Source: Gemmatimonadales bacterium | Lineage (GTDB): Bacteria; Gemmatimonadota; Gemmatimonadetes; Longimicrobiales; Gaopeijiaceae | Length of the DNA: 64,000 nt | Assembly: GCA_007695195.1 (NCBI GenBank) | Contig: REEG01000140.1 | Location: 62,001 to 126,000 of the forward strand | Direction: 5' to 3' | Part shown: positions 1-64,000 of the stretch, one piece after another | How the letters are laid out: each line of letters starts with the position of its first letter | Numbering within the stretch: position 1 is the stretch's first letter | Made by a program: the position numbers and the translations under genes | Notes under the pieces: generated by a model | Told to the model about the DNA's origin: nothing | The model's database searches: none | The model's input: only the letters and a program-made list of their open reading frames with translations

Positions 1-3
1 CTC

Positions 4-405
4 ATGACCCAACGAATGCTGCGACCGGCCGGTTCGCTCCGCCTCCTGGTGGCCGAGGACGAGCCCCACATCCGGCGCATCCTGGTGACGCTCCTGGAGG
101 CGTCGGGGTTTCAGCTCACCGTGGCTCACGACGGGCTCGCAGCCCAGGCGGAGCTCGAGGGTCCGGACGAATTCGACCTCGCTCTTCTCGACCTGCTCAT
201 GCCCGGCCGCACCGGACTGGAAGTCCTCAAGACGGCGCGGAGCCTTCCCCATCGGCGAGACCTCCCGGTCATCATCCTCACCGCCAAGGGACAGGACGTG
301 GACCGGAGACGGGCATTCGATCTCGGGGCCGACGACTTCATCACCAAACCGTTCAGCCCCAAGAAGCTCCTGGGGCGGGTGGACGAGCTCCTGGCTGATC
401 GCTGA
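4..405 (+). CDS. Stand-alone response-regulator receiver protein
   Basis: A single CheY-like receiver domain fills residues 12-130, with no output domain. The acidic pocket is E18-D19-E20, the phospho-acceptor is D63 (LLDLLMPG), and the switch residues are T93 and K115 (ITKPF), so phosphotransfer should work. Its kinase and partner are not visible. The stop overlaps the start of the next gene (TGATG at 403-407), which suggests translational coupling with the sugar-nucleotide gene downstream. The reading frame is open to the window edge, so the ATG at 4 may not be the true start. Confidence 0.85.
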   Translation: MTQRMLRPAGSLRLLVAEDEPHIRRILVTLLEASGFQLTVAHDGLAAQAELEGPDEFDLALLDLLMPGRTGLEVLKTARSLPHRRDLPVIILTAKGQDVDRRRAFDLGADDFITKPFSPKKLLGRVDELLADR

Positions 406-1529
406 TGCCCCCGTCGAAGGAGCCCCACAACCCACCGGGTGACCCAGCGGAGGCCTTGCCCCCACCCTTGGCCCGCCCCCCCAACCTCCACGCGGTCATC
501 CTCGCCGGAGGGATCGGATCTCGCTTCTGGCCTGCCAGCACTCCTGAGCGACCCAAGCAACTCCTCCCCCTGGCCTCGCCTCGCCCGCTCATCCGGGACA
601 CGGTGGATCGGGCCCTGGGTCTAGTCCAGGAGCACCGCCTTCATCTCCTGGCTGGAGCGCACCTCACGGCGCCCCTGGCGGCGGCACTCCAGGAGGCCGG
701 TGGCGCTGCCTCCTTCTGGGTTGAACCGAGAGCCAGGGGGACGGGCCCGGTGCTGACCTGGGCCGCGCACCGCATCGCCCGGAGTGATCCCGACGGTGTG
801 ATGATCTCCCTGCACTCCGATCACTTCATCGACCCCGAGGCCGCCTTCCACGCTACGGTGCGGCGGGCGGTGGAGGTGGCCCAGGGCGAGGACCTGCTCC
901 TCACCGTGGCCATCCCGCCGGACCGACCGGAGACAGGATACGGATACCTGCGACCCGGAGACCCGATTCCGGGAGACGCCGGCCCCTCGGCCTGGCGTGT
1001 CGGATCCTTCGTGGAGAAGCCCGACCGCGATACGGCCGAGGCCTACCTCCAGCGAGGCTACTTCTGGAACAGCGGCATCTTCGTTTGGAGCGTGAGGCGG
1101 TTTCTTGCCGAGGTGCGGCTGCACGCCCCGGAGATCGCCACGCACCTTCCCCTCCTGGACCGGGGCCAGGACGAACGGTTCTTCGAGCGGGTCACCCACA
1201 TCTCGGTGGATGAGGCCGTGCTTGAACGGAGCGGCCGGGTCGCGGCGGTGGAAGCCCGCTTCCGCTGGGACGATGTGGGGACATGGGACGCGCTGGCTCG
1301 GACCCGCCAGGGGGATGGCAGGGGGAATGTGGTGGAGGGACGAGGGTCGGTGGTGGCTGGACAGGGGAATGTGGTGTGGGCCGAAGAGGGATCGGTGGTC
1401 CTCTTCGGGGTGGATGATCTCGTGGTGGTCCGGAGTGGCGGGATCACCCTGGTGACCCGCCGGGATCGGGCCGGCGAACTGAAGAGGCTCCTGGAGTCCC
1501 TTCCTCCCGGACTCCGCGACCCGTCTTAA
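405..1529 (+). CDS. manC: Mannose-1-phosphate guanylyltransferase
   Basis: Makes GDP-mannose from mannose-1-phosphate and GTP, a precursor for surface polysaccharide or glycosylation. The nucleotidyltransferase signature GGIGSRFWP lies at residues 35-43, followed by RPKQLLPL at 49-56 with the conserved Lys. Further family motifs are SDHFI (about 141), FVEKPD (about 203) and WNSGIFVW (about 221). At 374 residues it is the single-domain form without the phosphomannose-isomerase half of bifunctional ManC. The first 30 residues are Pro-rich and not conserved-looking. It starts within the stop of the receiver gene. Confidence 0.88.
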   Translation: MPPSKEPHNPPGDPAEALPPPLARPPNLHAVILAGGIGSRFWPASTPERPKQLLPLASPRPLIRDTVDRALGLVQEHRLHLLAGAHLTAPLAAALQEAGGAASFWVEPRARGTGPVLTWAAHRIARSDPDGVMISLHSDHFIDPEAAFHATVRRAVEVAQGEDLLLTVAIPPDRPETGYGYLRPGDPIPGDAGPSAWRVGSFVEKPDRDTAEAYLQRGYFWNSGIFVWSVRRFLAEVRLHAPEIATHLPLLDRGQDERFFERVTHISVDEAVLERSGRVAAVEARFRWDDVGTWDALARTRQGDGRGNVVEGRGSVVAGQGNVVWAEEGSVVLFGVDDLVVVRSGGITLVTRRDRAGELKRLLESLPPGLRDPS

Positions 1530-1547
1530 CGGGACGACACCTGACCC

Positions 1548-2897
1548 ATGCGATCCCTCTTCCTCTTCGACGACCGGGTGGCTCGAAGCTGGCACCCGTT
1601 TTCCACCACCCGACCGGTGGCCGAACTCCTCTTCGGAGCCCTTCTGCTTCGGGAACGGATTGAACGGGCCGTGGGTCTCCCGGCGCGGGCCATCCTGGGA
1701 TGCCCTGAACTCCAGGGATTTTCCGAGCCCGGAGCCCCCCCGGTTTTCGGTGCCCGGGCGACCTACGGACCATCGGGAGATGAGTCACTGATTCTACTCA
1801 GTCGATGGATCCCGCCGCTGGGATCGGCGCTTCCGCTTCCAGCCGCCGCCCCCCCGACCGGTCTGCGCCTGGCCTGTGAAGGCACGCCGGTGGGATGGCT
1901 CCTGCCGGCGGGCCGGTCCCTTCCCTCGGGCGACGCCTTCGCCCTGGGGGCAGGGGACACCGGGGGGGAACCCGAAGTGGGGGCAGAGATGGAGATACCC
2001 GGGACCGTGCTCCCCCGGCCATGGACCCTCATGGAGCAGAATCCGGAGCGGATCATGGAGGACCTGGGCACGCTCTATCCCCAGGGGCATGGGGCGGACG
2101 TCGCTCCCCTGGACCCTCCCGCCGGTGTCTGGCTCACCGGACCCCACCCGGTGAGTGCCGGGGCCGGAGTGGAGGTGGCGCCCGGGGTGGTCCTGGATTC
2201 CCGTGACGGCCCCATCCACCTGTCGACCGGGGTGCGGGTCGAACCCAGGACCCACATCCAGGGTCCCGCGTGGGTGGGTCCAGGAAGTCACCTTCTGGGC
2301 GGGCGGCTGGGGAGCGTCTCCTGCGGCCCGGTGTGCAAGCTCCACGGTGAGGTGGACTCATCCATTCTGAACGGATTCGTCAACAAGGCCCACGATGGAC
2401 ACCTGGGGCACGCTGTGGTGGGGCGCTGGGTCAATCTGGGGGCCATGACCACCAACTCCGACCTGAAGAACACCTATGGCCCCATCCGTGTCCAGACGGC
2501 GCCGGGACCGGTACCCCGGGATCCGGTGGGCGTGGAGACGGGAATGATCAAGGTGGGCGCCTTCCTGGGTGACCACGTCCGCACCGGGATCGGAACCCTC
2601 CTCAACGGAGGCGTAGTGGTGGGAGCCGGCTCCACCCTCTTCGCCGGACCCGTTGTCTCGGGGTGGGTGCCCCCCTTCTCGTGGGTCTCGGCCCAGGGAA
2701 CACAGTCGGTTCGCCTGGATGCCTTCCTCACGGTGGCGGCCCGCATCATGGATCGTAGGGGGATGGAGTTGGACGAAGGTGTCCGTGAGCTTCTGACTCG
2801 CCTCCACGGCGTCTCCACCGGTGAGGGGACCGGTACGAGTGCGAGGGGGGGGCGGGGGGGAAGCCGGAGTGCACCCAAGGAGGGACCATTCCGGTGA
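1548..2897 (+). CDS. GlmU-like sugar nucleotidyltransferase with left-handed beta-helix
   Basis: The sequence resembles the 'alternative GlmU' family known from Bacteroidetes and relatives. Residues 1-200 form a divergent N-terminal half (LFLFDD at the start, TRPVAELLFG at about 20-29) in the place of the pyrophosphorylase domain. Residues 200-410 are hexapeptide-type beta-helix, including LNGFVNKAHDGHLGHA and NLGAMTTNSDLKNTYG. By family it could acetylate or uridylylate glucosamine-1-phosphate for UDP-GlcNAc, which feeds murein and lipid A, but the substrate is inferred. The C-terminal tail (about 425-449) is Gly/Arg-rich. The stop overlaps the next start (GTGA, 2894-2897). Confidence 0.72.
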   Translation: MRSLFLFDDRVARSWHPFSTTRPVAELLFGALLLRERIERAVGLPARAILGCPELQGFSEPGAPPVFGARATYGPSGDESLILLSRWIPPLGSALPLPAAAPPTGLRLACEGTPVGWLLPAGRSLPSGDAFALGAGDTGGEPEVGAEMEIPGTVLPRPWTLMEQNPERIMEDLGTLYPQGHGADVAPLDPPAGVWLTGPHPVSAGAGVEVAPGVVLDSRDGPIHLSTGVRVEPRTHIQGPAWVGPGSHLLGGRLGSVSCGPVCKLHGEVDSSILNGFVNKAHDGHLGHAVVGRWVNLGAMTTNSDLKNTYGPIRVQTAPGPVPRDPVGVETGMIKVGAFLGDHVRTGIGTLLNGGVVVGAGSTLFAGPVVSGWVPPFSWVSAQGTQSVRLDAFLTVAARIMDRRGMELDEGVRELLTRLHGVSTGEGTGTSARGGRGGSRSAPKEGPFR

Positions 2898-3715
2898 AGG
2901 TGGCCATGCTGGGAAGTGGAAGTCAGGGCAATGCCACCGTCGTGGAAGCCGAGGACACCCGTATCCTGGTGGATGCGGGCTTCAGCGGGCGCCAGTTGGC
3001 GCAGCGGTTGGGAGTCCTGGGAATGGCCCCGGAATCCATCACAGCAGTGGTCATCACCCATGAGCATGGCGATCACACCCGCGGAGCCGGCGTCTTCGCG
3101 CGTCGCTACGGAATCCCCGTGCACCTCACCCCGGCCACCCTGGAGGCCTGCCGGTCCCTCTTTCGTGGCGGTGAGGAGGTGGCGGTGTACTCGCCGGCTC
3201 GGGCCTTCCGCATCGGGGCCCTGAGAATTCACCCGTTCCTCACGTCACATGACGCCGTGGATCCGGTGGCCGTCACCGTCGAAGCGGTCCGGTGCGGAAC
3301 CCGGGTGGGAGTGGCCACGGACCTGGGACGCCCCACGGCGGGAATCCGACATAGCCTGGAGGGGTGCGACTTCCTCATCCTCGAGTCCAACCACGATGAG
3401 GCCCTCCTGCGGATGGGACCGTATCCGCCGTCGGTACAGGCCCGGATCGCATCGTCCCACGGCCACCTCTCCAATCACGCCGCCGCCCGCTTCGCCACCG
3501 AACTCCTCCACCCTCGCCTGACCGGGATCCTCCTGGCCCACCTCTCTGCCGAGTGCAACCGTCCGGAGCTGGCCATGGACGTGGTGGGCCGGGCCCTGCG
3601 CGAGGTAGGGTGGCAGGGGTGGCTTCAGGTGGCGAAGCAGGACGCGCCTTCCCCTCTGGTGGATATTCCCGAACTGCGGCGGAGAATCGGGCCGTCCCAG
3701 CTTTCCTTCCTCTAG
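2894..3715 (+). CDS. MBL-fold metallohydrolase, YycJ/WalJ type
   Basis: A 273-residue metallo-beta-lactamase-fold protein. The metal-binding HxHxDH is visible as THEHGDH at about residues 55-61, the next ligand region is TSHD at about 117, and DLG and ESNHDE follow at about 140-160. The first residues (VAMLGSGSQGNATVV) are typical of the YycJ/WalJ group of cytoplasmic nuclease-like hydrolases. The GTG start overlaps the preceding stop by four bases. The TAG stop shares the palindrome CTAG (3712-3715) with the convergent rseP gene. The substrate is not known from the sequence. Confidence 0.8.
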   Translation: MKVAMLGSGSQGNATVVEAEDTRILVDAGFSGRQLAQRLGVLGMAPESITAVVITHEHGDHTRGAGVFARRYGIPVHLTPATLEACRSLFRGGEEVAVYSPARAFRIGALRIHPFLTSHDAVDPVAVTVEAVRCGTRVGVATDLGRPTAGIRHSLEGCDFLILESNHDEALLRMGPYPPSVQARIASSHGHLSNHAAARFATELLHPRLTGILLAHLSAECNRPELAMDVVGRALREVGWQGWLQVAKQDAPSPLVDIPELRRRIGPSQLSFL

Positions 3716-5154
3716 AGTCCGAAGAGACGCAGGAAGTCGTTCCCCAGGGCCAGGGCCATGATGCCCAACAAGATGAAGAAGCCCACCTGACTCCAGCGCA
3801 TCCGCTGCTCGGCGGATACCGGCCGCCCTCGAATCGCCTCGATGCCCAGGAACACCAGATGGCCTCCATCCAGGATGGGGATGGGGAGGAGGTTCAGAAT
3901 GGCCAGGTTGATGGAGAAGAGCGCCATGAAGCTGAGGAAGACCGGAAGTCCCTCAGCCGCTGCCTGTCCCGACGCCTCCCCGATGGTGACGATGCTGCCG
4001 AGATTCCGGGTCGAGACCTGACCGGTCACCAGATCTCCCAGGAAGTTCAGGATGAACCCGGTGACGAAGACCGTTTCGCTCCACCCCACCTGCACCGCCT
4101 CCAGCGGCGCGACCCGCGTGTACGTGATGGGCGGGTTCTGGGCTTGGACCCCGATCTGGCCGATGGTCTGAGGCTCTCCGTCGGGGGTGATGCCATCGAC
4201 GGAGGATGGGGTGACCGAGAAGGAGAGCTCCTCTCCGTTCCGGGCCACCACGACTTCCATTTCTCGGCCGGGACTCGCCCGGATGAGGTCCTGTACCTGA
4301 CTCCACAGGTGGACCCGCTCTCCGGCCACCGCCACCACCACATCGCCGGCGCGCACTCCCGCCCGGTGTGCGGGAGCGCCGGGCTCCACGAAGATCAACT
4401 CGGGCTCGACCCAGTACCGGAGCCCCATGACCACCCGGCGCCGTTCCTCCGCGTCGGCCGGCATGGGTACGGTGATCTCGCCCCGGGGGTTGTCCCACTG
4501 GAAGGTCAGGGGCCCGGCGGGAGCGTCGAGGATGGCCTCCCGGACCTCCCCCCAATGCTCTACCGCTCGATCGCCGATGCGAGTGAAGTGGGCCCCCTCC
4601 GGAACACCCTCCAGTTCTTCCGTACCCTCCGGAAGGAAGGACACCACCACCTGCCCGAGGCGGGTTGTATCGGCCTGAGCACTTCCCCACCCCGCCGCCA
4701 CCGCCGTATAGGCGAAGAAGGCGAAGATCATGTTCATGATGACGCCGGCGGAGATAACCCAGGCCCTCGCCCAGACGGGCTTGGAATCAAAATCCGAATC
4801 CCTACGACGACCTGCGGCGGACGGGACCGCCTCCGTGCGGGAGGCGTCGGCCGAACCGCGGCCGGGCTGAACCTTGCCTTCTCCGGCGGCACCGTCCTCT
4901 TCCTCGGCGACGGCGCCCCCCTCGATACGCTCCATCACCTGATCGTCCATCCCCCCCATCTTCACATATCCGCCCAGGGGAATGGCGCTGAGGACGTACT
5001 CGGTGTCCCCGCGCCGGAATCCCCACACTCGGGGTCCGAGCCCGATGGAGAATCGATCCACCCGGATCCCCACGGACCGGGCCGCCATGAAGTGGCCCAG
5101 TTCGTGGACGAAGATGAGAACGCCCAGAACGATGAGAGTGGCGATGATGGTCAT
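3712..5154 (-). CDS. rseP: Site-2 protease RseP (membrane zinc metalloprotease)
   Basis: An intramembrane protease that cleaves transmembrane anti-sigma factors or leftover signal peptides. HELGH (H17, E18, H21) sits in the first membrane segment, and the second metal motif NLLPIPILDGGHL lies near the C terminus between the last helices. Two PDZ-like segments lie between them, the second around GVRAGDVVVAVAGERV. An insert of about 40 residues rich in Glu, Ala and Asp (about 80-120) precedes the second helix. It is the last gene of the dxr cluster, with 7 bases between dxr and rseP, as in many bacteria. Confidence 0.92.
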   Translation of the reverse strand: MTIIATLIVLGVLIFVHELGHFMAARSVGIRVDRFSIGLGPRVWGFRRGDTEYVLSAIPLGGYVKMGGMDDQVMERIEGGAVAEEEDGAAGEGKVQPGRGSADASRTEAVPSAAGRRRDSDFDSKPVWARAWVISAGVIMNMIFAFFAYTAVAAGWGSAQADTTRLGQVVVSFLPEGTEELEGVPEGAHFTRIGDRAVEHWGEVREAILDAPAGPLTFQWDNPRGEITVPMPADAEERRRVVMGLRYWVEPELIFVEPGAPAHRAGVRAGDVVVAVAGERVHLWSQVQDLIRASPGREMEVVVARNGEELSFSVTPSSVDGITPDGEPQTIGQIGVQAQNPPITYTRVAPLEAVQVGWSETVFVTGFILNFLGDLVTGQVSTRNLGSIVTIGEASGQAAAEGLPVFLSFMALFSINLAILNLLPIPILDGGHLVFLGIEAIRGRPVSAEQRMRWSQVGFFILLGIMALALGNDFLRLFGL

Positions 5155-5161
5155 GCGTTGT

Positions 5162-6322
5162 TCAATTCCCGGCCGGAGTCCGGCGCGCTACCGAATCTAT
5201 GGCGGAGCGGCGCGCCGCGCGGTCCGCTTCCAGGATCACCTCGAGCTCCGTCACCGGACGGACTTCGGTCCGGGACAGTGCCTCTTCCACAACCTGAGCC
5301 ATCCCGGGGAAGTCCACCTTTCCACGAAGGAAAGCATCCACGGCCACCTCGTTGGCGGCGTTGAAGACCGTGGGAGCCGTCCCGCCGGTCCGTCCTGCTT
5401 CCACTCCGATCCGAAAGAGAGGGAAGGCGTCGGTGTCCACCGCTTCGAAGGTCAGGGGTGAAGCCCGGACCGGGTCGAAGGTCCGGAGGTCGGGGTCATC
5501 CAATCGATCCGGATAGGTCAGGGCATAGAGGATGGGAAGCTCCATGGTAGGAAACCCCAACTGGGCCATGACGGATCCATCCACGAACTCCACGAAGGAG
5601 TGGACCACGGACTGCGGGTGGACCACTGCGTCGATGCGGTCGTAGGGAATCCCGTAGAGGACGTGGGCCTCGATCACCTCCAGCGCCTTGTTGGCCAGGG
5701 TGGCCGAATCAATGGTGATCTTGGCTCCCATGTCCCAGGTCGGGTGACGGAGGGCATCCTCGGGTCCCACCGCGGCCAGGCGCTCCCGGGACCATCCCCG
5801 GAACGGCCCACCGGAAGCGGTGATGACCAGGCGCTGGATCTGATCGGGATCCTCGCCCCCCAGGCACTGGAGAATGGCCGAGTGCTCCGAGTCCACCGGG
5901 ATGAGCTCACCCTCTCCGTCTTCCATGGCCTCCATAAGGAGATCCCCACCGGTGACCAGCGACTCCTTGTTGGCCAGAGCCAGACGCTTGCCGGCACGGA
6001 GTGCCGCAATGGACGGCTCGAGACCGGCGAAGCCCACCAGGGCGTTCAGGACGACGTCCGCTTCGGGCATGGACGCCGCGTCCACCAGGGCCTCACGTCC
6101 GCCGCTCCAGTGGGTGCCGTTGTCCCGGCAGGCTTCGAAGGCCTCCTCATCGGCCACCACGACCCGAAGCGGACGGAAGCGCCGGGCCTGATCTTCCAAC
6201 TCCCGGACCGAACGATTGGCGGCCAGGGCCACTACCTCGAAGCGGTCCGGATGTCGCTCCATGACCTTCAGGGCACTCTCTCCGATGGATCCGGTGGATC
6301 CCAGGATCGCCACGCGGATCAT
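5162..6322 (-). CDS. dxr: 1-deoxy-D-xylulose-5-phosphate reductoisomerase
   Basis: Second step of the MEP isoprenoid pathway, converting DXP to MEP with NADPH and a divalent metal. The NADPH loop LGSTGSIGES is at residues 6-15, ANKESLV at about 118, the metal and substrate motif VDSEHSA at about 143, TASGGPFRG at about 172 and the HPTWDMGAKI stretch at about 194. The chosen ATG at 6322 places MIRVAILGS at the N terminus as in the family; an upstream in-frame ATG at 6352 would add ten unconserved residues. Grouping with uppS and cdsA fits polyprenyl supply for the envelope. Confidence 0.94.
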   Translation of the reverse strand: MIRVAILGSTGSIGESALKVMERHPDRFEVVALAANRSVRELEDQARRFRPLRVVVADEEAFEACRDNGTHWSGGREALVDAASMPEADVVLNALVGFAGLEPSIAALRAGKRLALANKESLVTGGDLLMEAMEDGEGELIPVDSEHSAILQCLGGEDPDQIQRLVITASGGPFRGWSRERLAAVGPEDALRHPTWDMGAKITIDSATLANKALEVIEAHVLYGIPYDRIDAVVHPQSVVHSFVEFVDGSVMAQLGFPTMELPILYALTYPDRLDDPDLRTFDPVRASPLTFEAVDTDAFPLFRIGVEAGRTGGTAPTVFNAANEVAVDAFLRGKVDFPGMAQVVEEALSRTEVRPVTELEVILEADRAARRSAIDSVARRTPAGN

Positions 6323-6395
6323 GATGAGCCCCCTGGCGAGGCGGGAATGCACACATACGGGTGCATACGGGCGCTGATGGCCGACGTGGATCTCA

Positions 6396-7265
6396 TCATA
6401 TCAGAAGGAAGGGGAAAGCCAGGTAGGTGAGGGGGAGGGTGAAGTAGATGGCGTCGAATCGGTCCAGGACCCCTCCATGGCCGGGGAGAAGGGTACCCGA
6501 GTCCTTGACTCCGGCCTCCCGCTTCAGAACCGACTCGGCCAGATCACCCACCTGCGCCACGGCGCCCAGGACCGCCCCCAACAACGCGGCGATAGGGATG
6601 GGCAGGGTGTGGACGGCGTCGGGTCCCAGGAAGAGGAAGGCGAATAGCGCGGCCCCCAGGGCTGCGCCGGCGATTCCGCCCACACTTCCGGCCACGGTCT
6701 TCTTTGGGCTTACCGAGGGGATCAGCTTCCGCCGCCCCAGATGCTTCCCGGTGAAATAGGCGAAGGTGTCACCCAGCCACGTCACCACCAGGGGAAACAT
6801 GAGAAGGTGGGTAGCGGACCATCCGGAGACCGGCATCCCGGCCATCTGTTCCGGAAGCTCCCGGAGAAACACCGCAAAGGCCAGGGGCAGCGCCGCATAC
6901 CCCACCCCCAGGAGCGTCGTCCCCACGGCCAACAGGGGGTCGCCCTCGGGCCCGCGACGGAAGACCGCACCGGCCAGGGAGCCGAAGACGACCAGAATGA
7001 TGAGGGCCAGGGCGGAGGGCGCCCACGCCTGATAGGACCCCTGCACACCGGCGGCCAGGATCAGCCCCGCGGCCAGAGCCAGGCCGGCCCACTCGAAGGG
7101 CCGCCAGTTCCGGGCCCGAGCCAGTCCATAGGTCTCCCGGGTACCCACAACCGCCAGCAAACCGACGGCAACGGTGAGCGTCCAGCCCCCGAGATAGATA
7201 AGGCCCACGCCCAGAGGGATCCCGACCCCTGCCACTGCAACTCGCCGACCCAGATCTCCTGCCAC
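6396..7265 (-). CDS. cdsA: Phosphatidate cytidylyltransferase
   Basis: Makes CDP-diacylglycerol from phosphatidate and CTP in the inner membrane, feeding PgsA (47281-47952). About eight hydrophobic segments are followed by the C-terminal signature region LPGHGGVLDRFDAIYFTLP. The frame is open further upstream, but those codons overlap uppS. I place the start at the GTG at 7265, 22 bases after the uppS stop and preceded by GGGAGA, giving 289 residues, normal for CdsA. The signature carries GHGG where GPGGxxDR variants are common. Confidence 0.88.
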   Translation of the reverse strand: MAGDLGRRVAVAGVGIPLGVGLIYLGGWTLTVAVGLLAVVGTRETYGLARARNWRPFEWAGLALAAGLILAAGVQGSYQAWAPSALALIILVVFGSLAGAVFRRGPEGDPLLAVGTTLLGVGYAALPLAFAVFLRELPEQMAGMPVSGWSATHLLMFPLVVTWLGDTFAYFTGKHLGRRKLIPSVSPKKTVAGSVGGIAGAALGAALFAFLFLGPDAVHTLPIPIAALLGAVLGAVAQVGDLAESVLKREAGVKDSGTLLPGHGGVLDRFDAIYFTLPLTYLAFPFLLI

Positions 7266-7287
7266 GTGCGTCGTGATCTCCCGGCGC

Positions 7288-8031
7288 TCAGGGCGCCGTG
7301 ACGCGCCCGAAACGGCGTTCCCGCCGCTGGTAGTCGCGGATCGCCTCTCCAAAGTGACCCCGGGTAAAATCGGGCCACAGGACCGGAGAGATGTGGATCT
7401 CGGTGTAGGCGAGTTGCCAGAGCATGAAGTTGGAAATCCGGAACTCCCCAGATGTGCGGATGAGGAGATCCGGATCCGGAAGATCTCGGGTGTGGAGATA
7501 CTGCTCAAGGTGCCGGGGAAGGATGTCGTCCGGGTCCAGCGCGCCCAGGGCGGCCTCCCGAGCGAGGGAGCGAACCGCGTTCAGCAGTTCGGTCCGCCCG
7601 GAGTAGGACACCATGAGGTTGAGACGGAGCTGCCGCCCACCCCGGGTGGCCTCTTCCACGGCACGCACCGCTTCCAGGGTATCCCGGTCCATGGGAGCCA
7701 GATCCCCCAGTACCTTCACCTGCACCCCCTGCTCAACCAGTTCGTCCCGCTCACTGTGGGCATAGATCTGGAGAAGGGACATGAGCGCCAGGATCTCTTC
7801 TTCCGGACGGTTCCAGTTCTCCGTGGAGAAGGCGAAGAGGGTGAGGATCTCCACCCCCTCGGCAATGGCGGCTTCAATGGTCTCCCTCACCGCCTTCATC
7901 CCCTCCCGGTGCCCCTCGTACCGAGGAAGCTCCCGGTCGGCGGCCCATCGGCCATTCCCGTCCATGATCACCGCCACGTGCCGAGGCACACGATCGCTAC
8001 CATGGGAGGGGGAGGGGGCAGAGTTGGTCAT
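7288..8031 (-). CDS. uppS: Undecaprenyl diphosphate synthase (cis-prenyltransferase)
   Basis: Elongates farnesyl diphosphate to the C55 lipid carrier for peptidoglycan and O-antigen. HVAVIMDGNGRWA at residues 18-30 holds the catalytic Asp and diphosphate-binding segment, GHREG follows at about 40, FAFSTENWNRP at about 66-76, and the C-terminal signature DLLIRTSGEFRISNFMLWQ at about 194-212. The length of 247 residues is standard. It sits between frr and cdsA in the conserved order. Confidence 0.94.
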   Translation of the reverse strand: MTNSAPSPSHGSDRVPRHVAVIMDGNGRWAADRELPRYEGHREGMKAVRETIEAAIAEGVEILTLFAFSTENWNRPEEEILALMSLLQIYAHSERDELVEQGVQVKVLGDLAPMDRDTLEAVRAVEEATRGGRQLRLNLMVSYSGRTELLNAVRSLAREAALGALDPDDILPRHLEQYLHTRDLPDPDLLIRTSGEFRISNFMLWQLAYTEIHISPVLWPDFTRGHFGEAIRDYQRRERRFGRVTAP

Positions 8032-8111
8032 AACGGGATGATGACCGGAAAGGGACCACCTGTCAAAGAGCGACTGGGAGCTGCGCTCCCCAATGGCTCC
8101 GGCAGACCCCG

Positions 8112-8663
8112 TCAGACCGTCATGATCTCCTCTTCCTTGGCATCCATGAGTTCGTCGACGCGCTGGGTGTAGCTGTCGGTGAGTGACTGGACCTGATCCA
8201 ACTGGCGCCGACCGTCATCATCGGACAAATCCCCTTCCTTCATGAGGACCTTGATCCGGTCGTTGGCTTCGCGCCTGGCATGGCGGATGGACACCCTTCC
8301 TTCTTCGGCCATCTTGCTCAGGAGCTTAACCATCTCCCGCCGTCGCTCCTCATTGAGGGCAGGAACCGGGACCCGGATGATGTTGCCGTCATTGGAGGGG
8401 TTAAGGCCGAGATCGGCCTGCATGATGCCCTTTTCCACCTCCTGAAGGAGACTCTTGTCGAAAGGCTGCACCACGATGAGTGAACCCTCCGGGATGGAGA
8501 TGGTGGCGACCTGATTCAGGGGCATGGACGACCCGTAGGCCTCCACCCGGACGGTGTCGAGGAGCGCGGGCGTCGCCTTCCCTGTCCGAACGGTGGAGAA
8601 CTCCCGACGAATCGCATCAAGCGTTTCATCCATCCGCTGCTTCACATCATCGATCAAAGACAT
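8112..8663 (-). CDS. frr: Ribosome recycling factor
   Basis: Works with EF-G to split post-termination ribosomes. The protein is 183 residues, close to the usual 185. Domain I forms the long three-helix bundle, with conserved STVRTGKATPALLD at about 30-43 and a C-terminal stretch REANDRIKVLMKE. The ATG at 8663 gives MSLIDDVKQRM, the usual beginning. The open frame above it (to 8876) is unconserved and rejected. It lies between pyrH and uppS with gaps of 91 and 80 bases. Confidence 0.94.
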   Translation of the reverse strand: MSLIDDVKQRMDETLDAIRREFSTVRTGKATPALLDTVRVEAYGSSMPLNQVATISIPEGSLIVVQPFDKSLLQEVEKGIMQADLGLNPSNDGNIIRVPVPALNEERRREMVKLLSKMAEEGRVSIRHARREANDRIKVLMKEGDLSDDDGRRQLDQVQSLTDSYTQRVDELMDAKEEEIMTV

Positions 8664-8754
8664 GGTCTCATTCCGGGTTTGAGCGAGCACAAATGGCACG
8701 CCCCTGCGTCCACGATCCACTCCCGCAGCCAAACATGGCGCCGGAGTCTTGCAG

Positions 8755-9537
8755 TCACGACACCAGCGTGCCCACGGCCTCTCCTCGAATGGCTGCGGCC
8801 ACGGCGCCGCTGCGGGAGAGGTCCAGAACGATAATGGGGAGGTTGTTATCCTTGCAAAGGGATACGGCCGGCGCATCCATCACGCCGAGTTCCCTGGTCA
8901 CCACCTCATGGAAAGACACAGACGGCAGAAAGGTGGCGTCAGGGTTCTTGACCGGGTCGGAGGTGTACACCCCGGACACTTTGGTGGCCTTGATGATCAC
9001 ATCGGCCTCCATCTCGATGGCCCGGAGGACGGCGGCCGTATCTGTTGAAAAGTAGGGATTTCCGGTCCCCCCTGCGAACAGCACAACCCTTCCCTTCTCC
9101 AGGTGCCGGAGCGCTCTACGACGAATGTACGGCTCGGCCAACTCCTCCATGCGGATGGCTGTCATGACACGGGTCTCAACACCCTTTCGCTCCAGCATAT
9201 CCTGCAGGGCCATGGCGTTGATGATGGTGGCCAGCATCCCCATGTAGTCGGCGTTGACCCGGTCCATCCCCCGCTGGGAAGCGATGGTCCCCCGCACAAT
9301 GTTTCCACCCCCCACCACCAATCCCAGTGCCACGCCCATACCGTGAACCCCGCGAATCTCGTCGGTGATGCGATCGACAACGGGGGGATCGATGCCGAAG
9401 CCCCGGTCCCCGGCCAACGCCTCACCGGAGAGCTTGAGAAGCACGCGTCCGTACTTGAGGGGGGGCTCCTCGCCGGACCGTTCGTCCGGCTCCTCTTCCT
9501 CCGCCTTCCTCAAAGCGTCAATTGGAGCCCTCCCCAA
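8755..9537 (-). CDS. pyrH: UMP kinase
   Basis: Phosphorylates UMP to UDP with ATP and belongs to the bacterial hexameric amino-acid-kinase family. [20 protein letters not shown] at about 30-49 is the nucleotide-binding start. [23 protein letters not shown] and [19 protein letters not shown] follow in family order. It has 260 residues because of an extra acidic N-terminal extension of about 28 residues. The start at 9537 overlaps the end of tsf by 20 bases, and there is no conserved-looking alternative start nearer the kinase domain, so the extension is probably real. Confidence 0.92.
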
Positions 9538-10120
9538 CAGCGAAACGTGCGAAGCGCGCCACCTCGATCTTCTCGCCTGTCTTGGCGGAAACCGTGGTGA
9601 TGAGGTCCTCGATGGTGTGATTGGGATCCTTGACGAACGGCTGCTTCATGAGCGTATGGTCCTCAAAGAACTTCCGGAGCTTCCCCTCGACGATCTTTTC
9701 CTGGATATGCTCGGGCTTCCCCTCTTCCCGCACCTGCTCAAGGTAGACCTGCCGCTCCCGCTCCACCACCTCGGCATCGAGATCCGAATCTCGGATGGCC
9801 AGGGGATTGCTTGCGGCAACGTGCATGGCCAGATCCCGGGCCAGGTCCTGGAAATCCTCCGTGTTGGCCACGAAATCGGTCTCGCAGTTGAGTTCCACCA
9901 GGACGCCGATCCGACCCCCGTGGTGGATGTAGTAGCCTACGGTGCCCTCATTGGCAGCCTTCTCGGCCCGCTTGGCGGCCTTGGCCGCTCCCCGGCTGCG
10001 GAGGAAGTCGATGGCGGCTTCCATATCGCCCCCGGTTTCTTCCAGAGCCTTCTTGCACTCCAGCATCCCTGCTCCGGTGCGATCCCGCAGCTGCTTCACA
10101 TCCTTGGCGCTCACACTCAT
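9518..10120 (-). CDS. tsf: Elongation factor Ts (short form)
   Basis: Guanine-nucleotide exchange factor for EF-Tu. The N-terminal UBA-like domain ([16 protein letters not shown], about 9-24) is followed by the core with [13 protein letters not shown], which contacts EF-Tu. At 200 residues it is a short Thermus-like form with one core subdomain instead of the 280-residue E. coli form. The ATG at 10120 gives [11 protein letters not shown]. It is separated from rpsB by 132 bases that hold a strong intrinsic terminator, and it overlaps pyrH downstream. Confidence 0.93.
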
Positions 10121-10158
10121 GGTGCCCGGTACCTCGTGGAAAGGTGCTTGATGATCAG

Positions 10159-10224
10159 AAAAAGAGGCGGTCCGTCGAGGCCCCTTCCGGATGGACCGGA
10201 AGGGGCCTCGACGGCGGCCGCCTC
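10159..10224 (-). terminator. Strong intrinsic terminator/attenuator between rpsB and tsf
   Basis: Read on the minus strand, a perfect 19-bp stem (10172-10190 with 10196-10214) closes a 5-base loop. It is extended by a second 7-bp stem (GAGGCGG, 10218-10224, with CCGCCTC, 10164-10170) across a small 3-by-1 internal loop. Five U residues follow at once (A run 10159-10163 on the plus strand). It lies 29 bases past the rpsB stop and 38 bases before tsf, so it should cut or limit read-through into tsf-pyrH-frr. Confidence 0.85.
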
Positions 10225-10252
10225 GTAGATGCTTCGGACCCAACTGCGGAGA

Positions 10253-11332
10253 TCAGTCCCCGCTCCGCTCCTCGTCGGTGGATTCCGAAGCTCCGGCGGC
10301 TGACGAGGCTCCGTTTTTGGCCTTCCCCTCGTCTGCGTCTCCGAGTGGCCGCGGCGGGGCGGCGGAGGGCTTGGACGGGGGAGCAGCGGCCTCCTTGGCT
10401 TCCGTCCCGGCGCTGGAAGCCTCCGGGGCGGGCGCGTCGCCGGCCGAGGCCCCGGACGACTCATCGGCCCCCGCCTTTTCATCACCCTTGATCTGGGCGA
10501 TAACCTCGGGGATCGGCCGTCGGCGACGGCGAATCCGACGGCGGGCCACATCGGCGGCAGCCGTCTTCTCACCGGTCTCCGTGGAGTACGTGGTAGCCTC
10601 GGACTCCACCACCTTGCGCCGATCGTCTTCAGGGATCTCTCGCCGGGCGGAGAGGATCGCGTCGGCGATGGAGCGGGCGATGAGCGTGACAGCGCGGATG
10701 GCGTCGTCGTTCCCGGGAATCGGGTAATCGATGAGATCCGGGTCGGCGTTGGTATCCGTGATGGCGATCACCGGAATGCCCAGGCGATTCGCCTCGCGCA
10801 CGGCGATACCCTCGCGCTTGGCGTCCACCACGAAGAGCGCCGCCGGAACCCGGGACATGTCCTTCACACCGGAAAAATACTTATCCAGCTTCAGCCGCTC
10901 TCGGTCGAGGAGAAGCTGCTCCTTCTTCGTGTAGAACTCGAAGGCATTCTCCTCCTGACCGCGCTCCAACTCCTTGAGCCGCCGAATCTGTTGGCGGATC
11001 GTCTGGAAGTTGGTCATCATTCCGCCCAGCCAACGCTCGGTGACGTAGAAGGCGCCGCATCGCTCAGCCTCTTCTTCGATGATGCCGCGAAGCTGAGGCT
11101 TCGTGCACACGAAGAGTAGGCGCTCTCCCTTGATGACCTTGCTCCGCGCGAGGTCCTCCGCGGCCCGAAGACGGTCCACCGTCTTGCGAAGGTCGATGAT
11201 GTGGATCCCGTTGCGCTCCGTGAAGATGTACTTACGCATCTTCGGATTCCAACGGCGGGTCTGGTGCCCGAAATGAACTCCTGCCTGCAGGAGGTCGTTC
11301 AGGCCCACTTCAGGATTCTGCTGCTGCTCCAT
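10253..11332 (-). CDS. rpsB: 30S ribosomal protein uS2 with long C-terminal tail
   Basis: Ribosomal protein S2. Core motifs are LLQAGVHFGHQTRRWNPKM (about 12-30), LFVCTKPQL, RWLGGMMTNF and PVIAITDTNADPD, followed by DYPIPGNDDAIRA. The core ends near residue 235. A tail of roughly 110 residues follows: first a basic patch RRRIRRRRRP, then an Ala/Pro/Glu/Ser-rich stretch, giving 359 residues against about 240-260 in most bacteria. The ATG at 11332 gives MEQQQNPEVG; an upstream in-frame ATG at 11362 would overlap rpsI by 4 bases and add unconserved residues. Confidence 0.93.
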   Translation of the reverse strand: MEQQQNPEVGLNDLLQAGVHFGHQTRRWNPKMRKYIFTERNGIHIIDLRKTVDRLRAAEDLARSKVIKGERLLFVCTKPQLRGIIEEEAERCGAFYVTERWLGGMMTNFQTIRQQIRRLKELERGQEENAFEFYTKKEQLLLDRERLKLDKYFSGVKDMSRVPAALFVVDAKREGIAVREANRLGIPVIAITDTNADPDLIDYPIPGNDDAIRAVTLIARSIADAILSARREIPEDDRRKVVESEATTYSTETGEKTAAADVARRRIRRRRRPIPEVIAQIKGDEKAGADESSGASAGDAPAPEASSAGTEAKEAAAPPSKPSAAPPRPLGDADEGKAKNGASSAAGASESTDEERSGD

Positions 11333-11358
11333 ACTGGACGAGGTCCTGGGAGAGGGGA

Positions 11359-11757
11359 TCAACGCTTCGAGAACTGGAACTTCTTGCGAGCCTTCGGCTG
11401 ACCCGGCTTTTTTCGCTCGACCTTCCGCGAATCACGGGTAAGAAGGCCGCCACGACGGAGGGGCGAACGGAACTCCTCATCCTGCTTCACCAGGGCCCGG
11501 GCCACGCCCAGACGGACCGCGTCAGCCTGACCCGTGATGCCTCCGCCGGTGACCCGGACGATCACGTCGTACCGGCCGTCGGTCTCGGTGATCTTGAGCG
11601 CTTCCTCGGCCCGCTTCCGGTGGAAGAGGCGGGGGAAGTATTCGGTGAGCGAGCGGCCGTTGATGGACCACTCACCCTCGCCTGGGCGAAGGGTCACACG
11701 GGCCGAGCTGGTCTTGCGCCGGCCGACGGCCTTGATCTGTTCGGTGGACTGCGCCAT
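11359..11757 (-). CDS. rpsI: 30S ribosomal protein uS9
   Basis: Ribosomal protein S9 at normal length (132 residues). AVGRRKTSSARV (about 10-21), GGGITGQADAVRLGVARAL (about 71-89) and the C-terminal KKPGQPKARKKFQFSKR are family hallmarks, and the terminal Lys-Arg reaches the P-site tRNA. It is second in the rplM-rpsI-rpsB run, 41 bases after rplM and 26 before rpsB. Confidence 0.96.
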   Translation of the reverse strand: MAQSTEQIKAVGRRKTSSARVTLRPGEGEWSINGRSLTEYFPRLFHRKRAEEALKITETDGRYDVIVRVTGGGITGQADAVRLGVARALVKQDEEFRSPLRRGGLLTRDSRKVERKKPGQPKARKKFQFSKR

Positions 11758-11798
11758 GCGGCTTCCGACTCCGTTGGAATTCCTTCGAGGGTGAACGC

Positions 11799-12227
11799 TC
11801 AGAGATCCAGGGGCTGCGGCTGCTGCCCCTGATGCGGGTGGACATCGCCGGCGTAGACCTTGAGCTTGGTCCGCATCTGTCGCCCGAGGGCGTTCTTGGG
11901 AAGCATCCCCTTCACCGCCCGCTCAATGACCCATTCAGGCTTCCGGGCCAGCATGGTCTTGAAGGGGATGTGCTTTTCCCCACCCATGTAGCCGGAGTGC
12001 TTGAAGTAGGTCTTCTGATCCGCCTTGTTGCCGGTCAGGATGATCTGGGACGCATTCAGCACCACCACGTAGTCCCCCGTATCCAGATGGGGCGTGTAGA
12101 TGGGCTTGTGCTTCCCCCGGAGGATCCGTGCCACCTCGGTGGCGAGGCGGCCGAGGGGCTTGCCGGCGGCGTCAACCACCCACCACCGCCGTTCAATGTC
12201 GTTTGCTTTCGGAGTCAGGGTCTTCAT
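11799..12227 (-). CDS. rplM: 50S ribosomal protein uL13
   Basis: Ribosomal protein L13, 142 residues. [16 protein letters not shown] (about 15-30), [21 protein letters not shown] and the C-terminal [16 protein letters not shown] are typical. It is the first gene after the promoter at 12273-12301, with a leader of about 39 bases, and heads the ribosomal and translation-factor operon. Confidence 0.96.
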
Positions 12228-12272
12228 ACATCCCGTGGGGTCACACTTGGCCAGATAAAGACAGAGCTTTGA

Positions 12273-12301
12273 AAAGTAGGCCAGGACTGGGGGGGTGTCA
12301 A
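12273..12301 (-). promoter_or_regulatory. Sigma-70 promoter for rplM-rpsI-rpsB
   Basis: On the minus strand the -35 box is a perfect TTGACA (plus-strand 12296-12301). It is followed by exactly 17 bases and the -10 box TACTTT (plus-strand 12273-12278). Transcription should begin near 12266, about 39 bases before the rplM ATG. This is the best consensus match noticed in the window. Confidence 0.75.
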
Positions 12302-12357
12302 CGGGTGGGCCCTACCGGGGACGGGGGCGCCGGGAAGTTGGCAGGCACCCGCAGAGA

Positions 12358-13212
12358 TCAGGGATTGAAGGTTCCGAGGAAGCGGGAACGAGAGGCGTGA
12401 CGAAGACGCTGTAGCGCCTTTTCCTTGATCTGACGCACCCGTTCCCGGGTGATGTCCAGGAGCGAACCGATCTCCTCCAGGGTCATGGGTTCCTGGTCAT
12501 CCAAACCGAAGTAGAGGCGGAGAACCTTGGCCTCCCGCTCCTTGAGGCTCGCCAGGGCGCCGTCCACCGTTTCCCGGAGGGCCTGGTCAAAGGCCCCGTT
12601 CTCCGGGTCCGGCGCGAACTGGTCCGGCAGGTAGTCCAGTAGACGATTGTCCTCACCGGGTGCGGTGGGCGCGTCGAGGGACAGATGGGACTGGGAGATG
12701 GCAAGGGTGGCTTCGACCTCTTCTTCGCTCACGTCCAGATCCTGTGCCAACTCCTGGACCGTGGGTTCCCGCCCCAGCTCCTGGAGTAGGGCGGAAGACC
12801 GTCGCCCGATCCGGTGCAACGCACCGGCGCGGTTCAGGGGCACCCGAACGATCCGGCTCTGCTCAGCCAGGGCCTGGAGGATGGCCTGTCGAATCCACCA
12901 GACGGCGTAGGAGATGAACTTGATGCCCTTCGTCTCGTCGAACCGATGGGCCGCCCGGATAAGACCCACATTTCCTTCGTTGATGAGATCCGAAAGGAGT
13001 ACGCCTTGGTTCTGGTACTTCTTGGCTACGGAAACCACGAAACGGAGGTTCGCCCGGACAAGCTGTTCCAGGCAATCCTCTTCACCGGCACGGATGCCCC
13101 GCGCCAGTCGGGCTTCCTCTTCGCGGTCGATGAGAGGATAGTCACTGATCTCCCTGAGGTACCGGTCGAGAGATCCATCCTTCTTGAGGGTCCGGCGAGG
13201 AGATGGGCTCAT
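12358..13212 (-). CDS. Sigma-70 family RNA polymerase sigma factor, short RpoD type
   Basis: Regions 1.2 to 4 are present: DSLDRY-like start, DLINEGNVGLIRAAHRFD (region 2.1-2.2), YAVWWIRQAILQALAEQSR (2.3-2.4), region 3 around 150-200, and region 4.2 LLDITRERVRQIKEKALQR at about 253-271. The acidic region 1.1 and the non-conserved insert of classic RpoD are missing, so the protein is only 284 residues. It could be the housekeeping factor in reduced form or a group 2 (RpoS-like) factor; the sequence alone does not settle this. It is transcribed separately, 130 bases upstream of rplM. Confidence 0.9.
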   Translation of the reverse strand: MSPSPRRTLKKDGSLDRYLREISDYPLIDREEEARLARGIRAGEEDCLEQLVRANLRFVVSVAKKYQNQGVLLSDLINEGNVGLIRAAHRFDETKGIKFISYAVWWIRQAILQALAEQSRIVRVPLNRAGALHRIGRRSSALLQELGREPTVQELAQDLDVSEEEVEATLAISQSHLSLDAPTAPGEDNRLLDYLPDQFAPDPENGAFDQALRETVDGALASLKEREAKVLRLYFGLDDQEPMTLEEIGSLLDITRERVRQIKEKALQRLRHASRSRFLGTFNP

Positions 13213-13380
13213 TGTCGCGTCGTGAAGGGCGTCGTGACCGTCTGACCATCTGGAGTCCGGAGCGGGCGCCGACGCGCCGTTGTCCTCTTCGCTCCGGAAA
13301 TCATGATGGGCTCATGGACGGGTACGGCGCAACTCCCCCCCCCTACCGAACCGAACCCGGGCCAAGTGGGAACCGGGACG

Positions 13381-14097
13381 TCACCGGATCCGGCCTCCGA
13401 TCCGCTCCCAGCGGACCTCGCGGAGCCATCCAAGCCCAGGGGTGAGACCGGGGCTCGACGAGTAATAAACGATCCAGGGACGGCCCTTGATGTCCTCTCG
13501 TTGGACCAGGCCCCAGTAGCGGGAGTCTTCACTGTTGTCGCGGTTGTCGCCAAGGACGAAGTACCGTTCCAATGGGATGACGATGGGTCCCCAGTTGTCC
13601 CGTGACGGACGGTAGCGTCCGGGACGAGGCCCCTCCACAAGGAAACGTGACTGCCAGGCCATGGAAGGGTGCACGGCGTCCCCATCCGTGTCCGAATGGC
13701 GCACGTAGGGTTCATACACGGGTTCGCCGTTCAGGAAGAGTTGCTTGTCCCGCATCTTCAGCGTGTCCCCCGGCATTCCCACCAGGCGCTTCACATAATG
13801 CTTGGCCGGTTCGTGGGGCGGATGGAAGACGATGACCTCTCCGCGCTCCGGAGCGGCTAGAGCCGGGAGCGCCATGCCCACAACCGGGATCTCCGCTCCA
13901 TAGACAGCCTTGTTCACAAGGAGGAAGTCGCCCGCCAGAAGGGTGGCTTCCATGGAAGAGGTGGGAATCTTGAAGGCCTCCACCACAAGGGTGCGGACCG
14001 CCACCAGAATGAGCACCGCCACCACCACGGACCGAAGAACCTCGAGGATGGAACGAAGCCACCGGGGGGAAGGCCGTCGGGGCGGGGTCTCATGCAT
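13381..14097 (-). CDS. lepB: Signal peptidase I
   Basis: Removes signal peptides from exported proteins on the outer face of the inner membrane. There is one N-terminal transmembrane segment (about 18-36). The catalytic Ser48 lies in IPTSSMEATLLAGD, the catalytic Lys103 in YVKRLVGMPGD, and box E is GDNRDNSEDSRYWG. The ATG at 14097 gives 238 residues; the open frame above it to 14286 is unconserved. It lies downstream of the NtrX-like gene with a 124-base gap in which I see no clear site. Confidence 0.93.
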   Translation of the reverse strand: MHETPPRRPSPRWLRSILEVLRSVVVAVLILVAVRTLVVEAFKIPTSSMEATLLAGDFLLVNKAVYGAEIPVVGMALPALAAPERGEVIVFHPPHEPAKHYVKRLVGMPGDTLKMRDKQLFLNGEPVYEPYVRHSDTDGDAVHPSMAWQSRFLVEGPRPGRYRPSRDNWGPIVIPLERYFVLGDNRDNSEDSRYWGLVQREDIKGRPWIVYYSSSPGLTPGLGWLREVRWERIGGRIR

Positions 14098-14221
14098 GGC
14101 GGTTCCGGCAGGGGTGGAAACACAGGGCCCGTGGCCGTTTTCACATGGCACCGGACCGAACAACCAACGGCCTGTGAAGGGTACCCAGCGCCGACGGCAC
14201 CCGTTCCCGGGAGCCCTGCAC

Positions 14222-15583
14222 TCAGTCCTCGCGCTGCAGTCCGTACTTGTCGATCTTCTTGTAGACGTTGGACCGCGGCATCTCAAGCGCCCGCGCTGTT
14301 TCCGAGACGTTCCAGTCGTGCTCCCTCAGCTTCTGCAGGAGGAAGGCGCGCTCGGCACGCTCGCGGAATTCGGCGAAGGTCGAAGCCCGGAGAAGCTCGG
14401 CGCCCAGGGCGTTACCACCGGCACCCTGCCCCACCAGCGCAGCCACATCGTCGGCCGTAATGCCGTCGTGAGGCGCCAGGATGAGCAGGCGCTCCACCGT
14501 ATTGCGCAGCTCCCGGACATTGCCCGGCCACTCCAGCGCCTGGAGCCTCGCGACGGCCTCCGCGCTGAAGGTGCGGGCCGGGAGGCCGTCCCTGCGGGAC
14601 ATCTGGTCCACGAAGTGCTGGATCAGCATGGGAATGTCGTCCCGTCGCTCCCGGAGCGGCGGAAGGTGGATGGGCACGACGTTGAGGCGATAGAAGAGGT
14701 CTTCCCGGAAGCGGCCCTCCCCGATCTCCTCAACCAGCTCCTTGTTGGTAGCGGCGATGACCCGCACATCAACGCTCCTGGGCTTCTGCCCTCCCACGCG
14801 CGTGACCTTCCCCTCTTCCAGCGCCCGGAGCACCTTGGCCTGTGCCGCCAGGGCCATGTCCCCGATCTCATCCAGGAAGAGGGTGCCCCCATCGGCCTGC
14901 TCGAACTTCCCAGGTCGATCCTGCACCGCCCCGGTGAAGGACCCCTTCATGTGGCCGAAGAGTTCACTTTCGATGAGTTCACCCGGGATGGCGGCGCAGT
15001 TCACCTCCACAAAGGCGCAATCCTTCCTGGGGGAAATGGCGTGGAGGGCCCGCGCCACCAGTTCCTTTCCGGTGCCGTTCTCTCCGGTGATGAGAACCCG
15101 CGAGTCGGTGGGTCCCACCCGTTCCACCCGGTCCAGGACCTGCCGGATCTGGTAGGACGCGCCCACAATGGCGTGGCGCGACTCTACCTGGGACCGTAAG
15201 GCAGCCACCGATTGCGCCAGTCCCTTGACCTCCAGCGCATTTCGGAGGGTCAGGAGAAGTCGATCAGAATCCAGGGGCTTCTCCAGAAAGTCGAAGGCGC
15301 CCTTCCGGGTGGCCTCCACCGCCGTGTCGATGGTTCCATGTCCGGAGATCATCACCACCTGCAGTTCAGGACGGTCCCGTCGCAGGGTCTCAAGAAGCTC
15401 GATGCCGTCCTGACCCGGCATCTTCACATCCAGGAAGGCGACATCCACGGGGCCCTCCTGCAGGAGGGTGAGCGCCTGCGTCGCCGAACCCGCCTCCTCC
15501 ACCTCGTGGCCCTCATACTCGAAGAGCTGGCGTAGGATGGACCGGATGGGCTCTTCGTCGTCCACGATCAGGATTTTGGCCAT
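14222..15583 (-). CDS. Sigma-54-dependent response regulator, NtrX/NtrC type
   Basis: The receiver domain at residues 1-120 has D9, D10 and phospho-acceptor D52 (FLDVKMPG). Its alpha-4 region GAFDFLEKPLDSDRLLLTL resembles NtrX. The AAA+ domain (about 140-370) has Walker A GENGTGKE, the sigma-54 contact loop GSFTGA (the NtrX-style form of GAFTGA) and Walker B TLFLDEIGD. A Fis-type helix-turn-helix (NVSETARALEMPRSNVYKKI) ends the 453-residue protein. No kinase is adjacent; a NtrY-like kinase at 35009-39085 is a candidate partner. Confidence 0.92.
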   Translation of the reverse strand: MAKILIVDDEEPIRSILRQLFEYEGHEVEEAGSATQALTLLQEGPVDVAFLDVKMPGQDGIELLETLRRDRPELQVVMISGHGTIDTAVEATRKGAFDFLEKPLDSDRLLLTLRNALEVKGLAQSVAALRSQVESRHAIVGASYQIRQVLDRVERVGPTDSRVLITGENGTGKELVARALHAISPRKDCAFVEVNCAAIPGELIESELFGHMKGSFTGAVQDRPGKFEQADGGTLFLDEIGDMALAAQAKVLRALEEGKVTRVGGQKPRSVDVRVIAATNKELVEEIGEGRFREDLFYRLNVVPIHLPPLRERRDDIPMLIQHFVDQMSRRDGLPARTFSAEAVARLQALEWPGNVRELRNTVERLLILAPHDGITADDVAALVGQGAGGNALGAELLRASTFAEFRERAERAFLLQKLREHDWNVSETARALEMPRSNVYKKIDKYGLQRED

Positions 15584-15719
15584 ACGATGCGTCTCGGGGG
15601 TCGGGGTCGGGCAATCTTGGAAGAGGAGAAGAGTCTGCGGAACCGGCTAATCTCGGAACGGTGGCGGCCGAGACGGCGGCCGGCGAGACGGGAGCGGAAG
15701 CAGGATCCCCGGGTCAAGG

Positions 15720-16370
15720 TCACGGTTCCCGCCGGAGGATCAGGAATCCACCGGATGCGTGCAAGGACTCGACTCCGGCCGGGAGGGGGAAGACCACCGA
15801 TCCCTCTGGAAGATCCGGCCCCCTCTCCAGGTTCAGAGCGGAGAGGATGGGGTCGTGGAAACGTCTCGGAACCGGCACACCGGCCACGTCCAGCCGCCGG
15901 ATCAGGAATACTCCCTGCCCGTCACGATCCGTGAGAATCCCACCGCGAACAGCCACGGTAACCGAGTCCGGGAGAACGTCCTGGATCCGGTCCAGTTCAG
16001 GCACCGCAGGTAGAAGGGAGCGAGCGACCCTGACCGAGGCCCGCACCTCCCCTCCTTCCACCTCCATGCGAGGAGCACTCAGGGACGGGGGGAGGAGAAC
16101 TTCGGCCCGATGGTGGAAGAGCGCCTCCGCCTCCATTCCTCCCATGAGAAACGGATCGACGCCTCCATGGGCGGTCACCCAAGCGGAGAGGTCGGCCCAC
16201 ACCTCCCGCCCCAGAGCGTCCAGGACCTCGGGCGAATGTCCCTCTTCCTGGAGCGGACGATGAGGAAGTCGCTCAGCCACCTCGGGTCCGAACCGCCAGG
16301 CTGCCCAGATCAGCATGACCAGGATAGCAAGGGCGAAGATTCGCCCCAGGCAACCGCCGAAGCACCCCAT
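15720..16370 (-). CDS. Hypothetical protein with N-terminal membrane anchor
   Basis: I do not recognise a family. The 216-residue protein opens with a Cys/Gly-rich start and one hydrophobic helix (IFALAILVMLIWAAWRFG, about 11-28), so the rest is probably periplasmic. The body alternates beta-like strands (EVRASVRVARSL, VTVAVRGGIL, GVFLIRRLDVAGVPV). The ATG at 16370 is 7 bases past the thpR stop, so it is probably co-transcribed with thpR. The frame continues above that ATG, but those codons overlap thpR. The 136 bases after its end (15584-15719) show nothing clear. Confidence 0.65.
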   Translation of the reverse strand: MGCFGGCLGRIFALAILVMLIWAAWRFGPEVAERLPHRPLQEEGHSPEVLDALGREVWADLSAWVTAHGGVDPFLMGGMEAEALFHHRAEVLLPPSLSAPRMEVEGGEVRASVRVARSLLPAVPELDRIQDVLPDSVTVAVRGGILTDRDGQGVFLIRRLDVAGVPVPRRFHDPILSALNLERGPDLPEGSVVFPLPAGVESLHASGGFLILRREP

Positions 16371-16377
16371 GGATCGC

Positions 16378-16953
16378 CTACTCTCCCGGGTCGGCCTCCA
16401 CCAGTGGATAGCTGTCGACCACCGAATACCGAACCCCTTCACGAAGCCGTTGACTTCGCATGAGGTCCACGGAGTCCACAGGGATGTCCCTGGTGAAGTC
16501 GAGACCGGCCGCCACATCATCCAGCCCCCGGAAAACGCCGGCGCCGAGCTCGTCGTCCACCCGTCCCAGAGTGACGTGGGGGTGGAACGCCCGGGTCTCC
16601 CTCTCGAAGCCGTGGCTGGTAAGCCCCCACTCCAGATCCTGCTTGAGACACCGCAGGGCCGGGGAGGGCTCGGCGCCAAGCCAGACCACCTGGGGTCGAC
16701 GGATGGTGGGAAAGGCGCCGAAGCCCTGGAGCCTGAGTGAAAAGGCCCGGGTCTGACCCGCAACCTTCCGAATCACCTTCTGGACCACAGGGATCATCTC
16801 GGAACGCGTGGGCCCCAGGAACTTGAGCGTCAGGTGGAAAAACTCCGGCTCGAGCCAACGCACCGGAAACCCGGCCTCACGGAGGGGATCCGCCGCGCTA
16901 TGGATCCGCCGGCGTTCTTCTTCGGGGAGGTTCAGGGCGATGAAGAGTCGCAT
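16378..16953 (-). CDS. thpR: RNA 2',3'-cyclic phosphodiesterase
   Basis: A 2H-phosphoesterase of the LigT/ThpR family that opens 2',3'-cyclic phosphates on RNA ends. Two HxTx motifs are present: HLTLKFLG at about residues 41-48 and HPHVTLGRV at about 125-133. The N terminus MRLFIALNLPEEERRRI is typical. Its length of 191 residues is normal. It is followed closely by the anchored hypothetical gene; the physiological RNA target is unknown. Confidence 0.88.
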   Translation of the reverse strand: MRLFIALNLPEEERRRIHSAADPLREAGFPVRWLEPEFFHLTLKFLGPTRSEMIPVVQKVIRKVAGQTRAFSLRLQGFGAFPTIRRPQVVWLGAEPSPALRCLKQDLEWGLTSHGFERETRAFHPHVTLGRVDDELGAGVFRGLDDVAAGLDFTRDIPVDSVDLMRSQRLREGVRYSVVDSYPLVEADPGE

Positions 16954-17013
16954 GGAGGTGTGGGCCCGGTTGGGGTAGCAGGGTGAAGGAGGGATTGGAG
17001 CCGAGGTTGGGGC

Positions 17014-18225
17014 TCAGCCCGGTGTGGTGGCAGACCCAACGGGAACCGGATGGGAACCGGTGACGGCGTCCAGGGCCTCCAGAGCCCGGTCCACATCCTC
17101 GTCGGACGATGCCCATCCCAGGGACAGGCGGAGAGCCCCGTCTGACGCCGAGCCCAACAGGCGGTGTGCCTCCGGGGCACAATGCAGTCCGGAACGGGCC
17201 ATGATCCCCCACCCCACCTCCAGTTCCCGTGCCAGCTCCGACGGAGAATGCGCTTGGGCCACCAGGGTCACCAGGGCGGCGCCGTCACCGGCGACCGGAG
17301 AGAGGACCCGAACGCCTGGAATGGCGCTCAACCCCTCCAGAAGCCGGTGCTTGAGCCGTATCTCGTGGGCATGGATCTGCTCCACCCCCTTCTCCAGCAC
17401 GAATTCGCACCCCGCAAGGAGCCCGGCCAGTCCCGGTGCGTTGGGTGTTCCAGCCTCCAGTCTGTCAGGAAGGGCGTCGGGCATCTCCCGGCGGGCCGAA
17501 TCCCCCCCGGTTCCTCCGGTAAGTAGGGGGCGCACCGACACCCCCTCCCGCACCCACAGGCCACCGGTGCCCTGGGGGCCCAGGAGTCCCTTGTGTCCGG
17601 TGAATGCCACCAGGTCGGCTCCGGCCTCGGCAGGGGACGTGGTGAGGTGGCCGGCCGACTGGGCGGCGTCCACAAGCACCAGCGCACCTCGCTCCCGCGC
17701 CAGGGCACACATCCGCTCCAGCGGCAGCGTGGTCCCCAGAACGTTGGACACATGATTCACCACCAGAAGGCGAGCCCCCTCCAGAAGCGACCCCAGCGCA
17801 TCGAGATCAACGGAACCGCCCGCGTCGCCCGGGACCATCCGGACATCCACGCCCCGGTCCCGGGCCAGGACATGGACAGGCCGGAGAACGGCGTTGTGAT
17901 CAAAGGGCGTCACCACGACCCGATCACCCTGTTCAAGAATCCCGTGAAGTGCAGTGTTCAGGGCGTGGGTCGCATTGGTCATGAAGGCGATTCGCCCGGG
18001 ATCGCCCGGCAATCCCAGGACCCGGGCCACCGCCCGTCGGCACCGAAAGGCGATTCGGGCAGAGGTCACAGATCGCCCGTAGCCACCTCGACCCGGTGAC
18101 GCACCCACGTCCTGAAGGAAATCGAACACGGCCCGGGCCACGCTGGGTGGCCGAATCGCTGATGTGGCGGCGTAATCCAGATAGTGCACCTTTCGCTCCC
18201 TGGCCTGGTCGGCGCTTTGCCCCAC
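17014..18225 (-). CDS. Class V cysteine desulfurase-like aminotransferase
   Basis: A PLP enzyme related to SufS/NifS, in the subgroup with the PGRGGYGRS segment near the N terminus (about 44-52). YLDYAAT marks the start of the fold, DAAQSAGHL holds the PLP-stacking Asp, and the PLP lysine is in FTGHKGLLGPQGTGGLW. The C-terminal SGLHCAPEAH carries the cysteine expected to receive persulfide sulfur. It likely mobilises sulfur from cysteine, but no Fe-S scaffold gene is nearby. A second, NifS-type desulfurase is at 41332-42528. Confidence 0.85.
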   Translation of the reverse strand: MGQSADQARERKVHYLDYAATSAIRPPSVARAVFDFLQDVGASPGRGGYGRSVTSARIAFRCRRAVARVLGLPGDPGRIAFMTNATHALNTALHGILEQGDRVVVTPFDHNAVLRPVHVLARDRGVDVRMVPGDAGGSVDLDALGSLLEGARLLVVNHVSNVLGTTLPLERMCALARERGALVLVDAAQSAGHLTTSPAEAGADLVAFTGHKGLLGPQGTGGLWVREGVSVRPLLTGGTGGDSARREMPDALPDRLEAGTPNAPGLAGLLAGCEFVLEKGVEQIHAHEIRLKHRLLEGLSAIPGVRVLSPVAGDGAALVTLVAQAHSPSELARELEVGWGIMARSGLHCAPEAHRLLGSASDGALRLSLGWASSDEDVDRALEALDAVTGSHPVPVGSATTPG

Positions 18226-18317
18226 CGGAATCTTCGGCGCCCCTCACGGAAGCCACCGGATCCCCGTCGAGCACATCATCCTCGGAGACGGTTCAAGCTA
18301 CGAGGAGAGGCGGGAGG

Positions 18318-19868
18318 TCACAACACGGCGGGGTCGTATCGGTTGGAAGTGGAGTGCCCCGGCAGCCGATACTGAACCGCTTCGGCCAGATGGGCCCTCC
18401 CCACCTTGGGAGTCCCCGTCAGATCGGCCAGGGTACGGGCCACTTTCAGGATCCGATGGACGCCTCTGGCGGACAGGTGATACCCCATGGAAGCCCGTTC
18501 CAGAAAGCCCTCTGCCGCGGGGTCCAGGGCAATGGAGCGCCGGACCTCTCCCGGGCTCATCCGTGCATTGACACGTCCAGGGCCCAGGCGGTGCTCCTGG
18601 CGTGCCCTGGCCTCCATCACCCGATCCCGGACCACCTGGGACGACTCCTGGCTACGAGTATCCCGGAGTTCGACGAAGGGCACGGGAGGCACCTCCACCT
18701 GCAGGTCGATGCGATCCTGTACCGGCCCGGAGATCCGGGCCTGGTAACGGGCTACCTGGCGTGGATCGCAGCTACACGGCCGCTCCGGGTTTCCCAGATA
18801 CCCACACGGACAGGGGTTCATGGCCGCTACCAGGGTGAATCGTGCCGGAAGCCGCACCCGCTCGCGGGCTCGAACCACAGCGATCTCCCCCTCCTCCAGA
18901 GGCTGGCGGAGCGCCTCGAGGGTGCTCCGCCCGAACTCCGGTAGTTCATCGAGAAAGAGAATCCCCTCATGGGCCAGGCTGATCTCTCCCGGACGGATGG
19001 GTGTACCGCCCCCGATCATCCCGGTTCGAGATACGGAGTGGTGGGGAGCCCGGAAGGGGCGTGTCCGCAGCACCCGTCCTCCTTCCGGAAGAAGTCCGGC
19101 CACGGAGTGGATGGTGGTCACATCCAGCGCCCCGTCCCCGGTCAGGGGCGGAAGGATGCCGGGGAGCCGGCGGGCCAACATGGTCTTTCCGGATCCCGGG
19201 GGACCTACCAGGAGGAGGTTGTGCCCTCCGGCCGCCGCCACCTCAAGCGCCCGACGGGCTGCGGCCTGACCACGGACATCACAGAGGTCCTCCACCTCCG
19301 CCATTCTCCGACTGGGGTCCGGGTCGGTAAGGGGAGAACCTGGCTCCAGGGTCGCCTCTCCACGGAGGTGACGGACGACCTGGTCCAATGACGTCGCCCC
19401 AAGGACATGGAGTTCCGGATCGGCCGCCACGGCTTCGGGCACATTTGCCTGCGGCAGGATCAGGGCCCTGGCTCCGGACCGCCGACACCCACGGGCCACG
19501 GCCAGAGCACCCCGGACCGGACGCAGGTCGCCCCGGAGGCCCAACTCTCCCACCAAGGCCACCTCCTCCAGGGCGGCCGCAGGGACCGCGTCTGCGCAGG
19601 CCAGAAGCCCCACGGCCAGGGGAAGGTCGAATCCACTCCCTTCCTTCCTGAGATCAGCCGGCGCCAGGTTCACAGTGATCCTGCGAGGGGGAATCCGAAA
19701 TCCGATGCTCCCCAGTGCGGCCCGAACCCGATCCTTTCCCTCTCGGACGGCCCCGTGGGGAAGACCCACTACCGAGATGGCCGGAAGCCCACTCCCCATG
19801 TGAACCTCCACCCGAACAGGGACGCTCCGGATCCCCGAGATGGCGGCGGAACGCACCCTGGCCAGCAT
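18318..19868 (-). CDS. comM: YifB/ComM family Mg-chelatase-like AAA+ ATPase
   Basis: The family includes the helicase ComM, which promotes branch migration during natural transformation. The N-terminal Lon-protease-like fold (SGLPAISVVGLP, VNLAPADLRKEGSGFDLP) is followed by the AAA+ core with Walker A VGPPGSGKTMLARRLPGIL and Walker B GILFLDELPEF. A Cys-rich segment (NPCPCGYLGNPERPCSC) is characteristic. The ATG at 19868 gives MLARVRSAAISG, the usual N terminus, and 516 residues; an upstream ATG at 19907 is less likely. No other competence gene is in the window. Confidence 0.9.
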   Translation of the reverse strand: MLARVRSAAISGIRSVPVRVEVHMGSGLPAISVVGLPHGAVREGKDRVRAALGSIGFRIPPRRITVNLAPADLRKEGSGFDLPLAVGLLACADAVPAAALEEVALVGELGLRGDLRPVRGALAVARGCRRSGARALILPQANVPEAVAADPELHVLGATSLDQVVRHLRGEATLEPGSPLTDPDPSRRMAEVEDLCDVRGQAAARRALEVAAAGGHNLLLVGPPGSGKTMLARRLPGILPPLTGDGALDVTTIHSVAGLLPEGGRVLRTRPFRAPHHSVSRTGMIGGGTPIRPGEISLAHEGILFLDELPEFGRSTLEALRQPLEEGEIAVVRARERVRLPARFTLVAAMNPCPCGYLGNPERPCSCDPRQVARYQARISGPVQDRIDLQVEVPPVPFVELRDTRSQESSQVVRDRVMEARARQEHRLGPGRVNARMSPGEVRRSIALDPAAEGFLERASMGYHLSARGVHRILKVARTLADLTGTPKVGRAHLAEAVQYRLPGHSTSNRYDPAVL

Positions 19869-19909
19869 ATCTGTCCTCCTGCCCGTGAGAAGGTATGGGA
19901 CCCGCAACG

Positions 19910-19978
19910 AAAAGCGGTCCCCCCGGCCATGGAGGATGCCCCCGCGTCAGGGGCGATTCCATGGCCAGGGGGGACCGA
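19910..19978 (-). terminator. Intrinsic terminator of the efflux operon
   Basis: Downstream of the last RND gene (stop at 20023) the minus strand forms a stem of about 19 bp. The left arm (plus 19959-19977) reads CGGTCCCCCC-T-GGCCATGGA and the right arm (plus 19914-19932) TCCATGGCCGGGGGGACCG, with one bulged T. A smaller GC hairpin sits in the loop. The right arm is followed at once by CTTTTCG. This closes the tolC-adaptor-RND-RND transcript before comM. Confidence 0.7.
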
Positions 19979-20022
19979 GGGGAAGAGGGCGTCGTTGTGG
20001 AGGGCCTGAACGGACGGTGGGC

Positions 20023-23000
20023 TCAGGCCGATCCCACCTGCTCCCGGGCCACGGCCGGTCCGGCCGGTACTCCTTCCACCGATGGTGACGAGAAGCCGGC
20101 TCGCGCCAGCGCCCGCTGCCGCACCTCCGTCAACCAGGCTCCCATGTCGTCGAACCAGGCGTAGAGCGTCGGCGTCAGCGCCAGAGTGAGAATGGTGGAG
20201 GTCACCAGCCCGCCGATGACCGCCTGTCCAATGGGGGCGAACATGGACCCCATGCCGCTACTGGCCCAGAAGGCCATGGGCACCATCCCCATGACCGTGG
20301 TCAGGCTCGTCATGAGGATGGGGCGCAGACGGGCGGAACACCCGTTCAAGAGGGCATTTCTTCGATCCATCCCCTTGGCTCTCAACTGATTCACCAGGTC
20401 GATCATGACGATGGAGTTGTTCACCACAATCCCCACGGTGATGAGGATCCCCAGGAAGGAGAGGGTGGAGAAGCTGGCACCGGTGAGAAGAAAGATGAAT
20501 CCCAACCCCGGCACGGCGAAGAAGATGGAGAAATAGATGATGAGTGGCAGCATGAGCGATTCAAAGAGCGCTGCCAGCACCAGGTAGATAAGGACCAACG
20601 CCAGGAGTGCGGCGATGGTCATATCGCCGAACTGCTGCTGCTCTTCGGCCCATCCCCGTCCCAGATCCCAACTGTATCCGGGCGGCATGGGGAAGGTGGC
20701 CATGGCGGCCTGGACCTCCTGGATCACCTCGTCCCGCTGGTATCCGGTGGACAGCTCGGCTGAGACCGAGACCGCGGTGCGACGATTCTCACGACTGATG
20801 CTGGTGGGTCCGCCGGCCACAACGATGTCCGCTACGGTGCTCAGGGGCACACTCTGCCCGTCGACCGTCCCCACAGCCAGATTCCCGAGCTGTGAGATGG
20901 AGAGTCGGTCCTCGTCCCGGAGCTGGAGCAGCACATCCACCTCCCGCTCGCCGGACCGGAACCGGGTGGCCACCGACCCGCGCAGGGCGCCGGACACCGC
21001 CTGCGCCACCTGCTGCGAGGTCAGGCCCTGCCGCTCGGCCGCCCGTCGGTCCACCCGGACACGGACCTCCTCGTTCCCCGATTCAAGGGAGTTGTCCACA
21101 TTGTTGATCCCCTGGACGTTCCGCTCCAGGTGAAGTTCGACCTCCTCGGCCAACCGGGCCAGCTCCTGGGTGCTCTCGCCCACGAGCCTGACCTGAACAC
21201 CGGACATGCGCCCGAACCCGCGACGCTGCCGCCACTCCACCCCCGGGATCACCGGGAGCATATCCTGGATCTCCTCGGTGATCTGGGCCGTGGACTTGGT
21301 CCCCCCTTCGGAGAACGGCGTGAGGGTAATGAAGATGCTGGCGAAGGCCTCACCGGAGAAGGCGGAGACGTTCTCGATCTCCAGCGTCTCGGCGTTGTCC
21401 AGCATGATCCGTTCGGCCTCAGCGAACATTTCACTCCGCTCTTCCACCGAGATCCCCCGAGGGGTGGACACGCCCATGCGGATAAAGCGGTTGTCCTCTT
21501 CCGGCATGAGCTCACGGGGAAGCCCCAGGAGGATGCTTCCACCAGCCACGAAGAGCACGGCGGAGATCCCGGCCGTCACGTACCGGTACTCTAGCGCCCG
21601 ATCCAGGAGGCGGCGATACCCGTTGTTCATGGCCGTCATGGCCCGCCCGGGCTCCGGCATCTTCCCCCGGAGCAGCTTCATGGCCAGCAGGGGAATCAGG
21701 GTGAAGGCCACACCCAGGGAGGCCAGCATGGTGAAGGAGATGCTGATTCCGAAGGCCCGGAACTGCGTCCCCATCTGTGTTTCGGGGAGAAAGAAGAGGG
21801 GCGTGAAGACAATGATGGTGGTCACCGTCCCCGAAACGATGGCCAGCCCCACCTCACCGGCTCCATTCACCGCCGCCTCGTCGGGATCGGCGCCCATCTC
21901 CCGATGTCGGAAGATATTCTCCACCACCACCACGGCGTTGTCGATGAGCATCCCCACCGCCAGCATGAGCCCGGACAGTGTGATGATGTTCAGCGACTCC
22001 CCGAAGACATAGAGGATCGCCACCGTGAAGATGAGCGAGACAGGGATCGCCGCCGCCACGATGAAGGTGGGTGTCAGGCGGCGAAGGAAGGCGAAGAGGA
22101 TGACCACGGCCAGCCCACCTCCAAGGAGGCCAGCGCCGGCCAGAAGCCAGAGGACGTCGATGATCCCTTCCGACTGATCCTGCCAGATCCGAAAGGACAC
22201 GCCCTCGAGACCGGGCCGGGTGGTGATGTCCTCCAGGGTGTGCCGGACCGCCCGGGCCACCTCCACGATATTGGCCTCGGACTCCTTGTAGACCTGGGCC
22301 TGCCGGGCCTCCACCCCATTCATGCGGAAGAAGAAGTTCCGCTCGGGGAAGTCGTAGGTGACCTGGGCCACGTCGGCGAGCCGAACGCCCTGATCGTTCA
22401 ACGGGAGGTTCTCGATGGCCTCCACGGAGCGGAGCTGGCCCTCGGCCCGGATGTCGAAGCGGGTGCCGTCCAGTTCCAGCTCCCCGGCCGAGTAGTCCTC
22501 GTTCCCCCGATTCAGGGCCGTGCTGATCATGGCGATGGTGATGCCCTGGGACCGCATCCGGTCCTGATCCAGCTCTACCGACACTTCCCGGGCTTCCAGG
22601 CCGGAAAAGTCCACCTGCGCCACGCCATTTACCTGAAGGAGTGCCGGTTCGATCTGGCGCTCCACCAACTCGGTGAGAAGCGCCGGGTCCCCATCCCAGG
22701 AAATGGCGGCCCTCAGGACCGGCTGCTCATCGGAAGAGAAGCGCCGGAGATCGACGCGGCGGACGTCGGAGGGAAGGTTGGCACGAGCCAACTCCACCCG
22801 CTCCCGAACCTCCAGGGCCGCCATGTCCATGTCGGTGCCCGGCCGGAACTCCAGCTCCAGTCGAGCCCGGTTCTGGGAGGCAGTGGAGCGGATGGACTCC
22901 AGATTGCGGACCGTCCCCAGCTCCTCTTCCATGGGCCGGACGATCCGGCGCTCCACCTCGCTGGGTGAGGCATCGGGATACGGAACCGTGACCTGGAGGA

Positions 23001-23130
23001 CAGGGCGCTCGAAGGACGGGAACATGTCCAGCGAGATAAGGGACGAAGAGATGAGTCCCAGAACGATCACCGTGACGACGGCCATCCCGGTGGTGACCGG
23101 TCGCCGTACCGCAAATCGGGGCAACGACAT
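20023..23130 (-). CDS. RND efflux transporter (1035 residues)
   Basis: An inner-membrane proton-driven pump of the AcrB/MdtBC-like superfamily. The N terminus FAVRRPVTTGMAVVTVIVLG is the first helix, followed by a large periplasmic loop, helices 2-6 with GMLIDNAVVVVENIFRHRE (proton-relay region), a second periplasmic loop and helices 8-12 ending in FDDMGAWL. Its length is typical. It is the fourth gene of the operon and lies 149 bases after the other RND gene; both would share the adaptor and TolC. The substrate is not predictable from sequence. Confidence 0.9.
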   Translation of the reverse strand: MSLPRFAVRRPVTTGMAVVTVIVLGLISSSLISLDMFPSFERPVLQVTVPYPDASPSEVERRIVRPMEEELGTVRNLESIRSTASQNRARLELEFRPGTDMDMAALEVRERVELARANLPSDVRRVDLRRFSSDEQPVLRAAISWDGDPALLTELVERQIEPALLQVNGVAQVDFSGLEAREVSVELDQDRMRSQGITIAMISTALNRGNEDYSAGELELDGTRFDIRAEGQLRSVEAIENLPLNDQGVRLADVAQVTYDFPERNFFFRMNGVEARQAQVYKESEANIVEVARAVRHTLEDITTRPGLEGVSFRIWQDQSEGIIDVLWLLAGAGLLGGGLAVVILFAFLRRLTPTFIVAAAIPVSLIFTVAILYVFGESLNIITLSGLMLAVGMLIDNAVVVVENIFRHREMGADPDEAAVNGAGEVGLAIVSGTVTTIIVFTPLFFLPETQMGTQFRAFGISISFTMLASLGVAFTLIPLLAMKLLRGKMPEPGRAMTAMNNGYRRLLDRALEYRYVTAGISAVLFVAGGSILLGLPRELMPEEDNRFIRMGVSTPRGISVEERSEMFAEAERIMLDNAETLEIENVSAFSGEAFASIFITLTPFSEGGTKSTAQITEEIQDMLPVIPGVEWRQRRGFGRMSGVQVRLVGESTQELARLAEEVELHLERNVQGINNVDNSLESGNEEVRVRVDRRAAERQGLTSQQVAQAVSGALRGSVATRFRSGEREVDVLLQLRDEDRLSISQLGNLAVGTVDGQSVPLSTVADIVVAGGPTSISRENRRTAVSVSAELSTGYQRDEVIQEVQAAMATFPMPPGYSWDLGRGWAEEQQQFGDMTIAALLALVLIYLVLAALFESLMLPLIIYFSIFFAVPGLGFIFLLTGASFSTLSFLGILITVGIVVNNSIVMIDLVNQLRAKGMDRRNALLNGCSARLRPILMTSLTTVMGMVPMAFWASSGMGSMFAPIGQAVIGGLVTSTILTLALTPTLYAWFDDMGAWLTEVRQRALARAGFSSPSVEGVPAGPAVAREQVGSA

Positions 23131-23279
23131 GCTTCAGCCTTTCCTTGTTGGAACCCTGGACATTCCGACTCGACACCCTGTCATCCCGCACCTACTGAAC
23201 ACCGGACCTCCCGCCCATGACCCAGACCTGAAGGCCGCCATCCACCGCAGACGACTCCCCTCGCACCCGGACCCCATCC

Positions 23280-26200
23280 TCAGACCGCCCCGGGCAGGGC
23301 GGACCGGGCCCCCACCGGGACCGGCTCGGGCTCGCGGGCCCTGGGGGCGGCCGTAGCCTCTCCCTGCTCGGCGGCGGCAGCCTCGAGCCGCTTCCGCTCG
23401 CCCCGCTGCTCGAAGATGCGGTAGAGCACCGGAACCACCACCAAAGTGAGAATGGTGGACACCACCAGTCCGCCAATGACCGGGATGGCCAGCGGCGTTC
23501 GGAGTTCGGCCCCTTCGCCCGGAATCAGGGCCAGGGGCAGAAGACCCAGCACGGTGGTGATGGTGGACATGAGAATGGGTCGGAAGCGGACACGACCGGC
23601 CTCCACCAGCGCCTCTTCCAGGGGATAGCCCTCTTCCCTTCGAAGCACATTCACGTAATCCACCAGAACGATGGCGTTGTTCACCACGATCCCCACCAGC
23701 ATGACCATACCGATCAGGGCTACCACGGAGAGGGAATTCCCCGTGAGCCAGAGTGCCGCTACGGCTCCCGGAAGCGCCAGGGGAACCGAAACCAGGATGA
23801 TGCCGGGCTGGCGGAAGGACTCGAACTGGCTGGCCATGACCAGGTAGACCAGGAAGATGGCCAGGAGCAGCGCCATCTGCATGGATCGAACGGACTGCTG
23901 AAGATCCCTGGACTGACCCGCCACCTGCACATTCACGCCCAAGGGTACGGCGAGGCCTCGAAGAGCCTCGTCAATGCGGTCGATGGTTCCGGCCAGATCG
24001 GTCCCCGCCGGACGCGCTTCCACCAGAACCACCCGGGACCCACCTCGGCGTACGATCTCGGCGGGGCCGTCCTCGAAAGCCAGGTCGGCCACGGCCGAGA
24101 GGGCGATGCTTCCGCCCCCCGGAATCTCCAGACGGAGGTTCTCCAGATCCTGCAGCGTGGTGCGCTGCTCTTCCCGAGCACGGACCAGAACGTTCAGATC
24201 CCGATCACGCTCGGTGAATTCGGTGGCCGATGACCCCCGGATCTTGGCCTGGAGGGCTTCCGCCGCATCTCCCACGGTGAGCCCCTGGCGGGCAAGCCGT
24301 TCCCGGTCGAAGCGGATGGCGATCTCCGGCGTCCCCTGGCGACGCTCCTCTTCGACCCCGGTTACGCTGGGGAGTCCTGCGAGCAGTCGGCGCACATCGC
24401 CGGCCACATCGTTCAGGAGCGCCAGGTCGAATCCACGGATTTCCACCTCAAGGGGGGCATTGGTAGTGAAGAGTTGGGGCCGGTCCACACGGATCTGGAC
24501 ACCGGGGAGCCCGGACATTCCCTCCAGGAGTTCCCCTGCGATCCTATCCTCTGCGACGCCAACCTCCGCGAGTCGGACCAGGAGCGTGGCGGCGTGGCGC
24601 TCCCGCTCACCGGTCCGCCCCAACGTCCCGGCGCCGCCACGCACCCCCACATTGGTGAAGACTTCCCGCACGAGGGGATGGGCCAGCGCCACGTCCTCGG
24701 CCCGCCGGGCCAGGGTCTCCATTCGGGTCAGGGAGGTGCCGGGAGCCGCTTCCAGCTCCACCACCAACTCACCCTGAGAGAGCTCCGGCACCAGGGAGAT
24801 CCCCACCTGCGGCAGGATCACCAGACCGGCACCCAGAGCCACCGCCGCCCCCACCAGAACCAGCACAGGTCGACGAAGAGCCTGGCGGAGGATCCCGGGG
24901 TAGCGATCGGCCACGCTCCGGTAGAGGGCGTCGAACCCATTGGCAAGGGGTCGAAACAGTGCGCCGAGCCCCCCTCCGGTCATCCGGACGCCCTTGAGCA
25001 TTCCTCCCGTGCCGGCAACCAGCGCCCCGGCCACCCGACCCTGTGAGGGGGCCTCGGTCCGACCGGTCTGCGCCTGGGCGCCCTGGCCCCGGGAGGCCAG
25101 CATGGGGATGAGGGTCAGGGACACCACCAGGGCCGACAGCAGACTGAACGAAACCGTCCACGCCTGGTCGCCGAAGAGCTGGCCCGCGACCCCTTCCACG
25201 AAGATGATGGGGATGAAGACGGCCACGGTGGTGAGGGTGGCGGCCACGACGGCGCCTCCCACCCGCGCCGCCCCAAGCCGCGACGCCTCCACCACCGAGG
25301 CGCCCTTCTCCCGTTCCCGGGCGATGGACTCCAGCACCACGATGGCGCTGTCCACCAACATCCCGATGCCCAGCGCCAGCCCCCCCAGGGACATGATGTT
25401 CAGGGTGATGTTCTGGGAGAACATGAGGACGAAGGTGGCGATGACCGAGATGGGAATCGCCGTCACCACAATGAGGGTCGTGGGGAGGTGCCGAAGGAAG
25501 AGGAGGAGCACGATCATGGCGAAGATGGCCCCCAGGATCCCGGCCAGCCGGACGTCCGAAACGGCCCGTTCGATGAAGACGGCCTGATCCGAAACGAGAC
25601 TGGTGGTGACCCCGGCCGGAAGATCCCGCTGGAGTGCCTCCACGCGCTCGCGCACCACACGCGAGAGGGCCACGATATTGGCCGTGGATTCCCTGAGGAC
25701 GGCGACTTCTACCGCCTCGTTTCCATTCACAAGGGAGACCGTCTCACGCTCGGCGGCGCCCCGGCGTATCTCCGCCACATCCCGGAGGAGGATGGACTGG
25801 CCACCCGCCGTTCCCACCACCACATCCAGCATCTCGTCCACGGCCACGAACTCATTCACCGTGCGCACCACGTACTCCGCGTCCCCCTCCTCCAGAATGC
25901 CCCCGGCGAGGTTGATGTTCTCGGCGGCGAGTCGCTGCGACACCTGCGAGAAGGGGATCCCGAGCTGGGCGAGGCGTGTTTCGTTCACCTCCACCAGGAT
26001 CTCCTCCTCAAGCCCACCTGTCACCCGAACGGCGGCCACACCCTCGATGCCCTCCAGGGATCGCCGTACCAGCTCTTCCGCCAGCCAGCGCAGAGCGATG
26101 AGCTCTTCCCGATCCTCCGCAAGACGAGGGTCCAGCGCACGATCGGAGATGAGGGCGAATCGCACCACCGGTTCAGACGCCGGATCGTAACGGGCAATAG

Positions 26201-26573
26201 TGGAACGACCGGCGTCGGGCGGAAGGTTGATGAGATCCAGCCGTTCCCGGAGATCCATGGCGGCGAAGTCCATATCGGTGCCCCACCCGAACTGCACCGT
26301 GATCTCCGAGCGCCCCGGCCGGGACCGGGATGTGACCTGGTCCACACCCTGAACCACGGAGATGGCCTCTTCGATGGGCCGGGAGAGGAGATTCTCCACC
26401 TCCCGGGGACCGACCCCGGCGTATTCCGTCTCGATGGTGACGGTGGGGAAGGAGACGTCCGGGAGGAGGTCCACCTGGAGCCGGGAATAGGAGACGATCC
26501 CGAATACCACCACGGCGATGAACGCCATGGAGACCGCGACGGGGCGGGCTACCGAGAAGTCGACGACCTTCAC
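23280..26573 (-). CDS. RND efflux transporter (1097 residues)
   Basis: A second pump of the same superfamily. FSVARPVAVSMAFIAVVVFG forms helix 1, GMLVDSAIVVLESIARERE holds the helix 4 acidic residue, and a C-terminal helix cluster GIVVNNAIVLVDYVNVLRR mirrors it. It is longer than its neighbour because of a Gly/Ala/Gln-rich cytoplasmic insert around residues 495-545 and a Glu/Ala/Pro-rich C-terminal tail. The start overlaps the adaptor stop by four bases (ATGA), indicating coupling. Similarity to the following RND gene suggests an old duplication or a two-pump heteromer as in MdtBC. Confidence 0.9.
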   Translation of the reverse strand: MKVVDFSVARPVAVSMAFIAVVVFGIVSYSRLQVDLLPDVSFPTVTIETEYAGVGPREVENLLSRPIEEAISVVQGVDQVTSRSRPGRSEITVQFGWGTDMDFAAMDLRERLDLINLPPDAGRSTIARYDPASEPVVRFALISDRALDPRLAEDREELIALRWLAEELVRRSLEGIEGVAAVRVTGGLEEEILVEVNETRLAQLGIPFSQVSQRLAAENINLAGGILEEGDAEYVVRTVNEFVAVDEMLDVVVGTAGGQSILLRDVAEIRRGAAERETVSLVNGNEAVEVAVLRESTANIVALSRVVRERVEALQRDLPAGVTTSLVSDQAVFIERAVSDVRLAGILGAIFAMIVLLLFLRHLPTTLIVVTAIPISVIATFVLMFSQNITLNIMSLGGLALGIGMLVDSAIVVLESIAREREKGASVVEASRLGAARVGGAVVAATLTTVAVFIPIIFVEGVAGQLFGDQAWTVSFSLLSALVVSLTLIPMLASRGQGAQAQTGRTEAPSQGRVAGALVAGTGGMLKGVRMTGGGLGALFRPLANGFDALYRSVADRYPGILRQALRRPVLVLVGAAVALGAGLVILPQVGISLVPELSQGELVVELEAAPGTSLTRMETLARRAEDVALAHPLVREVFTNVGVRGGAGTLGRTGERERHAATLLVRLAEVGVAEDRIAGELLEGMSGLPGVQIRVDRPQLFTTNAPLEVEIRGFDLALLNDVAGDVRRLLAGLPSVTGVEEERRQGTPEIAIRFDRERLARQGLTVGDAAEALQAKIRGSSATEFTERDRDLNVLVRAREEQRTTLQDLENLRLEIPGGGSIALSAVADLAFEDGPAEIVRRGGSRVVLVEARPAGTDLAGTIDRIDEALRGLAVPLGVNVQVAGQSRDLQQSVRSMQMALLLAIFLVYLVMASQFESFRQPGIILVSVPLALPGAVAALWLTGNSLSVVALIGMVMLVGIVVNNAIVLVDYVNVLRREEGYPLEEALVEAGRVRFRPILMSTITTVLGLLPLALIPGEGAELRTPLAIPVIGGLVVSTILTLVVVPVLYRIFEQRGERKRLEAAAAEQGEATAAPRAREPEPVPVGARSALPGAV

Positions 26574-27748
26574 TGGCCTCGGCCCTCCACCGGACGGCCG
26601 TCGAGCTCCATCAACCGAACCGGCGCGTTGGGGCGCAGGTTGTCCTGGCCCACCACCACCACCGTGTCGCCGGCGGCGAGGCCGGTGGCGATCTCGACCT
26701 GGTCTCCGCGAGAGAAGCCCAAGGTGACCTGCCGCTCCTCGGCACGCCCATCACGGACCACGAAGACCCGTGGGACGGCGCCGTCCACCAGGACAGCCGT
26801 CCTCGGAAGGGTGATCCGGTCCGGAAGTGTCTCGGTAACGATGTCCACATTCACGAACTGGCCGGGCCGGAGGCGGTCGTCCTCGCGGGCCAGCACCTCC
26901 ACGGTGACCTGGACCGTTCCACTCTCAGCGTCCACCACGGGTCGGATCCGCTGGACGGTCCCGGTGGCCACCGGCGCCGCCCCCTCCTGGAACAGGATCC
27001 GGGCGGCCTGGCCCACCTGGATCCGGGGTGCCTGGCGCTCGGGGACAGCCACCCGCGCCTCCAGCCGGTCCACATCGGCAACGGTGAAGGCGGCCTCGGC
27101 GGTCCCCACCTGGGCTCCACGCTCGATGTAGCGGTGGGTGATCACGCCGGCGATGGGAGAGAGGATCTGCGCGTTTCGCACCCGAAGTTCGGCGAGTTCA
27201 AGGTCGGAGGCCGCCACCGCGGAGTCGGCCACCAGATTGCCCACCTCCTGTTCCGAGATCAGATCCAGCGCCGCCAGGGCCCGAGCCCGATCCACCTGCT
27301 CCGCCGACGAGCGGGCACGAGCACGGGACTGCTCCATCTGCAGGCGCCACTCCTCGTCATCGAGCTGGGCCAGGAGCTGCCCCTGCTGCACCCGGTCGCC
27401 CTCTTCCACCAGAATGCGCCCCACCAGACCCGACTGCTTGGGAATCACGTCCACGGTTTCCCGCGCCCGGAGGTTCGTGGATCCCCGAAGCGTCACCTGC
27501 AGGTCTTCGGTGAAGGCGATGCGGGCGGCCACAGGGATCTCACGATCGCCTCCCGGAGGACCTCCCGGAGGACCTCCCGCCATGCCGCGCGGCGGCCCAT
27601 CGGCAGCCCGGGCCACCTGCCCCCCATCCTCGTCACCAGAGCCACAGGCCGACAGGAGAAGTCCGCCTGCCAGGAGCAGGGAAATGATGGTCAGCCCTCG
27701 GCCACGGGAGTGACGGGAGCGGGTCGTTGCAGGGTGTTGCGACATCAT
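26570..27748 (-). CDS. RND periplasmic adaptor lipoprotein (membrane fusion protein)
   Basis: Links the RND pumps to TolC. A Sec/lipoprotein signal ends in a lipobox LLSACGSG (Cys at about 36). A Gly/Pro-rich segment follows (about 52-68), encoded by a 12-bp tandem repeat at 27549-27579. Beta-barrel, lipoyl and helical-hairpin domains come next: SGLVGRILVEEGDRVQQGQLLAQLDD is the first lipoyl half and ILSPIAGVITHRYIERGAQV the second. It has 392 residues. It lies between tolC (78-base gap) and the first RND gene (overlap). Confidence 0.9.
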   Translation of the reverse strand: MMSQHPATTRSRHSRGRGLTIISLLLAGGLLLSACGSGDEDGGQVARAADGPPRGMAGGPPGGPPGGDREIPVAARIAFTEDLQVTLRGSTNLRARETVDVIPKQSGLVGRILVEEGDRVQQGQLLAQLDDEEWRLQMEQSRARARSSAEQVDRARALAALDLISEQEVGNLVADSAVAASDLELAELRVRNAQILSPIAGVITHRYIERGAQVGTAEAAFTVADVDRLEARVAVPERQAPRIQVGQAARILFQEGAAPVATGTVQRIRPVVDAESGTVQVTVEVLAREDDRLRPGQFVNVDIVTETLPDRITLPRTAVLVDGAVPRVFVVRDGRAEERQVTLGFSRGDQVEIATGLAAGDTVVVVGQDNLRPNAPVRLMELDGRPVEGRGQ

Positions 27749-27826
27749 TCAGATCACTTTTTCAATCTCCGCGTCTCCGCGAAGCATTCGGGATTCAAGG
27801 GGTTCGGACCGTCGCCGGAGGGGAAA

Positions 27827-29416
27827 TCAGCGCAGCGGCTGCCCCACCAGCGCCTCCAGGCCCGCGAAGGAACTGTGGAAGTTGTACACGGCGGAGATCT
27901 CATCGCGCTCCGCCTGGGAGAGGTTCGCCTGGGCATCCACCACCTCGATGGACGAGGCCAGCCCCAGACGGAACCGCTCCTGGGCCAGACGCAATTCCTC
28001 GGCCGCCGTCTCACGGTTACGGGTCTGGAGCGCCACGGTCCGGAACGCCGTATTCACCGTGCGAACCACGGTTTCGACCTCGGCACGGAGCCGGAGTTCC
28101 TCGGAGCGCACCTGCTCACGGGCGTTCCTCTCCGACACCCGGGCCTCCTCAACCTGGAGTTGCCGGGAGAAGCCGGTGAAGACCGGGATGGACACGTTCA
28201 TGGAGAACGACACGGGCTGGGCACGGTAGTCGAACGGGAAGCCGAGATTCTCGTCCCGGACCTGCTGCCGCGCCGCCGCCTCCACCGTCGGGTCGGACAC
28301 ATCGAACCGGCTACAGTCCCTGGGCGGATCTCCCAGGAGCGCACGGAGGCGGTTGTCCTGGAGGCAGGACTGGTACTGACCGGACAGCTGCTGCAGCCGA
28401 CCATCGAAGAGGGGTCCCAGCGTCGAGGGCTCGAAGACGGACCCGGTCCAGGAGGCGGATAGCGACAGCGACGGGAGATACTGGGTCCGAGCGGCGCGGG
28501 CCTGCGTCCGGGAGACCTGCTGCTGGCTCCGGGACGCCCTCAGGACCGGGTTGCCTCCCATGGCCTCAGCCATGAGCTCTTCCACCGAGAGATTGGGCTC
28601 GAAGAGCTCGAACCCGGTGGTGAGGGAGACCCCCTCCGCCACATCCACGCCCAGGATCCGACCCAGGGTGAACCGGGTCGTGGCGGCCGCATTCTCGGCC
28701 TGCAGGAGCTGCACCTCGGCCTGGCCCCGCTGCAGTTCGGCTCGCCGGATATCCAGGGGGGTGCCCGCGCCGACCTCGACCTGAGCCTGGGCCTGTCGAA
28801 CGTAGGACTCGGTGCGCTCCAGTTCGGTCCGGGCCTGACGGAGCTGCTCATCGGCTTCGAGGGCCGCCAGATATGCCTGGGTGACCTGGTCCACCAGACC
28901 CGCGGAAGCCCCGTCGATCTGGGCCTGGACCGCAGCGTTCTGGTCCCTCACCACGGACGGTTGCAGGAACGACTGCCCGGTGAGGGTCAGGGAGAGACCC
29001 ATGTTGTAGCTGGACGAATAGATGGCCGGCTGGGTTCCCAACTGGACGGACTGGAAGCGCCGTTCACCGGAAGCGGTATAGCCCAGGGAAGAGGACGCGT
29101 TGGCCGATGGAAGAAAGCTGCCCCACGCCTCCCGGCGTCGCCACTCCGCCGTCTCACCCTGGTTCTCCTGGATGCGGAAGTCGGGGTTGTACTCATGGGC
29201 CAGGCGAACCGCCTCCTCCAGGGAAAGCTGCTCCCGGACCGTGGGCTCGGCTCCGCTCTCCTGCGCATCGAGCCCGAGAGGAAACAATCCTCCCACCCCC
29301 AGCGCAAGGGTGACGGCGATGATGGTCGGCAAAGACGATTCCCGGCCGATATGAGCCCCCTGTCGTCGCTTCGTTTCAGTAAACACGTCCCGTTTGCTCC
29401 ATGTGCCTGCGTGCAT
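27827..29416 (-). CDS. TolC-family outer membrane efflux protein
   Basis: Outer-membrane channel of the tripartite pump and first gene of the operon. A hydrophobic stretch at about residues 29-50 ending near DAQ is the likely signal peptide, so the first 28 residues make an unusually long n-region. A GTG at 29386 could be the true start. Two repeated TolC units follow (LSLEEAVRLAHEYNPDF and later VEELMAEAMGGNPVLRASR). A segment with two cysteines (QSCLQDNRLRALLGDPPRDCSR) sits in the second half. It has 529 residues, somewhat longer than most TolC proteins. Confidence 0.88.
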   Translation of the reverse strand: MHAGTWSKRDVFTETKRRQGAHIGRESSLPTIIAVTLALGVGGLFPLGLDAQESGAEPTVREQLSLEEAVRLAHEYNPDFRIQENQGETAEWRRREAWGSFLPSANASSSLGYTASGERRFQSVQLGTQPAIYSSSYNMGLSLTLTGQSFLQPSVVRDQNAAVQAQIDGASAGLVDQVTQAYLAALEADEQLRQARTELERTESYVRQAQAQVEVGAGTPLDIRRAELQRGQAEVQLLQAENAAATTRFTLGRILGVDVAEGVSLTTGFELFEPNLSVEELMAEAMGGNPVLRASRSQQQVSRTQARAARTQYLPSLSLSASWTGSVFEPSTLGPLFDGRLQQLSGQYQSCLQDNRLRALLGDPPRDCSRFDVSDPTVEAAARQQVRDENLGFPFDYRAQPVSFSMNVSIPVFTGFSRQLQVEEARVSERNAREQVRSEELRLRAEVETVVRTVNTAFRTVALQTRNRETAAEELRLAQERFRLGLASSIEVVDAQANLSQAERDEISAVYNFHSSFAGLEALVGQPLR

Positions 29417-29962
29417 TTGCCAGAACGGAACCGGTGCACCCGTCGGGAAGCTTTCGGTTCCAGTGAAGACCTCGTCTTCCCTACGACGCGAGTGGACCGA
29501 ATGATTCGACCGGTTCTCCCCTCTCCGTGAACTCGCTCGATCGGAGCCGCGCTCCCAACGGATCGGAGATCCCAGGCGCTCTTCCGCTGCCTCGGGTCTT
29601 CCCTTGTTCTGGAGAGGGAGAGATCTTTCAGGGCTTGGGCGTTAAATCGGCCCGGCGTCCTTCCCGCAGAGCCGTACCCCGGCCACTCCTCGACGAGTCG
29701 AGCAGATTTCCGGAACGGTCTTCCGAAACGGCTGGATACACGAAAATCCCCGAAAGGAAGAGTGATCCTTTGGGGAATCGTGGTCCGGTCGGCGTACACG
29801 GGGGGGCTGAAAACGATCCGCCCTCTTGCGACTCCATGGACACTTTTCGCACATAGCAGGGTGTCAGCGCCAAGCCGGCGGAAACGGCATCGAGTGCGTA
29901 CCCCCAACCTCCGAGCCGAGGCGACCCCGTTCAAAACCGCTCGGAATTCCGAAGGGAGAATG
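29417..29962 (+). other. Divergent intergenic region with inverted repeats
   Basis: These 546 bases separate the efflux operon (-) from pntAA (+) and hold no convincing gene. A perfect 14-bp palindrome CTCGAC-GA-GTCGAG lies at 29689-29702. The inverted pair CGGAA-N5-TTCCG follows at 29711-29725. A near-perfect hairpin has arms at 29747-29757 and 29767-29776 with a 9-base loop. These could be operators for the efflux genes, but no regulator gene is adjacent and no clear -35/-10 pair was found. Confidence 0.4.
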
Positions 29963-31078
29963 ATGGATCTGGTCATACTCAAAGAGACGAGGGATGGGGA
30001 GTCGAGGGTTGCCCTGGCTCCGGATCACATCCGCCTGTTCACCGATCTGGGATTCACCGTGCGGGTGGAAGCCGGAGCGGGCTCGGCTGCGGGCTGGTCC
30101 GACGGAGAGTACGCCGAGGCGGGTGCTTCCGTGGCTCCCGATATGGAAGGGGCGCTTCGCGGAGCCCGGGTGGTGGTGAAGGTACGGCCCCCACTACCTG
30201 AGGAGATCCTGAAGCTGCCGCCTCAGGCCCTTCTCATCTCGTTCCTCTCGCCGGCCGATCCCGACCCGGCGCCGGCGCTGGCGGAGCGGGGCGTCGATGC
30301 CCTGGCGCTGGAGCGGGTCCCACGGACGACCCGGGCCCAGCGCATGGACGCCCTCTCGTCGCAGGCCACCGCGGTCGGCTATGTCGGCGCACTCATGGCC
30401 GCGAGCCATCTGCCTCGGTTCTTCCCCATGCTGACCACCGCGGCCGGCACCATCCCTCCGGCCCGGGTTCTGGTGTTGGGAGCCGGTGTGGCCGGACTCC
30501 AGGCCATCGCCACGGCGCGGCGGCTGGGCGCTCGGGTACGGGCCTACGATATCCGAGCGGCGGCGGCGGAGCAGGTGCAGAGTCTGGGGGCCACCTTCGT
30601 GCAGGCGGCATTGCCCGCAGAGGCTGAGGTGGAGGGAGGCTATGCGCGGGAGCTCTCCGGATCGGAAGAGGACCGGCAGCACCAACTCATGATGGAGGAG
30701 ATTCCGGCGGCCGACGCCGTGATCACCACGGCCCAGATCCCGGGTCGACCCGCTCCCCGGCTCATCACCGCGGAGATGGTGGAGCGAATGGCACCGGGCT
30801 CCGTCATTGTGGATCTGGCGGCGGACACCGGGGGGAACTGCGAGGTTTCCCGGCCCGGAGAGACGATCCGGCATGGTCCGGCCACCATCGTGGCCCCTTT
30901 GCAGCCCGCCGCTCGCCTGCCCCAGGACGCGAGTCGCATGCTGGGCAGAAACATCGCCGCCCTCTTGAAGGAAATGGTGACGGAGGGTGAGCTGGTGATC
31001 TCGGAGGACGATGACATCGTGGACGCCGCGCTGGTGGTTCGGGACGGCCGGCTTCGCAAATCCCAAGCGGGAGGCTGA
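29963..31078 (+). CDS. pntAA: NAD(P) transhydrogenase, alpha subunit domain I
   Basis: NAD(H)-binding domain I of proton-translocating transhydrogenase, which drives NADPH formation from NADH with the proton gradient. LKETRDGESRVALAPDHI opens the fold. The Rossmann motif VLVLGAGVAGLQAIATARRLGA is at about residues 172-193, and the mobile loop with YARELS follows. It is a split-type alpha subunit of 371 residues without the membrane part, which is the next gene. Two ATGs are adjacent (29960, 29963); I chose the second because GGGAG is then 4-5 bases upstream. Confidence 0.92.
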   Translation: MDLVILKETRDGESRVALAPDHIRLFTDLGFTVRVEAGAGSAAGWSDGEYAEAGASVAPDMEGALRGARVVVKVRPPLPEEILKLPPQALLISFLSPADPDPAPALAERGVDALALERVPRTTRAQRMDALSSQATAVGYVGALMAASHLPRFFPMLTTAAGTIPPARVLVLGAGVAGLQAIATARRLGARVRAYDIRAAAAEQVQSLGATFVQAALPAEAEVEGGYARELSGSEEDRQHQLMMEEIPAADAVITTAQIPGRPAPRLITAEMVERMAPGSVIVDLAADTGGNCEVSRPGETIRHGPATIVAPLQPAARLPQDASRMLGRNIAALLKEMVTEGELVISEDDDIVDAALVVRDGRLRKSQAGG

Positions 31079-31080
31079 GA

Positions 31081-31362
31081 ATGGGTATCTGGTTGATGGG
31101 GATCTACGTGTTTGTGCTGGCCATGTTCGTGGGCTTCGAGCTCATCCGGAAGATTCCTCCAACGCTGCACACCCCGCTCATGTCGGGGGCCAACGCCATC
31201 TCCGGCATCACCCTCATTGGAGCTATCCTGGTGGTTGGCGAGGGATCTGGTGGATGGGTAACGGGACTCGGCATCGCCGCCGTGGTCTTCGCCACCGTCA
31301 ATGTGGTGGGCGGATTCCTGGTCACGGACCGCATGCTCCGCATGTTCCGTCGTAAGGACTGA
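31081..31362 (+). CDS. pntAB: NAD(P) transhydrogenase, alpha subunit membrane part
   Basis: Membrane part of split transhydrogenase (93 residues) with three hydrophobic segments: MGIYVFVLAMFVGFELI, NAISGITLIGAILVVG and the helix through VVFATVNVVGGFLVTDRML. The conserved LHTPLMSGANAISG is present. It starts 2 bases after the pntAA stop and precedes pntB, the standard three-gene order. Confidence 0.93.
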   Translation: MGIWLMGIYVFVLAMFVGFELIRKIPPTLHTPLMSGANAISGITLIGAILVVGEGSGGWVTGLGIAAVVFATVNVVGGFLVTDRMLRMFRRKD

Positions 31363-31405
31363 CCCCTTCCTTCTTCTTCAACCCCTGGAGTCGGGCGTGC
31401 CTCCC

Positions 31406-32773
31406 ATGCTCCTCGAACTCGCCTACATCCTCTCCGCGTTCCTCTTCATCCTCGGACTGAAGAGGCTCGGATCCCCGGCCACGGCGCCGGCCGGAAACGC
31501 CATGGCGGCGGCGGCCATGCTCATTGCCGTGGTGGCCACCCTTCTGGACCGGCAGGTCGTCAGCTACGCCGGGATCGCGGGCGGTATGGTGGGCGGCGCC
31601 CTTCTTGGAACCATCCTCGCCCGACGGGTGCAGATGACTGCCATGCCGCAGCTTGTGGCCGTCTTCAACGGCTTCGGTGGAGGGGCCTCGGCGCTGGTTG
31701 CCTCCGCCGAGCTGATCAGACAGGCGGGAATGGAGCCGGGGATCGCTGCGGGAATCGCCGCCGGAGTGGGAATCCTGGTGGGAACCGTCACCTTTTCCGG
31801 GTCCGTCATTGCCTGGGGGAAGCTGCAGGGGGTCGTCACCCAGCGTCCCGTCCTCTTCCCCCTTCAGCGCGTCGTCAGCTTCATCCTCTTCGCGGCGTTG
31901 GTGGCCGGCGTGATCCTCCTGGGAGTGGGACCGGTGGATCCCCTCCTGGTCCTGGCCATGGCAGGGGCAGCTCTTCTCCTGGGTGTCCTGCTGGTGGTCC
32001 CCATCGGCGGAGCGGACATGCCGGTGGTGGTCTCGCTCCTCAACTCCTATTCGGGTCTTGCCGCTTCGGCGGCGGGGTTCGTCCTGGGCAACGCCCTCCT
32101 GATCCTGGCCGGAGCGCTTGTGGGCGCGGCAGGACTCATCCTGACCCAGCTCATGTGCCGGGCCATGAACCGTTCATTGGCCAATGTGGCCTTCGGTGCC
32201 TTCGGTGGCGTGGACACCACGGTGGGTCAGGACGGACCCGCCAGGACCGCTCGAAGCACCACGGCGGAGGAGGCTGCACCGCTTCTGTCCTACGCCTCGC
32301 GGGTCGCCATCATCCCCGGCTACGGGCTGGCCGTGGCCCAGGCCCAGCATGAGGTGAAGAAGCTGGTGGCGAATCTGGAAGAGCGGGGGGTGGAGGTCTA
32401 CTTCGCCATCCATCCGGTGGCGGGTCGTATGCCGGGCCACATGAATGTGCTCCTGGCCGAGGCGGACATCCCCTACGAGCTCCTCCTGGACCTGGACGAT
32501 GCCAACGATCAGATGTCCCGCACCGACGTCGCCATCGTCGTGGGAGCCAATGACGTGGTGAACCCCGAGGCCCGGAACCCGGGAAGCGCCATCGCGGGAA
32601 TGCCCATTGTGGACGTGGACCGGGCCACCACGGTGGTGGTGATCAAGCGCAGTCTGAGCACCGGATTCGCCGGCATCGACAACCCGCTCTTCTACAAGAA
32701 CCGGACCATGATGCTCTTCGCCGACGCGAAGGTGGCCATGGCGGATCTGGCCCGGGAGGTCCGGGAAGCCTGA
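31406..32773 (+). CDS. pntB: NAD(P) transhydrogenase subunit beta
   Basis: Carries the remaining membrane helices (about 1-260) and the NADP(H)-binding domain III. That domain shows VAIIPGYGLAVAQAQHEVK, HPVAGRMPGHMNVLLAEADI, DVAIVVGANDVVNP and KRSLSTGFAGIDNPLFY. From the ATG at 31406 it has 455 residues. A GTG nine bases upstream (31397) has the better-spaced GGAG and may be the real start. It ends 43 bases before the convergent decarboxylase stop, where an inverted repeat lies. Confidence 0.93.
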   Translation: MLLELAYILSAFLFILGLKRLGSPATAPAGNAMAAAAMLIAVVATLLDRQVVSYAGIAGGMVGGALLGTILARRVQMTAMPQLVAVFNGFGGGASALVASAELIRQAGMEPGIAAGIAAGVGILVGTVTFSGSVIAWGKLQGVVTQRPVLFPLQRVVSFILFAALVAGVILLGVGPVDPLLVLAMAGAALLLGVLLVVPIGGADMPVVVSLLNSYSGLAASAAGFVLGNALLILAGALVGAAGLILTQLMCRAMNRSLANVAFGAFGGVDTTVGQDGPARTARSTTAEEAAPLLSYASRVAIIPGYGLAVAQAQHEVKKLVANLEERGVEVYFAIHPVAGRMPGHMNVLLAEADIPYELLLDLDDANDQMSRTDVAIVVGANDVVNPEARNPGSAIAGMPIVDVDRATTVVVIKRSLSTGFAGIDNPLFYKNRTMMLFADAKVAMADLAREVREA

Positions 32774-32790
32774 TCCCGGATTATCCCCCC

Positions 32791-32843
32791 GGACCCCGGA
32801 AGTCCGCGCCTGCTATCAGGGGATCGGGGACTTCCGGGGGTCC
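32791..32843. terminator. Inverted repeat between convergent pntB and decarboxylase genes
   Basis: The arm GGACCCCGGAAGTCC at 32791-32805 pairs with GGACTTCCGGGGGTCC at 32828-32843, with one extra G and a loop of about 22 bases. The right arm lies inside the last codons of the decarboxylase gene. There is no T-run on either side, so it may act as a bidirectional barrier or 3'-end stabiliser and is not a textbook terminator. Confidence 0.4.
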
Positions 32844-34327
32844 TGGGATTCGGGGGGCTGCGCGCCTCCGGTCCACTCCCGACGCACCCGTTCAGCTTCT
32901 TCAACGAGTTGGGCCCAGCCGGTCTCCAGGTGTCTCCACCGGGTCTCCAGATTCCCCACCGACATGCGGAGGCAGGTCCGCTCGCCAAGGCTCGTGTGGG
33001 AGAGGAACACCTGGCCACGGGCGTTCACCGCATCCATGATCCGTCGATTGGCCTCGTCCAGGGCGGAGAGGTCCCGGTCGACTCCATCCGGCGCCCAGCG
33101 GAAGACCACGGTTGAGAAGGGGACGGGGGCGACCCGGACCCACTGGGGCTCGTCGTCGACCAGAGCGGCAAAGCGCTGACCGAGTTCCAGATGGTAGGCC
33201 AGGCGTTCCCGGATCCCCCGGGCTCCAAAGTGGCGGAGAACAAACCACAGCTTGAGGGCCCGGAACCTCCGTCCCAGGGGCAGCCCATAGTCCATGAGCT
33301 GGGTGGTTTCGTCCTCTTCGTTGCTCCGAAGGTACTCGGGAACCAGGGAGAGTGACTCCCGCAGGAGCTCTCGGCGACGTGTGAAAAGCACGGAGCAATC
33401 CACCGGGGTGAACAGCCACTTGTGCGGGTTGACCACGATGGAATCGGCTTCGTCCCACCCCTTGAAATGGTGCCGGAGTTCGGGCAGGGCCGCCGCCGCG
33501 CCCCCGTAGGCGGCATCCACATGGACCCAGACTCCGTGGCGCCGGGCTATTGGAAGGAGTTCGGCCAGGGGGTCCAGCGAGGTGGTGGAGGTGGTCCCAA
33601 GCGTCGCCACCACGGCCACGGGCCGGATCCCCCGCGCCACGTCCTCCGCCATGGCGCGCTCCAGGGCGTCGGGGCGCATGCGGAAGTCCGCGTCCGTTGG
33701 GATCCTGGTCAGCCCGGCCTGCCCCAACCCCAGGGCGATCACAGCCTTTTCGATGGAGGAGTGGGCCTCGGTGGAGGCGTAGACCCGACCGGGAGCACAG
33801 GCGGTGAGCCCCTGGGCCCGCACCTGCGGAAAAGCCTGGTGTCGGGCCGCGGCCAGAGCGGCGAAGGACGACGATGATGCCGTATCCTGGATCACCCCGA
33901 ATAGAGAACCGGGGAGCCCCAGCAATTGAGCCAGCCACCCCACCACGTGTTCCTCGAGCTCGGTGGCGGCAGGCGATGTCCGCCACAGCATCCCGTTGAC
34001 GTTGAGTGCTGCGGCGAGCATCTCACCCAGGACTCCCGGACCGGAGCCACTGATGGCGAAGTAGGCCAGGAACCCCGGGTGATTCCAGTGGGTTACGCCG
34101 GGGAGAATCAGCTCCTGGAAGTCCTCGAGCCATACGGCCGGATCCTCCCCTTCCTCGGGAGGGCTCCCGGGAAGTTGCGACCGGAGGTCACCGGGCCGAC
34201 TCCGGGAGAGAACGGGCAGGTGTTCCCGTGTGGCCATGTACCCGGCGATCCAGTCCACCACTTCCCGACCCCACCGCCGGAACGCCTCCGGATCCATATC
34301 GCCCACCTGGGGCTCCCGCCCGCTCAT
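32816..34327 (-). CDS. Group II PLP-dependent (aromatic-L-amino-acid type) decarboxylase
   Basis: Decarboxylates an amino acid, likely an aromatic one, to the amine. The PLP lysine is K303 in VNPHKWLF, the pyridine-ring partner is D271 in HVDAAYGG, and the ring-stacking His is H189 in AHSSIEKA. FLAYFAISGSGPGVLGEML and WRTSPAATELE are typical N-terminal features. It has 503 residues. The start overlaps the stop of the RsbRD-like gene by four bases, so it is coupled to the kinase cluster. Choosing among Tyr, Trp, Phe or other substrates is not possible from the sequence. Confidence 0.87.
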   Translation of the reverse strand: MSGREPQVGDMDPEAFRRWGREVVDWIAGYMATREHLPVLSRSRPGDLRSQLPGSPPEEGEDPAVWLEDFQELILPGVTHWNHPGFLAYFAISGSGPGVLGEMLAAALNVNGMLWRTSPAATELEEHVVGWLAQLLGLPGSLFGVIQDTASSSSFAALAAARHQAFPQVRAQGLTACAPGRVYASTEAHSSIEKAVIALGLGQAGLTRIPTDADFRMRPDALERAMAEDVARGIRPVAVVATLGTTSTTSLDPLAELLPIARRHGVWVHVDAAYGGAAAALPELRHHFKGWDEADSIVVNPHKWLFTPVDCSVLFTRRRELLRESLSLVPEYLRSNEEDETTQLMDYGLPLGRRFRALKLWFVLRHFGARGIRERLAYHLELGQRFAALVDDEPQWVRVAPVPFSTVVFRWAPDGVDRDLSALDEANRRIMDAVNARGQVFLSHTSLGERTCLRMSVGNLETRWRHLETGWAQLVEEAERVRREWTGGAQPPESQDPRKSPIP

Positions 34328-34968
34328 CCTCTGTCCTCCAGACCGACATCGAGGGCCCGGAGTCCCTCCAACTCCTCTCGGATCTCCATCAGTTGATCCC
34401 GGACCTCGGCACGGGTCTGCTGTGATGTGGACGCGGGAACGCCGTGGCCCTGGAAGAGCTTGAAGAAGAGGGTGTCGGTGTGACCGATGCTGGTGTGGGT
34501 CACCAACTGATCCACCAGGCGGGAGAGGTGCAGTAACTCCCGAAGTCCAAGGCCCTTGGCCCGACCCTCGCCGGGCGGGTCCCGGAACAGGAAGCGGAGG
34601 ATGACCTCCCGGAGGAGCTGGATCTCCTCAACGCCTTCCCCCGCCGCCAGGCCCCTGAGCGCAGCCAGGTGTCCGTAGAGTTCGGCGGCCTGATGCAGGA
34701 GCGGAAGTGCCTGTTGTCGATACGCGCCAAGACACTCGGGCAGAAGCCGGACCAGGAGCGCCAGGAACTCCCCCAGGAGTCGCTCATCCTCCGGATCGAG
34801 GTCTCGACTCCGGGACCTGAGCTCCAGGAGCCAGCGGGAAGCCATGGAGTCGCGGTGGCCTTCCAACCACATCAGGACTTCATCGAGGGAAACCATCCGG
34901 GAAGGCGGACCTGCCGGGTCGGAGGTGCTGGGGTGCCCGTGAGAGCCGGAGGATTTGAACGATGCCAT
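34324..34968 (-). CDS. RsbRD N-terminal-domain-like sensory protein
   Basis: An all-helical 214-residue protein. The pattern LMWLEGHRDSMASRWLLELR, then EIQLLREVILRFLF and LLHLSRLVDQLVTHTSIGHT, resembles the RsbRD-type sensory domain found before STAS or kinase domains, but here it stands alone. No STAS or catalytic domain follows; the C terminus is a probable coiled coil (QQTRAEVRDQLMEIREELEG). The ATG at 34968 has AGGA about 8 bases upstream. An ATG at 35034 would overlap the kinase gene by 26 bases. It sits between a histidine kinase and a decarboxylase, so a signalling role is inferred. Confidence 0.6.
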   Translation of the reverse strand: MASFKSSGSHGHPSTSDPAGPPSRMVSLDEVLMWLEGHRDSMASRWLLELRSRSRDLDPEDERLLGEFLALLVRLLPECLGAYRQQALPLLHQAAELYGHLAALRGLAAGEGVEEIQLLREVILRFLFRDPPGEGRAKGLGLRELLHLSRLVDQLVTHTSIGHTDTLFFKLFQGHGVPASTSQQTRAEVRDQLMEIREELEGLRALDVGLEDRG

Positions 34969-35008
34969 ACCGGAATCCTGGAGGGACGAACTGAACCGCT
35001 GTGGAAAG

Positions 35009-38000
35009 CTAGGCCCAAGGCGGTGCTCCGTCATCCCCCTTCCCGTCGGGGAGAGGGGGGCCTTCCCACGGCGGAACGCAGATGATCATTGCGGTTCCCG
35101 ACCCCTCCAGGCTCTCGGCGCGCACCGTCCCCCCCCAGGACTCAACGAGTCGTCGGACAATGGCGAGCCCCAGCCCTCCACCAGCCGAGCGGGTGGAGAA
35201 GTGGGGTTCGAAGATCCGTGGGAGGAGGTCGGGTGGGATCCCGACCCCGTTGTCCCGGACCTCGATTTCCACACCTCCCGCCACCTCCCTGGATGGAATG
35301 AGGGAAACCCGGACCACCCCTCCCGAAGGAAGGGCTGCACGGGCATTCTCCAGGAGATTCACGAGCACTTCCTTCAGCTCTCCCGGTCGAGCCCGGACCG
35401 GGGGCAGTGCAGAAGGAGGCTCCAATTCCACGCTCACCGGACCCTCACCGGCTCGATACAATCCCATCACCTCTTCCACCACCGCGGCTGCGTCCACCGG
35501 CTGAAGAGGCTGCGACGTCGCCTCTTCCGGCGCCCCGAACCGGCTGAAGCCCGCGGCGATGCCTGCCAGGCGATCGATTTCCGTGAGAATGGCCTCCACA
35601 TTCCGCTCCAGGATCTCGTCGAAGTCCGGGCGACCGTCGAGCCAGGCCCTGCGGACGTGCTGCACGCCGAGCTTGATGGGCGTCAGGGGATTCTTCACTT
35701 CGTGGGCTACCTGTCGGGCCATCTCGCCCCATGCCAGGATCCGTTCGGTACGAAGCTCATCCGTCACGTCTTCGAGACTCAGTACCGTGCCGCCGGGCGG
35801 TCCGCGGCGACTCACCCGGCGGGCCCGGGCGCGGATCCGCCGATCTCCCGCCTGGAACTCGGTGGTGGAGGCCGGCAGGTCGTCCCGAATATACGCCTGG
35901 ACCCAGAGGGCCAGCGCCGTCCTCAGATCTTCCGGTTGGGGCGAACGCGGAAGCGGCTCTCCTCTTTCAAGAGATACCCCCAGAAGCTCCTCGGCCCGGG
36001 GATTGGCCAGGATGACCCTTCCCTGGGGGTCCAGGGCCAGCACCCCGGTGGCCACCTCCTCCATGATGGCCCTGGTTCGGCGCGAACTCCTCATGAGGGC
36101 CCGTCGTGTGCTGCCCAGTCGATCCACCATACGGTTGAAGGCGCCGAACACCGCTCCGAACTCGTCCTGGCGATCCTCCGGAAGATGCACGCCCATGTTC
36201 CCGGCCCCTACACGCTCCGAGGCCACCTGGAGCGTCTGGATCGGACGGGTCAGGGCCCGACCCACCAGGAGCGAGAGAAGGATGGACAATCCAGCTCCGG
36301 CCACCCCCGCAAAGGCGATGAGGTCGGCAACATCCCTCTGCCGGAGTGCCGTGGCACCGGCCTGGAGGGGGGCCGGCGCCCCGAGAACCTGCCCCCCCTC
36401 GATCCGGCGGAACGCCACCACGTACTCCACGCCTCCCAGGGTGGCCCGGGTTGAGGTCACCAACTCCTCTCCTCCCACCATCCGACCGTGGATATCCGCC
36501 GGCAACCACCCCTGGTACAGACCCAGGTCCACCAATTCGGGGACGGAGCCCCGCACGAGTTCGCCCCGCTCATAGAGGAGGAGGTCGGAGCCGGCCCGTC
36601 GGGCCAGGACATCCATGGCCCCGCCCACCTCCCCGAACCATCCGGCCGCCTCCTCGGCCGCTCGCTCGGCCAACGTCTCCGCGGTCCGGCCCGCAGCTGC
36701 CGACAGCGTCTGCCACGCCAGGGCCCCGAACCCCAGCGTGGGAATCAGGAAGAAGGCGAAGAGCGTCAATGTGACGCGTCCCCTGAAGCTCCCGAACCAG
36801 GTTGCCACCGGTGCTGACATCCACCGTTCACTGCTTCCGGATCGGTGCCCCAGCACCCAGACCAGCGCTCCCGTCCCCAGCACCAGGAGAAGAAGGAGGG
36901 TGCCTCTGGCCGTCACCAGCAGCGGGCCCGGGAGGGGAACGCGGTAATGGGCGTGAACGACCTCATCCGGATAGAACAGATCCAGCTCGCCCTGCCACCC
37001 TTCCGCCGTCCGGATCCACCGAACCTCCTGGACTCCCGACGCAGGCTCCCCGGGCAGGAAGGGGATCAAAACCAAAGGGTCCCGCTCTCCCCGGGCCGGA
37101 GAGAAGAGCGGTCCCAGGGGGGACGGCGTGGCCAGGGTACGTCTCGGAGGCACCACCATGGAGATGAAGGCCCCCCGGGAGAGGTGGATCACCGCCACGT
37201 AATGCATGTTCGGCAGGTCGTAGCGACGAAGGCGGAGATCCCCTCCGACGACGGCGTCCTGAACCAGATCCATGGGGATGGGTGGGCGCTCCCCCTCCAC
37301 GCCGATGCGGAGTTCTTCCTGGGCCCGGCCATCCGGCGTCCAGACCGTGAGCCACACCGGTACGTCCTCCCGAGCCAGACCACTGCGGGTCCAGATGCCG
37401 TAGAGGGCCTCCACCGGATTGCGGCCGGTACCCACCATGGCCCGGGCCTCCTCTCCTGCCCGGAGGAGGAGGAATTCAAGGAAGGGGTCAGGCGGGGTCC
37501 CCAGCCGCTCCATCTGCTCTTCGGCGAGAGCCATGCGTCCTTCAACGCGCAGAGACCATCCCCAGGGCAGGACGGCCCCGGCGCCCAGGGCCAGGGTGGC
37601 CAGAAGCACCAACAACCGTCCTCCACGATCCACCCGCCGGGGCAAGCCGGTGATGAGAAAGAAGAGGGGGATTGCGAAGAGAAGTATTGCCCAGAGCGGG
37701 ATGCCGGGACCGACCCGGACCAGGGCCGCCCCCACCCCCACGAGGGTCAGACCCGTCACCAGCGCCAGAACCAGTCGGACAGGCTCGACTTCCCTGGATC
37801 TGTCCCGGCCGCTCAGATGAAAGGTGAGATTGAAGAGAAGCCCTGCCGCGAGCGACGCCACCCAGACGAAGGTGACCCAGCCCAGCTCGCCCTCCGCCAG
37901 GAGAGCGGCCGAGGCTCCACTCGCCATGGCCCAGAGGAAGGCCAGGAGCGCCATGATGGTCAACCCAACCGACACCCAGGGAGGAAGACGGGCGGCACGC

Positions 38001-39085
38001 GTGGGCATCACGGCGCCCACCAGAAACACCCCGGCCAGTGCCAGGACCAGGATATGGCCCAGGGTCAGCTCCACCGGGACGGGGAGGAGAACACCTCCTG
38101 GACTGAAGAGCTGGGGCGCACCCAGCAGGCGGCCCAGGGGAAGGAGCATGAGGAGGGGAAACACGCCCAAGCCGGCGACGAGACGGCTCGCGCCTCCCGG
38201 TGCCCCTCCCATGAGGAGGAGGAGCCAGGCGGTGGCGAGGCCGAGCGTCATCCCCCTCTCCCACCACCGGGCCCGGCTCTCCAGGGCATCCGCTTCGGAA
38301 AGGGGCTCGAGATTGACGCTGAAGAGCACCTCGTCGTCCCAGCGCAGATCCCAAACGCCAGGTCCCTCCACACGGTCGGCTCGGGACACCACGATCTCGG
38401 CGCCATGGGCCCTTTCGAACCGGGAGGTGAAGTCCTGGAGATCCTCGTCAAGTCCCGGCGGCAGGTCCGCACGCAGGAGGGCGGCGGCCACCGCCGATCC
38501 GTCCCCGCCTGGAAGGGTCTGGGATACATAGAGGTACCCGAAGATGGCTCCCTCACGGTAGAGGTATCGAGCCTCGCCGAAACGGGCGGCCGCCGGCACA
38601 GGACCCTGGTGCGTCCCGACCCAGGAGCGAAGCTGCCCCTGGACGTCGAAGATCATCACGGCTTGGATGCCGTCGCGGAGCACATCGGGCGACAGGAGGG
38701 CACCCTGCTCGCCCTGGCGCCACCGCAGGGCGCCGGCATTGGAGGCTGCCTCGGCACGGGTGAGCAAGCCGTCGAGTTCGTTGGCCAGGCGGCGCTGGAT
38801 ATCTTCTTCCCATGACTCGACCCGCTCGTCCCACCCCTGGCTGAACCGGGACAGGTCACCGGTGGCGGCAAATCCCAGGATCACCGCACCCAGGAGCAGG
38901 ACGGGAACCAGAGCCCCCGGAAGACCAGAGGGACCAGCCGCTCCCCGGGTCATTCCCAGAAGCCCCAGGACAGCCAGGATGGCCGCCACTGCCAGCCAGG
39001 CGGCCCCACCCCCACCGATCCACATGGCACCGGCCAGGGTCGATGCCAGGAGGCAGAGTGGAAGGAGAAGGGAGCGGGCGTTCAC
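35009..39085 (-). CDS. Giant NtrY-like sensor histidine kinase
   Basis: About 1358 residues from a GTG at 39085. In order: two N-terminal helices, an extracytoplasmic region to about 270, a polytopic block of roughly nine helices (about 280-540), a second long extracytoplasmic region, further helices, a third sensor loop, HAMP (about 990), PAS (VLALDPQGRVILANPRAEEL), HisKA with phospho-acceptor His in QVAHEVKNPLTPIKLGVQHV, and HATPase_c (LLENARAAL; VRDNGVGIPPDLL; GGGLGLAIV). Typical NtrY has about 750 residues. The open frame extends to 39346, but those codons look unconserved; no strong ribosome binding site is seen. No response regulator is adjacent. Confidence 0.85.
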   Translation of the reverse strand: MNARSLLLPLCLLASTLAGAMWIGGGGAAWLAVAAILAVLGLLGMTRGAAGPSGLPGALVPVLLLGAVILGFAATGDLSRFSQGWDERVESWEEDIQRRLANELDGLLTRAEAASNAGALRWRQGEQGALLSPDVLRDGIQAVMIFDVQGQLRSWVGTHQGPVPAAARFGEARYLYREGAIFGYLYVSQTLPGGDGSAVAAALLRADLPPGLDEDLQDFTSRFERAHGAEIVVSRADRVEGPGVWDLRWDDEVLFSVNLEPLSEADALESRARWWERGMTLGLATAWLLLLMGGAPGGASRLVAGLGVFPLLMLLPLGRLLGAPQLFSPGGVLLPVPVELTLGHILVLALAGVFLVGAVMPTRAARLPPWVSVGLTIMALLAFLWAMASGASAALLAEGELGWVTFVWVASLAAGLLFNLTFHLSGRDRSREVEPVRLVLALVTGLTLVGVGAALVRVGPGIPLWAILLFAIPLFFLITGLPRRVDRGGRLLVLLATLALGAGAVLPWGWSLRVEGRMALAEEQMERLGTPPDPFLEFLLLRAGEEARAMVGTGRNPVEALYGIWTRSGLAREDVPVWLTVWTPDGRAQEELRIGVEGERPPIPMDLVQDAVVGGDLRLRRYDLPNMHYVAVIHLSRGAFISMVVPPRRTLATPSPLGPLFSPARGERDPLVLIPFLPGEPASGVQEVRWIRTAEGWQGELDLFYPDEVVHAHYRVPLPGPLLVTARGTLLLLLVLGTGALVWVLGHRSGSSERWMSAPVATWFGSFRGRVTLTLFAFFLIPTLGFGALAWQTLSAAAGRTAETLAERAAEEAAGWFGEVGGAMDVLARRAGSDLLLYERGELVRGSVPELVDLGLYQGWLPADIHGRMVGGEELVTSTRATLGGVEYVVAFRRIEGGQVLGAPAPLQAGATALRQRDVADLIAFAGVAGAGLSILLSLLVGRALTRPIQTLQVASERVGAGNMGVHLPEDRQDEFGAVFGAFNRMVDRLGSTRRALMRSSRRTRAIMEEVATGVLALDPQGRVILANPRAEELLGVSLERGEPLPRSPQPEDLRTALALWVQAYIRDDLPASTTEFQAGDRRIRARARRVSRRGPPGGTVLSLEDVTDELRTERILAWGEMARQVAHEVKNPLTPIKLGVQHVRRAWLDGRPDFDEILERNVEAILTEIDRLAGIAAGFSRFGAPEEATSQPLQPVDAAAVVEEVMGLYRAGEGPVSVELEPPSALPPVRARPGELKEVLVNLLENARAALPSGGVVRVSLIPSREVAGGVEIEVRDNGVGIPPDLLPRIFEPHFSTRSAGGGLGLAIVRRLVESWGGTVRAESLEGSGTAMIICVPPWEGPPLPDGKGDDGAPPWA

Positions 39086-39366
39086 GTCGCTGGTGTCGGC
39101 TTGGCGAGAAGGAAGGCGCGGCCGGATGTTGACTCGCGCTCGGATCGGGCCCAGGGTGTCCCGTGTCCCCGGACACGAAAACGCCGTGGCAGTTGCGGTA
39201 CCCCGGAGATGGCATCTGAACCCGGAGTCGGCCCCTGAACATGGGGGGCGGGGATCCGTGGAAAAAGGCGCCGGGGACCGCTCCACCCCACGAGCGAGTA
39301 GAATAATCAATCGGAAGTCACAGTTACGCGCGAGGCCAACATTCACCGGTCATCGAGGGGTTCTCC

Positions 39367-40122
39367 ATGCCACTGAAGTCGCCCTGCCTCTGTCGGTGCC
39401 CTGGCCGTCAGCGCCGTTCCACCTGGTCCATCGTTCTCCTGGCCGCCCTTGCCCTGCTTCTGCAGATTCCCACGGCACCTGCTCTTGAGGCCCAGGGCAT
39501 CACCCTGGATGAGGGGACGTTCACGCTCTACCTGGACGGTCGCGAGGTCGGAACGGAGACATTCGCCATCCGGAGATCCGGAGAGGGTCCGCAGGCTCAG
39601 ATCATCGCCACGGCGGAAATCCAGATGGAGGTCCCGGAAGGCCGCCTGGACCTCAGGCCGGCGCTGCAGGCGGCGGGTGCCGACATGGAGGTCTCCGCCT
39701 ACCAGATCCGGATCTCCGGACATATGCAGGAAGAGATCTACGTGACTCTCGGAGACCGGAGGTTTCGCACCAGCGTGCGGTCCGAACGCGGGGAGCAGGA
39801 GCGGGAATACCGTGCCACCCCCGGCACGGTCCTTCTGGATACGGGAGTCGCGCACCAGTACTTCTTCATCTCAGCCCGGATGGGGACCTCCGGGGGGAGT
39901 GTACCCATTCTGATTCCCCGGGAAGGGGTGCAGTACGACCTCCAGGTATCCGTGGTGGGAACGGAGAGGATCCAGATCGGCGGCACCTCCTTGGACGCTC
40001 GGCATCTCCGCCTGGAGGGACGGGGAGAAACCCGGGATCTCTGGGTCGATGGAGAATACCGAATCCTCCGATTGGAGCATCCGGCTGAGGGGTATGTCGC
40101 CGAGCGCCAGTCCCTCCCCTGA
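39367..40122 (+). CDS. Hypothetical secreted protein
   Basis: A 251-residue protein with an N-terminal signal peptide (hydrophobic core IVLLAALALLLQIPTAPALEAQ, cleavage probably near residue 40). The mature part is beta-rich with an opening like DUF3108/DUF6134 proteins (FTLYLDGREVGTETFAI). No catalytic motif is evident. It stands just before bshB1 (23 bases) and is likely co-transcribed. The 281 bases upstream (39086-39366) are shared with the divergent kinase gene and contain the AT-rich stretch TAGAATAATCAATC at 39299-39312, but no clear promoter pair. Confidence 0.6.
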   Translation: MPLKSPCLCRCPGRQRRSTWSIVLLAALALLLQIPTAPALEAQGITLDEGTFTLYLDGREVGTETFAIRRSGEGPQAQIIATAEIQMEVPEGRLDLRPALQAAGADMEVSAYQIRISGHMQEEIYVTLGDRRFRTSVRSERGEQEREYRATPGTVLLDTGVAHQYFFISARMGTSGGSVPILIPREGVQYDLQVSVVGTERIQIGGTSLDARHLRLEGRGETRDLWVDGEYRILRLEHPAEGYVAERQSLP

Positions 40123-40145
40123 ACGGATCTTCCGTGAGCCATTCC

Positions 40146-40874
40146 ATGACGGAACCCGTCGATATCCTGGCCGTGTTCGCCCATCCTGACGACGCGGAGC
40201 TTCTGGTGGGCGGATCGCTGGCGGCTGCGGTGGATCAGGGGGAGTCGGTAGGTATCCTGGATCTCACCGCCGGTGAAACGGGGTCGAGGGGAACGCCGGA
40301 GCTTCGGGAACGGGAGGCGGCTCAGGCGGCTCGGGTCCTGGGAGCCAGGTTCCGGGAGAATGCCCTCCTGCCGGACGGGGAACTGGCCAACACCCTTCCC
40401 ATGCGCCGCCGCGTTGCCGGGCTTCTCCGGCAGTTCAGGCCCAGGATCGTGGTCACCCATTGGCTGGAAGGACGCCACCCAGACCATCGGGAGGCCGCGG
40501 CCCTGGTGGTGGATGCCTCCTTCCTGGCGGGCCTCCGCAATGCCCGGGACGTGCCGGGGGATCCCCATCGCCCCTTCAAGGTGGTTCACGCACTCACCTT
40601 CCGGGAACAGGCCCCGAACCCCACCTTTCTCGTTGACATCTCCGAGCAGGTGGAGCGTCGCTTCGAAGCCATGCGGTGCTTCGCCTCACAGTGGGATGGA
40701 GCCACCGGCGCCGGAGAGGTCCATGCCGGCGGGTCACGACCGCTGGAAGAGCAGGTTCGGGCCCAACTGGCCCATTACGGGTCGCTCATCCGGGTCCCTT
40801 ACGCCGAGCCGTTCTGGACGCGAGAGGCGGTGAAGCTCCCTTCCCTCGGCTCCCTGGCCGTCTCCACTTTCTGA
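40146..40874 (+). CDS. bshB1: BshB1-type N-acetylglucosaminyl-malate deacetylase
   Basis: A LmbE-like zinc deacetylase of the bacillithiol-pathway type, which removes acetate from GlcNAc-malate. The metal motif AHPDDAE is at residues 12-18, LTAGETGSRGTPE at about 40-52, and the later His motif HPDHREA at about 114-120. It has 242 residues. An in-frame GTG at 40134 is an alternative start; the ATG matches family N termini better. BshA and BshC are not in the window, so the bacillithiol assignment rests on family resemblance. Confidence 0.78.
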   Translation: MTEPVDILAVFAHPDDAELLVGGSLAAAVDQGESVGILDLTAGETGSRGTPELREREAAQAARVLGARFRENALLPDGELANTLPMRRRVAGLLRQFRPRIVVTHWLEGRHPDHREAAALVVDASFLAGLRNARDVPGDPHRPFKVVHALTFREQAPNPTFLVDISEQVERRFEAMRCFASQWDGATGAGEVHAGGSRPLEEQVRAQLAHYGSLIRVPYAEPFWTREAVKLPSLGSLAVSTF

Positions 40875-40890
40875 CCCCCGGTGGGGGTCA
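40872..40890. terminator. Hairpin spanning both stop codons of convergent genes
   Basis: TGACCCCC (40872-40879) pairs perfectly with GGGGGTCA (40883-40890) around a 3-base loop GGT. The TGA of bshB1 is the first triplet and the reverse-strand TGA of the HIRAN-like gene is the last, so one 8-bp hairpin ends both genes. No U-run follows on either strand; it is likely a minimal bidirectional 3'-end structure. Confidence 0.5.
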
Positions 40891-41235
40891 CCGGCAGCGC
40901 ACCTCCAGGAGGAGCCGCCGCCAACTGGGGACATCCGGCCCTGACGCCCGCAGGACGGAGGCCGTTGCCCCTCCACCACCCAGAAGCCAGGGGGCCAACC
41001 AGTTTCCGATTTCAGACGGGAGATGGCCCACCGGTTCTCCCGAGGTGAGGTGGACCCACACATCGGGCTCCTCCTGGCCCGGGGGATCGGGAATCAGCGC
41101 CAGGGCGTCTCCGGGCTGAAGCTCCGACAGGTGACGCTCCCGGCCCGCGAAGATGGTCCCGTGCACCGTTGCGCGGAAACGGCGGGGACGACCGGAGGGG
41201 AAGCGGGGGCGTTGGGACTGAACGCGTAACGGCAT
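40888..41235 (-). CDS. Stand-alone HIRAN-like domain protein
   Basis: A 115-residue protein whose core matches the pattern of the HIRAN domain, a small beta-barrel that in HLTF-type helicases binds DNA 3' ends. Visible are VHGTIFAGRERHLSELQPGD (about 24-43), LIPDPPGQEEPDVWVHL and the typical GEPVGHLPSEIGNWLAPWL, then a final strand pair. The N-terminal 20 residues are Arg/Pro-rich. No helicase or nuclease domain is attached. It lies alone on the minus strand between two plus-strand units and shares its 3' hairpin with bshB1. Confidence 0.6.
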   Translation of the reverse strand: MPLRVQSQRPRFPSGRPRRFRATVHGTIFAGRERHLSELQPGDALALIPDPPGQEEPDVWVHLTSGEPVGHLPSEIGNWLAPWLLGGGGATASVLRASGPDVPSWRRLLLEVRCR

Positions 41236-41331
41236 GGACGAAATCGGCAGGAAGGAGCGGCGGGGGGCTGGCTTCTCATCCTATAGGGTTCACCCCCTGC
41301 TTCCAAGACAGCGCCACAACGACGACCGGAC

Positions 41332-42528
41332 ATGGACCCCATCTATCTTGACCACGCTGCCTCGAGCCCCCTCCGACCGGAGGTCCGAGCGGCCATGCGG
41401 GAGGTGGAAGAGAGGGCGCCGGGAAACCCGTCGTCTCCCCACCGGTTCGGAAGGGAGGCGCGCGCCCGTCTGGAGGAGGCCCGGCGGCGCGTCGCCGGCG
41501 CCCTGGGCGTGGAGCCTGGAGCCGTTGTCTTCGTGGGTGGGGGAACCGAGTCGGACAACCTGGCCATCCTGGGTTGGAGCCGGTCCGTGCGAAGGTCCGG
41601 TCGCCGGCCCAGACTTCTCCATTCCGCCATCGAGCATTCGGCCGTGGCGGCCGCGGCCCGGCAGGTGGAAGCCGAGGATGGGCAGGTCGAGATCTTCCCG
41701 GTGGCGTCCGATGGATCCGTTCAGTTGGACCAGGCCCTGGACCGGCTCGGGATGGATGCCGCCGAAACCGGACCGCTGGAAGGCCGGAACGGACTCGTCT
41801 CATGCCTCTGGGTCAGTCATGAAACCGGTCTGATCCTCCCGATCCGGGAGGTGGTGGAGTGGGCCGGGGCTCGAGGCTTCCAGGTACATGTGGACGGGGT
41901 ACAGGGTGTGGGGCGGCTGGATGCAGCCCCCATCCTGGCCTCCGTCGATCTCTTCTCGCTGTCTGCCCGTAAACTCGCTGGTCCTCCGAGAATGGGCATC
42001 CTGGTGGCGCGAGCGGGGGTGGATCTTCAGCCCATCCTCTTCGGAGGGGGCCAGGAAAGGGGACTGAGGCCCGGAACGGAAGACGTTGCCGGCGCCGTGG
42101 GCACGGCCGTGGCGGTGGAGGCGGCCGTTACCCGGCGGGACGAGGAGTGGGCCCGCCTCACGGCGCTGCGGGAGTCCCTGGAACTCCGACTCCGGGAAGG
42201 AATTCCCGACCTTGTCATCCATGGGTCCCAGGGGGAACGAGCTCCCCACATCCTGAATGTGGGGATCCCGGGCGTCCCCTTGGATCTGCTCCCGGGCGCC
42301 CTGGATCTGGAGGGAGTTGCCGTATCTGCGGGATCGGCCTGCCAGAGTGGGACGACGGGCCCCAGTCCGGTGCTCACCGCCCTGTATGGAGGGGATCACG
42401 CCCGTCACACGGCGCCACTGCGGATCTCCCTCGGATGGAACACCCGGGCTTCTGAGGTGGAAGAGGCGGGATCCGTGATCATCCGGGTTGTGGAAGGCGT
42501 TCGCCGCGCCTTCGGCGCCCCTCTCTGA
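41332..42528 (+). CDS. NifS/IscS-type cysteine desulfurase
   Basis: A PLP enzyme that transfers sulfur from cysteine as persulfide. YLDHAASSPLRPEV starts the fold, GGGTESDNLAI and IEHSAV follow, and the PLP lysine lies in SLSARKLAGPPRMGIL. The persulfide Cys is in GSACQSG (about 330). The His normally next to the PLP lysine (SAHK) is Arg here. It is immediately upstream of mnmA (28 bases), which makes it the likely sulfur donor for tRNA 2-thiolation. It has 398 residues, normal length. Confidence 0.88.
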   Translation: MDPIYLDHAASSPLRPEVRAAMREVEERAPGNPSSPHRFGREARARLEEARRRVAGALGVEPGAVVFVGGGTESDNLAILGWSRSVRRSGRRPRLLHSAIEHSAVAAAARQVEAEDGQVEIFPVASDGSVQLDQALDRLGMDAAETGPLEGRNGLVSCLWVSHETGLILPIREVVEWAGARGFQVHVDGVQGVGRLDAAPILASVDLFSLSARKLAGPPRMGILVARAGVDLQPILFGGGQERGLRPGTEDVAGAVGTAVAVEAAVTRRDEEWARLTALRESLELRLREGIPDLVIHGSQGERAPHILNVGIPGVPLDLLPGALDLEGVAVSAGSACQSGTTGPSPVLTALYGGDHARHTAPLRISLGWNTRASEVEEAGSVIIRVVEGVRRAFGAPL

Positions 42529-42556
42529 CCCGCTCAACCCCCTCAACCTGAGACTC

Positions 42557-43639
42557 ATGGCCGCGAATCGGATCCTGGTCGCCATGTCCGGAGGTGTAGA
42601 CTCTTCCGTCACCGCCGCCCTGCTGGTGAAAGCGGGCCTCGAGGTGGTAGGGGTGACCATGAAGACCTTCTGCTACCAGGATACTCCAGCCCACAGCCGA
42701 ACCTGCTGTGGGCTGGATGGGATTTTGGACGCCCGTCGGGTAGCGGACACGCTTGGGATTCCCCACTACGTCTTCGATGTGGAGAAGGAGTTCACCCGGG
42801 ACGTCATCGATGACTTCGTGGCGGAGTACGCTCGGGGCCGGACCCCTAACCCCTGTGTCCGCTGCAATGCCAATACCAAGTTCGGGGATCTCCTCCGCCG
42901 CGGTCGGGCCCTGGGATGTGATGGGATTGCCACCGGTCACTACGTCCGGTCGTTTCGGGTGGATGACGGGCGGGCCGGTCTGCTCCGGGGTCTGGATCGA
43001 GCCAAGGATCAGAGCTACTTCCTCTGGGGTCTCCCGCCGGAGTTGCTCCCCCTGCTCCATTTCCCCCTGGGCGCCCTTACCAAGCCCGAGGTACGGGAAC
43101 AAGCCCGTCAGCTCGAACTCGTCACGGCCGAGAAGCCCGAGTCCCAGGAGATCTGCTTTGTTCCCACCGGCGACTATCGAGACCTTCTCCGGAAGCGGCT
43201 GACCCCGCGTCACCCGGCGCTTGAGCCTGGTCCCATCCGCCATGTGGACGGTCACCTGGTGGGCGAGCACAACGGGTATGCCGGTTTCACGGTGGGGCAG
43301 CGAAAGGGGCTCGGCGGAGGGTTTGCGGAACCCCACTACGTGATCCGCGTCGAACCGGCGACCCGCACCGTTGTGGTGGGACCCCAGGAGGCGTTGAATT
43401 CGTCCCGGGTACGCGTGAACGACCTGAACTGGTTCCACGGACCTCCGGAACCCGGGGAGGAACTCCGCGTGCAACTCCGCCATCGGGCACCGGACGTGCC
43501 GGCCCGCGTCGACGCCGTGGATGCCTCGGATCTCCAGTTGACGCTGGCCACCCCGCAGCTGGCCGTGACGCCGGGCCAATCCTGCGCGGTATTCCGTGGC
43601 GACGAGCTGGTGGGCGGAGGGCGGATCCTGGCAGCCTGA
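42557..43639 (+). CDS. mnmA: tRNA-specific 2-thiouridylase MnmA
   Basis: Thiolates U34 of tRNA Lys, Glu and Gln using ATP and persulfide sulfur. The PP-loop ATP site is AMSGGVDSSV (about 9-18), the first catalytic Cys lies in GRTPNPCVRCN, GHYVR is at about 124, and the second in EKPESQEICFVPTGDY. The C-terminal beta domain follows. The ATG at 42557 gives MAANRILVAMSGG and 360 residues; the frame opens earlier but overlaps the desulfurase gene. Co-transcription with the desulfurase fits the sulfur-relay role. Confidence 0.94.
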   Translation: MAANRILVAMSGGVDSSVTAALLVKAGLEVVGVTMKTFCYQDTPAHSRTCCGLDGILDARRVADTLGIPHYVFDVEKEFTRDVIDDFVAEYARGRTPNPCVRCNANTKFGDLLRRGRALGCDGIATGHYVRSFRVDDGRAGLLRGLDRAKDQSYFLWGLPPELLPLLHFPLGALTKPEVREQARQLELVTAEKPESQEICFVPTGDYRDLLRKRLTPRHPALEPGPIRHVDGHLVGEHNGYAGFTVGQRKGLGGGFAEPHYVIRVEPATRTVVVGPQEALNSSRVRVNDLNWFHGPPEPGEELRVQLRHRAPDVPARVDAVDASDLQLTLATPQLAVTPGQSCAVFRGDELVGGGRILAA

Positions 43640-43696
43640 TCTCCTGAGCCAGGAGCCGTGGCCTGTGAGTGTTGGCCTTTTGAACCCCCTGGGGGA

Positions 43697-43939
43697 TCAG
43701 GGGAGAGCCTGGGCCCGCTCCAGGATGGAGATGAGATGATCGGCTGGAGCGTGGTTCACGATCCCCCCCGGCGACCCCCACCGCTCCAGGTCCTCCGAGG
43801 ACACCTCGGCCTCCAGACTCCGGGCGAAGGGCGCGTCCACATTGCGGAAGAGGATTCGTCCGGGACCCGCCGCCCGTTCACCCGAAGCTTGGGGCCACAC
43901 TTCCCAGCGGAGGAGGTCACCATCCATCACGTGTCTCAT
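43697..43939 (-). CDS. Small hypothetical protein downstream of dnaJ
   Basis: An 80-residue reading frame on the dnaJ strand, 44 bases after dnaJ. I do not recognise it. It has a plausible coding pattern (LLRWEVWPQASGER, RILFRNVDAPFARSLEAEV, ADHLISILERAQAL), is slightly acidic and lacks membrane segments. The start may be the ATG at 43927 (MDGDLLRW). It could be a small conserved protein of this lineage; homologues would be needed to be sure. Confidence 0.45.
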   Translation of the reverse strand: MRHVMDGDLLRWEVWPQASGERAAGPGRILFRNVDAPFARSLEAEVSSEDLERWGSPGGIVNHAPADHLISILERAQALP

Positions 43940-43983
43940 GGGTGTTCGCCGGGAATAGGGGACTTGTTGGGCAACGGCACCGT

Positions 43984-45123
43984 TCAGTGGCGCAGGCCTG
44001 CAGCCTCTGCGAAGGCTTCGAAGCGCTCTCGCTCCTCATCGGACAGGGATGTGGGCACCTCGATCCGGACCTCCACGAATTGATCTCCGGTCTTGCCATC
44101 CAGATTCACACCCTGGCCCCGAAGCCGAAACCGGGTTCCACTCTGGGTTCCGGGAGGGATCCTTAGGACCACGTGCTTTCCTTCCAGTGTGCGGACCTTG
44201 ACCCGGCTTCCCAGGACTGCTTGAGCCAGGTTGATGGGAACCTGTACGTGAACGTCCAACCCGTCCCTCGTGAAGAATCGGTGGTCTTTCACCTTGAAGA
44301 CCAGGATGAGATCTCCCGGTGGCCCTCCGCCGGGTGTCCGCTCCCCCTTGCCGCTGACCTTGAGGCGTGAACCGGTTTCCACACCCGCCGGTACCCGTAC
44401 CTCCAGCTTGCGCCGCTGACGAACCATGCCGGACCCCTGGCATAACCGGCAGGGGGACTCGGGCACCCGACCCCTCCCGACACAGGCCGGGCAAGGTCGA
44501 TTGACGGCAAATCCACCCTGCCCGAACGAGATGGCCCCGGACCCGCCACACTCGGAACAGATTCGGGTGCCGGTCCCGGGCGCCGCACCTGAGCCGCCGC
44601 AACCGGTGCAGTCTTCGGTCACCGGTACCCGCAAGGTGACCTTCCCTCCACGAGCCGCCACCTCGAAGGTGATCTCCACCTGAAGCTCCACATCACGACC
44701 CCGGGCAGACGCTGCGGCTCCCGGGCCCTCGGTGCGTCCCCTGCGACCCCGGTCGAAGATGGAACTGAACAGATCGCCCAGGCCGCCCATCGCGCCCAGA
44801 TCCTCGAAGGCGAACCCACCCGCCGCCTCCGAGCCCGGACCGCGGGACTCGCTGCTCCACCGGGGACGCTCCCCGCCCTCGCCTCCAAGCCCGAACGCAC
44901 CCAGTCGCCGCATCTGGTCGTACTTCTTGCGCTTTTCCTCATCGGAGAGGACCGCGTAGGCCTCCCCGATCTCCTGGAACCGGGACTGGGCGCTCTCATC
45001 CCCGGGGTTGGCATCGGGATGATACTGCTTGGCGAGTTTTCGATACGCCTTACGGATGGCGTCGGAGTCGGCATCGGGCTTGACGCCCAGGACCTCGTAG
45101 AAATCCCTGGACCGGGTGCTCAT
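43984..45123 (-). CDS. dnaJ: Chaperone DnaJ
   Basis: Hsp70 co-chaperone. The J domain (about 5-70) has the HPD motif in KQYHPDANPGD. A Gly-rich linker follows. The zinc finger has four CxxCxGxG-type repeats: CTGCGGSG, CSECGGSG, CPACVGRG and CRLCQGSG. C-terminal peptide-binding domains complete 379 residues. It lies 37 bases after grpE. DnaK is not in this window. Confidence 0.94.
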   Translation of the reverse strand: MSTRSRDFYEVLGVKPDADSDAIRKAYRKLAKQYHPDANPGDESAQSRFQEIGEAYAVLSDEEKRKKYDQMRRLGAFGLGGEGGERPRWSSESRGPGSEAAGGFAFEDLGAMGGLGDLFSSIFDRGRRGRTEGPGAAASARGRDVELQVEITFEVAARGGKVTLRVPVTEDCTGCGGSGAAPGTGTRICSECGGSGAISFGQGGFAVNRPCPACVGRGRVPESPCRLCQGSGMVRQRRKLEVRVPAGVETGSRLKVSGKGERTPGGGPPGDLILVFKVKDHRFFTRDGLDVHVQVPINLAQAVLGSRVKVRTLEGKHVVLRIPPGTQSGTRFRLRGQGVNLDGKTGDQFVEVRIEVPTSLSDEERERFEAFAEAAGLRH

Positions 45124-45160
45124 GGCCTCACCCCTCCTCCTTCACCGAGCCTGCTCCGCT

Positions 45161-45769
45161 TCACTCGTGGACTCTCACGCTGACCCGAGCCGGCCGCAGC
45201 AGGTGTCCCTTGAAGACGAAGCCCTTCTGGAAGACCTGGGCCACCTCTCCATCCTCATCCGGCGAATCGGTGGGAACCCTCATCATGGCTTCCATGACGT
45301 TGGGGTCGAACGTTTCACCTGTGGGATCCACCACCTCCAGGCCGGCACCCATCAACACGCGGTGCAGCTTCTGTTCCATAAGCCGGACACCTTCCAGGAC
45401 CGACTGCACCGTGGCCTGCTCCGGGTCCAGGGTGGTCACTCGCTCAAAGTCATCCAGGATGTCCAGGATTCCCCCGACCAGGTTCGCCTGAGCGCGGATT
45501 CCGGACCCAGCCATCTCGGTCTGGGATCGACGCCGGAAGTTGTCGAACTCGGCGACCAGGCGAAGATGCCGGTCATTCAACTCCTCAAACTCCCGGCGAA
45601 GGGTGCCCGCCTCTTCCCCCGCCACCTGGGCGGCCCCGTCCATGGGAACGGGATGCCCGTCTTCGGTGGCGACGGAGTTTCCGTCCCTGGTCTGGTGCGG
45701 TTCCTTCCCCTCTGCCCCAGTGGGTGGGGTAGTCGGGGATTCTCCCGTCTTTTCCTGAGATCTACTCAT
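45161..45769 (-). CDS. grpE: Nucleotide exchange factor GrpE
   Basis: Exchanges ADP on DnaK. The long coiled coil at about residues 50-110 includes LRLVAEFDNFRRRSQTE. The C-terminal beta domain has GLEVVDPTGETFDPNVMEAM and the final VFQKGFVFKGHLLRPARVSV. The N-terminal 45 residues are polar and low in structure. The ATG at 45769 gives 202 residues; the longer frame to 45943 is not conserved-looking. The 180 bases upstream (45770-45949) contain no CIRCE element; a lone TATACT lies on this strand at 45834-45839 without a -35 partner. Confidence 0.92.
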   Translation of the reverse strand: MSRSQEKTGESPTTPPTGAEGKEPHQTRDGNSVATEDGHPVPMDGAAQVAGEEAGTLRREFEELNDRHLRLVAEFDNFRRRSQTEMAGSGIRAQANLVGGILDILDDFERVTTLDPEQATVQSVLEGVRLMEQKLHRVLMGAGLEVVDPTGETFDPNVMEAMMRVPTDSPDEDGEVAQVFQKGFVFKGHLLRPARVSVRVHE

Positions 45770-45949
45770 GGATTTACTGTCCTCTTGAAGGCCAACCGCA
45801 GGTGGGTAGCCGGTTCGTCGTCGAATGTCTGAGAGTATACGACTCAGCCGGGCAGCGGCCCAGTCCCCCGCCACCCCGACCTCGGGACAGAGGGTACACT
45901 TTGTCCGTGGGTGGGTTCGCACCAGATGGGGGCGGAGGGACACGTGTGG

Positions 45950-47281
45950 CTACGGATCCGCCTCCGATTGACTCCCCTCCCCGGCCACGGCCTGGTAGAG
46001 GAGATGGAGGGCGTGCTGGCCCGCTCTCTCCCTCACCTCGGCTCGCGGACCGGGAAACCGGACCTTCTCGGCCCGGCAACCTCCGTCATGAGCCAGGGCG
46101 AACCACACCGTGCCCACGGGCTTCTCCATGGACCCACCGCCGGGACCCGCCACGCCGGTGATGCTCACCCCCACCCGGGCCGGAACGATGCGTCGTACCC
46201 CCTGAGCCATCTCCCGGGCCACCGCCTCGGAGACGGCTCCATGGGTTTCCAACGTCTCCTCGGCAACGCCGAGGAGGTCACGCTTGACATGGTTGGAATA
46301 GGCGACGACACCCCCCTGGACCCAGGCTGAGCTCCCGGGGATCGAGGTGAGGCGCCCGAGCACCTCTCCGCCGGTACAACTCTCGGCCAGGGCCACCGTC
46401 CACCTCCGGGCGGCCAGCCGCCTACCTACCGCCTCAGCCAGGTCCAAACCGTCCGTGTCATATCGGTACGGTGCGAGGATGGGCCCAAGAAGAGACTCCA
46501 CCCGGTCGAGCCGGAGATCGGTCTCGGGACCAGTGGCCCGAAGACCGAGTTCCACACCGCGGAGGGAAGGCCGGTACGCCACCTCCACGTCTTCGTCCCC
46601 CTCCCGGTCCAGCAGTTCCTCGATCCGTCCAGCCAATTCGGACTCGGGAATCCCGGTGGTAAGCAGGATCCGGGTGGAGTGAGGAGCGAAGCGGGATCCG
46701 AAGGTGTCCCGGATCCGGGGCTCCGCCACCTCAGCCATCAGGTGCCTCATCTCGTCGGGAACCCCCGGAAGCAGGAGGACCACCGGAGGGCTGTCGGCAC
46801 GGAAGAAGGCGCCATCCCGCGCCGTCTCTGGATGGAACCAGATGGCGGGGGCCGAGCCACGCTCATTCATGAGTGGGTCGGCCCCCTCGGGCACCAGGGC
46901 GATGCGGCGGTTGGTCTCCGGAAGCTTCTGGAACCCTCTCTGTTCAAAACGCCTGCGGAGTTCTGCCAGGATTCCCTGGTCCGTGCGGAGCCGGACTCCC
47001 CAGGCAAGTACCACGGCCTCCCGGGTCCGGTCGTCCAGGGTGGGGCCGAGGCCACCGGTAACCACCAGGAAATCGGCCCCGGAGCTTCCTCGGGTCAGGG
47101 CCTGGGCGATGGCCGGCTCATCGTCTCCCACCGATTCCATCCCGGCCACCTGGAATCCCAACCCATGGAGGTGCCGGGCAAGCCATCGTGAGTTGCCGTC
47201 CATGCGTTCCCCGGACAGAAGCTCGTCACCGATGGTGAGGATCCGGGCTCGAGGAGGACCCTCAGGTTCTCCAACGTACAT
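45950..47281 (-). CDS. cinA: CinA family nicotinamide-nucleotide amidohydrolase
   Basis: A two-domain CinA. The N-terminal MoCF-like/COG1058 domain has LTIGDELLSGERMDGNS and VVTGGLGPTLDDRTREAV. The C-terminal PncC domain has VALAESCTGGEVLGRLTSIPGSS and VGVSITGVAGPGGGSMEKPVG. The family deamidates NMN in pyridine-nucleotide salvage. The ATG at 47281 overlaps the pgsA stop by one base (TGATG), giving 443 residues; the upstream open frame lies within pgsA and is rejected. Confidence 0.92.
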   Translation of the reverse strand: MYVGEPEGPPRARILTIGDELLSGERMDGNSRWLARHLHGLGFQVAGMESVGDDEPAIAQALTRGSSGADFLVVTGGLGPTLDDRTREAVVLAWGVRLRTDQGILAELRRRFEQRGFQKLPETNRRIALVPEGADPLMNERGSAPAIWFHPETARDGAFFRADSPPVVLLLPGVPDEMRHLMAEVAEPRIRDTFGSRFAPHSTRILLTTGIPESELAGRIEELLDREGDEDVEVAYRPSLRGVELGLRATGPETDLRLDRVESLLGPILAPYRYDTDGLDLAEAVGRRLAARRWTVALAESCTGGEVLGRLTSIPGSSAWVQGGVVAYSNHVKRDLLGVAEETLETHGAVSEAVAREMAQGVRRIVPARVGVSITGVAGPGGGSMEKPVGTVWFALAHDGGCRAEKVRFPGPRAEVRERAGQHALHLLYQAVAGEGSQSEADP

Positions 47282-47952
47282 CAGGAATCCCCCGCCCCCT
47301 TCGCTTCCGCACCGGGTGAGAACAGATAGCGATTCTGGACCAGATACACCCCCATGGAATACACCGTCAGCACCAGGGCGACCAGGAGGGAAAGACCCAC
47401 AACACCGCCGTGGAGAGGTCCCCAGAACTCCCAGATCCCGCTCCCCTCCCACCCCGCTCGTCCGGCGTGTAGCACGAAAGAATACCAGAGTAGGAGCGCA
47501 CCGCTGAAGATGTTCTGCGTAAAGGCTTTGTACTTTCCGGAAGGCCCTGCGGAGATGACGGCTCCGCGACGAGCCGCCCAGCTACGAAAGAGGGTGACGA
47601 AGAGTTCCCGACCAAAGATGACCAGAAGGACCCAGAGCGGCATGGGACCCCACCAGGGGATCTCCCAGATGGGCTCCGGACGATGGGAAACCAGATAGAA
47701 CGGGACCATGGTCGCAGCCATGAGAAGCTTGTCGGCCAGTGGGTCCAGCAGCTTTCCCATGTCGGTGATCCACCCATGCTTTCGTGCCAGGTAGCCGTCC
47801 CATAGATCGGAGACGGCCGCCACTACGAAAACGATGAAGGCAGCGAGAAACACTCCGGCGCTCTGGCCAAGGGCCAACACAAACACAACCGGACACGCAG
47901 CAATGCGTGCCACAGTGATGAGGTTGGGAACGTTGATTCGGGAGCCGGCCAT
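47281..47952 (-). CDS. pgsA: CDP-diacylglycerol--glycerol-3-phosphate 3-phosphatidyltransferase
   Basis: Makes phosphatidylglycerol-phosphate from the CDP-diacylglycerol produced by CdsA. The CDP-alcohol phosphotransferase signature DG-x2-AR-x8-G-x3-D-x3-D is complete (DLWDGYLARKHG ... DMGKLLDPLADK). About five or six membrane helices and 223 residues are seen, slightly longer than the usual 180-200. Translation is coupled to cinA downstream. Confidence 0.9.
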   Translation of the reverse strand: MAGSRINVPNLITVARIAACPVVFVLALGQSAGVFLAAFIVFVVAAVSDLWDGYLARKHGWITDMGKLLDPLADKLLMAATMVPFYLVSHRPEPIWEIPWWGPMPLWVLLVIFGRELFVTLFRSWAARRGAVISAGPSGKYKAFTQNIFSGALLLWYSFVLHAGRAGWEGSGIWEFWGPLHGGVVGLSLLVALVLTVYSMGVYLVQNRYLFSPGAEAKGAGDS

Positions 47953-47964
47953 GAGGTCAGGAGG

Positions 47965-48543
47965 TCAACTGAGCGTCTTGACCACCTGCTTGCTCACCGA
48001 CTTGAGGGTCTCGAAGACCCCATCCCCCCGAATGGCCACCCCCGGGAAATCCGGTACACCCATGGGATTCAATTCACTGCGGAGTTCTTCCATGGATGCG
48101 ATTCCCGGCATGTCCCTCTTGTTGTACTGGATCACGAAGGGGATCCTGGACAGGTCGTACCCGTAGGCCTCGATGTTCTCATAGAGATTGTGCATCGCTT
48201 CGATGTTGGCCTCGCGGCGGTGCACCTGTGAGTCGGCTACGAAGATGAGGCCATCCACACCCTTGAGGATCAGCTTCCGGCTCGCGTTGTAGTAGACCTG
48301 CCCGGGGACGGTGTAGAGGTGGAAGCGCGTCTTGAAGCCCCGAATCGAGCCCAGGTCGATGGGAAGGAAATCGAAGAAGAGGGTTCGGTCGGCTTCCGTG
48401 GCCAGGGAAATCATCTTCCCCCGGGTATCCGGATCCACCTTGGAGTAGACATGCTCCAGATTGGTGGTCTTTCCCCCCAGACCCGTCCCGTAGTAGACGA
48501 TCTTGCAGTTGATCTCCCGGGCCGCGTAGTTGATCATCGACAT
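47965..48543 (-). CDS. mglA: MglA-type small Ras-like GTPase
   Basis: A bacterial Ras-like polarity GTPase; in Myxococcus MglA sets the leading pole for gliding and pili. The P-loop variant [10 protein letters not shown] is at residues 19-28, [18 protein letters not shown] holds the switch region, [17 protein letters not shown] the G3 region and QYNKRD the base-recognition motif. The ATG at 48543 gives [13 protein letters not shown] and 192 residues. Upstream codons to 48816 are unconserved. No mglB (roadblock) GAP gene is adjacent. Its role in this organism is inferred. Confidence 0.92.
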
Positions 48544-48871
48544 GACAGTCCACCTCCCCCGAAGCTGCTGACCATGTCCTCGGGCCCAATCGCCCGGAGC
48601 AGAGCGCGGGACTCCGTTAGGTCCCACCGGACGCGAGCGCCTGATGCGACAGAGACGGCGGGAAGAAGGCCAGTTAGCATCGTCCAAGCAGGGTTCTCGG
48701 GACTGGAAGCTCGGAGGGTCGCCAACGGGGACCACGCCGAACGGGGCCATGTCTTCGGACAGAAGGCTAAACTGGCCCGGAATGAGCAGTGGGGCAAGCC
48801 GCTGAACCGGAAGCACAGCGGCATATCGCCACCACCGGAGCCCCCGGGCCGGACCAACCCGATACGAAGGT
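48544..48871 (-). other. 328-base leader/intergenic region upstream of mglA
   Basis: No gene, RNA motif or consensus promoter was recognised here. Reading frames cross it but look unconserved. It probably contains the mglA promoter and 5' leader. Confidence 0.3.
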
Positions 48872-49198
48872 TCAGGGCCGCGCCTCGCGCACGGAGCCGT
48901 TCAGACCCGACGCCTCCTGTTCCATCCTTTCCACAATGGCCCGGGCACGGTTCCTGAGAATCTTGCGAGGCTCCCAGCTGATGTAATCCTTCAGCAGCGT
49001 GATATGATCAACGGACGGATCCTGGCGAGCCATGTGCTCCAACGCCGCCATCCTCTTCAGGGAAAGCGAATCGAACAGATTGCGACGCTGGCGTACGATC
49101 TGATCTCGAACGAGAAAGACCGAAGCCGCCCCCACGACACCAGCGGTGAGGATGGCGAATCCGGCGATTCGAAGTGCTCGTTTCGTTGCAGCGTCCAT
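48872..49198 (-). CDS. Hypothetical single-pass membrane protein
   Basis: A 108-residue protein of unknown family. A membrane helix at about residues 11-30 ([20 protein letters not shown]) is followed by a charged helical cytoplasmic or periplasmic tail with [20 protein letters not shown] and [15 protein letters not shown]. The start is 23 bases after the recR stop, so it is probably the last gene of the dnaX-ebfC-recR unit. Function unknown. Confidence 0.6.
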
Positions 49199-49221
49199 GG
49201 CTGGAAACCAGTGGTTCGGGT

Positions 49222-49815
49222 TTACATCTCCCGACGGCCCGCCAGCGCCTGGGCCAGGGTCGAGCCGTCTACGTACTCCAGGTCACTTCCCACGGGGATT
49301 CCCCGGGCGAGCCGAGTCACCCGGACACCCTGAGACCGAAGGATGCTATCAAGGTAGACTGCGGTGGCCTCTCCCTCAACGGAGGGGTTTGTGGCAAGGA
49401 TGGCCTCTCGGATCTCGCACGGCCCATTCCGGACTCTTCCGAGCAGGCTTTCGATCCTCAGATCTTCGGGCCCGACCCCATCGAGAGGCGACAGCCGGCC
49501 ACCAAGAACGTGGTACAGGCCACGAAATTGCCCTGTCCTTTCAATGGACTCCACCTCGAAGGCACTTTCCACCACGCACACCGTCGTCTGGTCCCTTTCC
49601 GTATCGGCACATACTCCGCAAAGCTCCAACTCCGTGTAGTTTCCGCAGATCCGGCAGGGATGGATCCGGTCCACCAGACTCTCCACCGCCCGCGCCAATC
49701 TCCGCCCCTCCTCGGGCGAGGACCGGAGGAGGTGATGGACCAGACGGCGAGCCGTTCGCGGGCCGACACCGGGAAGCCTTGACAGCTCCCGGGTCACCTC
49801 ATCGATAAGAGACAC
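49222..49815 (-). CDS. recR: Recombination protein RecR
   Basis: Loads RecA with RecF/RecO. The helix-hairpin-helix is LSRLPGVGPRTARRLVHHLL (about 11-30). The zinc motif has C54, C57, C66 and C69. The TOPRIM domain begins at VCVVES and contains GGRLSPLDGVGPEDL and TNPSVEGEATAVYL. It has 197 residues and a standard start. It is third in ffs-dnaX-ebfC-recR. Confidence 0.95.
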   Translation of the reverse strand: MSLIDEVTRELSRLPGVGPRTARRLVHHLLRSSPEEGRRLARAVESLVDRIHPCRICGNYTELELCGVCADTERDQTTVCVVESAFEVESIERTGQFRGLYHVLGGRLSPLDGVGPEDLRIESLLGRVRNGPCEIREAILATNPSVEGEATAVYLDSILRSQGVRVTRLARGIPVGSDLEYVDGSTLAQALAGRREM

Positions 49816-49831
49816 GTCCGAACCCGGACCG

Positions 49832-50152
49832 TCAGAACAGGCCGGGCATCTTCATGGGCAGGGGGAGATTACCCGTGGCCTTCTGCATCTCCTCTTCATA
49901 CACCTTCCGTGCCTTGTTCTGGGCTTCCGAAACAGCCGCCAGCACCAGATCCTCCAGCATCTCCACATCGTCGGCATCGACCACGGCGGGGTCGATGGCC
50001 ACAGCCTTGACGCCGCCCTTGCCATCCACGGTCACCGTTACCATCCCGCCTCCCGAAGAAGCGGAAATCTCCTCGCGGTCCAGATTGGCCTGGATCTCCG
50101 AGATCTGGGACTGCATCTGCTGTCCCATCTTGAGTAGTTGCTGCATGTTCAT
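49832..50152 (-). CDS. ebfC: YbaB/EbfC family nucleoid-associated protein
   Basis: A small dimeric DNA-binding protein. MNMQQLLKMGQQMQSQISEI opens the helical arm, followed by SSGGGMVTVTVDGKGGVKAV and the C-terminal helix LVLAAVSEAQNKARKV. The ATG at 50152 gives 106 residues, the family size; upstream codons to 50263 overlap the end of dnaX and are not conserved. The position between dnaX and recR is the standard one. Confidence 0.93.
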   Translation of the reverse strand: MNMQQLLKMGQQMQSQISEIQANLDREEISASSGGGMVTVTVDGKGGVKAVAIDPAVVDADDVEMLEDLVLAAVSEAQNKARKVYEEEMQKATGNLPLPMKMPGLF

Positions 50153-50238
50153 GAGTGACTCCACGTTTACTTTTGAAAAGGGGGAGGATGGCCGGGACCC
50201 TCGCCTGCCGAAGGAGGGCAGGTCCGTGGCGGGCGTGG

Positions 50239-52071
50239 TCATTCCACGATGTCGAGATCCCACGATTCTACCGCCCCCCTGAGACCCGGTTCCTTTTCCA
50301 GGAGGTCATCGAGGAGCCCCTCCCGGACCTGCACCTGGGACACCCTCCTGGCGCCCTCCTGCTCCGGTAGCACCAACTCCCGAAACTCCACCCGGACCCC
50401 ACCGGCGGCCAGGCCGCCCAGGGCGTCTTCCAGGGTGCGACGGATGGAGGGACCGTGGAGCCGCTCCAGGTCCAGACCCGGCGGAAGAGCGATGACCACC
50501 CTTCCCTCTTCAGGAGAATCGATCTCTGCTCCTCGGAGCAGGGGGGTCATGCCTGGGGGCAGATTCCCGCTTGCGCCCTCCAGAAGTTCCCTCCATGCCC
50601 GGCGGATCGAGGTGGAATCGGCAGGGCCCCCGGGCTCGGGCGAGTCGGGTTCGGTGGGAGCTGGGCCCCCAGCGGCAGGGACGGTAGCCTGGCCAGGATC
50701 GGCCGAGGCAGGCGCCGGAGCCGAGTCGCCAGGGGCCGGCTCGGTGCGAACCAGTTCAGGTACCTCCGGTACCTCCCGGGGGAAGGCGTCTGGACGTGCC
50801 TCGGCGGGAGGGGCTGAAGACCGAGTCCGGGTCAGGTCGGAAGACTGCCGCCCACCCTGGTCGGGGAGGACGGAGTGGGGGATGGGGGTAGCTGCCCGAG
50901 GTTCCGTGGGCGAGGGCGGAGCCTCTCCCCCGAGCGCCCGGAGGAGCGTTTCCATCTCCACCGTGCGGTCCATGAGGGCAAAGCGGATCAGGAGGAGCTC
51001 GAGGAGAATACGGGGCTGGGAAGCTCTCCTCATCCCACCCCTCGCCTCCAGGTCCGCCGCCATGCCCAACATGCGCACCAGATCTGCCGCCTCGAAAAGG
51101 GACGTGCGGCTGCGCCACTCCTGCAGGGATTCACCCGTCAGTTCCGGAACGGGCGAGCCCACCCTGAGGCGCAGCAGCGTCCGTAGGGCATCCAGGAGCC
51201 CCTGGTAGAATTCCACCAGGTCGTAGCCGCGATCGAGTAGGTCCTGGACCAGGACGAAAATCCCCGCCTGATCGCGCTGCGCCACAAGATCCAGCGTATG
51301 GAGGAAACGCTCCTCCTCCACGACGCCCAGGATCCTGCGCACCGTGTCCACGGAAAGGCCTACCCCATCGGAGAGGGCCAGCACCTGATCCGTCAGGGAT
51401 AGGGCATCCCGCATGCCTCCGTCGGCTTTACGCGCCACGAGGCGGAGGGCTTCGGGTTCGGCGGAGGCTCCTTCCCGGCTCAGGACCTCACCGAGGCGCT
51501 GCACGATCTCGGGCACGCCGACTCGCCGGAAGTCGAACCGTTGACACCGGGACAGGATGGGGGCCGCCGTCTGCTCGATCTTCTCCGGCTCGGTGGTGGC
51601 GAAGATGAAGATGACGCGTGGAGGCGGCTCTTCCAGCACCTTCAGGAGCGCGTTCCATGCCTCGCGGGTGAGCATGTGCGCCTCGTCCACGATGTAGACC
51701 TTGAAGCGCCCTTCCTCGGACGGGGCATACATGGCTCGACTTCGGAGATCCCGGGCATCGTCCACACCTCGATTCGAGGCGGCGTCGATTTCCACTACAT
51801 CCAGGGAGGTGGTACCTGACCAGATGCTGACGCAGCTGCTACATACCCCGCACGGTTCTCCCGCCGCCGTCCGGTCGGGACAGTTGAGGGCCATGGCCAG
51901 TACCCGGGCCAGGGTGGTCTTGCCGACACCGCGGGGTCCCGAGAAGAGATAGGCATGACCCACCCGGTCGCCGGAAACGGCCCTGCGGAGCGTCTCGGAG
52001 ACGTGTTCCTGTGTCGCCACCTCGGAAAACCGGCGGGGACGATAGCGGCGAGCGAGAGCGGTATGGGACAA
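50239..52071 (-). CDS. dnaX: DNA polymerase III subunit gamma/tau
   Basis: Clamp-loader ATPase. Walker A is FSGPRGVGKTTLARVLA, the zinc-binding cysteines lie in NCPDRTAAGEPCGVCSSCVS, Walker B is VYIVDEAHML, and the sensor TTEPEKI follows. A Pro/Ala-rich linker (about 420-500) leads to a C-terminal tau-like domain. I place the start at a TTG (52071), giving (M)SHTALARRYRPRRF, which matches family N termini. The in-frame ATG at 52206 lies inside the SRP RNA gene. It has 610 residues. Confidence 0.92.
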   Translation of the reverse strand: MSHTALARRYRPRRFSEVATQEHVSETLRRAVSGDRVGHAYLFSGPRGVGKTTLARVLAMALNCPDRTAAGEPCGVCSSCVSIWSGTTSLDVVEIDAASNRGVDDARDLRSRAMYAPSEEGRFKVYIVDEAHMLTREAWNALLKVLEEPPPRVIFIFATTEPEKIEQTAAPILSRCQRFDFRRVGVPEIVQRLGEVLSREGASAEPEALRLVARKADGGMRDALSLTDQVLALSDGVGLSVDTVRRILGVVEEERFLHTLDLVAQRDQAGIFVLVQDLLDRGYDLVEFYQGLLDALRTLLRLRVGSPVPELTGESLQEWRSRTSLFEAADLVRMLGMAADLEARGGMRRASQPRILLELLLIRFALMDRTVEMETLLRALGGEAPPSPTEPRAATPIPHSVLPDQGGRQSSDLTRTRSSAPPAEARPDAFPREVPEVPELVRTEPAPGDSAPAPASADPGQATVPAAGGPAPTEPDSPEPGGPADSTSIRRAWRELLEGASGNLPPGMTPLLRGAEIDSPEEGRVVIALPPGLDLERLHGPSIRRTLEDALGGLAAGGVRVEFRELVLPEQEGARRVSQVQVREGLLDDLLEKEPGLRGAVESWDLDIVE

Positions 52072-52174
52072 AGGCGGGAAGAGTCGGGCTGGAAAACGAG
52101 GGGTCAAACGGGAAGACCAGCGGGTCCCCTGGAATCCCGCCTCGGCACGACGGCCGGGAGTTCCCCAAAAAAAA

Positions 52175-52274
52175 TGCCCCAGGCGAACCGTAGCAACGAT
52201 CACCACACTTACCGCTGCTACCGGCGAGGTCCTGACGGGATTCGTGGGCTTTCGCTCTACGGGCCTGGGGCACG
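52175..52274 (-). ncRNA. ffs: Signal recognition particle RNA (4.5S/SRP, small form)
   Basis: RNA of the SRP that targets membrane proteins. On the minus strand the ends pair as a long helix: TGCCCCAGGC (5', plus 52263-52272) with GCCTGGGGCA (3', plus 52175-52184), then CCGTAG with CTACGG. The core has the universal symmetric loop, GTCAGG on one side and AGCAGCGGTAAG on the other. The apical loop is ACC-UCGCC-GGU instead of a GNRA type. Eight U residues follow (A run 52167-52174), making a terminator. It lies just upstream of dnaX, as scr does in Bacillus. Confidence 0.9.
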
Positions 52275-52279
52275 CCTTG

Positions 52280-52309
52280 ATCCTAATGGGAATGGGGGGC
52301 AGGCGTCAA
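52280..52309 (-). promoter_or_regulatory. Promoter of the SRP RNA gene
   Basis: On the minus strand TTGACG (plus 52304-52309) is followed by 18 bases and TAGGAT (plus 52280-52285). Transcription would begin about 52273, matching the predicted 5' end of the RNA. The -35 box overlaps the stop codon of yraN (52306-52308). Confidence 0.7.
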
Positions 52310-52770
52310 CCGATGTCCCATCCGGGCCTCCACGCATCCGCCACATAGGTCATGGCCTGCCGCCCTCCCTCCAGGAGGACCACGGCCACATCGAAGCGAA
52401 TTTCCCGGGGCCAGCCCAGGTCGGGGAATAGCGGGCCCCCCTCTGTCACGTCCCGGGCAAGGAGCCGGAGCCAGGCCTGGGCCGCCTTCTGAACGTCGCG
52501 ACACTTTCGGGGGGTGACCGAGAGGAGGGCTTCCTCCACGAGCGCCGGCGACGCCTTTCCCCCGCACCGGCGGGTCTTCACCTCCACGAAGGCGAGGACC
52601 TGGTCGCGGTAGACCACCAGGTCGAGTTCCCTGGGTCCATCACGCCAGTTCCGGTCCAGCACCCTCCATCCCCTGGACGCCAGCGATCCGGCCACGAAGG
52701 ACTCGCCTCGCCGTCCCCATTCCACAGTTGATCCCCTGGCCACGGCCAATCTCCTGGGCTCCCTGAGCAT
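52306..52770 (-). CDS. yraN: YraN/UPF0102 family endonuclease-fold protein
   Basis: A small protein with a restriction-endonuclease-like fold. GRRGESFVAGSLASRGWRVL opens the domain, followed by the catalytic-type pattern RELDLVVYRDQVLAFVEVKTR (D, E-x-K). The end, IRFDVAVVLLEGG, is typical. It has 154 residues from the ATG at 52770; an ATG at 52869 with GGAGG close upstream would add 33 Arg/Pro-rich residues. It lies directly upstream of the ffs promoter. Biochemical function is not established. Confidence 0.82.
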   Translation of the reverse strand: MLREPRRLAVARGSTVEWGRRGESFVAGSLASRGWRVLDRNWRDGPRELDLVVYRDQVLAFVEVKTRRCGGKASPALVEEALLSVTPRKCRDVQKAAQAWLRLLARDVTEGGPLFPDLGWPREIRFDVAVVLLEGGRQAMTYVADAWRPGWDIG

Positions 52771-52869
52771 CCCTCCTGCTTCCCGGCCGAGGCTACCCAC
52801 ACGGGGCCCGGGGGTCTCCGGACCCGGGGATCTCCGGACCAATGGTGGAGCACGTCGGAACTCGTTCAT

Positions 52870-53089
52870 TCGCCTCCGGGCTCCGGGGTCCGGGCCCGCC
52901 GGGCCGCGAAGCCCGCTGCACCGCGAAGCTCTTGGTAAAGATGAGCCTCCAGCCGGGGCGAACCCATAGCTGATCGGGCCAAGTTGCGCCGGAAGGACGG
53001 AACAAGCTCGAGTGGGAGCGGAAACGAACCGGAGCAGAAACGAACCGGAGGGACCAGCAGACGAGATGGGGCTCGAACGCGGGATCTGA
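52870..53089. repeat. Intergenic region with a 16-bp tandem repeat
   Basis: Between aroF and yraN, a 16-bp unit occurs twice in tandem at 53015-53030 and 53031-53046 (GGAGCGGAAACGAACC and GGAGCAGAAACGAACC, one mismatch), followed by GGAG of a partial third copy. No gene or RNA is evident in the 220 bases. Confidence 0.5.
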
Positions 53090-54145
53090 TCAGGAGACCG
53101 GAAGGGACGGCTCCTGATCCAGGGCGGGGACCAGGCGTCGATCCAATGCCTTGCAGATCACCTGCATCTGCTCCATGAGTTCGGCGAATTGCTCCGGATA
53201 GAGGGACTGGGCCCCGTCGGAGAGCGCCATCTCCGGGTTGGGGTGGACCTCCACCATGACCCCATCCGCTCCGGCCGCAACGGCGGCTCGCGCCATGGGA
53301 ATCACCTTCGCCCGGATCCCGGTCCCGTGGCTGGGATCGGCGATGATGGGGAGGTGGGAGAGTCCCTGGATGACGGGAATGGCCGTCAGATCCAGCAGGT
53401 TCCGGGTGTGTGTGTCGAAGCTCCGGACTCCCCGCTCGCAGAGGATCACCTGGTCGTTCCCTTCAGCCAGCAGGTACTCGGCGGCCAGGAGAAGCTCTTT
53501 GATGGTGGCCGACATCCCCCGCTTCAGGAGCACCGGCTTGCCGGATCTACCCGCCCGGCGCAGAAGCGTGTAATTCTGCATGTTCCGAGCACCGATCTGA
53601 ATGATGTCGGCGTACTCGGCCACCAGATCCACGCCTTCGGCATCCAGCGCCTCCGTCACCACCGCCAGCCCCGATGCCTCACGGGCCTCGGCCAGGAGCT
53701 CGAGGCCCTTCATCCCAAGCCCCTGGAAGGAATACGGGGAGGTCCGTGGCTTGAATGCCCCGCCACGCAGAACCGTAGCTCCCATTTCCCGGAGCGTCCG
53801 TGCAATCCCGACGATCTGTTCCCGGCTCTCCACCGCACAAGGGCCCGCCATGACGACGATCTCCGATCCCCCGATCCGGGTACCATTGGGCAGGGTCACC
53901 ACCGTGTCTTCCTGCTTCCACTCCCGGGACACCTGCTTGTACGGGCGGCTCACCTCGATGACCTCCAGAACCCCCTCGAGCCCCTCCAACCGAGCCGAGT
54001 CAACCCGCCCATCGTTGCCGATGAGCCCTACGGCGGTCCGCTGACGCCCGGGAATGGGTCGGGCATCGTACCCCATGGACCGGATCGTCTCCACGACCCG
54101 ATCGATGGAGGTCTGGGACGCGTCCTGCTTCATCACCACCAGCAT
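53090..54145 (-). CDS. aroF: 3-deoxy-7-phosphoheptulonate synthase (DAHP synthase, type I-beta)
   Basis: First step of the shikimate pathway, condensing PEP and erythrose-4-phosphate. The N-terminal ferredoxin-like regulatory domain (about 1-70) is followed by the barrel: [61 protein letters not shown] and [13 protein letters not shown]. This FL-domain form is usually feedback-inhibited by an aromatic product. It has 351 residues. The start lies 3 bases after the stop of the RNase Z-like gene. The gene symbol follows the family; it could equally be called aroG. Confidence 0.92.
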
Positions 54146-54148
54146 GAT

Positions 54149-54994
54149 TTACTCTCTGGAAGAGGGGAGTTCATATGTAAGGAGAGCCGGCAAGGTCGAA
54201 CCCTCGGGAGAATTGGGGGTTCCGCCGGAAGCCCACTCGAGCCGCAAACCGTCCCGGGCCACCAAGGTCTTCCCGGGGAATCCCAACGATCGAACCAGCT
54301 CCGGAAGTCCAGCCCGATCCACCTGCGGATAGAGATGGGTGAGAACCAGTACGGCCGGGTCCGCGGCACAGGCGATTTCGCTGACGGCCGAGGGATCCAG
54401 GTGCATCCCGGGGAAATCCTGGGAGGGGAAGGCGCACTCCGCCACCAGGAGATCCACGCCCGCCATGAAGGTCCCCAACTCGGGCGCGGGCCCCGTATCT
54501 CCCGTGTATCCCAAGCTCCCCGACTCCGTCTCGATCCGATACGCCAGCGATTCGTCGGTGTGGGGCGTGGGATGTGAACGCAGGGAAAACCGTCGGCCTG
54601 GATCCTCCCAGCGTCCGCGCTCCGGAAGTTCCTTCACAACCAGGGGGAATCCAGGATCCAGGATATACTCTCCAAAGGCCCCGACCAATCCCTCCAGGCG
54701 ACGGCCCAAACCCCGGGGTCCCAGCAAGGTCAGGGGCGATTTCCGGCCTCCCTGGATTCCGTGCCGGAGCGCCCAGAGGAGAGCGGGCAGATCCCCGAAG
54801 TGATCGGTGTGGTAGTGGGAGATGGTCACATGAGTCAGGGCCGACCAGTCCAGCCCCCACCGACTGAATCCATGGACTACGCCGCTGCCACAATCCAGGA
54901 GAAGGCTGAATCCCTCACCCTCCACCAGGTGCCCCGCAGATCGGTGATCATCATCCGGCAGGAGCGTCCCGGCTCCCAGGATAGTCACCCGCAC
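54149..54994 (-). CDS. RNase Z-like metallo-beta-lactamase-fold hydrolase
   Basis: A 281-residue MBL-fold protein. The metal motif is ISHYHTDHFGD (about 57-67). The later ligands are GYTGDTG and ECAFPSQ, and the last His is in LTHLYP, as in RNase Z/ElaC-like enzymes. An exosite insertion typical of true RNase Z is not obvious. The GTG at 54994 is preceded by GGGAGAG with good spacing and gives VRVTILGAGT; the ATG at 55024 would add ten residues. It is followed immediately by aroF. It may be a tRNA 3'-end nuclease or another hydrolase. Confidence 0.78.
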   Translation of the reverse strand: MRVTILGAGTLLPDDDHRSAGHLVEGEGFSLLLDCGSGVVHGFSRWGLDWSALTHVTISHYHTDHFGDLPALLWALRHGIQGGRKSPLTLLGPRGLGRRLEGLVGAFGEYILDPGFPLVVKELPERGRWEDPGRRFSLRSHPTPHTDESLAYRIETESGSLGYTGDTGPAPELGTFMAGVDLLVAECAFPSQDFPGMHLDPSAVSEIACAADPAVLVLTHLYPQVDRAGLPELVRSLGFPGKTLVARDGLRLEWASGGTPNSPEGSTLPALLTYELPSSRE

Positions 54995-55058
54995 GGCGCT
55001 CTCCCGGCCGCAGGCCCACAACACCGCGTCCCCGGGCAGGCCCTCCCCGATGCCCGGC

Positions 55059-58000
55059 TCACATCACCGCTCCCGCCGCCTCGAGCGCTTCTTCGAGGCG
55101 CACCCCCACGATGGAACTCACCCCTGGTTCCTCCATGGTGACCCCATAGATCCAATCCGCCGCCTCGATGGTGCGGGGATTGTGGGTGATGACGATGAAT
55201 TGCGTCTGGGCCTTGAAGTCCTGGAGAAGGCGGATGAAGCGGCCGATGTTGGACTCGTCCAGTGGGGCGTCCACCTCATCCAGTACGCAGAAGGGCGACG
55301 GTTTCACCAGGTAGATCCCGAAGAGGAGGGAGAGCGCCGTGAGCGCTCGTTCCCCTCCGGAGAGGAGGTCGATCCGTTGGGTCCGCTTCCCTCGGGGCGA
55401 GGCGTGGATCTCAATGACGGATTCCAGAGGATCCTGGGGATCTTCGAGCCAGATGTCGCACTCCCCGCCCTGGAAGAGCCGGAGGAAGGTGCTGCGGAAG
55501 TTGTCGCGGATCGCTTCGAACGTTTCCTGGAAGAGCCGCGTCGCTGTGGCGTTGATCTCGCGAATGGCGCTCCGAAGGTCGTTACGGGCGTCCACCAGGT
55601 CGTCGCGCTGCTCCTTCAGGAAGTCCAGCCGCGCTGACTCCTCCTCATGCTCCTCCACCGCGAGCATATTCACCGGACCCATCTTTCCCAGACGCCCCAC
55701 CACATCCGCCAACTCGTCGCGGAGCTCGTTGGTCTCGCCCTCCAGGATGTGGGCGTCCCGGGTCAACTGCTCCAGGGACCGCCCCCATTCCCCTTCGAGA
55801 CGATCCTGCACCCGCCCGATGCGGCCCTCCAGCTCCCGACTCTCGAGTTCGAGACGATGGCGGGCCTCCGATGCCTGCCGCTCCCGGACCCGGGCCTCAC
55901 GGCTCCGGGTCTCTGCCGTTTCAACCTCCCCCTGGATTGCCCGCAAGACCTCTTCCTGCCGGCGGAGGGTTTCGGTGGCATCGTCCCGCAGGGAGAAGAG
56001 TCTCTCGATCTCCGCCTCACCCTGGGAGCGGGTGACAGCCGCTTCGCCCACGCCCTTCCGGAGGCTCGCCTCTTCGCCGTCCAGCGACTCGATCCTCCGC
56101 CGGTTCCGCTGAGCCAGACGTGTGAGTTCGTCCAGACGCTCCCGTAGGCGCTCCACATCCCCTTCCGCCCTAGCTTCCCGGACCGTGAGATCGGAGACCT
56201 GGGTGCGCACGGTCTCCCACTCCTCCTGTACCTCTTCCAGGAGGCGCCTAGCCTCGTCTCGACCTCGGGCGATATCGGTCTCGCCGGCCGCCAACCCTTC
56301 CAATTCGGTCCGGGCGGCGGCGGCCCTCTCGTCGGTGCGCTGCATTGCCGCAGCCGTGGCCTGGATCTGTCGCTGAACCTCTTCCCGGGCTCGCTCCCGC
56401 CGTGCCCGATCAGCCGATTGCTCCCGGGCCTCCGCCTGCGCCTCCCGAAGCCGGTCCTGGCTGAGCCGTGCCTCGCGGCGGATCTCATGGAGGGTGGCTT
56501 CGGCCTCCTGGACCTGGAGATGGACGGCCTCCCGGCGCTCCCGGGCGTCGTCGGCTTCATCTCGGGCCTGGGACGCGTCGCGACGGAGCTGGTCCAGTTC
56601 GCCGCGGCGCTCGAGGAGGCCGGTGGCGCCCAGGGGATTCCCCACCCTCAGGAGGCCGGGGCGGCTGCGTACCAGGCCCCTGGCCGTGACGGATTCATCG
56701 GCGGCCGGGAGGGTGAGTGGGTCCCCCATGCCCTCGCTGAAGTCCACCCCGTCCAGGAGGACCCGGACCCAGGGGGCTCCAGCCCCTTCCACCTCCAGCC
56801 GGTCCAGGAGCGCTCCCTCACCGGACAGGTCGGGGACCCCCTCCAGGGGCAGGATGACGAGCCCGCCCCCTTTGCGCCACTCACGCTCGAACCAGTGCAC
56901 AAGCCGCAGGGCGGCGGCCTCGTCTTCCACCAACACGCCCCGGCTGAGCACCCCGAGATAGGCTTCCACAGCGGCCATAACCTGTGGAGGTGCAGACAGA
57001 TAGTCGGCCAGCACGCCGAGGACACCAGGGGGAGGCGCGGCCAGAAGGGATTTGAGGACAGGGTCCATCCCCTCCCGGTCCCGCTCCATGCGCTCGAGGG
57101 CCCGCAGACGGGTCTCCAGGGTGGCCGCCTGATCTTCGGCTTCGAGTTCCACGCGACGAGCCCCATCCGCCTTCGTCCGGACCCGCTCCACCTCCCGGCT
57201 TGCCCCTTCCACGGCCTTCTGCGTCGTCTCGACACCGGTGGAGAGCTGGGCGATGCGATCGGTGAAGAGGTCGCCCTGAGCCGCCAGCTCTTCCAACGCG
57301 ACCGCGGCACGCTCAAGCTCCTCATCCAGGTGTTGCCGGCGCAGCTCCAGGTCCCGGGCCTGCTCGGCGGCGGCATCCACATCTCCCCGAAGCTGCGCCG
57401 TTCTCCGGGCCAGTTCGCGCTCGCGCTGTTCAATGGACTCGAAGGCGCCCCGGGCTAGGGTGAGGCGTTCCCGGACTTCCTGGGAGGCGGCACGGCGCAG
57501 CTTCAGTTCGTCCCGGAGCGCCTGGAGAGCCCGGCCTCTCGTCACCTCTCCCGCCCGGACCTCCCTGATTTCGGCATCGGCCCGCTCCAGCGCATGACCC
57601 GCCTCCTGCCGCTCCAGGGCGATCCGCTCGAGTCGTTGCCCGGTATTCTCTTCCCGCTCCCGAGCCACGGCCACCTCCCGCTCCAATCGCACAATCCGGG
57701 TGCGGAGTTCCTCGGTCCGACCCGCCGCTTCCGTCCGCGCCCGCTCCGCCTCCACCCGGGTGGCCCTGAGCGATTCGAGGCGGGCCTCCAGTTCGGTGAC
57801 CCGGGCCTGTAGGGCTTCCGGATCGTCAGCGGAGGTCAGAGCGCCGGCAATCTCGGAACGACGCTGCTCAAGGGCCGCCAACTCCCGACCCACCAGAGTG
57901 ACCTCGAGATCCAACCGGCGCTTGCGGAGCTCGGTATACCGCTGCGCCCGACCCCTCTGCCGGGCCAGGGAGCGGACCTTGCTCTCCACCTCACCGATGA

Positions 58001-58580
58001 GATCCTCTAGCCGTTGCAGGTCGGCTTCGGCCCGCTCCAATCGCCGGGAGGCGGCGCGGCGCCGGTCCTTGTACTTGCCGATCCCCGCCGCCTCTTCGAA
58101 GAGTCCTCGACGCTCCTCAGCCCGGTCCGAAAGGATGGCGTCGATCATGCGGTTCTCGATCACCGCATAGGCATTGGCCCCGAGACCCGTGTCCCGACAG
58201 AGCTCCTGGATGTCCTTGAGGCGGCAACTGGAGCGGTTCAACCGGTACTCCGAACCTCCATCGCGGAAGACCGTGCGAGCGATCTCCACCTCCTCGAAGG
58301 GCACCGGGAGTGCGCCGCCTGCATTGGACAACTCCATGGTGACGGAGCCGCGATGCACGGGACGGCGTCCCACGGTGCCCTGGAAGATGGCCTCTTCCAT
58401 GCGGGCTCCGCGGATGGCTGTGGGACGCTGCTCGCCCAGGACCCACCGGATCGCATCCGAGATGTTGGACTTCCCGCATCCGTTGGGGCCAACGACGGCT
58501 GTGATCCCTTCGTGGAAGGCGATCTCCGTTCGGTCGGCAAAGGATTTGAAGCCGTGGATGCGAAGCGCGGTAAGCTTCAT
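55059..58580 (-). CDS. smc: Chromosome segregation protein SMC
   Basis: Condensin ATPase, 1173 residues. The N-terminal head holds the Walker A motif GPNGCGKS (31-38). Long Glu/Arg-rich coiled coils flank a hinge (about 510-650, with PPPGVLGVLADYLSAPPQ). The C-terminal head has the ABC signature LLSGGERALTALSLLFGIYL and Walker B CVLDEVDAPLDESN. The start overlaps the stop of the ParA-like gene by four bases. ScpA and ScpB are not in the window. Confidence 0.95.
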   Translation of the reverse strand: MKLTALRIHGFKSFADRTEIAFHEGITAVVGPNGCGKSNISDAIRWVLGEQRPTAIRGARMEEAIFQGTVGRRPVHRGSVTMELSNAGGALPVPFEEVEIARTVFRDGGSEYRLNRSSCRLKDIQELCRDTGLGANAYAVIENRMIDAILSDRAEERRGLFEEAAGIGKYKDRRRAASRRLERAEADLQRLEDLIGEVESKVRSLARQRGRAQRYTELRKRRLDLEVTLVGRELAALEQRRSEIAGALTSADDPEALQARVTELEARLESLRATRVEAERARTEAAGRTEELRTRIVRLEREVAVAREREENTGQRLERIALERQEAGHALERADAEIREVRAGEVTRGRALQALRDELKLRRAASQEVRERLTLARGAFESIEQRERELARRTAQLRGDVDAAAEQARDLELRRQHLDEELERAAVALEELAAQGDLFTDRIAQLSTGVETTQKAVEGASREVERVRTKADGARRVELEAEDQAATLETRLRALERMERDREGMDPVLKSLLAAPPPGVLGVLADYLSAPPQVMAAVEAYLGVLSRGVLVEDEAAALRLVHWFEREWRKGGGLVILPLEGVPDLSGEGALLDRLEVEGAGAPWVRVLLDGVDFSEGMGDPLTLPAADESVTARGLVRSRPGLLRVGNPLGATGLLERRGELDQLRRDASQARDEADDARERREAVHLQVQEAEATLHEIRREARLSQDRLREAQAEAREQSADRARRERAREEVQRQIQATAAAMQRTDERAAAARTELEGLAAGETDIARGRDEARRLLEEVQEEWETVRTQVSDLTVREARAEGDVERLRERLDELTRLAQRNRRRIESLDGEEASLRKGVGEAAVTRSQGEAEIERLFSLRDDATETLRRQEEVLRAIQGEVETAETRSREARVRERQASEARHRLELESRELEGRIGRVQDRLEGEWGRSLEQLTRDAHILEGETNELRDELADVVGRLGKMGPVNMLAVEEHEEESARLDFLKEQRDDLVDARNDLRSAIREINATATRLFQETFEAIRDNFRSTFLRLFQGGECDIWLEDPQDPLESVIEIHASPRGKRTQRIDLLSGGERALTALSLLFGIYLVKPSPFCVLDEVDAPLDESNIGRFIRLLQDFKAQTQFIVITHNPRTIEAADWIYGVTMEEPGVSSIVGVRLEEALEAAGAVM

Positions 58581-59578
58581 GGGCTCCGGAGGAGGTCGTC
58601 CAGGAGGAGAGCGGAGTCTCCGGCCACCGGGGTGATCCCCGGGATCTCAAGAACGCCAAACAGAGCCCCCACAACCAGACCGAGAGCCACCACGATCAGA
58701 AAGATTAGGAACCAGAAGAGTGTCCGGGACTCAGGCGCGGCGTCGGATGGTGTGGACGGAGACGGCTGTGGATCGGTGGCCTGTACAGACCCTGCCGCCC
58801 CCCCTCGCCCTGCGGGAATAGCGCCACCGGCGTCACCGCCACCAGCGTCGGTGTCTTCCACCGGAGGCGACCACTGAGCGACCTCCGCGGCCTCCGCAGC
58901 CTCCGACTCCATGGGAACAGACAGACCGGGGACGTCAGGCTCCGCCTCCGGATCCGCCGCAGCCGGTGTCACCGGAGCAGGCACAGCCCCGGACCCGGCC
59001 ACGCCTGCTCTCTCCGGGTGGAGAACGAAGCCACCCTGGCCCTGGTCCACCCCGGCGGACAGGGCACTCTTCAGCCGGATGGACCGATCCGCCTCACCTG
59101 CGAGTCCCTCCGTGCCCGGCGCTCCCGCCGGGAGGTAGAGCAATACCAGAAGCCCGGAATCGCGGCACTGGGAAAGAACGGCTCCCCATCTGGGATGGCG
59201 AAGTACCGAAGGGGGGTCGGCCACCACCGTCCCCGCAGGTGCGAAGAGGAATCCCCCCTCCTGCTCCCTTGAAACCCGCTCCGGTGATACCCCGAAAAGG
59301 ACGGCGTCGGTCACCCCTTCGCCGTTGGGTCCGCCCAGCACCTCGTGGAGGGTGGGGTCGGCGACGTCGGCATCGAGAAGCAGAACCCTACGCCCTAACT
59401 CCCCCAGGCCACGGGCGAGTCCGGCGGCCGCACTCGGCGCCCAGCCGCTCTCGCGGGTGGCCGGGTCGGCCAGAAGCACGACGACCTGAACCCTGGGGTC
59501 CGTCAGTTCGTGGAGAGGGTCCGGAAGAACGGGAGATTCCGGATCGAACGAGAGGACGATTGCAGATTCGGAGGCCAT
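58577..59578 (-). CDS. ParA/MinD-like protein without P-loop, C-terminal membrane anchor
   Basis: A 333-residue protein. Residues 28-190 resemble a ParA/CpsD-type nucleotide-binding fold: VVVLLADPATRESGWAPSAA, GLGELGRRVLLLDADVADPT and LLVLLYLPAG. The place of the KGGxGKTT P-loop is taken by ATRESGWAPSA, so ATP binding is doubtful. A long Pro/Ala/Glu/Gly-rich linker (about 195-285) leads to one membrane helix ([20 protein letters not shown]) near the C terminus. It is translationally coupled to smc. The family is not firmly recognised; a scaffold role in chromosome or envelope organisation is only inferred. Confidence 0.6.
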   Translation of the reverse strand: MASESAIVLSFDPESPVLPDPLHELTDPRVQVVVLLADPATRESGWAPSAAAGLARGLGELGRRVLLLDADVADPTLHEVLGGPNGEGVTDAVLFGVSPERVSREQEGGFLFAPAGTVVADPPSVLRHPRWGAVLSQCRDSGLLVLLYLPAGAPGTEGLAGEADRSIRLKSALSAGVDQGQGGFVLHPERAGVAGSGAVPAPVTPAAADPEAEPDVPGLSVPMESEAAEAAEVAQWSPPVEDTDAGGGDAGGAIPAGRGGAAGSVQATDPQPSPSTPSDAAPESRTLFWFLIFLIVVALGLVVGALFGVLEIPGITPVAGDSALLLDDLLRSP

Positions 59579-59694
59579 GGGATCACCGGAAGGGGGGGGT
59601 TCCCTGATACCCCGGCAATACCCCGGGGCCGCAGTCTGGGCGAAGGTAACCCCAGGGGCGACCCCGGGGCAATCAGAACGAGCGACCCGCCGGA

Positions 59695-60051
59695 CTACGC
59701 CTCGAAGGAGTGCGTCTGAGCGTCTCCCCAGAGGCTCTCGAGTTGATAGAACTCGCGCGCCGTCGTGTGGAAGACGTGGACAACCACATCGAAGTAATCG
59801 ATGAGGACCCAGCGCCCTTCATTGAGCCCTTCCACATGGCTCGGGCGCACCCCCATCTTCTTCAACTCATCGATGATGTGATCGGCGATGGCCTTCACCT
59901 GGGTATCGGAACGCCCGGTGGCCAGGAGGAAGAACTCGGTGGCCGACGAGATGCCCCGGAGGTCCATGGCCAGGACCTCTTCCGCCTTCCGCTCCAGCGC
60001 CAACTCCGCCGCCCGGGCCAGGTGAGCCGGGGACTCGTCCCACTCGGGCAC
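59695..60051 (-). CDS. rsfS: Ribosome silencing factor RsfS
   Basis: Binds uL14 and blocks subunit joining in starvation. The conserved LDLRGISSATEFFLLATGRS-like segment, QVKAIADHI, and GRWVLIDYFDVVVHVFHTTAREFYQLESLWGD-type C terminus are all visible across 118 residues. It lies 17 bases after rplI. The 116 bases beyond its end (59579-59694) contain repeated ACCCCGGGGC blocks but no clear terminator. Confidence 0.93.
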   Translation of the reverse strand: MPEWDESPAHLARAAELALERKAEEVLAMDLRGISSATEFFLLATGRSDTQVKAIADHIIDELKKMGVRPSHVEGLNEGRWVLIDYFDVVVHVFHTTAREFYQLESLWGDAQTHSFEA

Positions 60052-60068
60052 GGCGGCGCCGTCCCGAG

Positions 60069-60524
60069 TCAGCCTTCCTCCCGGGTGATCCGGACCTCAA
60101 CCTCCACCTCGACCTCCGAGTGGAGCCGAATGGCGACTTGGTAGACACCGACCTCCTTGAGAGGCTCATCCAGAACGACCTGTCTGCGCTCGACCTCGAA
60201 GTCGAGCTCCAGCTCGTTGAGGCGTTCCGCCACATCCTGGGCGGCGATGCTCCCAAAGAGCCGTCCCTCTTCCGACGCCAGCGCCTCAAAGGCGATGGAC
60301 ACTTCGTCGATCTGGGAAGCGCGCCGACGGGCCTCCAGAGTGTCCCGCTTGGATCGCTCCTCGGCCTGCCGCTTCTCCTCCTCGATTCGGCGGAGATTGC
60401 CGGCCGAGGCCTCGTAGGCGAGACCCTGGGGAAGAAGGAAGTTCCGGGCGTACCCGGGCTTGACGGTAACCACATCTCCGGGCTGGCCCAGGTTCTCCAC
60501 GGTCTCCTTCAAAATCAACTTCAT
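60069..60524 (-). CDS. rplI: 50S ribosomal protein bL9
   Basis: Ribosomal protein L9. MKLILKETVENLGQPGD (1-17) and VKPGYARNFLLPQGLAYEAS (about 21-40) form the N-terminal domain, a connecting helix of charged residues follows, and the C-terminal domain ends in VEVEVRITREE. It has 151 residues, close to normal. The ATG at 60524 fits; upstream codons lie in the DUF2232 gene. Confidence 0.94.
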   Translation of the reverse strand: MKLILKETVENLGQPGDVVTVKPGYARNFLLPQGLAYEASAGNLRRIEEEKRQAEERSKRDTLEARRRASQIDEVSIAFEALASEEGRLFGSIAAQDVAERLNELELDFEVERRQVVLDEPLKEVGVYQVAIRLHSEVEVEVEVRITREEG

Positions 60525-60543
60525 CGTCGCGCTCCTTGAAAAT

Positions 60544-61497
60544 CTATCCGGACCCGGCTGACTCGTCTGCGGCCCCGCGGGCCCGCAGATCGAACCACGA
60601 GTCGCCCACACCGATGACCATTGCCCCGAAGGCCAGCACCGGCGGCACAAGCGCCGCCGTCACTGCCAATAGAAGCATGGCCGGTAGCGAAAGCCCTCCG
60701 GAAAGAGCCAGAACCACTCCGGCTCCCCGAAAGGCGTATAGCCCTGCCATGAACACCACCAGGTTCAATCCCACCCGACCCGGTCCCCCACTCCAACCGA
60801 AGGCGAGGATCAGCCCCAGCCCCACAATGAAAACCCAGATCAGCGGGTCCGGGAACCGGAAGCGGGCCAGCGGAGAGAGTCCGGCATCCGATCCGGCGGA
60901 TGCGCGAACGTAGAGCCACCATGCCGTTCCCAGAGCCGCCAGCGTAGCCAATCCCAGGAGCGCAGGGAATACCTGACCCTGGATCTCCGCCGTTCGACCC
61001 AGCGTTTCCGCCAGGGCGCCCACAAACTCCCCTTCCCCCTCGCCGGAGAAGCTGCCCAGCAGCGCTCCCGCAGCCTGGGCTCCCCTTTCCAGCCGGGCAT
61101 CTACCAGGGCCTGGATGCGCCCGGTCCCGCCAAAGCCCGCCAGGATCAGCACCGCCGAGAGGAAGGCCCCCGCCACCGCCAGGAGGCCCCGCTCCAGCAT
61201 CGATCGTTGGGGCCAGCCCCAACTCAAGGCCAGGAACCCCCCCCCTGCCAGTATGGCCCACCCCCGCTCGGCGAACCAGAGGCCGTCACCGGAAGGTCCG
61301 GGGAGCGGAAAGAGCAGGATCAGCAGGGCCGCCCCCAGGATCAGACTCCGGAGCCGTCCACCCGGAACCACCAGCGCCAACAGGATGAACGGAACCCCAA
61401 CCAGGATCAGGGGGTGCCCGATGCCCAGGGCGAGAACCACCAGGAAGAGCCCCAGGGGTCGGAGCCATCGCCGCTCCGATCCCCTCACCTCTTCCAT
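60544..61497 (-). CDS. DUF2232 (YybS-like) polytopic membrane protein
   Basis: A 317-residue protein with about eight hydrophobic helices and no catalytic motif. Its place between the S6/S18 gene (9 bases upstream) and rplI (19 bases downstream) matches the YybS/DUF2232 proteins found in the rpsF-rpsR-rplI neighbourhood of Firmicutes and other phyla. The C-terminal half (LIWVFIVGLGLILAFGWSGG, NLVVFMAGLYAFRGAGVVLA) shows the family pattern. The role is unknown. Confidence 0.7.
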   Translation of the reverse strand: MEEVRGSERRWLRPLGLFLVVLALGIGHPLILVGVPFILLALVVPGGRLRSLILGAALLILLFPLPGPSGDGLWFAERGWAILAGGGFLALSWGWPQRSMLERGLLAVAGAFLSAVLILAGFGGTGRIQALVDARLERGAQAAGALLGSFSGEGEGEFVGALAETLGRTAEIQGQVFPALLGLATLAALGTAWWLYVRASAGSDAGLSPLARFRFPDPLIWVFIVGLGLILAFGWSGGPGRVGLNLVVFMAGLYAFRGAGVVLALSGGLSLPAMLLLAVTAALVPPVLAFGAMVIGVGDSWFDLRARGAADESAGSG

Positions 61498-61506
61498 CTG
61501 CGCATC

Positions 61507-62148
61507 CTACCGGTCGTGATCCTGTACGTAGGGAAGCAGGGCCAGGAACCGCGCCCTCTTCACCGCTGTGCCCAGACCGCGCTGGAAGCGTGCCGTCACC
61601 TTCGTCGTCCGCTTCGGCAGGATCTTCCCCTGTTCGGTAACGAAACGGGAGAGGGTAGAGACGTCCTTGTAGTTCAGCATCTCGATGCGGGGCCCTTCAA
61701 CCCGGCGGCGGCGCCCCCGTCCACCTGAAAACTCCGGGGGTGACGTGCCGTCATCCTCGAAGTCGTCGTCCTCGTCTTCGTCCTCGTCGTCGTCGTCATC
61801 ATCGTCCTGCGAGGAGGACTCCGGCTCTTCGGCGAAAATGGACATCCCCGTGGTGGGCTCGCCCTCGTTGATCACCACCAGGTGTCGCATCAACTCCTCG
61901 TCCAGCTTGAGGATGCGCTCGAACTCGGGGAGTGCCGAAGGATCGGTGACGAAGTGGGCCACCACGTAGTAGCCCTGATTCTGGTCGTGGATCTCATACG
62001 CCAGGGCGCGAACGCCCCAGTGATCCACCTCAGCCACCTCCGCTCCATCCGGTCCCGTCAGGAGGGCATGGAAGCGCTCGAGTTTGGCGTTGATCGCCTC
62101 TTCGTCGAGTGCGGGGTGAAAGATGTAGACGACTTCGTAGTTTCTCAT
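61507..62148 (-). CDS. rpsF-rpsR: Fused 30S ribosomal proteins bS6 and bS18
   Basis: One reading frame of 213 residues encodes both proteins. Residues 1-96 are bS6 ([49 protein letters not shown]). Residues 97-144 are a linker whose core (115-133) is an almost pure run of Asp and Glu. Residues 145-211 are bS18 ([52 protein letters not shown]). There is no stop, ATG or GTG between the two that could restart a full bS18. The bS18 part lacks the CxxC of zinc-binding forms. In known ribosomes bS6 and bS18 bind each other on the 30S platform. An ATG at 62247 is rejected as unconserved. Confidence 0.9.
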
Positions 62149-62184
62149 GGACTGTCGATTCCCGTGGTCCGTCGATGTGAACGG

Positions 62185-62204
62185 GCCCCGCCGGGGGGCG
62201 GAGC
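62185..62204 (-). promoter_or_regulatory. Leader hairpin upstream of the bS6-bS18 gene
   Basis: In the 63-base 5' leader the minus strand reads GCTCCGCC-CCCC-GGCGGGGC, an 8-bp stem (one G-U pair) with a CCCC loop, ending 36 bases before the ATG. S6:S18 complexes autoregulate through a leader RNA in several bacteria; whether this hairpin is such a site is not shown. Confidence 0.45.
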
Positions 62205-62218
62205 GGGTGAAGCTATAG

Positions 62219-62247
62219 AAGCTATAAGACCCTCGCCGACACTTCAA
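62219..62247 (-). promoter_or_regulatory. Promoter of the bS6-bS18/rplI operon
   Basis: On the minus strand TTGAAG (plus 62242-62247) is followed by 17 bases and TAGCTT (plus 62219-62224). TAGCTTC is repeated directly just downstream (TAGCTTCTATAGCTTC), so an alternative -10 is possible. Transcription would start near 62211. Confidence 0.6.
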
Positions 62248-62337
62248 CCGCTTGGGAGCCGCGAACGAGCCGGCAGCCCGAGGGATCCCGAGGGAGAACT
62301 CCGGATCCGGAGCCGGCGGACGTGGGCCAGCTCGGGT

Positions 62338-63438
62338 TCAGACGTTGAAGCGAAAGAGCATGATATCCCCGTCCCGAACCAGGTACTCCTTCCCCTCGGA
62401 CCGGATCCGGCCTTCTTCCCGAGCCGCCTTCAGCGACCCCAGGCCCTCGAACTCTTCGAAGCCGATGGTTTCCGCTCGAATGAACCCTCGTTCGAAATCA
62501 GAGTGGATGGTGCCGGCCGCCTCGGGCGCCAGGGCGCCCCGTCGAACCGTCCAGGCCCGCGACTCCTTCTCGCCCGCCGTGAAGAAGGTCAGAAGGCCCA
62601 GCAGGCGATAGGTGCCCCGGATCAACCGATGGAGGCCCGGCTCGGAAATGCCGAGATCTCCGAGGAATTCGTTCCGATCCGCAGGATCCAGTTCGGCCAA
62701 CTCCGACTCGATGGCCGAGCAGAGGGTCACCAGGTGGGCATCCTGCTCCTCCTCCGCCAGAACCTCACTCACCCTCCTGGTCCACTCATTCTCACCCTGA
62801 GGCAGATCCGACTCGGCCACATTCCCCAGGTAGAGCACCGGCTTGGCCGTGAGCAATTGGAACCCGCGCAGGATCTTCGTCTCCCGGTCCGTCAGGTCGA
62901 GGGCGCGGACCGGATGCCCCCTGCCCAACTGCTCCTGCAGGCGCTCCAGAAGGGCATGCTCGTCCTGCGCCTCCCGCTCGCCGGACCTGGCTCGTCGTAC
63001 CGTTTTCTCCATCCGCGTCTCCACGGCGTCCAGATCTGCCAGCGCCAACTCGGCGTTGACCACCTCACGGTCCCGGAGTGGATCCACCTCGCCCAGGACG
63101 TGGGTCACGTCGGGATCATCGAAGCAGCGAAGGACGTGGACGATGGCGTCCACCTCTCGGATGTTCCCCAGGAACTTGTTCCCGAGTCCCTCACCCTCCG
63201 ATGCTCCCTTCACCAGGCCGGCGATGTCCACGAACTGCACCACGGTAGGGATCTTCTGGCGGGAAGCCACCAGGTCATGGATTCGATCCAGCCGGGGGTC
63301 GGGAACCTCGACGGTTCCGATGTTGGGATCGACGGTGCAGAAGGGATAGTTCTCGGAAGGCGCCCCCTGTGCTGTGAGAGCATTGAAGAGGGACGACTTC
63401 CCCACGTTGGGAAGACCGACGATTCCTGCTTTGAGCAT
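62338..63438 (-). CDS. ychF: Redox/ribosome-associated ATPase YchF (OBG-family)
   Basis: A universally conserved P-loop NTPase of the OBG family that prefers ATP. The G1 motif GLPNVGKSSLFNALT is at residues 8-22, G3 is VDIAGLVKGASEGEGLGN (about 65-82), G4 is LYLGNVAESD (variant NxxE) and the C-terminal TGS domain ends in EYLVRDGDIMLFRFNV. It has 366 residues from the ATG at 63438; codons above it to 63549 are unconserved. Confidence 0.95.
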   Translation of the reverse strand: MLKAGIVGLPNVGKSSLFNALTAQGAPSENYPFCTVDPNIGTVEVPDPRLDRIHDLVASRQKIPTVVQFVDIAGLVKGASEGEGLGNKFLGNIREVDAIVHVLRCFDDPDVTHVLGEVDPLRDREVVNAELALADLDAVETRMEKTVRRARSGEREAQDEHALLERLQEQLGRGHPVRALDLTDRETKILRGFQLLTAKPVLYLGNVAESDLPQGENEWTRRVSEVLAEEEQDAHLVTLCSAIESELAELDPADRNEFLGDLGISEPGLHRLIRGTYRLLGLLTFFTAGEKESRAWTVRRGALAPEAAGTIHSDFERGFIRAETIGFEEFEGLGSLKAAREEGRIRSEGKEYLVRDGDIMLFRFNV

Positions 63439-63770
63439 GAACTGAGTATCCTGACGGATGGGAAGGTGGAGTGCGGCAGTCCGGAGGTTCACCATGGGGT
63501 TCACCCTGTCGTGGTCAAGTCCGACCATCCGGCCACACGCATGAGACATGGGGCAGCCCGGAAAGGTATCCGCGTGACCTCCATCCGGTCAAAGTCACGG
63601 AAGCGAAGTGGGCGATGTGCCTGGCCCGGAACAGGGGGGTGGCGACGATGCCCTATTCCCCCTTGCGGGAACCGGGCCTTCCCTAGAGCTTTTCCGAGTT
63701 ATCGGACTGTTACCCGAGGGCGGCCCACGAAACCGGGCGCTCGCCACTCGCCGCCACCCCCTGGACCCTC
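63439..63770. other. Divergent intergenic region between ychF and the last gene
   Basis: The 332 bases must hold promoters for both sides. On the minus strand TTGACC (plus 63587-63592), 18 bases, TACCTT (plus 63563-63568) is a plausible ychF promoter, with a leader of about 118 bases. No equally good pair was found on the plus strand. Reading frames in this stretch look unconserved. Confidence 0.4.
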
Positions 63771-64000
63771 ATGGATTTCTCCTTCGCCGGACACTTCGAT
63801 CAACCCCGCTTCCAGTGGTTTGTGAAGGGTCTTCGAGAGGTCATGACCCGGAAGGGTCATCGCTTCGTGGCCGACCCCGACGACGCATCCCTCGTCGTCA
63901 ACTTCTTTCCCCGGGATTCGGCGCGTCCCTTCCGGCGGAGAGCACAGGCGGTTTTCGTGGTTTCAGTCACGGAACTCGAGCCCGGTGACAAGACGATCCA
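63771..64000 (+). CDS. Hypothetical protein, 3' end outside the window
   Basis: An open frame from the ATG at 63771 runs off the window after 76 complete codons. It begins MDFSFAGHFDQPRFQWFVKG and continues with DASLVVNFFPRDSARPFRRR and AVFVVSVTELEPGD. The regular alternation of hydrophobic and charged residues and the lack of stops suggest a real gene. The family is not recognised, and no domain can be assigned from this part. Confidence 0.6.
   Translation, partial: MDFSFAGHFDQPRFQWFVKGLREVMTRKGHRFVADPDDASLVVNFFPRDSARPFRRRAQAVFVVSVTELEPGDKTI

Follow-up and report, generated by a model that had tools for sequence, protein, structure and literature searches.

The ribosomal proteins bS6 and bS18 are encoded as one fused polypeptide in a single family of bacteria, the BD2-11 clade of Gemmatimonadota, and the fusion of this essential pair is real and clade-wide. 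Genes of ribosomal proteins are among the most conserved in bacteria. Separate bacterial bS6 and bS18 pair before they bind 16S rRNA and are in contact with each other on the 30S platform. No published report of a bS6–bS18 fusion was found in the literature; the BD2-11 fusion is apparently unreported so far, and we know of no other pair of ribosomal protein genes that is fused across a whole bacterial lineage. As judged from the sequences, translation as a single chain is near certain, and the chain likely remains uncut. The fixed fusion product probably acts as a permanently tethered S6:S18 heterodimer that may repress its own synthesis via a leader RNA.

The fused gene was analyzed in a window of 64,000 nucleotides, i.e. 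the whole stretch of DNA under study, from a draft genome of 3.92 Mb in 306 contigs (96.4% complete, 1.5% contaminated). Its frame reads from the ATG at 62148 to the TAG at 61507–61509 on the minus strand and comprises 213 codons; the plus strand of the same region contains stops and is not open. The preliminary description had reported this frame as holding a full bS6, a linker at residues 97–144, and a full bS18, with no stop or usable restart between the domains. The open frame and both complete domains were borne out. The linker boundaries were not: the acidic part extends over residues ~97–135, and bS18-like sequence starts near residue 141. The bS6 domain is matched full-length over residues 1–93 (PF01250, 91.0 bits; TIGR00166, 81.8 bits) and the bS18 domain full-length over residues 154–210 (PF01084, 72.5 bits; TIGR00165, 74.5 bits), all scores exceeding the curated Pfam and NCBIfam cut-offs, and no further domain was detected in the chain with these two collections. 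Herein, bS6 has no C terminus of its own, as the frame runs on into bS18. The usual gene order rpsF–rpsR–rplI is preserved around the fused gene (Table 1). The only bS18 of the source genome lies in the fused gene, and no second gene for bS6 or bS18 was found in this 96.4%-complete assembly. Since each protein is single-copy and both reside in the fused gene, their use in ribosomes in some form is implied.

Table 1. Features of the fused rpsF–rpsR locus, with positions counted within the window.
Feature	Position	Strand	Remarks
Fused rpsF–rpsR gene	61507..62148	minus	213 aa, ~24.3 kDa, calculated pI 4.6, TAG stop included
bS6 part, residues 1–96	61861..62148	minus	PF01250 residues 3–92; AlphaFold2 pLDDT; Foldseek
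Acidic linker, residues 97–135	61744..61860	minus	derived from acidic bS6 tail; pLDDT <50 at residues 109–134
Conserved 14-residue stretch, residues 136–149	61702..61743	minus	invariant and near-invariant alignment columns
bS18 part, residues 141–213, without zinc ligands	61510..61728	minus	PF01084 residues 155–205; aligned to zinc-type bS18 from relatives
Candidate leader RNA, three-way junction	62161..62207	minus	CCC (62205–62207) pairs with GGG of the Shine-Dalgarno (62161–62163)
ychF	62338..63549	minus	upstream neighbor, TIGR00092
DUF2232 membrane protein gene	60544..61497	minus	directly downstream of the fused gene, PF09991
rplI (bL9)	60069..60560	minus	downstream, TIGR00158
rsfS	59695..60051	minus	TIGR00090

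In the AlphaFold2 model of the fused chain, the bS6 domain is confidently predicted (pLDDT mostly >90) and the bS18 domain moderately so, with a disordered linker between them. Foldseek matched the model to bS6 chains of solved ribosomes with a TMt of up to 0.92. Each of the best 60 of 157 PDB sequences covers one half only, and no solved fused chain is among them. A linker of at least 39 residues can readily span the distance between the neighboring bS6 and bS18 on the 30S platform. The two domains of the single translated chain would take their usual neighboring sites, and the acidic linker would remain as a flexible tether. With the linker retained in this manner, the chain would reach the assembling subunit already paired as a 1:1 S6:S18 heterodimer.

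The fusion is not confined to the source genome. Among the 57 nearest genomes, all 33 members of the family, representing 29 genera, encode both proteins in one open frame, and two sister families encode them in separate frames. A seeming fusion in a sister-family genome (G054) was rejected, as its long bS18 frame exists by chance only. In an order-wide search, 116 of 121 family members gave a match, and 109 of these are fused in one frame: 103 match without interruption, and in six the match falls into two parts, both in one open frame whose linker is long. The true fusion that the preliminary description had claimed is borne out, and neither a linker indel restoring a stop and a start nor an intact separate rpsR, the two outcomes it had set against a fusion, holds across the family. 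In the family genomes examined, there is one bS18 per genome. Of the remaining seven genomes, two are unfused (G102 and G103), one has an N gap within the linker (G118), and two have the locus at a contig end (G121 and G124). The sixth, G104, has a frame break inside the linker just before PPEFSGG (locus L147, G104:C176:11000-14500), either a draft-genome error or a real shift; given the intact frame of G010 from the same genus, the former is probable. The seventh, G141, is a 1 Mb, 60%-complete draft from the same family whose locus (L152, G141:C9) holds a dissimilar bS18 of the zinc type and a dissimilar bS6; this foreign-looking contig was probably misbinned.

Chance is ruled out as the origin of the open frame, since one frame is conserved in 109 family genomes despite many linker lengths. 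That the fusion is an assembly or sequencing artefact, or the defect of a single broken genome, is hardly conceivable: the source is indeed a draft in 306 contigs, but the same fusion recurs in those 109 genomes, including several single-contig assemblies (G008, G026, and G029), and in separately named public records. The search for fusions covered Gemmatimonadota and 150 genomes of Pseudomonadota, the phylum of Luteibacter. Among the matches listed, from which very diverged fusions could escape, no uninterrupted bS6–bS18 match occurred outside the BD2-11 family among 220 sampled Gemmatimonadota genomes, and no bS6–bS18 fusion occurred in the Pseudomonadota. One pseudomonadotal candidate (G418) had a suggestive frame length of 214 aa for both halves and was rejected as an independent fusion, because its sequence reads as two genes in different frames.

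The linker varies from 39 to 181 residues within the family, and the frame is kept throughout. Between relatives, linker substitutions amount to 377 at third codon positions versus 149 and 142 at the others, an excess that a protein-guided alignment of a D/E-rich stretch favors somewhat. Both the preserved frame and the substitution pattern indicate that the linker is translated. One fused gene (L051, G026:C1:952500-957500, positions 1853–2887) has a 181-residue Ala/Gly/Asp linker that is much longer and less acidic than those of its relatives. Alternatively, internal initiation on the shared mRNA could be imagined to yield free bS18, with the fusion as a minor product. Candidate starts (ATG or GTG) do occur in some fused genes, close to the bS18 core or inside the RRRR stretch; however, their positions differ between genes, and they are preceded mostly by arginine codons with no Shine-Dalgarno. 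In the source gene, two in-frame ATGs lie between the domains. One is part of the bS6 tail; the other borders the bS18 core, and starting there would omit the basic N-terminal part. Five of the 33 fused genes (L039, L040, L041, L044, and L055) lack any ATG, GTG, or TTG from the end of the bS6 domain to the bS18 core, which makes separate canonical initiation impossible there, and the ancestral rpsR start codon is absent from fused genes. With five genes devoid of a start codon and none common to the rest, separate initiation of bS18 is very unlikely.

The very variable linker is followed by a nearly invariant stretch, (S/G)PPEFSGxRGRRRRxEGP. A PPEF-like end is found in 32 of 33 fused proteins, and PPEF is new to the fused proteins. 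The PPEFSG stretch may be a ribosome contact or a cutting site. In the latter case, one precursor would be made, to be cleaved within the linker or beside PPEF/RGRRRR, leaving separate acidic-tailed bS6 and bS18 in mature ribosomes. Near-invariance after, and not within, the linker would fit such a cut, as would the predicted disorder of the linker, and cleaved ribosomal precursors are known, bL27 being trimmed by Prp in other bacteria. On the other hand, a Prp-type protease is absent from the 12 genomes tested, whereas control genomes matched; this removes the best-known cleavage candidate, not every protease. Contact with rRNA can explain the conservation of RGRRRR, since this half is akin to the basic N terminus of zinc-free bS18. 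Cleavage is also known from eukaryotes, where the ubiquitin fusions of RPS27a and RPL40 are cut ribosomal precursors (PMC10296562). On balance, a cut precursor is rather unlikely, and the uncut, tethered chain is preferred.

The bS18 half of the fusion has furthermore lost its zinc site. Cysteine is absent from all 33 fused bS18 halves, and with it the CxxC and CxxH ligands, which are present in every unfused Gemmatimonadota bS18 that was read, including those of G102 and G103. In a bS18 tree, which is based on a short alignment, the fused proteins form one clade (support 0.83) inside Gemmatimonadota bS18 (0.97); trees of bS6 only and of the concatenated proteins resolve the fused group poorly. 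The branching of the fused bS18 within Gemmatimonadota favors loss of the zinc site in place over import. With its basic N terminus and missing CxxC/CxxH, the fused bS18 resembles the zinc-free (C-minus) bS18 of the E. coli type; unlike the C-minus proteobacterial bS18, it groups with the zinc-type bS18 of Gemmatimonadota. A horizontal replacement by bS18 from a zinc-free lineage was considered as well and is not supported by this nesting, within the limits of the short alignment.

The genes of unfused relatives suggest how the fusion arose. In the sister families, bS6 ends in a D/E-rich tail, as expected from the earlier proposal that the linker derives from an acidic bS6 tail. The tail is written in GAG/GAC/GAA codons, which constitute the Shine-Dalgarno of rpsR, and the rpsF stop is no more than a few bases away from the rpsR start. 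Because the tail thus doubles as a ribosome-binding site, rpsF and rpsR of many Gemmatimonadota share a frame as it is and are separated by just one stop codon. Such an arrangement, poised for fusion, was seen in many genomes outside the family (e.g. G040, G042, G044, G050, and many f5 genomes). Within the BD2-11 family, the genes of G102 and G103 are separate but in the same frame, joined by TAG, one codon, and ATG (GAGGAGGAGGATTAGAACATG and GAGGACGAGGAGGAATAGGCCATG, respectively). Most simply, an rpsF stop codon standing in frame one codon ahead of the rpsR start would have been lost, joining the acidic linker to bS18; this would have happened once, in the common ancestor of most BD2-11 members. 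The linker is accordingly the inherited and enlarged acidic bS6 tail, and the ancestral bS18 start MPPP or MAPP may survive as SPPEF of the fused protein. Although many Gemmatimonadota are one stop codon away, fixation of the fusion was seen in the BD2-11 family only in the sample.

The fused genes are preceded by a conserved element with the fold of a three-way junction, in which a nearly invariant CCC base-pairs with the Shine-Dalgarno GGG. Helix 2 of this candidate leader covaries, and helices 1 and 3 vary hardly at all. In the alignment, 97.8% of pairs are kept with 18 double-sided changes, which exceeds all 500 shuffles as well as slid versions. Related sequences also precede rpsF in unfused relatives; hence, the leader probably predates the fusion. 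Like the RpsF_leader of Rfam (RF02893), it is structured, lies directly before rpsF, overlaps the Shine-Dalgarno, and has a CC(G/A) adjacent. Unlike it, the BD2-11 leader is a three-way junction with its own sequence. Membership in RF02893 was rejected, since the covariance model gave no match at 18 loci (E up to 1) or in the window (E up to 10), while the E. coli leader as positive control matched at 110 bits. In E. coli, rpsF is repressed by the S6:S18 complex and by neither protein alone (PMC4647458). By analogy with this repressor, fused S6:S18 would be a natural effector of the leader. The structure of the leader fits such feedback: bound to it over the Shine-Dalgarno, the S6:S18 unit would repress the mRNA that encodes it. 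Altogether, we infer a chain that is not cleaved, is assembled with both domains still tethered, and controls its own synthesis.

Compared with the separate rpsF and rpsR of bacteria, the fused gene encodes the same complete domains and is likewise followed by rplI, but it yields one chain with no free bS6 C terminus or bS18 N terminus and has no stop, start, or Shine-Dalgarno in between. Ubiquitin–ribosomal protein fusions of eukaryotes and the signalling protein–bL9 model NF011110 also place a ribosomal protein inside a larger chain; their partner is not a second ribosomal protein, and the ubiquitin fusions are cut. RimI is the N-terminal acetyltransferase of bS18. It scored above the cut-off in most fused genomes tested (G000, G008, G024, G029, and G032), with a weak match in G015 and none in G026, and is thus kept in fused genomes though bS18 has no free N terminus there. 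On an uncut chain, neither glutamylation of the bS6 tail by RimK nor N-terminal acetylation of bS18 by RimI would be possible in the usual way. More tentatively, and at somewhat less than an even chance, the ribosomes of the whole family could contain two essential proteins that are permanently tethered, with the zinc loss tied to the fusion and with the tethered pair serving as an obligate repressor of the mRNA that encodes it. The fusion illustrates a route by which such ribosomal protein fusions arise and provides a clean marker for the BD2-11 family. It would also offer a natural test of whether formation of the S6:S18 heterodimer ahead of rRNA binding suffices for assembly and autoregulation.
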